From Acidobacteria bacterium RIFCSPLOWO2_12_FULL_65_11 (GTDB taxonomy: Bacteria > Acidobacteriota > Vicinamibacteria > Vicinamibacterales > CAVVIG01), in the NCBI GenBank assembly GCA_001767495.1, contig MELA01000146.1:5122-42975 (forward strand): a DNA stretch of 37,854 nt. The letters run 5' to 3'. Positions 1 through 37,854 of this stretch are shown one piece after another (positions within the stretch are counted from its first letter, which is position 1; the number at the start of each line of letters is the position of its first letter). Under the pieces are notes generated by a model that saw only the letters and a program-made list of their open reading frames with translations, was not told the origin of the DNA and did no database searches. A program made the position numbers and the translations under genes.

Positions 1-572
1 TCGACGTCGGCGAACCCGATCTCGCGCAGCCAGCGCATCTGGCTGTGGACGTCCAGCAGTTTGTTTGACAGATCCTCTTCCGCCGCGGTGATGCCCGTGG
101 CCTGAAGGAACCGCTCGTGCCCGTAGGCCGAAGTCGAGGCGACATGCTCCAAGTTGCAGAACACGCCGCCAGGCGCCAGAAGAGCCCAGACCTCCTCATA
201 CAGCCGCCGCTTGCGCTCGTGGTCCAGATGGTGGATCGCAAAGCTCGACACGACGAGGTCGAATGTGCCGAGAGGTGGCAGCTCAGCTTCGAGATTGTGG
301 TCGACGACTTCGACATCCGACCTGGAGGCGAACCGGGATTTCAGTTGTTGAAGCATGAGGGGCGAGAAATCCAGGGCCACGCCCCGCGCCTGCGGCCTGG
401 CGTGCAGCACCAGGTCCAACAACCGCCCGTCACCCGAGCCCAGGTCGAGAACGCGACGGACGTTTAGAGGAATCTCATCGAGTAACGCCGCCTCGCCGGC
501 CGAACGATGCGGGAGGCTGTCGGCTCGCTCGAGGTATGCCGAGGCGTGGTCCGCTGATTGCCACTCGCTCAT
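1..572 (-). CDS. Class I SAM-dependent methyltransferase, partial (runs off the window start)
   Basis: Reverse-strand translation from cat at 570-572: MSEWQSADHASAYLERADSLPH...VLDLGSGDGRLLDLVL...FDLVVSSFAIHHLDHERKRRLYEEVWALLAPGGVFCNLEHVAS; motif I DLGSGDG and post-motif FAIHHLD. Not in the ORF track because it is open at the edge. Confidence 0.85.
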   Translation of the reverse strand, partial: MSEWQSADHASAYLERADSLPHRSAGEAALLDEIPLNVRRVLDLGSGDGRLLDLVLHARPQARGVALDFSPLMLQQLKSRFASRSDVEVVDHNLEAELPPLGTFDLVVSSFAIHHLDHERKRRLYEEVWALLAPGGVFCNLEHVASTSAYGHERFLQATGITAAEEDLSNKLLDVHSQMRWLREIGFADV

Positions 573-585
573 CAAGCGTCTCGCG

Positions 586-1173
586 TCATGGCGTCCTGGC
601 CCGCCTGGTGATGGCGACGAGCTCCTTGCCGCCGATCGCCGTTTTCGAGACCGTCATGCCGACCATCTGATACCCGGCCGATCCCACCTCGAGCAGCTCC
701 TTCTGCAGCGTGCCGGTCTTCGAGGTCGCCACCAGCTTGTACTCGAACGCCTGGATGGGCGCGTCCTTGTCGCGCTCGAGGATGCACACCACTTCGTCGC
801 CCCCGAAGACGGACTTGAACACGGTCTGGCCGCGATACTCGAAGCCTGCATCCGCCGCCTCCTGCAGCTCCTTCTGCATCGTCGAGGTCTTCGACGTGGC
901 GAGCAGCTCGTACGCGTACCGGCCTCTCGAGGCGCCGGACCGCGATATCACCGCCACGACTTCGTTGCCGCCGAAGGCGGTGTCGCCGCCCATGACGGCC
1001 TGAAACCGGAAGCCGGCCTCCGCCGCCTCATTGAGCTCTTTCTCCATCGTCGACGTCTTGCTTGTTGCGAGGACGCGGAACTCGACAGCGGCGCTCGTCT
1101 GCGCGTGAGCGGCCGGCCGCCACAGACCGAGCGCCACGACGGCCATAATTACGGATGGGACGTGGGTGCGCAT
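586..1173 (-). CDS. Secreted protein with three internal ~55-aa repeats (DUF4177-like by impression)
   Basis: Signal peptide MRTHVPSVIMAVVALGLWRPAAHAQ, then LATSKTSTMEKELNEAAEAGF / LATSKTSTMQKELQEAADAGF / LVATSKTGTLQKELLEVGSAGY. Confidence 0.75.
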   Translation of the reverse strand: MRTHVPSVIMAVVALGLWRPAAHAQTSAAVEFRVLATSKTSTMEKELNEAAEAGFRFQAVMGGDTAFGGNEVVAVISRSGASRGRYAYELLATSKTSTMQKELQEAADAGFEYRGQTVFKSVFGGDEVVCILERDKDAPIQAFEYKLVATSKTGTLQKELLEVGSAGYQMVGMTVSKTAIGGKELVAITRRARTP

Positions 1174-1283
1174 CGTTCAACCTCCTTGTCGAAGCTGCAT
1201 TCGCATCATTATTACTCCAGCCGTTGTCAGCGGTCGCGCATCGCGCTACAGTGCAGTCTTCCAATCATCCTTTGGAGGCTTCG

Positions 1284-2579
1284 ATGCACCACGTCAAGAC
1301 GCGATTCCGCCACGTCGTTCCTGTCGCCGGACTCCTTGGCCTCTTGGTTGTCTCGGCATTTTCCGCTCTGGCTCGCGGCCAGGCGCCGGCAGCGACCGGC
1401 GTCACGGTATTTGAAGGCGCACGGCTCATCGTGGGCGACGGACGCGCGCCCATCGAGAACGCCACGTTCACCGTATCGGGCACTCGCGTCCTTCAAGTCG
1501 GCAGGGCTGGTGATGTGCGCGTGCCGGCGGGCGCCGCTCGCGTCAACCTGGCCGGCAAGACCGTGATGCCCGCCATCATCGACACCCACACGCACCTCAG
1601 TCAGACCCAAGAGGCACTCACCGAGGACCTGCGGCGCCGCGCGTTCTACGGCGTGGGCGCCGCCATGAGTATGGGCCAGGACAGGGGCGAGCTGCCATTT
1701 CAGATGCGGGCCGCGACGCCGCCCGGTGGGGCGCGGTTCTTCACGGCGGGGCGCGGGATCACGATGCCCGAGCCGGGGCGCTCGGACGTGCCGTACTGGA
1801 TTACCACTGAGGCAGAGGCCCGGAAGGCCGTCGAGGAACTCGCCGCCCTGAAGGTGGACTTGGTCAAGATCTGGGTCGACGACCGCAACGGCATGTACAT
1901 GAAGCTGACCCCAGCCCTCTATGGCGCGATCGTCGACGAGGCGCACCGCCGCGGGCTCCGCGTCACGGCTCACATCTTCACGCTCGAGGATGCCAAAGGG
2001 CTGCTGCGTGCAGGAGTCGACGCATTCGCGCACGGCGTACGGGATAAGGAGATTGACGATGAGGGCCTTGCGCTGTTTAGGGCGCGTCCGAACGTAGTCG
2101 TCGTGCCAAACCTGCCGGATCGGGGCGTGGCGACCAGTCTCAGCTGGCTGAGCGAGAGCATTCCCGCTCCGGAGCTGCAGCGCCTTCAGGAGGCCGCCAC
2201 CGATCGGCCGGCGGTGCAGGCCACCTTCGCGATCCAGGCGCGCAACTTGGCGAAGCTGCATGCAGCCGGCGTGCGCATCGCTTTCGGCACCGACGGCAAC
2301 ACGCCCTGGGCGCCGCACGTCGAGATGGCCGACATGGTGGCGGCCGGGATGACGCCGATGCAGGTCATCGTGGCCGCTACCCGCAATTCCGCCGACTTGC
2401 TGAAGCTCGCCGACGCGGGCACGCTCGAAGCGGGCAAGAGCGGGGACTTCATCGTTCTCGATGCGAACCCGCTCGACGACATCACCAACACGCGCCGCAT
2501 CGCGTCGGTGTATCTCCGCGGAGCGGCCGTGGACCGCGCGAGGTTCAAGGTGGGCCAGACTGGCCAGACCACTCGGTGA
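1284..2579 (+). CDS. Amidohydrolase family protein, exported
   Basis: SD tttggagg before ATG 1284; signal peptide; metal motif DTHTHL; VTAHIFT, GTDGNTPWAPHVEM, and GKSGDFIVLDANPL typical of amidohydrolases. Confidence 0.88.
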   Translation: MHHVKTRFRHVVPVAGLLGLLVVSAFSALARGQAPAATGVTVFEGARLIVGDGRAPIENATFTVSGTRVLQVGRAGDVRVPAGAARVNLAGKTVMPAIIDTHTHLSQTQEALTEDLRRRAFYGVGAAMSMGQDRGELPFQMRAATPPGGARFFTAGRGITMPEPGRSDVPYWITTEAEARKAVEELAALKVDLVKIWVDDRNGMYMKLTPALYGAIVDEAHRRGLRVTAHIFTLEDAKGLLRAGVDAFAHGVRDKEIDDEGLALFRARPNVVVVPNLPDRGVATSLSWLSESIPAPELQRLQEAATDRPAVQATFAIQARNLAKLHAAGVRIAFGTDGNTPWAPHVEMADMVAAGMTPMQVIVAATRNSADLLKLADAGTLEAGKSGDFIVLDANPLDDITNTRRIASVYLRGAAVDRARFKVGQTGQTTR

Positions 2580-2621
2580 AGCGGTCTATAATGCCTCGAC
2601 GCTGCTGGAAGGTGAGAACCA

Positions 2622-3374
2622 ATGGGCCGATGGCTTCGACTGGTGGTCGTCGTTCTGCTCGCCGGGGTGACGGCTGCGTCGGCTCAGTCTGGTGGTTTCC
2701 TCGGTCCGCACCGGACCGACATCGAATACGACGGTCGTTTTACGTTCTTGCGCCTGCGCTGGGGCGGGGGCAGAGGGTCGTTGGGGTTCCGGGGCATGAA
2801 CAACGCCTGGAATCACGACTACCCGCGCGCCGAGCAGCACCTCGCCCTGCTGCTCAAAGAGATCACCTACATCGACGCGCGCACCGACGGCAGCCGGATT
2901 CTCTCGCTCGACGATCCGGAGCTCTTCAGGTATCCGATCGCCTACATGTGGGAGCCGGGCTTCTGGGAGCTGACCGATCGCGAAGCTGAGAAGTTCCGCG
3001 AGTACCTGCTCAAGGGCGGCTTTGCGATCTTCGACGACTTCGACCACGAGCACCTGTACAACCTCGAGGCGAACATGCTCCGCGTCCTGCCGGGCGCACG
3101 GTTCTTCGAGCTGGACGAATCCAACCAGGTGTTTGACGCGTTCTTTCGCATGAAGACCATCTACTTTCCCGATCCGCGGATCGGTATCAGGCCCACCTAT
3201 TACGGCATCTACGAGGACAACGACCCCACCAGGCGGCTGATGGTGATCGCCAATCACAACGCCGACGTGGCCGAGTACTGGGAGTGGTCGGGCACGAGCC
3301 TGCTGCCCGTCGACGATTCGAACGAGGCCTACAAGCTCGGCATCAACTACATGATCTACGGACTGACGCACTAG
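2622..3374 (+). CDS. DUF4159 domain-containing exported protein
   Basis: Signal peptide; FTFLRLRWGGGRG...WNHDYPRAEQHLALLLKEIT...LLKGGFAIFDDFD resembles DUF4159 proteins. Confidence 0.75.
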   Translation: MGRWLRLVVVVLLAGVTAASAQSGGFLGPHRTDIEYDGRFTFLRLRWGGGRGSLGFRGMNNAWNHDYPRAEQHLALLLKEITYIDARTDGSRILSLDDPELFRYPIAYMWEPGFWELTDREAEKFREYLLKGGFAIFDDFDHEHLYNLEANMLRVLPGARFFELDESNQVFDAFFRMKTIYFPDPRIGIRPTYYGIYEDNDPTRRLMVIANHNADVAEYWEWSGTSLLPVDDSNEAYKLGINYMIYGLTH

Positions 3375-3379
3375 GAATC

Positions 3380-3404
3380 GGGATTTGGGATTCGGGATTT
3401 GGGG
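3380..3404 (+). other. Potential G-quadruplex motif GGG-ATTT-GGG-ATTC-GGG-ATTT-GGGG
   Basis: Direct read of four G-runs separated by 4-nt loops, just after the DUF4159 stop. Confidence 0.6.
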
Positions 3405-3412
3405 TTCGTGAG

Positions 3413-3483
3413 ATGGCGCTGACAGCGGGGACACGGCTGGGATCGTACGAAGTCGTCGCCATGCTGGGTGCCGGCGGGATGAG
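3413..3483 (+). pseudogene. Truncated N-terminal fragment of a Ser/Thr protein kinase
   Basis: MALTAGTRLGSYEVVAMLGAGGMS closely matches the start of the next ORF (MALSAGTRLGPYEIIAMLGAGGMG) but breaks at the glycine loop. Confidence 0.7.
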
Positions 3484-3583
3484 CGCCCGCGGCCATGCCG
3501 AGCCGAGGCCGTGTGAAGCCGAGGCGAGGCATCGGCGTTGTTGGCCGCGGGGGTGGGGCCCCGCGGCCAGTGAAAAGACGTTG
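3483..3583 (+). repeat. Putative ~100-bp interspersed repeat, family 2 (+ copy)
   Basis: Shares gcgcc(c/t)gcggcca, ccgaggcg, gcgggggtggggccccg and acgt(t/c)g in the same order with the reverse complement of 10954-11038. Confidence 0.45.
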
Positions 3584-3609
3584 ACCCCGAGCCCGTCCCG
3601 GTGCGACCG

Positions 3610-4825
<1,216 letters not shown>

Positions 4826-4835
4826 CGCAGCCGAA

Positions 4836-4859
4836 GGTCCGGCTGAAGCCGGACACTAC
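4836..4859 (-). repeat. REP-like palindrome
   Basis: ggtccggctgaagccggacactac. Confidence 0.85.
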
Positions 4860-4895
4860 GTACGACATAACGTCACCGCGACTGTCGACTGCCGA

Positions 4896-6395
4896 CTACC
4901 CTCCTTGATGGCGCAGTCGGCTGTGCCGGTATCCGTAAGCGAGGTACAGCACGAGCCCGAGCAGCAACCAGATCCCGAACCGCTCCCACGCCGTCCTCGG
5001 CAGTCCCTGCATGATGAACAGGCAGCCGGCCGCAGACAGCACGCACACCGGCCAGACAAACGGCACCTTGAACGGCCGCGGACGCTCCGGCTCCTTGACG
5101 CGCAGCACCAGGACGCCAATGCTCACGAGCATGAAGGCGAACAGCGTCCCGATGTTGGTCAGGTCGTAGGTCTCCGCCGCATCGCCGACGAGCGCCCACG
5201 CCGCCACGAACACACCGGTCAGTAACGTCGTCGTCGACGGGATGCGCGTGCGCGGGTGGATCCGGGCCGCCCACTGCGGCAGCAGGCCGTCGCGCGCCAT
5301 CGCGAAGAAGATGCGCGGCTGCCCGTACTGGAACACGAGCAGCACGGCCGACATCGATACGACCGCGCCCAAGGCGACGAGCCAGCCCACGGTTCTGAAG
5401 CCCGCCAGCTCGAGCGCGCGCGCCAGCGGATCCGCGACCGCCAGTTCCTGGTACGGCACCATGCCGGTCAGCACGATGCCGACGATGACGTAGATGACGG
5501 TGCAGATGGCGAGGCCGCCGAGGATGCCGATCGGCAGATTGCGCTGTGGGTTCTTCGTCTCTTCGGCCGCGGTCGAGATCGCATCGAAGCCGATGTAGGC
5601 GAAGAAGACGATGGCCGCACCTTGATGGATGCCCGTGAAGCCGTTCGGCGCAAATGGTGTGTAGTTCGCCGCGCTGAGGTGGGTCGCGCCGACGCCGACG
5701 AACAACGTGAGCGCGACGAGCTTGATCGCGACCATGACGTTGTTGACCCTGGCGGTCTCGCGCGCGCCGCGCAGCAGCAGCCAGGTGATGAGCATCACGA
5801 TGCTGAAGGCCGGCACGTGGACCAGGATCGGAATGCCGGCGATTCGAGGCGCGGTGTCGATCAGCCCCCGAATCTGCGGGTCGGCGCTGAGCAACGCCGT
5901 TCGATAGCCGGTCGTGAGCCACGCTGGAAGCCGGGTGCCGAACCCGCGCAGCAGCGTGTTGAAGTAGTCGCCCCACGAGATGGCCACGGCGACGTTGCCG
6001 ACGGCGTACTCGAGAATGAGGTCCCATCCGATGATCCACGCGACGAGCTCGCCAAGCGTGGCGTACGAGTAGGCGTAGGCGCTGCCGGCCTGCGGAATCA
6101 TCGCCGCAAGCTCCGCGTAGCAGAGCGCCGCCAGCGCGCAGGCGGCGCCGAGCAGGATGAAGGAAAAAATGAGCGCCGGTCCGGCGCCCATCCGGATCAC
6201 CTCGCCGTTCGGCCCGACCTGACCGGCCGCCGCGGTGCCGATGGCGCCGAAGATGCCGGCGCCAATCACGGCGCCAATCGCCAGCATGATGAGGTCGCCC
6301 GCCCCGAGCGTTCGCCTCAATCCGCCCGCGCCGTCTACATCCTGGATGTCATCCACAGGGGCCGCGATGGGTTTTCGCCGGAAGAGCTGCGACAT
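4896..6395 (-). CDS. APC family amino acid permease
   Basis: Multi-TM; IGAVIGAGIFGAIGTAAAG, CYAELAAMIPQAGSAYAYSYATLGELVAWIIGWDLILEY, FFAYIGFDAISTAAEETKNPQRNLP. Confidence 0.95.
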   Translation of the reverse strand: MSQLFRRKPIAAPVDDIQDVDGAGGLRRTLGAGDLIMLAIGAVIGAGIFGAIGTAAAGQVGPNGEVIRMGAGPALIFSFILLGAACALAALCYAELAAMIPQAGSAYAYSYATLGELVAWIIGWDLILEYAVGNVAVAISWGDYFNTLLRGFGTRLPAWLTTGYRTALLSADPQIRGLIDTAPRIAGIPILVHVPAFSIVMLITWLLLRGARETARVNNVMVAIKLVALTLFVGVGATHLSAANYTPFAPNGFTGIHQGAAIVFFAYIGFDAISTAAEETKNPQRNLPIGILGGLAICTVIYVIVGIVLTGMVPYQELAVADPLARALELAGFRTVGWLVALGAVVSMSAVLLVFQYGQPRIFFAMARDGLLPQWAARIHPRTRIPSTTTLLTGVFVAAWALVGDAAETYDLTNIGTLFAFMLVSIGVLVLRVKEPERPRPFKVPFVWPVCVLSAAGCLFIMQGLPRTAWERFGIWLLLGLVLYLAYGYRHSRLRHQGG

Positions 6396-6424
6396 GAGGG
6401 ACGGATTCTAACCTATGGTCCGAC

Positions 6425-6519
6425 GGTCCGGCTGAAGCCGGACACTACAACCTGTCAACGGTCCGGCTGAAGCCGGACACTACAACTGTCAGATGTAGTG
6501 TCCGCCTTTAGGCGGACCG
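6425..6519. repeat. Cluster of three REP-like palindromes (two reverse, one forward)
   Basis: ggtccggctgaagccggacactacaa (6425), ggtccggctgaagccggacactacaac (6460), gatgtagtgtccgcctttaggcggacc (6493). Confidence 0.9.
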
Positions 6520-6544
6520 TAACGGGTGTCAAATGTATGTACGG

Positions 6545-7555
6545 TTACAGATTGAGACGGTAGGCGGTGTCGTTCGAGCAGACAACGAGGGCGCCGCGGG
6601 GACCAACGGCGACACCAACGAGGCCCGGACCCGAGAGCACGAGCTCGGGGTCGCCGGCAGCCGGCAGCCGATACAGGCCGCTCGCGCCGGCCAGCGCTTC
6701 GACCACGAGCAGCGAACCGCGCCCGTCGAACGCGATCCCTTGCGGGCGCCCGAATCCTGTGTACCGCGTCGTGACGGTGCCGTCGCGATCGATGCGGTAC
6801 ACCGAATCGTAGGTGGTGAGTGTCGGCGCCGTCACGTACAGCGCCTCGTCGGGTCCCATCGCCACGTGGAACGCCGCCACGCTCGAGGGCAGCGACGCAA
6901 AGATTGTCGCCTGTCCCTTCTGGTCGACACGGAACACGGTGCCCGATCGGTCGCCCACAAACAGCAACCCGTCGTCGTCAAACGCCAGACCGCAGCAGAC
7001 ACCGAGATCGGTCGCAAACGGCTCGACCGACCCATCGTCGGCCACGCGATACACCGTGCCCTCGAACCGGCTGGACACATAGAGGCGGCCGTCGGGGCCG
7101 ATGGCCATCGACGTCGGGTTCACGATGCCCGAGGAGAAGGTCTCGCGCGTGCCGCCGGGCCGCACGCGGAAGATCGACACGGGCACCTGCTGCCCGCGCG
7201 TCCCGCTGAAGGTGACGTAGAGGTTGCCGTCGCGATCGAAGACCGGGTTGTCCACCTGGTGCAGCCCGGTGGCCAGCGGCGCCGCGATGTTGACGAGCGT
7301 GTCCTCCCCGGGCACGCCGTCGATCCGAACCACCGTCGGCCCTCCTTCGAGTCCCGGCGGCACGAGCGCGGCAATCCGCGTGGGAGACGCGTAGACGACC
7401 CGCGCGCGGGCCTCGCCAATCCGCACGCCGGGCAGGGACGGTCCATCGGTCGGAAACCCGGCGCCATCGACCACGATGCGGCCGCCTTCGATCGCCGAAA
7501 CGGGATGAACAGCGGTCACGCGGGGGTAAGACATGGGGGGAGGGCTGCTTCTCAT
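6545..7555 (-). CDS. IPT/TIG-domain plus NHL/SMP-30-like beta-propeller protein
   Basis: N-terminal VTAVHPVSAIEGGRIVVDGAGFP (IPT-like), then repeated DRDGNLYVTFSG, GPDGRLYVSSRFEGTVYRV, DDDGLLFVGDRSGTVFRV blades. Confidence 0.8.
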   Translation of the reverse strand: MRSSPPPMSYPRVTAVHPVSAIEGGRIVVDGAGFPTDGPSLPGVRIGEARARVVYASPTRIAALVPPGLEGGPTVVRIDGVPGEDTLVNIAAPLATGLHQVDNPVFDRDGNLYVTFSGTRGQQVPVSIFRVRPGGTRETFSSGIVNPTSMAIGPDGRLYVSSRFEGTVYRVADDGSVEPFATDLGVCCGLAFDDDGLLFVGDRSGTVFRVDQKGQATIFASLPSSVAAFHVAMGPDEALYVTAPTLTTYDSVYRIDRDGTVTTRYTGFGRPQGIAFDGRGSLLVVEALAGASGLYRLPAAGDPELVLSGPGLVGVAVGPRGALVVCSNDTAYRLNL

Positions 7556-7560
7556 GAACC

Positions 7561-7613
7561 TGTAGTGTCCGCCTTCAGGCGGACTTCAGGTCCGGCTGAA
7601 GCCGGACACTACA
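7561..7613. repeat. Inverted pair of REP-like palindromes (REPIN-like)
   Basis: tgtagtgtccgccttcaggcggac ... aggtccggctgaagccggacactaca. Confidence 0.9.
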
Positions 7614-7650
7614 GTCATGATTCGCCGTAAGCCATGAGCCTGCGAGGAGC

Positions 7651-8184
7651 CTATGTGTCGTCGAGCTCGACGTTCCAGTAGAGGTAGTCGCGCCAGCTTT
7701 CCGGCGCATTCCGAAGCCCGACCGTGATGCGGATGGCCGGCGCCGACTCGGGCCGCTTGGGCGTCCGCGTCAGATGCATGCCCGCTTCGGCGGGCGTCCG
7801 GCCGCCCTTCTTGCGGTTGCAGCTGACGCAGGCGGTGACGATGTTCTCCCAGTCCTTACGGCCTCCGTGGGCAACGGGAATCACGTGGTCGAAAGTCAGA
7901 TCGCTTGTCGCGTACCCGTCGCCGCAGTACTGGCAGCGGTGGTCGTCGCGCGCGTAGATGTTGGCGCGCGAAAAGGGCACGTAGTCGAAGCGCCGTTTGA
8001 TCCTGATGTACCGGAGCAGCCGGATCACCGACGGCAGCTTGAAGGTGATCGACACGCCGTGGATCTCGCGGTCGTACACATCGACGATCTCAACCTTCCC
8101 CTGGCACCAGAGCGTGACGGCCTTCTGCCAGTGGACGATCTTGAGCGGCTCGTACGTCGCGTTGAGAAGCAGCGTCTGTTCCAT
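7651..8184 (-). CDS. HNH endonuclease family protein
   Basis: Start MEQTLLLNATYEPLKIVHWQKAV; RCQYCGDGYATSDLTFDHVIPVAHGGRKDWENIVTACVSCNRKKGGRTPAEAGM. The track start at 8235 is probably too long. Confidence 0.9.
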   Translation of the reverse strand: MEQTLLLNATYEPLKIVHWQKAVTLWCQGKVEIVDVYDREIHGVSITFKLPSVIRLLRYIRIKRRFDYVPFSRANIYARDDHRCQYCGDGYATSDLTFDHVIPVAHGGRKDWENIVTACVSCNRKKGGRTPAEAGMHLTRTPKRPESAPAIRITVGLRNAPESWRDYLYWNVELDDT

Positions 8185-8339
8185 GGGCGTGATGTGCGCG
8201 GGAAGCCGGCACGCCGACCCCCGCATTGTGCCCAACCACTACCAACGTGTCAAGGCGCTGACGCCCTAACTACCATTCAGACGGATGTTTAGCGGCTCAA
8301 CCCTACGGCGGTCCGAGGGTTGGGCCGATAGCACAAGAT

Positions 8340-8897
8340 GTGCAAGGTCGCGCATCGCTGGCCCTTCGCTGGCCCCTGGCCATCGTCCTGACGGTGGCTG
8401 CCGCGATCGCGACCGCGTGCGCGTCGGCGACGGGCACACCTCGGCCCCACACCCCAGCTTCGATCGGAAGACCGGTCGCAGATGCCCCGGCAGAGGAAGC
8501 CGCACCGATGCCCGCGCCTCGGACCTCGAAGTCTTCGCGCGCCATCGTCGACACGGCCATGTCGTTGCGCGGTGTCCGATACCGGGCCGGTGGATCCGAC
8601 CCGAAGGGATTCGATTGCAGCGGCTTCACGCTGTACGTGTTCGGACGGCACGGGATCGACCTGCCACGCAATACCTCCGACCAGTATCACGAGGGGAAGG
8701 CGATCAAGCAGAGCCAGGTCGCCGCAGGCGACCTGCTCTTCTTCAAGACAGTCGGCAGAGAGGTCTCGCACGTGGCCATCTCAATTGGCGCCGGGAACTT
8801 CGTCCATGCGCCGACCTCGAACGGTGTCGTGCGTGTGGAGTCGCTCGACACGACGTACTGGGCGTCCCGCTTCCTCGGCGCGCGACGAGTGAAGTGA
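8340..8897 (+). CDS. NlpC/P60 family cell-wall hydrolase, probable lipoprotein
   Basis: Hydrophobic leader ending AIATAC (lipobox-like); YRAGGSDPKGFDCSGFTLYVF catalytic Cys, VSHVAISIGAGNFVHAP catalytic His. Confidence 0.88.
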   Translation: MQGRASLALRWPLAIVLTVAAAIATACASATGTPRPHTPASIGRPVADAPAEEAAPMPAPRTSKSSRAIVDTAMSLRGVRYRAGGSDPKGFDCSGFTLYVFGRHGIDLPRNTSDQYHEGKAIKQSQVAAGDLLFFKTVGREVSHVAISIGAGNFVHAPTSNGVVRVESLDTTYWASRFLGARRVK

Positions 8898-8903
8898 CTC
8901 GAC

Positions 8904-9004
8904 GGTCCGCCTAAAGGCGGACACTACACATGACCGCCGACTGTCGACTGTCGACTTCACACGTCCCTCGCTTTCGCAAACGTAGTGTCCGCCTTCAGGC
9001 GGAC
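8904..9004. repeat. Two REP-like palindromes in inverted orientation
   Basis: ggtccgcctaaaggcggacactacac at 8904; cgtagtgtccgccttcaggcggac at 8981. Confidence 0.85.
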
Positions 9005-9879
9005 GTCAACAAAGCCAGACCCTCCCGCAGTTCCTCGATAACGGCTTCAGACACCGGCATCAGCGGCGAGCGAGGGAAGCCAACGTCGTATCCGGCCAGG
9101 CCAAGCGCCGCTTTCAATCCCGGCACGCCGTAGCCCGATACGAGCAGCTTCGTCAGCGGCAGGATCCGCTGCTGCAGCGCCCGCGCCTCGTCGTGCTGCC
9201 CCGCTTGGGTCAGCGTGAACAGCCGGACGCAGACCTCCGGCGCCACGCAAGAGAGCGCCAGGATGCCGCCCACGGCGCCCAGAGAGAGCGCCGTGTAGAA
9301 GGTGGACGCCGATCCGCTGAGCACGCTGAAGTCGCTCGGTGTCGCGGCCACCAGATCCGAAATCTGCAGCGCGTCGCTCGTCGACTCTTTCATCCCAATG
9401 ATGTTCGGGTGCCTCGCAAGGCGCGCCACGGCGTCGGTCTGGAGGTTGACGCCGGTGAGCGCGGTGAAGTTGTACAGCAGCACCGGGACGGGCGACGCGT
9501 CGGCCACCGCCGTGTAGTGGCGCACGAAGGCCTCGGTCGTCATCTGTTCCTTGTAGAAGCCTGGCGTGCGCACGAGCACCGCGTCCGCGCCAAGCTTCCC
9601 CGCCCGCTTCGCGGCGCCGACGGCCGACCGGGTCGATTCGCGTCCGGTACCGACGATGAAGGTCCGTTTCTTCGGCACGACGTCGCGTGCCGCCGCCATG
9701 ACACGCGACGCTTCGTCTTCGTCGACCAGCACGCCTTCGCCGGTCGATCCGAGGACGACAAAGCCGGTCAGCGGCGTCTTGAGCCAGCGCTTGAGCGCCT
9801 TGCGCAGGCGCGCCGTGTCGGCGCGATCTCTCTCGTCAAACGGAGTCGGAATCGGCGCAAAGACGCCCGTCAGTTTCAT
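8995..9879 (-). CDS. Dihydrodipicolinate synthase/N-acetylneuraminate lyase family protein
   Basis: GVFAPIPTPFDERD, FVVLGSTGEGVLVDEDE, PVPVLLYNFTALTGVNL, NIIGMKESTSD. The stop codon lies in the REP-like element. Confidence 0.92.
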   Translation of the reverse strand: MKLTGVFAPIPTPFDERDRADTARLRKALKRWLKTPLTGFVVLGSTGEGVLVDEDEASRVMAAARDVVPKKRTFIVGTGRESTRSAVGAAKRAGKLGADAVLVRTPGFYKEQMTTEAFVRHYTAVADASPVPVLLYNFTALTGVNLQTDAVARLARHPNIIGMKESTSDALQISDLVAATPSDFSVLSGSASTFYTALSLGAVGGILALSCVAPEVCVRLFTLTQAGQHDEARALQQRILPLTKLLVSGYGVPGLKAALGLAGYDVGFPRSPLMPVSEAVIEELREGLALLTSA

Positions 9880-9907
9880 TGCGCGATTGTATGCGACGAG
9901 GACTCAA

Positions 9908-10010
9908 GGTCCGCCTGAAGGCGGACACTACAGATGTTCTCGTGTAGTGTCCGGCTTGAGCCGGACCGTGGGCGTCCGGAAGTTAGGTCCGGCTTGAACC
10001 GGACCCTGCA
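9908..10010. repeat. REP-like cluster: inverted pair plus a degenerate third copy
   Basis: ggtccgcctgaaggcggacactaca (9908), tgtagtgtccggcttgagccggacc (9943), aggtccggcttgaaccggaccctgca (9985). Confidence 0.85.
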
Positions 10011-10953
10011 GCACGAGGTTCAGGCCGAGGACGACGAGGAAGATTGCGGCCGCCGGGGCGAGCAGCCACGGGAAATCGGCGAACGCGCGGACGTTCGACG
10101 CATCGTGCAGCATCGTGCCCCAGCTCGCCATCGGATCCGGGAAGCCGAGCCCGACGTACGAGAGCGTCGCTTCGGCCACGATGAATGCCGGCACGAGCAG
10201 CGTCAGCTCGACGGCGACGAAGCCGCGCGCTGCCGGCAGCAAATGGCGTGCGAGCAGGCGCAGATGCCCGGCGCCAAGCGCCGAAGCGGCGGACGCGTAG
10301 TCGAGCGTGCGCTCCGATCGCACGATGGCGCGCACGCCGCGGGCGATGAACGGCGCGCCGACCACGGCGAAGATGACCGAGAGCAGCAGGAACACGGTGC
10401 TCGGGGCCAGCACGAGCGGCAGCACCGCTCGGAGCGCCAGCACCACATACATCGCGGGTAGGACGATGAGGAAATCGGACGCGCGCATCAGCAGATCGTC
10501 GGTCGCGCCGCCGACATAGCCCGCCATCCCGCCGACTGCCGACCCGATGAGCGTGGCGCCAAGCGCCGCGACCAGCGCGAGCCCGAGCGAGATTCGCGCG
10601 CCGAAGAGCATCCGACTGAACACGTCGCGGCCGTAGCTGTCGGCGCCGACGAGCAGCAGCGGCGCGCGCCCCTCGTCGGCCGACTGGACGAGGCGGCCGC
10701 CGCTCAGCCACGCGAGCGGCACGCGAGCCGAGCGGTCCTCCTCGTAGCGCTGCTCGAGCTGATTGACGAGCGTCCAGCGATAAATAAACGGCCGGTGCCA
10801 CGTCCCATCGTCTCCGCGAACGTGCGGCCGCGTCGGAGGTGCATTCAACAGTCCCCGGAAGGACTGGTCGCCGGCGTGCGGTGCGAGCACTGGTGCGCCC
10901 AGCGCGGCAACGATCGCCACGACAAGAACGGCCAAGCCAACGACGCGTGTCAC
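9928..10953 (-). CDS. ABC transporter permease, DppC/OppC-like
   Basis: [84 protein letters not shown]-terminal tail [17 protein letters not shown] is read from REP-like repeats. Confidence 0.9.
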   Translation of the reverse strand: MTRVVGLAVLVVAIVAALGAPVLAPHAGDQSFRGLLNAPPTRPHVRGDDGTWHRPFIYRWTLVNQLEQRYEEDRSARVPLAWLSGGRLVQSADEGRAPLLLVGADSYGRDVFSRMLFGARISLGLALVAALGATLIGSAVGGMAGYVGGATDDLLMRASDFLIVLPAMYVVLALRAVLPLVLAPSTVFLLLSVIFAVVGAPFIARGVRAIVRSERTLDYASAASALGAGHLRLLARHLLPAARGFVAVELTLLVPAFIVAEATLSYVGLGFPDPMASWGTMLHDASNVRAFADFPWLLAPAAAIFLVVLGLNLVLQGPVQAGPNFRTPTVRLKPDTTREHL

Positions 10954-11038
10954 GACATTTTCCTATTTCTCTCGGGGCCCCACCCCCGCTCGCCGAACGC
11001 CTCGGATCACGGCGTGCGGCGTTGGCCGCAGGCGCTTC
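10954..11038 (-). repeat. Putative interspersed repeat, family 2 (- copy), filling the gap between two permease genes
   Basis: Reverse complement shares ordered blocks with 3483-3583, including cgggggtggggccccg. Confidence 0.45.
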
Positions 11039-11986
11039 TTACTCACTGACTCGCGGATCCACGAGAGCGAGCGCCGCGTCGGACAGAAGCGTACCGAACG
11101 CCAGGAAGATCGAACCGGCGCCGGCGCACCCGACGACGAGATACACGTCGCGGGCTTGAAGCGCGGCCAGCATCAGGCTGCCCAGGCCAGGCCAGGCGGT
11201 GATGATTTCGACCGCAAACGATCCGCCGAGCAGCGTGCCGACCACCAGGCCGTAGACGGCGGCGACCGGACGCAGACCTGCCTTCAGGGCGTCACGCCAT
11301 ACGACTCGACGCCGCGGCACGCCGCGGGCAAGGGCTGCGAGCACGAAGGGTTGACCCACCACTTCGGCCATGGCCTGGGCGGCCAGCCGCTCGAACATCG
11401 CCGCGAGCGGCAGCGCCAAGGCGAGTGAGGGCACGATGAGATGCTGCAGGAGATCGATCGTGATGCCGCCCGCCGGCGCGCCAGGCGAGCGCATGCCGCC
11501 GATGGGCAGCCACCCGGTGCGCGCGGCCACAAAGACGAGCAACAGAGACGTGAGAAGCGGCGGCATCGACAGCAGGACGAGCGACGCGCCCCGGATCGCG
11601 CCCGCCGGCACGCCCCCACGCCGGCTGCCGGTGAAGACGCCGAGCGGCAGGCCGACGAGCGTGGCTGCGAGGAGTGCGGTCAGCGCGAGGACCGCGGTGT
11701 TGACGGCGCGTTCGGGAATGAGGTCGCCGACCGGGCGGTCGTAAAGGAGCGACCGCCCGAAGTCGAGTCGTGCGGCGCGGGCCAGCCAGTCGCGGTACTG
11801 CTCCCCGAGCGGCCTGTTGAGCCCGAGCCGCTCGCGGGTTTGCTCGATCGTCTCGGGTCGCGCCCCGATGCCGAGCGACTCGGTGGGATAGTCGCCAGGC
11901 GCGGACCACGCGAGCACGAGCGACACCGACGACACGGCAAACACGAGAAAGACCGCAAACGCCAGCCGCCTCAAGATGTAGCGCAA
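11039..11986 (-). CDS. ABC transporter permease, DppB/OppB-like
   Basis: RYILRRLAFAVFLVFAVSSVSLVLAW, ETIEQTRERLGLNRPLGEQYRDWL, LGGSFAVEIITAWPGLGSLMLAALQARD. TTG start at 11986 proposed because the longer track ORF begins in a REP-like element. Confidence 0.85.
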   Translation of the reverse strand: MRYILRRLAFAVFLVFAVSSVSLVLAWSAPGDYPTESLGIGARPETIEQTRERLGLNRPLGEQYRDWLARAARLDFGRSLLYDRPVGDLIPERAVNTAVLALTALLAATLVGLPLGVFTGSRRGGVPAGAIRGASLVLLSMPPLLTSLLLVFVAARTGWLPIGGMRSPGAPAGGITIDLLQHLIVPSLALALPLAAMFERLAAQAMAEVVGQPFVLAALARGVPRRRVVWRDALKAGLRPVAAVYGLVVGTLLGGSFAVEIITAWPGLGSLMLAALQARDVYLVVGCAGAGSIFLAFGTLLSDAALALVDPRVSE

Positions 11987-11989
11987 GAT

Positions 11990-12027
11990 GTAGTGTCCGA
12001 GGATGTAGTGTCCGGCTTCAGCCGGAC
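11990..12027 (+). repeat. Partial plus full REP-like palindrome
   Basis: tgtagtgtccga then gatgtagtgtccggcttcagccggacc. Confidence 0.8.
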
Positions 12028-12033
12028 CCGATG

Positions 12034-13791
12034 TCACGGTGTCACCGCTACCGTGTCCGGCGACCACAGCAATTGCGGCCGCGACACGGCGGGCGTGAGG
12101 TTGGTGACGCGAGAAGATGCTGCGACGTATACGCGAGGCGCTACAAAATAAATGGCCGGCAGGTACTCGGCGAAGATCTTCTGCACCTCGTCGAACAGCC
12201 GTTTCCGCTCGGCCTCGTCGAGCGACGCAATCTGGCGCGTCATCAGCTCGTCGATCCGACGCTCCCAGTCCGTGGCCGGCGCCTTCTGGGCCATGTTCCA
12301 GAAGTGCGCGCTGCCACGACTGAACCAGAAGTCCGGATTGAGGGCCGGGTCGGTGTCGCTCATCAACGCGTTGAAGTAGATCGCCTCGTAATTGACCGTT
12401 CCAATTCGCTCGATGAGCGCGGTGGCGTCGAGCGTGACGACGTCGACCACGAGGCCGATTTTCTTGAGTTCGTCGCGGATGACGTTCGAGCCCCGTTCGA
12501 CCGACGGACGGCCCTTCTGGGTGAGCAGCGTGAAGCGCGCCGGCCGTCCGTTGCCGTCCTCGAGCATGCCGTCACCGTCGCGATCCGACAGCCCGATGGT
12601 CGCAAGCACCTGCTTCGCGCCGTCAAGATCGGCCGACGGCTGGGGAATCCCGGCCCAGTACCATGTCCTGTTGGCCTCGGTGATGGGTCCGTAGACCGGC
12701 ACCCCCGCGCCGAGAAACACCGTGTCGGCGAATGCCTTGCGATCGACCGCCAGCGAAACGGCGCGCCGCAGCTCGTCGCGCTGCAGCCACGCGGCCCGTG
12801 GATCGGCACCGAAAGCGCCAGGCTTGAGGTTGAACCACAGGCTGTCGGGGTTCAGCGCCACACCGAGATCGAAGAGCCTCACGCGCCCCTGGTCGGCCGC
12901 GCGCTTGATGGGCGCGTACGCCTCGGGTGCGATCTCGCTCGTCATCATGTCGATCTGTCCCGCCTCGAGCCGCAACGTCTCCGCGTTCTGGTCGGGGATG
13001 ATCTCGATGGTGATTCGATCGAGGTACGGCAGATCGGTGCCGTCGGCGGCCTTGCGAAAATAGCGCGGGTTGCGATTGAGAATCAGGTGCTGGCCGGGCA
13101 AGTATTCCGTCAGCACGAACGGTCCGAGGCCGACGATCTCGGAGGGCGGCGTCGACAGGCCCCACGCGTTGGCGAACGTGCCGGCCTTGAGCGCCGCGTC
13201 GAGCTTGTGTCGGGGCAGGATCGGCAGGTTGTCGAGCAGGCGAAGGCCCGCGGCAAACGGCGCCGGGAACGTGATCACCACGGTCTGTGGATCGGCTGCG
13301 ACCACGTTGAGCCTCTTGCCGCCCGCTTGCAGGGAATCGGCGAGCGAGCTGCCGGCCTTCTCGTCGTACACCGCGTCGAACGCAAACACCACATCGGCGG
13401 ACGTCAAGGGTTGGCCGTCGGAGAAGACGACACCAGACCGCAGCTTCAGCGTATACCGCAGACCGTCGGGCGAGCGCGTCCAGCTTTCCGCCAGCCACGG
13501 CTCGACCTCCTGCGTCATTTTGTTAATGCGAACGAGCTTGGCCTGGGTGAGGCTCGACACGAGCTCGGTGCTCGAGTCGCGGCCGACAAGGCGGTTGAAC
13601 GAGCGCGGCTCGGTGCGAATCGACGCGACGAGCGTCCCGCCCCGCGGGACGGCCGGCGCTCCGCTGCGTGTCGCGACCGGCGCCGTCGAGGCCGGCGGCG
13701 GTTCCGACCGGCACGCCCCAGTCGCCGCCGCGGCGGCGAGCGCCGCGGCAACGGCGATGATGATCCCGACGTGCTGTGTCTGTCTGGTCAA
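12034..13791 (-). CDS. ABC transporter substrate-binding protein, family 5 (peptide/nickel type), lipoprotein
   Basis: TTG start proposed (MTRQTQHVGIIIAVAAALAAAAATGAC, lipobox); YTLKLRSGVVFSDGQPLTSADVVFAFDAV, LPYLDRITIEIIPDQNAETLRLEAGQIDMM, RRAVSLAVDRKAF. Confidence 0.9.
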   Translation of the reverse strand: MTRQTQHVGIIIAVAAALAAAAATGACRSEPPPASTAPVATRSGAPAVPRGGTLVASIRTEPRSFNRLVGRDSSTELVSSLTQAKLVRINKMTQEVEPWLAESWTRSPDGLRYTLKLRSGVVFSDGQPLTSADVVFAFDAVYDEKAGSSLADSLQAGGKRLNVVAADPQTVVITFPAPFAAGLRLLDNLPILPRHKLDAALKAGTFANAWGLSTPPSEIVGLGPFVLTEYLPGQHLILNRNPRYFRKAADGTDLPYLDRITIEIIPDQNAETLRLEAGQIDMMTSEIAPEAYAPIKRAADQGRVRLFDLGVALNPDSLWFNLKPGAFGADPRAAWLQRDELRRAVSLAVDRKAFADTVFLGAGVPVYGPITEANRTWYWAGIPQPSADLDGAKQVLATIGLSDRDGDGMLEDGNGRPARFTLLTQKGRPSVERGSNVIRDELKKIGLVVDVVTLDATALIERIGTVNYEAIYFNALMSDTDPALNPDFWFSRGSAHFWNMAQKAPATDWERRIDELMTRQIASLDEAERKRLFDEVQKIFAEYLPAIYFVAPRVYVAASSRVTNLTPAVSRPQLLWSPDTVAVTP

Positions 13792-14028
13792 AAGCTGGCC
13801 CACCGGCCAGCAGGCTGGCCGATCAAGATTGTGTGCAAGGCGACTCACCTGTGGGCCTTTGCATGCAAAAGCGGCGAAATCACAGTTCTGACCGTTTGAC
13901 GGCCAGATTGTTGTCCGCCTTCGGACGACGCGGGCGCCACGGACGCGAAGCCATCCTAGTAAATCAAGCCGCTGTTCTGCAATTAGTTACAGCCGTTCAC
14001 TCGCTCTAAATCTGAGCCGTCTGGGGAC

Positions 14029-14043
14029 TGGCACCTCTCCTGC
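14029..14043 (+). promoter_or_regulatory. Candidate sigma-54 (-24/-12) promoter
   Basis: TGGCAC-ctctc-CTGC: perfect TGGCAC, GC of the -12 box at canonical spacing (consensus TGGCACG-N4-TTGCW), ~30 bp upstream of the ATG at 14073. Confidence 0.5.
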
Positions 14044-14072
14044 CCTACCCATCGCTGCCGGGAGGCACCGAA

Positions 14073-16073
14073 ATGGCTCCATCCAACCAGACACCTGCGG
14101 ACGGCTTCGCACCTCATATCGGCCGCAGCATCTCGTTAGACCATGCCGCTCAATTCTTGGGCGTCTCGCGCCGAACCATATATAACCGCATCCGGGAAGG
14201 CCGGCTCCGGACAGTCCGGACGATTGGCGGCAGCCAGCGCGTCCTGCTCGATTCGGTGGAACAGCTGCAAGCGCAGATGCGTGCCGCGCTTCCTCCGCCA
14301 CGGACCGACAAACGCGGTTCGGTCGTCGGGGCCCTCGCCCTGGTGCTCTGGTGCGCCGCGGCCGCGGCGCCGGCCGACGCGCAGCCCCGCGCGCATCGCG
14401 CGCGTCTGAGCGCCGACCTCGCGGACCATCTCGCCGCCGGCTCGCAGACCATCAACGTCATCGTCCACGGCGACAAAGCGACGGTTGACGCGCTCGCCAC
14501 CCGGTACAACCTGACGGTCGGGCGCCACCTGCGGAGCGGCGGCGTTCTGCGCGTGACGGCCGGCCAACTGGCCGCGCTGCAAGCGGACGACACGGTCGAT
14601 CATCTGTCCGGCGACATTCGCCTGCGATCGACAGCCGACGTGACGGCCGAGAGTATTGGCGCCGATCAGGTGTGGGCCGGCGTGGGCGACCTGCCGGCGC
14701 TCTCTGGCGCGGGGGTTGGCGTCGCCGTCATCGACTCGGGCATCGACACGCGGCACAGCGCGCTGAGGAATCGGGTGGTCGCGTCGGTGGACTTCACGGG
14801 AGGCAGCGGTGGAGACCTCTACGGGCACGGCACGCACGTGGCGTCGGTCATCGCCGGCCAGATCGGACGCACGTTCGACACGCGCGAGTACCAGGGCATC
14901 GCGTCGGGGGCGCACCTCATCGACCTGCGCGCGCTTGACGACGATGGGTCGGGGTATGCGAGCGATGTGATCGAGGCAATCGACTGGGCGATCGCGCACC
15001 GGCGGCAGTTCAACATCCGCGTCATCAACCTGTCGCTCGGGGGGCCCGTGCTGCAGCCGTTCCGCGACGATCCGTTGTGCGAGGCCGTCGAGCGCGCGGT
15101 CCGGGTCGGCATTGTCGTCGTGGCGGCGGCCGGGAATTTCGGCAAGACCGAGGACGGGAAGGTTGTGTATGGCGGCATCACGTCGCCGGCCAACAGTCCG
15201 TATGCGATCGCGGTGGGGGCGGTGGACACGCACGGGACGCCTCAGCGGTCCGACGACACGATAGCGAGCTACAGCTCGCGGGGGCCGACGCGGTACGACC
15301 TCATCATCAAGCCCGATCTGTCGGCACCCGGGAGCCACATCGCCGGGGCGGAGGCGGCCGGCTCGTATCTGGCGCTCTCGCATCCCGAGCGGCACGTGAC
15401 CGGGAGCGGGGCGAATGCGTACATCCAGTTGTCGGGGACGAGCCAAGCGGCCGCGGTCACGAGTGGCGCGGTGGCGCTGCTGCTGGACGCACGCTCGAAT
15501 CTTCAGCCGGGCGAGACGAAGGCGGTCTTGCAGTTGACGAGTTCTTTCGTGGTCTCAACCGGCGTGCTCACGGCTGGCGCCGGCAGCTTGAACGTACTTG
15601 CAGCGGCACACTTCGTAGAAAGCAATCTCAGAGGATTACTTCCAGCAACAGAGATATCTGGTGAGCCTTCAACGCCCAGCGGTGTCCTCACCACGTACTC
15701 CCCAACGGGCCAACAACTTCTAGCCGGACAGTCAATCAATTGGTCTGGCTCGAAGGTTCGATCGAGCTCGGTTGTGTGGTCGGGTTCCATTATCCGATCT
15801 GACTCAGCAGTTCGGTCCGTTTCAGTCGCTTGGCCCAGTTTGCCGGTCGGCGGGTCGCGGATGCTGTACATGAATGGCTCGGGCTTCTCGCCGGGATCGC
15901 ACATTAGGTCCGGCTCTCTGTTCGGCGATGACTCCATCGTGTGGTCCGGCTCCCTGTTCGGCGATGACTCCATCGTGTGGTCCGGCTCCCTGTTTGGCGA
16001 TGACTCCATCGTGTGGTCCGGCTCCCTGTTTGGCGATGACTCCATCGTGTGGTCCGGCTCTGTGGAGGACTGA
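14073..16073 (+). CDS. HTH-TM-S8 subtilisin-like serine peptidase with C-terminal tandem repeats
   Basis: SD gggagg; HTH SISLDHAAQFLGVSRRTIYNRIREGRLRTVRTIGGSQRVLLDSVEQL; hydrophobic SVVGALALVLWCAAAAAPADAQ; S8 triad regions GVAVIDSGIDTRHS, GHGTHVASVIAG, QLSGTSQAAAVTSG; C-terminal SGSLFGDDSIVW x4. Confidence 0.9.
   Translation: MAPSNQTPADGFAPHIGRSISLDHAAQFLGVSRRTIYNRIREGRLRTVRTIGGSQRVLLDSVEQLQAQMRAALPPPRTDKRGSVVGALALVLWCAAAAAPADAQPRAHRARLSADLADHLAAGSQTINVIVHGDKATVDALATRYNLTVGRHLRSGGVLRVTAGQLAALQADDTVDHLSGDIRLRSTADVTAESIGADQVWAGVGDLPALSGAGVGVAVIDSGIDTRHSALRNRVVASVDFTGGSGGDLYGHGTHVASVIAGQIGRTFDTREYQGIASGAHLIDLRALDDDGSGYASDVIEAIDWAIAHRRQFNIRVINLSLGGPVLQPFRDDPLCEAVERAVRVGIVVVAAAGNFGKTEDGKVVYGGITSPANSPYAIAVGAVDTHGTPQRSDDTIASYSSRGPTRYDLIIKPDLSAPGSHIAGAEAAGSYLALSHPERHVTGSGANAYIQLSGTSQAAAVTSGAVALLLDARSNLQPGETKAVLQLTSSFVVSTGVLTAGAGSLNVLAAAHFVESNLRGLLPATEISGEPSTPSGVLTTYSPTGQQLLAGQSINWSGSKVRSSSVVWSGSIIRSDSAVRSVSVAWPSLPVGGSRMLYMNGSGFSPGSHIRSGSLFGDDSIVWSGSLFGDDSIVWSGSLFGDDSIVWSGSLFGDDSIVWSGSVED
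15909..16052 (+). repeat. Four tandem 36-bp units encoding SGSLFGDDSIVW
   Basis: Units at 15909, 15945, 15981, 16017, nearly identical (tct/tcc and ttc/ttt synonymous changes); degenerate relatives upstream (WSGSKVRSSSVVWSGSIIRSDS). Confidence 0.95.
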
Positions 16074-16127
16074 GGAACAGCCGAAACAAAGACAAGCCGC
16101 TGAGTTAACAACTACTTAGGAGGCGCG

Positions 16128-16154
16128 ATGCAGAAGATCATTGTTTGGGACTAA
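16128..16154 (+). CDS. Candidate 8-codon ORF MQKIIVWD (leader or signalling peptide)
   Basis: ATG CAG AAG ATC ATT GTT TGG GAC TAA; perfect AGGAGG at 16118-16123, 4 nt before the ATG; ends 26 nt before the next gene's GTG start. Confidence 0.4.
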   Translation: MQKIIVWD

Positions 16155-16180
16155 TCGACCGATAATAACGATCGCAACCC

Positions 16181-18100
16181 GTGCCTCTCACCTTGGGTTT
16201 AACGCGATTCGGCCGAGCGTACCTGTCGGCAGTAGCACTCATGGGATTCCTCGTGATCGGGGAATCCCTGATTCACTTGTACCGCGTTCCTATAGGCACG
16301 GAATGGCTCTTTCTCGCTTTCCTTACGCTGATCAGTGGATCGGCGTCAATCGAGCTACCTCGCTCTAACGTCTCCATTTCTATTTCAGAGGCGTTCGTCT
16401 TCACCGCCGTGCTCCTCTACGGGCCGGCCGCGGGCACTCTCACTGTTGCTCTCGATGGATTGGTGATCTCCTTTTGGATCGCCAAGCGGCGACCGGAAGC
16501 CTACAGAGCGCTGTTCAACATAGCAGCACCTGCCCTGTCGGCCTGGTGCTCCTCCAAGCTGTTTTTCTATGTTTCAGGAATCGAGCCTCTGGCTGAGCGA
16601 CCCGCATCCCTGGACGAGATTCTTCCAGCGCTGGTGCTCTTCGCGGTGACTTATTTCGGCCTGAACAGCGGCCTGATAGCTTCCATGATCGCTTTCCAGC
16701 GACGCGCGAATCCATTCCAGGTCTGGCGCAGTGGCTTCATGTGGTTATCCCTGAACTATTTCTGTGGTGCCTCTGTCGCGGTCCTCCTCGTTGGCTACAA
16801 CCGTACGATCGATCTCAAATTCATCGGGCTTGTCGTACCTCTCCTACTCGTCTTGTACTTTACCTTCAAGACTTCGATGCAGCGGGTGGAAGACGCGAAC
16901 CAGCATCTCGATCAAATGAACTCGCTCTATCTTTCAACGATCGAGACTCTAGCGATGGCGATCGACGCGAGAGATCAAATAACGCACGGACATATTAGGA
17001 GAGTTCAAGCTTACGCTGTCGGCTTGGCCAGACAAGTGGGCGTGCCTGATGAGAACTTCATTAAGGCAATCGAGGCCGCCGCCTTGCTTCATGACATGGG
17101 GAAGCTCGCTGTGCCTGAGCACATCCTCAATAAACCGGGGAAGCTGACGTCAATTGAATATGAACAAATGAAGCTGCATGTGAAGGTTGGCGCGGACATT
17201 CTCTCGGCGATTGACTTCCCGTACCCAGTTGTCCCAATCGTGAGGCACCATCACGAGAATTGGGATGGAACGGGTTATCCGACGGGCTTGAAGGGCACCG
17301 ACATCCCGATCGGTGCCCGCATTCTGTCGGTCGTTGACTGCTTCGATGCTCTCACGTCCGATCGCCCTTATCGCCCCAGTCTTTCGGACGATGATGCACT
17401 ACAGATACTGATGCAGCGTCGTGGGAACATGTACGATCCGTCGATCGTGGACACCTTCGCCCGCGTACACAAAGACATTGCTCCAGAAGCCCTCCCTCCT
17501 GGACCGCCACGAGATGCGCTCAATGAAATCACAACCGCCAGGCGAGCCGCCACCCTTCCGATCGACGTTGCCAGACGGACCGCCAGTTCAACTGCTGTCC
17601 ATAAGACACTTACAGCCCGCCCGCCATTAGACGCACTGGTCGGTGGCGCCAAGGCAAGCTGCATGGGCGACGCACTTGCCCAGCGTCTCAGACAGTTGAT
17701 TCCCTTTTCACTTTGCGTTCTCTATTTGAACGATCCGGAGGCCGCCGAATTGGAAGCCGTGCAGGTTACAGGCAAAGACTGGTCGTTCCTTAAGGGGAGT
17801 CGGATTCCGATCGGTCAGCGGTTGAGTGGGTGGGTAGCGGCGAATCGCCGAACAATTGTCAACTCGGACCCAATGCTTGACTTGGGTGACGTGGCACGGG
17901 TGGTTCATCCACTACTACTAAGCTGCTTGAGTACTCCGGTCGTCCTCGACGATCAACTCATTGGAGTCCTTACACTCCATTCGGAAGTTGAGGACGGTTT
18001 CAGCGATGAGCACGGCTACGTCATTGAAGTCATTGCAGAGCAAGTCGCTGAAACGTTCAAGCTCGCCGATCTTAAACACACCGCTCATCAGGGTCGCTGA
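16181..18100 (+). CDS. Membrane HD-GYP domain protein with C-terminal GAF-like domain
   Basis: Multi-TM N-terminus (MASE-like by impression); HGHIRRVQAYAVGLARQVG, AALLHDMGKLAVPEHIL, VRHHHENWDGTGYPTGLKGTDIPIGARILSVVDCFDALTSDRPYR. C-terminal LRQLIPFSLCVLYL...LSGWVAANRRTIVNSDP...VLDDQLIGVLTLHS (GAF-like). GTG start, no clear SD. Confidence 0.92.
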   Translation: MPLTLGLTRFGRAYLSAVALMGFLVIGESLIHLYRVPIGTEWLFLAFLTLISGSASIELPRSNVSISISEAFVFTAVLLYGPAAGTLTVALDGLVISFWIAKRRPEAYRALFNIAAPALSAWCSSKLFFYVSGIEPLAERPASLDEILPALVLFAVTYFGLNSGLIASMIAFQRRANPFQVWRSGFMWLSLNYFCGASVAVLLVGYNRTIDLKFIGLVVPLLLVLYFTFKTSMQRVEDANQHLDQMNSLYLSTIETLAMAIDARDQITHGHIRRVQAYAVGLARQVGVPDENFIKAIEAAALLHDMGKLAVPEHILNKPGKLTSIEYEQMKLHVKVGADILSAIDFPYPVVPIVRHHHENWDGTGYPTGLKGTDIPIGARILSVVDCFDALTSDRPYRPSLSDDDALQILMQRRGNMYDPSIVDTFARVHKDIAPEALPPGPPRDALNEITTARRAATLPIDVARRTASSTAVHKTLTARPPLDALVGGAKASCMGDALAQRLRQLIPFSLCVLYLNDPEAAELEAVQVTGKDWSFLKGSRIPIGQRLSGWVAANRRTIVNSDPMLDLGDVARVVHPLLLSCLSTPVVLDDQLIGVLTLHSEVEDGFSDEHGYVIEVIAEQVAETFKLADLKHTAHQGR

Positions 18101-18345
18101 GAGGTGCTCACTTCACTTGCGCGATTGGACGATCGGACACCTGGCATTTCTGATCAGCTGTGCTCGGACCGTTCGCCTCGTATTCATGATGCGATTCTGC
18201 CCAGCTCCGCAGCGACCACCGTCATTTCGAACATCCGCTCGAAATGTCGTTAAGGATGTCATGAGGTTCCTCCACTTGCGTGCATCTTTGCAGATGCTTA
18301 AGACGACAAGAACATGAGTTGGCTGTGCGTCGGGGAGTAGATGAG

Positions 18346-21090
<2,745 letters not shown>

Positions 21091-21092
21091 TG

Positions 21093-21114
21093 TAGTGTTG
21101 ACTCGTCAACACTA
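21093..21114. repeat. Perfect 10-bp inverted repeat with 2-nt loop; possible divergent REP-like element
   Basis: TAGTGTTGAC-TC-GTCAACACTA directly after the activator stop; same gTAGTGT outer sequence as the other palindromes. Confidence 0.65.
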
Positions 21115-21122
21115 ATCCTGCG

Positions 21123-22466
21123 ATGCCAGAAACTACCACGCCCGCAACCGCCTCCGGCTGGCGCTTGCCGTCCTCTGAAAACAGCCTCCCCGAAGTCCAC
21201 GGCTCCATCCCAGTGCCGGGTGGGGCGGGGTTCTGGCGCAAGATGCTGGCGTTTGCCGGCCCGGGCTATCTGGTGGCCGTCGGCTACATGGACCCGGGCA
21301 ACTGGGCCACCGACCTGGCCGGCGGCGCGCGCTACGGCTACACGCTGCTCTCGGTCATCATGCTCTCCAACCTGATGGCGATCCTGCTGCAGGCGCTCGC
21401 CGCCCGCCTCGGCATCGCGAGCGGCCGCGACCTGGCTCAGGCCTGCCGCGACAGCTACTCGAGGCCGACGACGATCGTGTTGTGGATCCTCTGCGAGATC
21501 GCCATCGCGGCGTGCGACCTGGCAGAAGTCATCGGGGCGGCCATCGCGCTCAACCTGCTGTTCGATCTGCCGCTCCTCTGGGGCGTCATCCTCACCGCCC
21601 TCGACGTCCTCATCGTGCTGTTCCTGCAGCACCGCGGCTTCCGCTACGTCGAGTCGCTCGTCGTCGGCTTGATCGTCCTGATTGCCGGTTCGTTTGCCGT
21701 CGAGCTGTGGCTGGCGCGCCCCGACGCGGCGGGCATCGCTTTCGGTTTCGTCCCGCAGACGAGCATCCTGCGCGATCCATCGATGCTGTATATCGCCATC
21801 GGCATCCTCGGCGCGACGGTGATGCCGCACAATCTGTACCTGCACTCGTCAATCGTGCAGACGCGCAGGTACGGCGACTCGCACGAGAGCAAGGCCGAAG
21901 CGATAAAGTTCGCGACCATCGACTCGAGCTTCGCGCTGATGTTCGCGCTCTTCATCAACGCCGCCATTCTCATCATGGCGTCGGCCGTCTTCCACGGCAC
22001 CGGCAACCAGGACGTGGCCGACATCGGGGATGCCTACCAGCTGCTCTCCCCGCTGCTCGGGACCACGCTCGCCAGCACGCTCTTCGCGGTGGCGCTGCTC
22101 TGCTCGGGCCAGAACGCGACGCTCACCGGCACGCTCGCCGGCCAGATCGTCATGGAAGGGTTCATCAACATCCGCCTGCGTCCGTGGCTCCGCCGTCTCC
22201 TCACCCGGCTCATCGCCATCATCCCGGCCATCATCGTCATCGCGCTGTACGGCGACGCCGGCACGGGCCCGCTCCTCATCCTCAGCCAGGTGGTGCTCAG
22301 CCTGCAGCTCCCCTTCGCGGTGTTTCCCCTCGTCATGTTCACGAGCGACCGTCATAAAATGGGTGCGTTCGTAACGCCGAAGTGGGTGCAGGCGCTGGCA
22401 TGGACGGTTGCGGTCGTCATCGCCCTGCTCAACGCCTGGCTGCTCTTCCAGACTTTCGCAGGTTGA
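21123..22466 (+). CDS. mntH: Nramp family divalent metal transporter (MntH-like)
   Basis: [40 protein letters not shown]. Confidence 0.92.
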
Positions 22467-22467
22467 C

Positions 22468-22890
22468 ATGTACAAGCGCATCCTGGTGGCCGTTGAGAAC
22501 TCGGCGGCCGACCGCACGATCGTCGCGCACGTCACCAAGCTCGCCACGCTGACGGGCGCCGAGCTCATCCTCGTCCACGTCGCGGACGGCTGGGTGGCGC
22601 GCCATTTCGACGACCTGAAGCTGCGCGAGTCGGAAGAAATGAAGACCGACCGCGCCTACCTTGAACAGCTCCGCGCGGAGCTCGCCGGCCAGGGGTTCAA
22701 GGTCGAAGCCCGCCTGGCGATGGGCGACCCGGCCACCGAGATCATCAAGGCCGCCGCGGATCAACAGGTCGATCTCATCGCGATGTCCACTCACGGTCAT
22801 CGCTTCATCTCAGACCTGCTGTACGGCGCCACGGCGGACCGCGTGCGCCATCTGGTCAAAGTGCCGGTGCTGTTGTTGAAAGCGCAATAG
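22468..22890 (+). CDS. Universal stress protein (UspA family)
   Basis: MYKRILVAVENSAADRTIV, ADQQVDLIAMSTHGHRFISDLLYGATADRVRHLVKVPVLLLKAQ; starts 1 nt after the Nramp stop. Confidence 0.9.
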   Translation: MYKRILVAVENSAADRTIVAHVTKLATLTGAELILVHVADGWVARHFDDLKLRESEEMKTDRAYLEQLRAELAGQGFKVEARLAMGDPATEIIKAAADQQVDLIAMSTHGHRFISDLLYGATADRVRHLVKVPVLLLKAQ

Positions 22891-22958
22891 GACAATACGC
22901 ATTGACTTCCACCTCCTAAATCGGTTCATATAGATGGCGTGATGTTGGTGTCAGGCGG

Positions 22959-23106
22959 CGGGTGCGTCTGCATGTGTACGAGGACCTTCAGGGTCCCCAT
23001 GCCATCGGTCTTGCCGTCCACCTGACGAACACCCGCGACGCCGTTACACGCGAGGCGGACAAGATCGAGAGCCCGGGACCTCAAGAGGTTTCGGGCTTTT
23101 TTGTTT
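22959..23106 (+). ncRNA. Candidate structured RNA (sRNA or leader) ending in a terminator
   Basis: Closing stem CGGGTGCGTC (22959-22968)/GACGAACACCCG (23024-23035); inner nested stem GCATG/CATGC and GGACC/GGTCC (22970-23002). Confidence 0.35.
23071..23106 (+). terminator. Rho-independent terminator
   Basis: gcccgggacctc-aa-gaggtttcgggc with two G-T wobbles, followed by ttttttgttttt. Confidence 0.8.
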
Positions 23107-23122
23107 TTGGAACGGCCTCGCC

Positions 23123-23205
23123 TGTAGTGTCCGCCTTTAGGCGAACTTCCAGGTCCGGCTGAAGCCGGACACTACAGCTCCGGACACTACAGCTCCGGAC
23201 ACTAC
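23123..23205. repeat. REP-like inverted pair followed by two 15-bp partial tandem units
   Basis: tgtagtgtccgcctttaggcgaac, aggtccggctgaagccggacactac, then (agctccggacactac)x2. Confidence 0.85.
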
Positions 23206-23224
23206 AGCTGAGGAACAGGAAATT

Positions 23225-24172
23225 ATGAGTATTGCGACCGACAAATTGAAGCTGGTGGCGCCCGCCGTCGATCGCCCCCTCGATCACCTGCGGCTGCTCG
23301 AGGCCGAGGCCATCCACATCATGCGCGAAGTGGTCGCCGAATTCGAGCGGCCGGTGATGCTCTACTCGATTGGCAAAGACTCCTCGTGCCTCCTGCGGCT
23401 CGCGCAGAAGGCCTTCTACCCGGCGCCCATCCCGTTTCCGCTGCTGCACGTGGACACGACGTACAAGTTCCGCGAGATGATCGAGTTCCGCGACGCCTAT
23501 ACCAAAGAAGTCGGCGTGCGTCTCATCGTCCACACCAACGACGAAGCGATTGCCGAGGGCGCGCAGCCTTTCCTGCTCGGGACGCAGCGGTGCTGCGGGC
23601 TGCTCAAGACCAAGTCGCTGCTCGACGCGCTGACCGCCGGCGGCTTCGACGCGGCGTTTGGCGGCGCCAGGCGAGACGAGGAACGGTCGCGGGCCAAGGA
23701 GCGGATCTTCTCGCTGCGCGACGCCAAGGGCCAGTGGGATCCGAAGCGCCAGCGGCCCGAGCTGTGGAACATCCTCAACGGCCGCCTCAGGCCGGGCGAG
23801 AGCATCCGTGTCTTCCCGCTCAGCAACTGGACCGAGCTCGACGTCTGGAACTACATCAACGTCGAGAAGATTCCGATCGTCCCGCTCTATTTCGCCAAAG
23901 AGCGCGAGGTGATCGTCCGCGGCCACTCGCTCCTCATGATCGAGCAACCGTTTGTGCCGATGATGCCTGGCGAGAAGCCGCAGATGGTCAAGTGCCGCAT
24001 GCGCTCGCTCGGCTGCTCGCCCTGCACGGGCGCGGTGCGCTCGAATGCCGACACGGTGCAAAAGATCATCGACGAGCTCATCGTCACGAAGCACTCGGAG
24101 CGCCAGCTCCGCGTGATCGATCACGACCAGGACGGCTCGATGGAAGTGAAAAAGCGCGAGGGATACTTCTGA
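23225..24172 (+). CDS. cysD: Sulfate adenylyltransferase subunit 2
   Basis: [73 protein letters not shown]. Confidence 0.96.
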
Positions 24173-25476
24173 TGTCCGGTCTGCTGCGCATCTGCACCGC
24201 CGGCAGCGTCGACGATGGGAAGAGCACGCTCATCGGGAGGCTGCTGCACGACTCGCGCGGGGTGTACGAGGACCAGGTGGCGTCGGTCAAGGCGGCGTCG
24301 AAGAACCGCCTGGCCGGCCCGATCGACTTTTCCCTGTTCACCGACGGACTCAAGGCCGAGCGGGAGCAGGGCATCACGATCGACGTCGCCTATCGGTACT
24401 TCGCCACCTCGCGGCGCAAGTTTATCCTGGCCGACACGCCGGGCCACGAACAGTACACCCGCAACATGGCCACCGGCGCCTCGACGGCCGACGTCGCCAT
24501 CCTGCTCGTCGACGCGAGAAACGGCGTCAAGACGCAGACGCGCCGCCACGCGCGGATCGCGCAGCTGCTCGGCATCAAAGACTTCGCGCTGGCGGTCAAC
24601 AAGATGGACCTGGTGGGCTTCGACGAGCAGGTATTCGACGACATCTGCGACGCCTTCCAGGAGATGGTGCCCGAGGCGCGCACCCACGCCATCCCGATGA
24701 GCGCGCTCGAGGGCGACAACGTCATCACGTCGAGCGACCGCACGCCCTGGTTCAAGGACGCGAGCCTCCTGCAGTATCTGGAGACGGTTCAGGTCGACCA
24801 CCAGGTCGCCGCCAAACCCTTCAGGTTCCCCGTGCAGCTCGTCATCCGACCGGACCAGGACTTTCGCGGGTACGCCGGCCAGATTCTCTCGGGCTCGATC
24901 CACGCCGGCGATGCGATCGCGGCGTGGCCCTCCGGCCGCACCGCCCACATCAAGCGCATCGTCACCTGGGACGGCGACATCGCCGCCGCGCGCGCGCCGA
25001 TGTCGGTGACGCTCGTGCTGGACGACGAGATCGACGTCAGCCGGGGCGACGTGATCACGGCCGGCGAACTGGGGTACGTCGGACGCCGGTTCGAGGCCGA
25101 CGTGGTGTGGATGGACGAGCGCCCGCTCGATCCGGCGCGCCCGTATCTGATGAAGCACGCGACGCGGACGGTGACGGCCGAGATCAACCGGCCGCTCCTG
25201 CTCAATCAGATCGAGACGGTCACCGTGTCGACGTCGCGGCCCATCGTGTTCGATCGCTACCGCGACATCCGGGCCACGGGCAGCTTCATCCTGATCGATC
25301 CGGCCACCAACTTCACCTCCGGCGCGGGTATGATTATCGACGCGCTGCGCGAGGATCGCGCGGCGGCGCACAAGCCGGGCGTCGCCGAGCGCCTGGCGAG
25401 CATCGCGCGCGGCGCCGGGTCGCACGCCGAGGCGGTCGAGGCCCTCGATCGCGCGCTCGAGGATTTACTTAAGTAG
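24172..25476 (+). CDS. cysN: Sulfate adenylyltransferase subunit 1 (GTPase)
   Basis: ATG overlaps the cysD TGA; GSVDDGKSTLIGRLLHDS, DTPGHEQYTRNMATGAS, NKMDLV. Confidence 0.95.
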   Translation: MSGLLRICTAGSVDDGKSTLIGRLLHDSRGVYEDQVASVKAASKNRLAGPIDFSLFTDGLKAEREQGITIDVAYRYFATSRRKFILADTPGHEQYTRNMATGASTADVAILLVDARNGVKTQTRRHARIAQLLGIKDFALAVNKMDLVGFDEQVFDDICDAFQEMVPEARTHAIPMSALEGDNVITSSDRTPWFKDASLLQYLETVQVDHQVAAKPFRFPVQLVIRPDQDFRGYAGQILSGSIHAGDAIAAWPSGRTAHIKRIVTWDGDIAAARAPMSVTLVLDDEIDVSRGDVITAGELGYVGRRFEADVVWMDERPLDPARPYLMKHATRTVTAEINRPLLLNQIETVTVSTSRPIVFDRYRDIRATGSFILIDPATNFTSGAGMIIDALREDRAAAHKPGVAERLASIARGAGSHAEAVEALDRALEDLLK

Positions 25477-25495
25477 TGTCCGGCTTCAGCCGGAC
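25473..25495 (+). repeat. REP-like palindrome overlapping the cysN stop codon
   Basis: gtagtgtccggcttcagccggac; TAG at 25474-25476 is the cysN stop. Confidence 0.9.
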
Positions 25496-25508
25496 GTCCG
25501 CGCACCGT

Positions 25509-26171
25509 ATGACGAATTCCGCTGTCGAGATGAACGCGAAGGACGCGGGCGCGCTGATTGGCGAGACGCTCGCCGAGGCGAAGACGCCGTGCGTCACCTC
25601 GAGCTTTCAGGCCGAGGACGTCGTGCTGGTCCACCTGCTCGTGTCGGCCAGGCCAGACATCCCGGTGTTGTTCCTCGACACGTTCCATCACTTCGCGCAG
25701 ACGCTCGCGTATCGCGACGAGATGGCGGCGCGCTGGAAGCTGAACCTGGTCAATCTGCGTGCACCCGAGCCGTCAGTCGGCCTGTGGCAGAAGAGCACCG
25801 ACGACTGCTGCGCGCGTCACAAGGTGGGACCGCTTTTTGGCGCGCTCGAAGCGTACGACACGTGGTTCACCGGCCTGCGGCGCGAGCAGTCACCCTCGCG
25901 CGCCAACCTGCAGTACGTCGAGCCGTTTAATCTCAAGTCGGGCAAGGTCCTGCGCAAGGTGAGTCCGCTCGCGATGTGGACGACGAAAGACGTGTGGCAG
26001 TACGCCAAGGCCTACGACATACCACTCTTGCCGCTCTACGAGCTCGGCTACTCGAGCATCGGCTGCGAGCCCTGCACCTCGCTGCCGCTCGACCCGTCCG
26101 ATCCGCGCTCGGGACGCTGGGCCGGCCAAAAGCTCGAGTGCGGGATTCACATACAGCCCACGAAGGCCTGA
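25509..26171 (+). CDS. cysH: Phosphoadenylyl/adenylyl-sulfate reductase, probably APS-type
   Basis: SSFQAEDVVLVHLL, CCARHKVGPL and GCEPCT (CC...CxxC, Fe-S APS reductase type), ECGIH near the C-terminus. ATG 25509 preferred over GTG 25476 inside the repeat. Confidence 0.92.
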   Translation: MTNSAVEMNAKDAGALIGETLAEAKTPCVTSSFQAEDVVLVHLLVSARPDIPVLFLDTFHHFAQTLAYRDEMAARWKLNLVNLRAPEPSVGLWQKSTDDCCARHKVGPLFGALEAYDTWFTGLRREQSPSRANLQYVEPFNLKSGKVLRKVSPLAMWTTKDVWQYAKAYDIPLLPLYELGYSSIGCEPCTSLPLDPSDPRSGRWAGQKLECGIHIQPTKA

Positions 26172-26211
26172 CGGATCCGCGCTGTTCTCAGACCTCGGGC
26201 GACTGTTGCCA

Positions 26212-27276
26212 TTACTTCGCGCGGCCTTTCAAGCCCTGGGCGATCGTTGGGATCTTGTAAATCGTCTTCGCGTTGTTTCTATAACCCGGCGCGAGAGCAA
26301 ATTCCCCGCCATTCGGGGCGACGGCGCCAGAACCGACGACGTAGAGCGTCTTTTTGTCGGGCCCGGAAAAGGCGACGGTAATCACGCTCCGCGGCGTCGG
26401 AATAGTGCCCAAGTGTTTCCCTTCGGGGCTCATCACTTGAACGCCACCACTGGCTGTGACGTAGATACGGCCGACCGAGTCCACGGTCATGCCGTCGCCA
26501 CCACCGCCTTCGAACTTTACGAAGTCCCGGCGGTTGGTGGGCGTCCCATCGGGCTGAATATCGAACCGAATAAGTCCCCCCATATTGGTCATGTAGAGCG
26601 TCTTCTCATCGGGACTCAGCATGATCCCGTTCGAGCCGGCATTCTCTCCAACACTCACAGGCTTGCCGCCGGGTTGAAGGTAGAAGGTCATTCCGCCCCC
26701 GTTGAAATAGACGGTGCCGTTCCTGCTGACGGTGAGATCGTTGAGTCGTAGCGCCGGCGAGCCGTTGATATTTTCTGCCAGAACCTTCCGATCCTTCTCA
26801 GGGTAAATGATGGCCACTTTCGTTGGCTCCGTACACGGCAGAGGGGCCCGACCCGGATCCGTACATGTTCTCTGTACCCCGATGATTCGGCCCTCGGCGT
26901 CGATGGCGATGGCGCCTGTCCCATGCGTGTCCTTCACATAGACGGAATCCCAGTCGTTTCTGTCAAGCTTGCGAATGATGCTGGGCTGTTCCTGGGCGAA
27001 CAACAGTCCGCCATCGGATGTCCCCACGATACCGTCGGCATTATCGGCTCCCTGCCAGACCAGTCGCCACGTCGCGCCTGCCGCGATGACCCCGGGAATT
27101 CCCGTCACCGTCACTTCCTTCGCCTGAGACGGCTGAGGCGGCGGCGCTGGCTCTTGTGCGGCACCTCGGCCGCCCCGGGCACCCGCTGGCTGCTGTTGCT
27201 GTGGGGCTGCCTGAACCAAGACCAGAGACGCTGCCAGAAGACACCATATGGTCATCACCATCGTTTTCAATTTCAT
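26212..27276 (-). CDS. SMP-30/gluconolactonase-like beta-propeller, exported
   Basis: ATG preceded by ggagg on the reverse strand; signal peptide MKLKTMVMTIWCLLAASLVLVQA; NGIMLSPDEKTLYMTNMGGLIRFD, GGGGDGMTVDSVGRIYVTASGGVQVMSPEGKHLGTI. Confidence 0.88.
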   Translation of the reverse strand: MKLKTMVMTIWCLLAASLVLVQAAPQQQQPAGARGGRGAAQEPAPPPQPSQAKEVTVTGIPGVIAAGATWRLVWQGADNADGIVGTSDGGLLFAQEQPSIIRKLDRNDWDSVYVKDTHGTGAIAIDAEGRIIGVQRTCTDPGRAPLPCTEPTKVAIIYPEKDRKVLAENINGSPALRLNDLTVSRNGTVYFNGGGMTFYLQPGGKPVSVGENAGSNGIMLSPDEKTLYMTNMGGLIRFDIQPDGTPTNRRDFVKFEGGGGDGMTVDSVGRIYVTASGGVQVMSPEGKHLGTIPTPRSVITVAFSGPDKKTLYVVGSGAVAPNGGEFALAPGYRNNAKTIYKIPTIAQGLKGRAK

Positions 27277-27336
27277 AGATCCTCCAGTGGGCTCTCGGCC
27301 AACGCCAAAACCCAAAGCGCGTGTCGGCGGGCCAGT

Positions 27337-27927
27337 TCAGGGCTCGACGCCGGCCTCCATCTCGCCGTCCCAGCGCGCGGTAGACGCCACGTGGATCCCC
27401 ACCTGATCGAGCAGGCGCGCCGCCGACCACGTGACGATGTCGTCCACGGTCTGGGGACGGGTGTAGTAAGCGGGCATGGGCGGGCAGATCACCGCGCCCA
27501 TCCGCGACAGCTTGAGCATGTTCTCGAGATGGATGTCGCTCAAGGGCGCTTCGCGGACGGCGAGCACGAGCTTGCGACGCTCTTTGAGGATGACGTCGGC
27601 CGCGCGGTGGATGAGCGTGTCGCCGAAGCCGTGGGCGATGGCCGCCAGCGTGCGCATGCTGCACGGCACGACGATCATGCCGTCGGTCAGAAACGATCCG
27701 CTCGCGATCGCCGCGCCCTGGTCGGTCGGCGCGTAGACGCACGTCGCCAGCCGCTGCACATCCTCGGGCGCAAACGACGTTTCGTGGACGAGGGTCCGCG
27801 CCGCCCACTTGCTCATCACCAGGTGCGTCTCGACGTCGGTCTCCTGCAGCATTTGCAGGAGCCGCACGCCGATGAGGGTGCCGGTGGCGCCGGTCATCGC
27901 GACAATCAGCCGCCGAGGTGCCTCCAT
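27337..27927 (-). CDS. ubiX: UbiX family flavin prenyltransferase
   Basis: RRLIVAMTGATGTLIGVRLLQML, GMIVVPCSMRTLAAIAHG, RRKLVLAVREAPLSDIHLENMLKLSRMGAVICPPMPAYY. Confidence 0.92.
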   Translation of the reverse strand: MEAPRRLIVAMTGATGTLIGVRLLQMLQETDVETHLVMSKWAARTLVHETSFAPEDVQRLATCVYAPTDQGAAIASGSFLTDGMIVVPCSMRTLAAIAHGFGDTLIHRAADVILKERRKLVLAVREAPLSDIHLENMLKLSRMGAVICPPMPAYYTRPQTVDDIVTWSAARLLDQVGIHVASTARWDGEMEAGVEP

Positions 27928-28074
27928 CGCTGGCCATCCTACCATCGCCCCGCGCGAGGGGTGGGAAAAGGGCGCCACCCGGGTGGCCCAGGAATATGCT
28001 GGATTGGGACAATCGCTGGATCCGGCACACCATTCCCAGATGGTATAGTCTCAAGGATTTCGGGGAGGAACCCT

Positions 28075-28968
28075 ATGAAGGCCAGCTTGCTCCGCACCAC
28101 GTTGACGGCAGTCATTATCGCCCTTGGAGCCCCGCCGGCGTTCGCGCAGGTCGACATCAGCGGCGACTGGGCCTCGCGGAACCACGAGGACCAGCCCCAC
28201 CGCGGGCCGGGCGCCGAGTTGGGTGACTACACGGGGCTGCCGATTAACGAAGCCGCCCGCCAGAAGGCGACGCACTGGGACGCGTCGATCCTCTCGTTGC
28301 CGGAGCGGATGGCACAGCCGCATCCGGGCGCGTACTTCATGAGGGGCCCCGGGCCCAACCTGCGCATCACCAAGCGCATCGACCCGGTCAGCCAGGTGCT
28401 CGTCGCCTACACGATTGAGGCCCCCTTCGGGCGAGCCGACCGGATTATCTGGATGGATGGCCGGCCCCGTCCCTCGGAGCACGCCGAGCACACGTGGCAG
28501 GGCTTTTCCACCGGCAAGGTGGACGGCAACCGGCTCACGATCACGACGACGCACTTGAAGTACGGCGTGATTCAAAGGAACGGCGTGCCCGCCAGCCCCA
28601 AGGCGACCCTGACGGAGCACTTCCTGCGCCACGGCGACGAGCTCACGCTCGCGGTCATCGTGCACGACCCGGTCTACCTCGATGAGCCCTTCATCCGGAC
28701 GAGCAGCTGGGTGCGATCGTCGAACGTCAACCCCGACCAGCGCTGGGTCTTCGAGGTCGTCGACGAGATCGCGGGCCACAGGCCCGGCTACGTCCCGCAC
28801 TACCCCTTCGGCACCAAGCAGGAGGAGTTCGGGCAGAAGCACGGCCTGCCGTTCGAGGCGACGCAGGGCGGCAAGGCCACCATCTACCCGGAGTACGAGC
28901 TCAAGCTTCGCGAGCTGCTGCGGCAGATGGCGACGCCGCGGCCGGCGGCGCCGGCACCTTCACGATAG
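28075..28968 (+). CDS. Exported protein of unknown function, paralogue-like to 30109..30933
   Basis: SD ggggagg; signal peptide; ISGDWASRNHED, GVIQRNGVPASPKATLTEHF...DPVYLDEPF. Confidence 0.75.
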   Translation: MKASLLRTTLTAVIIALGAPPAFAQVDISGDWASRNHEDQPHRGPGAELGDYTGLPINEAARQKATHWDASILSLPERMAQPHPGAYFMRGPGPNLRITKRIDPVSQVLVAYTIEAPFGRADRIIWMDGRPRPSEHAEHTWQGFSTGKVDGNRLTITTTHLKYGVIQRNGVPASPKATLTEHFLRHGDELTLAVIVHDPVYLDEPFIRTSSWVRSSNVNPDQRWVFEVVDEIAGHRPGYVPHYPFGTKQEEFGQKHGLPFEATQGGKATIYPEYELKLRELLRQMATPRPAAPAPSR

Positions 28969-28987
28969 AGCGCCTGGAGGCCATGCT

Positions 28988-30112
28988 ATGAGCGCGACGC
29001 TTCGATTGCCCCGACGGGGATCGTTCGGGCTCCGTCTTCTCTTCCTCATCATCCTCCCAGGGGTCGCGCTGCTGTCGATGCCGGTGGCGTTCGGCCAGCA
29101 GCACGTCAGCACGATCAGCCTCGAGCCGGGCGAAACGCTCGTCGTCGACGGCATCGAAGTGTTGCCGGTCCAGGGGAAGATCTACATGCTGGTCGGCGGG
29201 GGCGCCAACGTCACCGTGCAGATCGGCGAGGAAGGCGTCGTGGTGGTGGATACGGGCGCGGCGGGCCAGAGCAAGCGGATTATCACGGCTATCCGCCGCC
29301 TGACCAACAAACCGATCCGGACGATCGTCAACACCAGCGCCGATCCGGATCACGTCGCCGGCAACGCCGCCTTTGTCGAAGCCGCGGGTGGGCCCCGAGG
29401 ACCCGGCACCGCCACTCCGCTCGGCCCGAACGCCGGAGCGGAAATGATCTCGACCGAAGAGGCGTACAACCGGATGCTCAACGGCGGCCCGGGGCGCCCC
29501 GAGATGCTCGGCGACGCCCTGCCGCGCTCGACGTTCTTCACGCCGCGGAAGGATATCTACTCCAACGGCGAGGGGATCGCGCTGCTCTTCCAACCGAGAG
29601 CCCACACCGACGGCGATCTCCTGGTGCACTTCCGCGGATCGGACGTGGTCGCCGCCGGCGACGTGTTCAACACGACCAGCTACCCGGCGATCGACACGGC
29701 GCAGCGCGGGAGCATCAACGGCGTCATCGCCGCGCTGAACACGCTCATCGAGGTGACGATTCCCGAGCGGAACCAGATGGGCGGGACGCGCGTGATTCCA
29801 GGCCACGGGCGCATCAGCAACGAAGCCGACCTGGTCGACTACCGCGACATGCTCACGATCATTCGCGATCGCATCCGCGACGCGGTGGGCAAGGGGATGA
29901 CGCTCGAGCAGGTGAAGGCGGCCCGGTTCTCTCTTGAGTACGACGGCCTCTACGGCGCCACGACCGGCCCGTGGACGACGGACATGTTCACCGAGGCGAT
30001 CTTCCGCGAAATGACCGCCTTGCGGCCGGCGCCGCCTCAGCGCGGGGCCACGCCTCAACGCGGAACGACACCTCAGCGAGGGACCACACCTCAGAGGGGA
30101 GCGACACGATGA
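28988..30112 (+). CDS. Exported MBL-fold metallohydrolase-like protein with non-canonical metal motif
   Basis: Signal peptide; VDTGAAGQSKRIITAIRRLTNKPIRTIVNTSADPDHVAGNAAF; RAHTDGDLLVHF, AAGDVFN, IPGHGR; C-terminal (PQRG[AT]T)x4. Confidence 0.85.
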   Translation: MSATLRLPRRGSFGLRLLFLIILPGVALLSMPVAFGQQHVSTISLEPGETLVVDGIEVLPVQGKIYMLVGGGANVTVQIGEEGVVVVDTGAAGQSKRIITAIRRLTNKPIRTIVNTSADPDHVAGNAAFVEAAGGPRGPGTATPLGPNAGAEMISTEEAYNRMLNGGPGRPEMLGDALPRSTFFTPRKDIYSNGEGIALLFQPRAHTDGDLLVHFRGSDVVAAGDVFNTTSYPAIDTAQRGSINGVIAALNTLIEVTIPERNQMGGTRVIPGHGRISNEADLVDYRDMLTIIRDRIRDAVGKGMTLEQVKAARFSLEYDGLYGATTGPWTTDMFTEAIFREMTALRPAPPQRGATPQRGTTPQRGTTPQRGATR

Positions 30113-30933
30113 ACCGCACACGTGCTCTCACCGGAGCGGTGCTCGTCGCGGGCGTCCTCGGTGCCGTCACATCGGCCGCGCCCCAGGCGCCCCAGGCACC
30201 GGCGGGCCGCGGTCAGGCGCCGGCGGCGACGCCGCGCTCGGTGGCGCCGACCGATTTCACGGGAAACTGGGTGAGCGTCATCACCGAGGACTGGCGCTTC
30301 CGCATGGTCGCGCCCCCCGTCGGCGACGTCGGCAGCGTGCCCGTGAGCAACGAGGGCCGCATGACGACTCAGTCGTTCGATCCGGCTCGTGACGTCGCAG
30401 CCGGCGAACAGTGCAAGGCGTACGGCGCGGCCGGCATCATGCGCATGCCGACGCGGCTCCGCATCTCCTGGGAAAACGACACGACGCTGAAGGTGGAGAC
30501 CGACGCGGGCACACAAGTGCGCCTCTTTCAGTTCGGCAATGTGCCCGCCCCCGCGGGCGGGCCGCAGTGGCAAGGCCACTCGGTGGCGCGGTGGGAAACC
30601 ATGGCCGAGGGCCAGGGCCAGCCGGGCGGCGGCGGCGGCCGCGGTGGCGCGCCGGCCTTGAGCGGCGCCCTGCGCGTGGTGACCACGAACCTTCGCCCAG
30701 CGTACCTGCAGCGGAACGGCGTCCCCTATAGCAGCCGGACCGTTCTGACCGAATCCTTCGATGTCGTCAGCGACAACGCCGATCGGTGGCTCATCCTGAC
30801 CACGGCGGTGACCGATCCGGTGAACCTGGCGCAGCCGTACACGACGACCACGCACTTCAAGAAGGAACCCGACGGCTCGAAGTGGAGCCCTCGGCCGTGC
30901 GAGGTCAGCCAGCCCATCAGGGGCCGCGGCTGA
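30109..30933 (+). CDS. Exported protein of unknown function
   Basis: ATGA overlap with the MBL gene; signal peptide; FTGNWVSVITEDWRFRM, AYLQRNGVPYSSRTVLTESF...DPVNLAQPY. Confidence 0.75.
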   Translation: MNRTRALTGAVLVAGVLGAVTSAAPQAPQAPAGRGQAPAATPRSVAPTDFTGNWVSVITEDWRFRMVAPPVGDVGSVPVSNEGRMTTQSFDPARDVAAGEQCKAYGAAGIMRMPTRLRISWENDTTLKVETDAGTQVRLFQFGNVPAPAGGPQWQGHSVARWETMAEGQGQPGGGGGRGGAPALSGALRVVTTNLRPAYLQRNGVPYSSRTVLTESFDVVSDNADRWLILTTAVTDPVNLAQPYTTTTHFKKEPDGSKWSPRPCEVSQPIRGRG

Positions 30934-30947
30934 TTCCATTCTGACTG

Positions 30948-31997
30948 CTACCTAGACGCCTCAAGCGCGTCGTTCCACTTCGGCAGGATCTCCACGCGCG
31001 CCGCCGAGCGGAACACCATCAGAAACTGCTTGCCGTCCGGCGTCTGATCGAAGTTGCGACGCAGGTTCGGCTGCACGAACCCCGAGATCGGCAGCTCTCG
31101 AGGCCGGCCGAACATCACGAGTCCGTTCTGGAAGGTGACGGCGAACATGCGCTGGCCGGTCTGATAGTAAATCTCCGTGAGGTCGCCGGTCGACACATAT
31201 CGCGCATCGCGCCCAGCCTCGACGACGGTCTTGCGTTCGGCGCCGCCGAGCGACTGGACGACGATTCGGACCTTGTCCCAGCTGGCGGCAAGCGCGGTCT
31301 TCGCATCGATCAGCGTGAACAAGACGGCGTTTCCGCCGGGCAGCATCTGTGGGCCGTAGGCCAGCTCGCCGTCCTTGACGGTGACGATCGTCTCCGCCGT
31401 TCCGCCGCTTGCCGGCACGCGCAGGATGCCCTTCGGCCCCTGACCGACGAGGAGCGTGTCGTTCGACGCCCAGCTCATGCCGAACGGATTGTCGGCCTCG
31501 CCGATGGTCGTCGCGGCGCCGCCGCTCACGGCGATGCGCTTGAGCATCCGATCGGCGCCAGACCAAAACGCCATCGAGCGGCCATCCGGAGAAAAGACGG
31601 GGCTCGAGACGCCCTGCGCGATCGCGGTTCCCGCAATCTCGACCGGCTGACCGTCACCGACGGTCCTCATGAACAGTCGCGCGTTCGCGACGTACGCGAA
31701 CCGCGTGCCGTCGGGCGACATGGCCACGACCTGCCGGTCGGCATTCGTGAAGGCCTGATCTACGGGCAGCGTGATCCCTTGAGATCGAGGCGTCTGCGCC
31801 GCGATGGTCGCGACGAGGGTGCAGATGAGCAACGCAGGTGCGAGTCGGCGCGTAGGAGTCCTCCGCGGAGACCGAGTTAATCGCGCATCAGGCGAACACA
31901 CGGAATTATACGAGGCAATGGCTGCAACGCTACGGTGAGGCTGGGTTGCGGAAACTGCCATCCCTGACGCCGATTCTTCGATAAGGACCGACAGCAC
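30948..31997 (-). CDS. TolB/PD40 beta-propeller protein lacking a kinase domain
   Basis: VAMSPDGTRFAYVANARLFMRTV, PVFSPDGRSMAFWSGADRMLKRIAVSGGAATTI, RRNFDQTPDGKQFLMVF; resembles the C-terminal half of kinase-propeller fusions. Start uncertain. Confidence 0.7.
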   Translation of the reverse strand: MLSVLIEESASGMAVSATQPHRSVAAIASYNSVCSPDARLTRSPRRTPTRRLAPALLICTLVATIAAQTPRSQGITLPVDQAFTNADRQVVAMSPDGTRFAYVANARLFMRTVGDGQPVEIAGTAIAQGVSSPVFSPDGRSMAFWSGADRMLKRIAVSGGAATTIGEADNPFGMSWASNDTLLVGQGPKGILRVPASGGTAETIVTVKDGELAYGPQMLPGGNAVLFTLIDAKTALAASWDKVRIVVQSLGGAERKTVVEAGRDARYVSTGDLTEIYYQTGQRMFAVTFQNGLVMFGRPRELPISGFVQPNLRRNFDQTPDGKQFLMVFRSAARVEILPKWNDALEASR

Positions 31998-32055
31998 GGG
32001 CGGAAATCTGAAGTCTCAAGCCTGAAGTCTCAAGTGTGAACGGTCGGCGATCCGA

Positions 32056-34389
32056 CTAACGGCCGACGAGGCGCAGGCGAACCCCTCCATTGACGAGCCG
32101 CGGCGAGCCGATCGTCGTCGGCAGCGTGCCCACGAAATACTCCCGATCGAACAGATTCTGCACCCCGAAGAACACGTCAACGTTCCGCACGATCGTGCGC
32201 GACACCGCCAGATCGACCGTTGTGTAACCCGGTAGGCCGGGATCCGAATACCCCGGCACAATTCGCGCGTTCTGATCGTCGTCAAACTGGCGGCCGATCA
32301 TCTGCACGCCGAGCGAGACGCTGGCAAAGCGGGGATTCGCGTACGCCGCGTGGATCGACCCGCGGTGCCTGGGAACCTGCGCCAGGGTCTTGCCGACAAG
32401 CGCCGGACTCGCCGCAGCCTCCTCGACGGTCGCGCGGTCGAAGAGGTACCCGCCGCTCACACGCCAGAACGAGCCGAGCCGGTACTCGACCGAATTCTGA
32501 ACCCCCCAGATGCGCGTGCGGCCCAGGTTCTGCCGCTGCTGCGTCGTGAGCGCCGGGGTCGTGCTGATAGTGACATTCGAGACCGGGTTCTCCACCCGAT
32601 TCTCGAACCAGGTCGTGCGTACCGTCAGGTTGGCCCAGGGCGTCACGGTGACACCAGCTTCGCCACCCTTCAGGCGCTCGGGCCCGAGTTGATCGTTGGC
32701 GCGTGTGAGCACCGCGCCCACCCGGAACTGCCGGTACAGCTCGTTGAGCGTCGGCGCGCGGAAGCCCGAGCCCACGCTGCCCCACACGCTGACGCGATCC
32801 GATACGCGATAGAGGGCGCCCACCCGCGGGCTGACGACCGTGTCGTCCCGCTCCGGCAGGAACAAATTATTGTTCGCCGTCGGCGTCCCTGAGGGAAAGT
32901 TCGTCTCTAGGTTGTGCGCGTCGTAGTTGCGCCAGCGATCGAGGCGCGCGCTCACCGTCACGGCCAACGCCGGCAGCACCGTGACGATGTCCTGCACGAA
33001 CGCCCCCACGCTTTTCTGCGTGCCGCCCGACACGCGTTCGAGCGTCACCGCCGTGCCGGTTGTCGTGTCGAGCGCCCGTTCCTCGCTGTCGCCGTCCACC
33101 CAGCGCCAGTCGGTGCCGATCTGCACATCGTGACTGGAGCCAAACGCGCGGGACCATTGCACCATGCCGCCAACGCCCCTGGTCGGCACCTTCTGGAGCA
33201 GCGTCATGCGCCCGATGCTTCGGAGAGGCGTCGCGGGCGGCACCGCCAGGAAGTTGCTGTGGAAGGTCTCGAAGTCGGTGAAGACGCGCGCCTGCAGATC
33301 GCTCTGGTCCGGCAGCAGGAGGCGCACGCCGGCGCTCGCCGAGTTCCATCGCGTGTCGTTGGCCTCCCCGGGGCGGTTGGGGTCGGTGGTGCTGGCCTTG
33401 GCGTTCTGCCGGCTCTCGCGGAAGCGGCCGGCCCGCAGGAACCCGTTCACACCGGGCCTGGGCGTGTACTCGAGCTTCAGATTCACGTTGCTGAACTCGA
33501 CGGTGGCCTTGTTGTCGACGAGCCCGCGCTCGTTTGCCACCACGATCGGGAAGCCGTCAGTGTCGAACACGCTGCCGTCAAGCGTCGCGCCGAGGTTGCC
33601 CCAGACATCGCTCGCCAAGAAATCGAACTTCCGACTGTGGTTGTTGCCGTACTGAGGGCTCAACTCGAGCGTCCGCCGCGAGGGCCGGCTCGGGACGATG
33701 TTAATGACGCCGCCCATCGCGTAGTTGCCGTACAGGCTCGAGCTCGACCCCTCCACGATTTCGATGCGGTCGGTGTTGTCGAGCGGCACGCGCGTCCAGT
33801 ACACCCAGCCGCCGAACGGATCGTTGAACGGCATGCCGTCGAGAAGGACCAAGGTGCGGCTGACGCCGCTCGGACCGATGCCGCGCAGCGACACGCCCTG
33901 CGACGTGGGATGGGACGACAGGCTGCTCGTCCGGCGGAACAAGCTGAACGTCGGTACCTGACGCAGGACATCGTCGGCCACGACGGCCGGCGACTGCGCG
34001 ATCTCGTCGCGGCCGATGATCTGCACGCTCGCGGGCACGTCGGCGACCGACTGCTCGCTGCGCGTCGGCGTCACGGTCACCGTTTCGAGGAGCGGCGCCA
34101 CGGCGAGTACGATCGTCAGGTCGCGTCCGCGGTCCGCGTCGGTCACGCGCCGGCTTTCCTCCTTGAAACCGCCGGCACGAACGATCAAGGTGAGTTCGCC
34201 GCTTCCAGAAGGCTCGACAGTGAACCGGCCGTCCGGACCGGTCACCATCTGCCGATCGGCACCCGCCGCCGTGCGCACAACCACCACCGCGCTCGGCACG
34301 GCGGCGCCGCTCGCGTCACGCACGACACCGCTAAAGGAGTTTGCTTGAGCGGCCGCCAACAAGGCGCCCACCAGGATCCACGTAGTCAC
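32056..34389 (-). CDS. TonB-dependent outer-membrane receptor with N-terminal carboxypeptidase-regulatory-like domain
   Basis: SFSGVVRDASGAAVPSAVVVVRT, TVTPTRSEQSVADVPASVQIIGRDEI, plug SLRGIGPSGVSRTLVLLDGMPFNDPFGGW, VEGSSSSLYGNYAMGGVINIV; terminal FFGVQNLFDREYFVG. Confidence 0.95.
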   Translation of the reverse strand: MTTWILVGALLAAAQANSFSGVVRDASGAAVPSAVVVVRTAAGADRQMVTGPDGRFTVEPSGSGELTLIVRAGGFKEESRRVTDADRGRDLTIVLAVAPLLETVTVTPTRSEQSVADVPASVQIIGRDEIAQSPAVVADDVLRQVPTFSLFRRTSSLSSHPTSQGVSLRGIGPSGVSRTLVLLDGMPFNDPFGGWVYWTRVPLDNTDRIEIVEGSSSSLYGNYAMGGVINIVPSRPSRRTLELSPQYGNNHSRKFDFLASDVWGNLGATLDGSVFDTDGFPIVVANERGLVDNKATVEFSNVNLKLEYTPRPGVNGFLRAGRFRESRQNAKASTTDPNRPGEANDTRWNSASAGVRLLLPDQSDLQARVFTDFETFHSNFLAVPPATPLRSIGRMTLLQKVPTRGVGGMVQWSRAFGSSHDVQIGTDWRWVDGDSEERALDTTTGTAVTLERVSGGTQKSVGAFVQDIVTVLPALAVTVSARLDRWRNYDAHNLETNFPSGTPTANNNLFLPERDDTVVSPRVGALYRVSDRVSVWGSVGSGFRAPTLNELYRQFRVGAVLTRANDQLGPERLKGGEAGVTVTPWANLTVRTTWFENRVENPVSNVTISTTPALTTQQRQNLGRTRIWGVQNSVEYRLGSFWRVSGGYLFDRATVEEAAASPALVGKTLAQVPRHRGSIHAAYANPRFASVSLGVQMIGRQFDDDQNARIVPGYSDPGLPGYTTVDLAVSRTIVRNVDVFFGVQNLFDREYFVGTLPTTIGSPRLVNGGVRLRLVGR

Positions 34390-34487
34390 GGCTGCAGATT
34401 ATAGGCCCTCAACCGGTGTTCGAGGCGAAATTGCAGCGGATCTGGACCCTGGCTTTGGTAATATACCGACGCGGGAATCGTGTAGAG

Positions 34488-35498
34488 ATGAGCCTCCGAT
34501 CTGTTGCCGTCATCGCCTTGGTGATTCCTCTGGGACTGGACCTTTACATAACGGTCTCAGCGGACAATCCTCTCACCGCCGCACCTCTCTCCGCCGCAAC
34601 GATCGAACTGGAGCAGCGGCCGTCGAACGCCTTGGTGATTCCCCTGGGACTGGACCTCTACATGCCGGTCCCAGCGGACAATCCCCTCACCGCCGAAAAG
34701 ATCGACCTGGGGCAGCGGCTGTTCAACGACCGGCGCCTCTCGCGTGATGGTTCAATCTCGTGCCAGTCATGCCACGAGCCCGCGCGCGCGTTTTCCGATG
34801 GTCGCGCCGCGCCCGTGGGCGTCTTCGGGCGCACGGGAAACCGCAACTCGCCGGCGCTCATCAATCGTGGCTACGGGCGCACGTTCTTCTGGGACGGCCG
34901 CAGTCCATCGCTCGAAGATCAAGTGCTCAAACCGATCCAGGACCCGAGAGAAATGGATCTCACGCTGGACCAAGCCGCCGCGCGTGTCGGTCTCGATGCC
35001 GTGACGATCTCGCGAGCGTTGGCGAGCTATGTCCGCAGCATTCTGTCCGGCGATTCGCCCTACGATCGGTTCGTGAACGGCGATCGCAGCGCCTTGTCGG
35101 CCGACGAGCAGCGAGGGCTTCAGGTCTTTCGCGGGAAAGGCGACTGCGAGGTCTGTCACGCCGGCCCGACTTTTTCCGACGAGGAGCTCCACAACACCGG
35201 CATCGCGTGGCGCCCTTCGACACGTTCAGGGCAGGGGGGTGCGCTCGCCGACCGGGGTGCCGGTCAGGGTAACTTCAAGACGCCGACGCTCCGCGAGGTC
35301 GCGCGCACCGCACCCTACATGCACGACGGCAGCCTGCAAACCTTGGAAGGGGTCGTGGACTTCTACGACCGCGGTGGCCGGCCCAACCCCAACATCGATC
35401 CCGAGCCTCACCCGCTCCGTCTCTCGGTCGAAGAGAAGCAGGCGCTTGTCGCGTTCCTGAAGTCGCTCTCGGGCACGATCCGCGAGGGTCGGCCGTAG
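34488..35498 (+). CDS. Di-haem cytochrome c peroxidase/MauG family protein
   Basis: Two CxxCH motifs (CQSCHEPARAFSDGR, CEVCHAGPTFSDEELHNTG); RNSPALINRGYGRTFFWDGRSPSLEDQVLKPI; APYMHDGSLQTLEGVVDFYDRGG. Confidence 0.93.
   Translation: MSLRSVAVIALVIPLGLDLYITVSADNPLTAAPLSAATIELEQRPSNALVIPLGLDLYMPVPADNPLTAEKIDLGQRLFNDRRLSRDGSISCQSCHEPARAFSDGRAAPVGVFGRTGNRNSPALINRGYGRTFFWDGRSPSLEDQVLKPIQDPREMDLTLDQAAARVGLDAVTISRALASYVRSILSGDSPYDRFVNGDRSALSADEQRGLQVFRGKGDCEVCHAGPTFSDEELHNTGIAWRPSTRSGQGGALADRGAGQGNFKTPTLREVARTAPYMHDGSLQTLEGVVDFYDRGGRPNPNIDPEPHPLRLSVEEKQALVAFLKSLSGTIREGRP
34515..34727 (+). repeat. Internal tandem duplication in the peroxidase N-terminus (offset 114 bp)
   Basis: ALVIPLGLDLYITVSADNPLTAA...ELEQRPSN followed by ALVIPLGLDLYMPVPADNPLTAEKIDLGQRLFN. 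Confidence 0.9.
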
Positions 35499-35564
35499 GA
35501 GCGAAAGCGGCCTCGCCGAAGGCTCTCAGGCCACCTCCGCGAAGACGCCAGCCACTCATCCCTG

Positions 35565-37028
35565 CTAGTTGGTCGCCGCAGGCGGCTTCGACTGAATCGT
35601 CTTCAGATTTTCGGCGAACGTCTGAATCGGGCCGTGGACGGGAACGGCCTTGTCGACCCTCAGCTTCCGATCCGCGACATTCTGCCTGTAGTTGTCTCCC
35701 CACGGATGCTGGATCCACCCGGCGTCGTACAGGTCGGCTTGAATCAGCATCCGATCGCGCGGGACGTAGCCAATAAGCAGCGTCCCCGCGTGGATGTTGT
35801 CCTTCACGTGATAGAGCTGCAGCTCCATCGAGCGGTCCTTGAGCGTCAGCGTGTCGTCTACGGTCTCGATCTCGAGCGGTTTCGGGTTCTTCGCGAGCGC
35901 ATCCGAAACGATGGTGTGCGGGCGCTCGACGAGCCACTTGAAGAACTCTTCGTTCCCCTTGTGGGTGATGATGGTCAGCCCTTCGGCAACCGCCACACGC
36001 AGACCACCCGAGTGATCGAAGTGGTGATGCGACACGATGGCGTGCGTGAGCGGCTTGGGGCTGAGCGTCCTGGCCTTGGCGATGACGGCCGACGATCGCA
36101 CGTCGTTCTGCGGCACTTCGAAGAGCACCAGGTGGTCGTCGAACTCGAACACGATGCTGCGATGGTTGCCCGATCCGGCGAGCCACCAGATCCCGCGGCC
36201 GACCTGCTGCGCGTCGACGGTTGCCGGTGCAATGGCCGGCGGCACGGCCGCTGACTTCACCGCATCGGGCGCGGCGAGATCGCCGGCGTCGCCATCGATC
36301 GTGTTCTTCGACACCTCGATGTCGGCCTGCACGTACTTGTCGATCTTCGTCGTCAGCCGCTTCGGCAGCTTCAGGCCGCTCACCTCTTCGTAGTTGGAGA
36401 AGGTCGTCTCGATTGCGACGTCACCCAGATTGTTGTGATAGCTCATGGAGACGACGCGGGTCGGGAGCTTTGTGATGCCGTCGATGGCCAGCGTCACGAC
36501 ATCGCCCTTGGCCGTTGTCACGTCAACGACCTGCTCGATGCCCAACTGGTGCAGGTTCCCGACTTTCGCGCCCGGATCGAGGGCTGCGCGAACGGCGGTG
36601 ATTGGATGGTGCAGCATCTCGAGGCGCCGGTCGCGCGCCACCATCTCCGCGACTCGAGCCGCCATGGCGTCGGGCGCCACGTTGAACCCGACGTCGCCGT
36701 CGATGCCGAAGTTCTGCCGCTGGACCGTGGCGGCCGCAAACGGGAACTGCGCCGTTCGAACCTGCTCGAGCCGCATCCGCCCGTTTGCCGGATCGGTCGT
36801 CCGCTTGAACTCGGTCACCTTCCAGACCCTCAGCTCGGCGTCCGGCGTCAGGTTTTGCCCGACGTTGGGGTTCGTCCCTTCGCCTTCGATCGTCAGCGTC
36901 TTGACCGCCTGGACGCGGTCCCTGCCGCCCAACGCCTCGGCGGCGTCGTTCACTACCTGCATTTCCGGCGGTGTCTGCGTGCAGGCGCCCGCGAGCGCAA
37001 CGGCCAAGGCGATCAGCATCTTCTTCAT
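35565..37028 (-). CDS. MBL-fold metallohydrolase, lipoprotein/exported
   Basis: Leader MKKMLIALAVALAGACTQ (lipobox LAGAC); canonical HAIVSHHHFDHSGGLRVAV. Confidence 0.9.
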   Translation of the reverse strand: MKKMLIALAVALAGACTQTPPEMQVVNDAAEALGGRDRVQAVKTLTIEGEGTNPNVGQNLTPDAELRVWKVTEFKRTTDPANGRMRLEQVRTAQFPFAAATVQRQNFGIDGDVGFNVAPDAMAARVAEMVARDRRLEMLHHPITAVRAALDPGAKVGNLHQLGIEQVVDVTTAKGDVVTLAIDGITKLPTRVVSMSYHNNLGDVAIETTFSNYEEVSGLKLPKRLTTKIDKYVQADIEVSKNTIDGDAGDLAAPDAVKSAAVPPAIAPATVDAQQVGRGIWWLAGSGNHRSIVFEFDDHLVLFEVPQNDVRSSAVIAKARTLSPKPLTHAIVSHHHFDHSGGLRVAVAEGLTIITHKGNEEFFKWLVERPHTIVSDALAKNPKPLEIETVDDTLTLKDRSMELQLYHVKDNIHAGTLLIGYVPRDRMLIQADLYDAGWIQHPWGDNYRQNVADRKLRVDKAVPVHGPIQTFAENLKTIQSKPPAATN

Positions 37029-37046
37029 ATGGTGCGCTCCCGATTC

Positions 37047-37108
37047 AGGTCCGCCTCAAGGCGGACCCTGCGGCTGTCGAGAAGCAGTGTCCGCCTTCAG
37101 GCGGACCC
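37047..37108. repeat. Inverted pair of REP-like palindromes (diverged)
   Basis: aggtccgcctcaaggcggaccctgc and gcagtgtccgccttcaggcggaccc. Confidence 0.8.
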
Positions 37109-37167
37109 AGCAAATTCGATGCGGAGTATGGGTGGCGGTGGACCACGTGTCAAGTTAGGCTATGCCC

Positions 37168-37854
37168 ATGAAAGCGATTCGCGTGCACGCGTTCGGCGGA
37201 CCGGAGGTTCTGAAGTACGAAGACGTCCCTGAGCCGACACCGAAGCCGGGCGAGGCCGTCGTGAAGATCGACGCCGCAGGCGTGAACTTCATCGATATCT
37301 ATCAAAGGACCGGTACCTACAAGGCTTCTCTGCCGCTGACGCTCGGACAGGAAGGGGCCGGCACGATCACCAAGGTCGGCGCCGACACAGCTGGCGTCCA
37401 GGTCGGCGACCGCGTGGCCTGGGCCGGCGTGGTTGGCAGCTACGCCGAAAGCAACGCCGTTCCCGTGGATCGGCTCGTGCCGCTGCCGCAAGGCGTCACC
37501 ACCAAACAAGGCGCGGCGACGATGCTGCAGGGGATAACGGCGCACTATCTCGCGTGCTCGACCTACCCACTGAAGTCGGGCGACACCTGCCTGGTGCACG
37601 CGGGGGCCGGCGGCGTCGGCCTGCTGCTGACGCAGATTGCGAAGCTGCGAGGCGCGCGGGTGATCGCGACGGTCTCGACCGAAGAGAAAGCCGCGCTCTC
37701 GCGCGGCGCGGGCGCCGATGAAGTCGTGCTGTACACGAGCCAGGATTTCGAGGAGGCGGTCAGGCAGTTCACCGGCGGGAAGGGCGTGCAGGTCGTCTAC
37801 GAGTCGGTGGGCCAGACGACGTTTGCCAAGAGCCTGAATTCGCTGGCGCCTCGC
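37168..37854 (+). CDS. Quinone oxidoreductase (NADPH:quinone reductase/MDR family), partial at window end
   Basis: MKAIRVHAFGGPEVLKYEDVPEPTPKPGEAVVKIDAAGVNFIDIYQRTG, GQEGAGTI, VHAGAGGVGLLLTQIAKLRGARVIATVST. Confidence 0.92.
   Translation, partial: MKAIRVHAFGGPEVLKYEDVPEPTPKPGEAVVKIDAAGVNFIDIYQRTGTYKASLPLTLGQEGAGTITKVGADTAGVQVGDRVAWAGVVGSYAESNAVPVDRLVPLPQGVTTKQGAATMLQGITAHYLACSTYPLKSGDTCLVHAGAGGVGLLLTQIAKLRGARVIATVSTEEKAALSRGAGADEVVLYTSQDFEEAVRQFTGGKGVQVVYESVGQTTFAKSLNSLAPR

What the first reader, a model, noticed from the sequence alone, without database searches (positions are those of the whole stretch)
14029..21114. Candidate new signalling locus: HTH-S8 protease, mini-ORF, HD-GYP-GAF, TPR-sigma-54 activator
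Seen: co-directional genes for a membrane HTH-protease with repeats, a c-di-GMP phosphodiesterase-type HD-GYP membrane protein and a sigma-54 activator, with a candidate -24/-12 promoter in front of the first. Known: HD-GYP proteins hydrolyse c-di-GMP; GAFTGA AAA+ proteins open sigma-54 promoters. Inference: envelope proteolysis, second messenger and transcription are linked, and the cluster may autoregulate. I know of no characterised system with this combination.
Basis: partly seen in the sequence, partly recalled or inferred. Interest (0 to 1): 0.85.

Follow-up and report, generated by a model that had tools for sequence, protein, structure and literature searches.

The report
Nine-residue gene echoing a protease tail
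A regulatory gene block shared by dozens of uncultured soil Acidobacteriota contains a conserved gene only 8-9 codons long whose peptide copies the repeat unit of the secreted protease encoded just before it, which suggests an undescribed peptide-signalling circuit in Gram-negative bacteria.

Summary
The genes are as described, and the block is real: divergent peptide-transporter operon (SBP5 + two permeases), sigma-54 promoter, small HTH gene, S8 protease, mini-ORF, HD-GYP-GAF, TPR-sigma-54 activator recur together in dozens of Acidobacteriota genomes. Two corrections: HTH and protease are separate genes in relatives, so the fused ORF is peculiar to this genome; and the most remarkable part is the mini-ORF.

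Window 16128-16154 (MQKIIVWD, SD AGGAGG) has counterparts in 42 loci, consensus M-x-x-[LIV]-I-[IV]-W-G-[DE]-stop. Trp is invariant; codon position 2 hardly varies while position 3 does: a translated, selected 8-9-aa peptide. It repeats the core of the tandem motif (D-T-I-V-W-G-D) of the protease's disordered tail. One genome replaces protease and, by synteny, HD-GYP with a 20-aa peptide ending DTIVWGN plus HlyD/C39-ABC exporter genes, keeping mini-ORF, HTH and activator. An ~160-nt-upstream palindrome completes a locus-specific enhancer-promoter.

Best model, inferred: Rap/Phr-like signalling in which tail-derived peptides and the mini-peptide bind the TPR domain and gate sigma-54 autoinduction. 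Main rival: a ribosome-arrest leader for HD-GYP, which lacks an SD. Binding is untested.

The parts
9928..10953 (-). ABC transporter permease, divergent operon
   Evidence: PF00528, E 2.6e-18
11039..12067 (-). ABC transporter permease, divergent operon
   Evidence: PF00528, E 1.3e-28
12034..13848 (-). SBP family 5 (oligopeptide/dipeptide-type) binding protein, divergent neighbour of the block
   Evidence: PF00496, E 2.5e-74; adjacent in 35 of 38 testable mini-ORF loci
13858..13869 (.). palindrome TTTGCATGCAAA, putative enhancer (UAS)
   Evidence: core present with at most 1 mismatch in 28 of 58 intergenic regions, shuffled mean 1.7; mostly 159-172 nt before the -24 element; exact pair with promoter found only at this locus
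14029..14043 (+). sigma-54 -24/-12 promoter TGGCACCTCTCCTGC
   Evidence: counterparts in nearly all HTH-bearing loci
14133..14276 (+). HTH_17 (excisionase/BldC-like) DNA-binding domain; a separate gene in relatives, starting here at ATG 14073
   Evidence: PF12728; separate ORF in relatives
14278..16073 (+). secreted S8 subtilase with signal-peptide-like N-terminus (the open frame begins at 14073)
   Evidence: PF00082; N-termini of relatives; AlphaFold2 catalytic domain mostly above 90
15696..16070 (+). C-terminal tail with W-motif repeats (4 x SLFGDDSIVWSG at the end)
   Evidence: predicted disordered, pLDDT about 25; consensus over loci
16118..16123 (+). Shine-Dalgarno AGGAGG of the mini-ORF
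16128..16154 (+). mini-ORF, MQKIIVWD
   Evidence: 42 loci, codon-position statistics
16159..16164 (+). CCGATA after the mini-ORF stop, role unknown
   Evidence: within 24 nt after the stop in 19 of 42 loci
16181..18100 (+). membrane HD-GYP-GAF protein, start without Shine-Dalgarno
   Evidence: LHDxGK and HHExW[DN]GxGYP kept in 41 of 41
18346..21090 (+). TPR-AAA+-Fis sigma-54 activator (GTG at 18280 is an alternative start)
   Evidence: TPR model pLDDT 90

Best explanation
The locus is a self-inducing peptide-response circuit that works like the Rap/Phr-Opp (RRNPP) systems of Bacillota but is built from other parts. Shown by sequence: a sigma-54 promoter with a locus-specific palindromic enhancer; an HTH gene; a subtilase with a signal-peptide-like N-terminus and a tail of tandem I-[VI]-W-G-D motifs; a translated, conserved 8-9-residue peptide with the same core; an HD-GYP protein; a TPR-AAA+-Fis activator; and a divergent peptide-type ABC importer. 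Inferred: (1) the exported protease, by itself or with other proteases, sheds tail motifs as short peptides; (2) these return to the cytoplasm through the SBP5/permease system; (3) they and the cytoplasmic mini-peptide bind the concave face of the TPR superhelix, one perhaps setting the basal state and the other reporting exported protease or neighbouring cells; (4) the activator at the palindrome opens the -24/-12 promoter and the block amplifies itself; (5) the HD-GYP protein, translated by coupling to the mini-ORF, lowers c-di-GMP as one output. Whether the peptide activates or inhibits the activator cannot be told from sequence.
For: Mini-ORF: 42 loci, invariant Trp, pairwise difference 0.41/0.016/0.55 at codon positions 1/2/3, strong SD. 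Same core as the tandem tail motif, tail predicted disordered. In G022 a 20-aa peptide ending DTIVWGN with HlyD and C39-ABC exporter genes stands where the protease gene is expected, while HTH, mini-ORF, SBP5 and activator are kept. Tandem mini-ORFs: four in L162, two in L220, as if dose mattered. Peptide-type importer adjacent in 35 of 38 testable mini-ORF loci, TPR activator in all 31 with enough contig downstream of the S8 gene. TPR fold resembles Rap-pheromone complexes. Promoter plus enhancer unique to the locus. Tandem pheromone propeptides cut by secreted proteases are known for Rap systems (PMC11343458).
Against: No binding, export, cleavage or import is shown. The mini-ORF has no export signal. 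Mini-peptide and tail motif do not co-vary closely from genome to genome. TPR fold similarity is generic: LGN, APC5 and OGT match too. The exporter variant is a single draft genome with a contig gap. Protease, tail and activator also occur together without mini-ORF, HTH or HD-GYP (L087-L090).
Confidence: 0.42

Rival explanations
1. The mini-ORF is a cis-acting leader (arrest) peptide for HD-GYP: its conserved C-terminus stalls the ribosome, perhaps sensing tryptophan or a small molecule, and so controls re-initiation at the SD-less HD-GYP start. The likeness to the protease tail would be coincidence or shared ancestry.
For: HD-GYP starts mostly 20-80 nt after the mini-ORF stop without an SD (7.5% at or below -6 kcal/mol against 90% of mini-ORFs). 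In every S8-bearing locus with a mini-ORF and enough contig, HD-GYP follows (40 of 40). Conservation is C-terminal, as in known arrest peptides (TnaC, PMC8429421; ErmBL, PMC4935803). Some loci have hairpins between the two.
Against: Mini-ORF without HD-GYP next to it in L157 and L220; tandem copies in L162 and L220. Does not explain the shared core with the tail or the DTIVWGN peptide of G022.
Confidence: 0.22
2. The mini-peptide is a cytoplasmic mimic of the protease tail that competes for a tail-binding partner (TPR activator, GAF domain or export chaperone), so that unexported protease feeds back on its own transcription: secretion sensing without extracellular signal or re-import.
For: Mini-peptide has no export signal and shares the tail core; activator and mini-ORF are co-transcribable with the protease.
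Against: The adjacent peptide importer and the G022 exporter variant would have no role.
Confidence: 0.2
3. Bacteriocin- or RiPP-like product: mini-peptide and tail units are exported, possibly modified, short peptides acting on competitors, with the activator controlling production.
For: C39-ABC and HlyD genes in G022; very short precursors exist for some RiPPs (own knowledge).
Against: No modification or immunity gene is recognised in the block; the tail motif also occurs in S8 paralogues outside the block.
Confidence: 0.08
4. One reading: an HTH-protease membrane protein links proteolysis directly to transcription.
For: In the window the HTH and protease are one open frame with a hydrophobic segment between them.
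Against: HTH and protease are separate frames in all intact relatives with the HTH gene, so the fusion is derived and cannot be the general mechanism.
Confidence: 0.05

Closest known systems
RRNPP(A) peptide quorum sensing (Rap-Phr, PlcR-PapR, NprR) with Opp import
   Same: Short gene-encoded peptide next to a TPR receptor; peptide-type ABC importer; secreted S8 proteases that mature propeptides (Epr, Vpr), including tandem pheromones in one propeptide (PMC11343458); TPR fold resembles Rap-pheromone complexes.
   Different: Receptor is a 914-aa TPR-AAA+-Fis sigma-54 activator, not a 250-500-aa receptor (criterion in PMC10075063); 8-9-aa ORF without leader; motif copies on the protease itself; Gram-negative phylum.
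Sigma-54 enhancer-binding proteins with N-terminal sensor domains (NorR, NtrC class)
   Same: AAA+ with GAFTGA, Fis-type HTH, -24/-12 promoter and distant upstream site.
   Different: Sensor is a long TPR superhelix; no named NCBIfam regulator reaches its cut-off.
Arrest/leader peptides (TnaC, ErmBL, ErmCL)
   Same: Short ORF with conserved C-terminus before a gene without SD.
   Different: Tandem and detached copies; shares its core with a protein tail; stalling not tested.
Kinesin light chain TPR and W-acidic motifs
   Same: A TPR superhelix recognising a short Trp-plus-acidic linear motif (PMC6214655, PMC5450233); KLC TPRs are among the sequence matches.
   Different: Eukaryotic; analogy only, binding not tested here.

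Membership tests
RRNPP(A) quorum sensing | Receptor with TPR domain | tested here: met
   Pfam TPR_MalT/TPR_12, AlphaFold2 pLDDT 90
RRNPP(A) quorum sensing | Receptor of 250-500 aa | tested here: not met
   914 aa with AAA+ and HTH_8; criterion from PMC10075063
RRNPP(A) quorum sensing | Adjacent short propeptide with an export signal | tested here: not met
   short ORF is nearby but has 8-9 codons and no signal sequence; the tail motif does ride on a protein with a signal-peptide-like N-terminus
RRNPP(A) quorum sensing | Import by an oligopeptide permease | tested here: inconclusive
   SBP5/permease genes adjacent, substrate unknown
RRNPP(A) quorum sensing | Peptide binds the TPR domain | not testable with these tools
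   needs binding assay
Sigma-54 enhancer-binding protein | PF00158 AAA+ domain with GAFTGA and Walker A | tested here: met
   RRGAFTGA and GESGTGK in the sequence; GAFTGA in 12 of 14 relatives' segments with Walker A
Sigma-54 enhancer-binding protein | -24/-12 promoter with upstream palindromic site | tested here: met
   that this activator binds it is inferred
HD-GYP c-di-GMP phosphodiesterase | HD and HHExxDGxGYP motifs | tested here: met
   41 of 41
HD-GYP c-di-GMP phosphodiesterase | c-di-GMP hydrolysis | not testable with these tools
   needs enzyme assay
Ribosome-arrest leader peptide | Short ORF directly upstream of the controlled gene | tested here: inconclusive
   true for HD-GYP in 40 of 40 S8-bearing loci, not in L157 or L220
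Ribosome-arrest leader peptide | Nascent-chain stalling | not testable with these tools
   needs toeprinting or ribosome profiling

The most novel reading that the evidence does not exclude
Acidobacteriota use a peptide-signalling system in which a secreted subtilase carries many copies of its own signal in its tail, a gene of 24-27 coding bases encodes a cytoplasmic version of the same signal, and a TPR-sigma-54 activator reads both: peptide communication of the Rap/Phr type in a Gram-negative phylum, with one of the shortest conserved protein-coding genes known.
Probability: 0.35. Interest if true: 0.95.

Novelty: new variant of a known kind. Interest (0 to 1): 0.85.

Why it matters
Intracellular peptide quorum sensing is described almost entirely from Bacillota; a TPR/sigma-54 version in a dominant but poorly understood soil phylum would widen its range and tie extracellular proteolysis to c-di-GMP control. 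Whatever the mechanism, a protein-coding gene of 8-9 codons conserved in sequence across dozens of genomes lies below the length limits of usual gene finders and is worth explaining, and the likeness to the neighbouring protease's tail gives a short list of direct tests.

Tried and rejected
Fused HTH-membrane protease as general architecture: rejected, separate genes in relatives. Known RNA element: no Rfam match up to E 1 in 13700-21200. Anti-phage IteS or other named S8 families: only matches far below cut-off. Tail as a structured solenoid: not supported, pLDDT about 25, though low confidence is not proof of disorder. Apparent mini-ORFs in L076 and L082 turned out to be protease C-termini (by coordinates). 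HlyD/C39 variant elsewhere: none among 100 relatives or the 27 family members besides G022. Conserved hairpin after the mini-ORF: only in a subset, mean z -0.76. Literature searches found no description of this system or of the tail motif. Laying the whole genome in the script box was not available.

Full report
1. What is there. The window lies in contig C146 of a 3.55-Mb draft genome; related named records are Acidobacteria/Luteitalea MAGs, so it is an Acidobacteriota genome, probably Vicinamibacterales (inference). Reading right from the promoter: sigma-54 promoter 14029-14043, HTH_17 plus subtilase 14073-16073, mini-ORF 16128-16154, HD-GYP-GAF 16181-18100, TPR-sigma-54 activator 18346-21090, then NRAMP and universal-stress genes. 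Divergent on the left: an SBP family 5 protein, two permeases and a DHDPS-family gene.

2. The block is conserved. Locus retrieval from whole genomes and tblastn layout show the order SBP5 (divergent) - HTH - S8 - mini-ORF - HD-GYP - TPR/sigma-54 in several families of the order. Reduced forms exist: L087-L090 have protease and activator without HD-GYP, HTH or mini-ORF; L076 has HTH and protease only.

3. HTH and protease are two genes. In all intact relatives that have the HTH, its frame ends before or inside the start of the S8 gene, which has its own start and a signal-peptide-like N-terminus ending just before the HRARLS motif; the window alone (and the damaged L074) is open through both. 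The fusion here looks derived by loss of the short spacer.

4. The mini-ORF. In 42 loci an ORF of 7-9 codons, nearly always with a strong Shine-Dalgarno, lies after the S8 gene (or, in a few contigs, where S8 is absent or off the contig); consensus M-x-x-[LIV]-I-[IV]-W-G-[DE]-stop. In the three codons before Trp the mean pairwise difference is 0.41, 0.016 and 0.55 at codon positions 1, 2 and 3; Trp is invariant. That is the mark of selection on a translated peptide, not on a DNA or RNA site. A scan of 162 genomes of the order for one codon pattern of the C-terminus gave 43 matches against 1 for the reversed control; by inspection 31 are mini-ORFs, 10 are C-terminal ends of S8 tails and 2 look like chance. 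The search was designed on the motif, so the invariant Trp is partly a selection effect; the codon-position contrast is not. Related genomes are not independent, so counts overstate the number of evolutionary events.

5. The protease tail carries the same motif. Tails of mini-ORF loci hold 2-20 Trp motifs, weighted consensus D-T-I-[VI]-W-G-D. AlphaFold2 gives the catalytic domain high confidence and the last 128 residues about 25, in keeping with, though not proof of, an unstructured chain of short linear motifs. In L048 the mini-peptide sequence is the C-terminus of the protease itself (a draft assembly, so with caution).

6. A natural replacement. In G022 (L157) the SBP5 gene, a GG-N10-GC promoter sequence, HTH and mini-ORF (MSRVRRLIIWGD) are followed by a 20-aa ORF MNVKTQIKAGSDGDTIVWGN, an HlyD-family gene and a Peptidase_C39 ABC gene; the activator gene, with the NRAMP and USP genes that follow it in the window, is on another contig (L247). 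No close HD-GYP orthologue was found in that genome, best 38%. By synteny the protease and HD-GYP genes appear to have been exchanged for a short peptide and exporter genes, while mini-ORF, HTH and activator stayed. The join across the contig gap is inferred, and there is one such genome. L162 has four mini-ORFs in tandem (68-nt period) and L220 two.

7. Regulation. The promoter has counterparts in nearly all HTH-bearing loci. A palindrome TTTGCRYGCAAA lies mostly 159-172 nt upstream of it (28 of 58 regions with at most one mismatch in the core; shuffled mean 1.7), and the exact pair was found only at this locus, once each in 7 of 60 genomes, with one match of the reversed control. A linked activator with a Fis-type HTH, and rpoN in the genome, make autoregulation the simplest reading; binding is inferred.

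8. Receptor candidate. The TPR domain is predicted at pLDDT 90 as a long superhelix; conserved polar residues include R139, N237, T317 and R416 of the modelled domain. Foldseek lists many TPR proteins; Rap-pheromone complexes 8rsv and 4gyo have the highest target-normalised TM-scores among the listed matches, 0.65-0.69. TPR grooves that recognise Trp-acidic motifs are known in kinesin light chain (PMC6214655, PMC5450233); this is an analogy.

9. Coupling to HD-GYP. The HD-GYP start lacks a Shine-Dalgarno and lies shortly after the mini-ORF stop, so ribosomes ending the mini-ORF probably supply it. This leaves the arrest-leader rival alive; tandem copies, the G022 and L220 contexts and the likeness to the tail argue that the peptide also acts by itself.

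10. Verdict. Observation confirmed; interpretation partly supported; the important feature is the conserved mini-ORF and its likeness to the protease tail. It works most like RRNPP signalling but fails two of that family's criteria (receptor size, propeptide with export signal), so it is not filed as a member. Mechanism confidence 0.42.

Noticed in passing
window 16159-16164 and counterparts: CCGATA within 24 nt after the mini-ORF stop in 19 of 42 loci, at varying frame; role unknown.
   Followed up: partly
L061, L065, L067, L068, L071, L247: A second HTH_17 gene, convergent to the activator gene and just behind it.
   Followed up: no
SBP5-HTH intergenic regions: A second inverted-repeat motif, GGCCA-N6-TGGCC, in about 18 regions.
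   Followed up: no
L147, L148, L153: More distant Acidobacteriota loci with a GLIWG-type S8 tail, a TGGCAC-N6-TGC promoter-like site and HD-GYP-like genes, but no mini-ORF found.
   Followed up: no
L157:2529-2591 (-): 20-aa ORF ending DTIVWGN before HlyD and C39-ABC genes, a possible exported peptide.
   Followed up: partly
window 8995-9879 (-): A dihydrodipicolinate-synthase-family gene follows the peptide-transporter permeases in the divergent operon.
   Followed up: no
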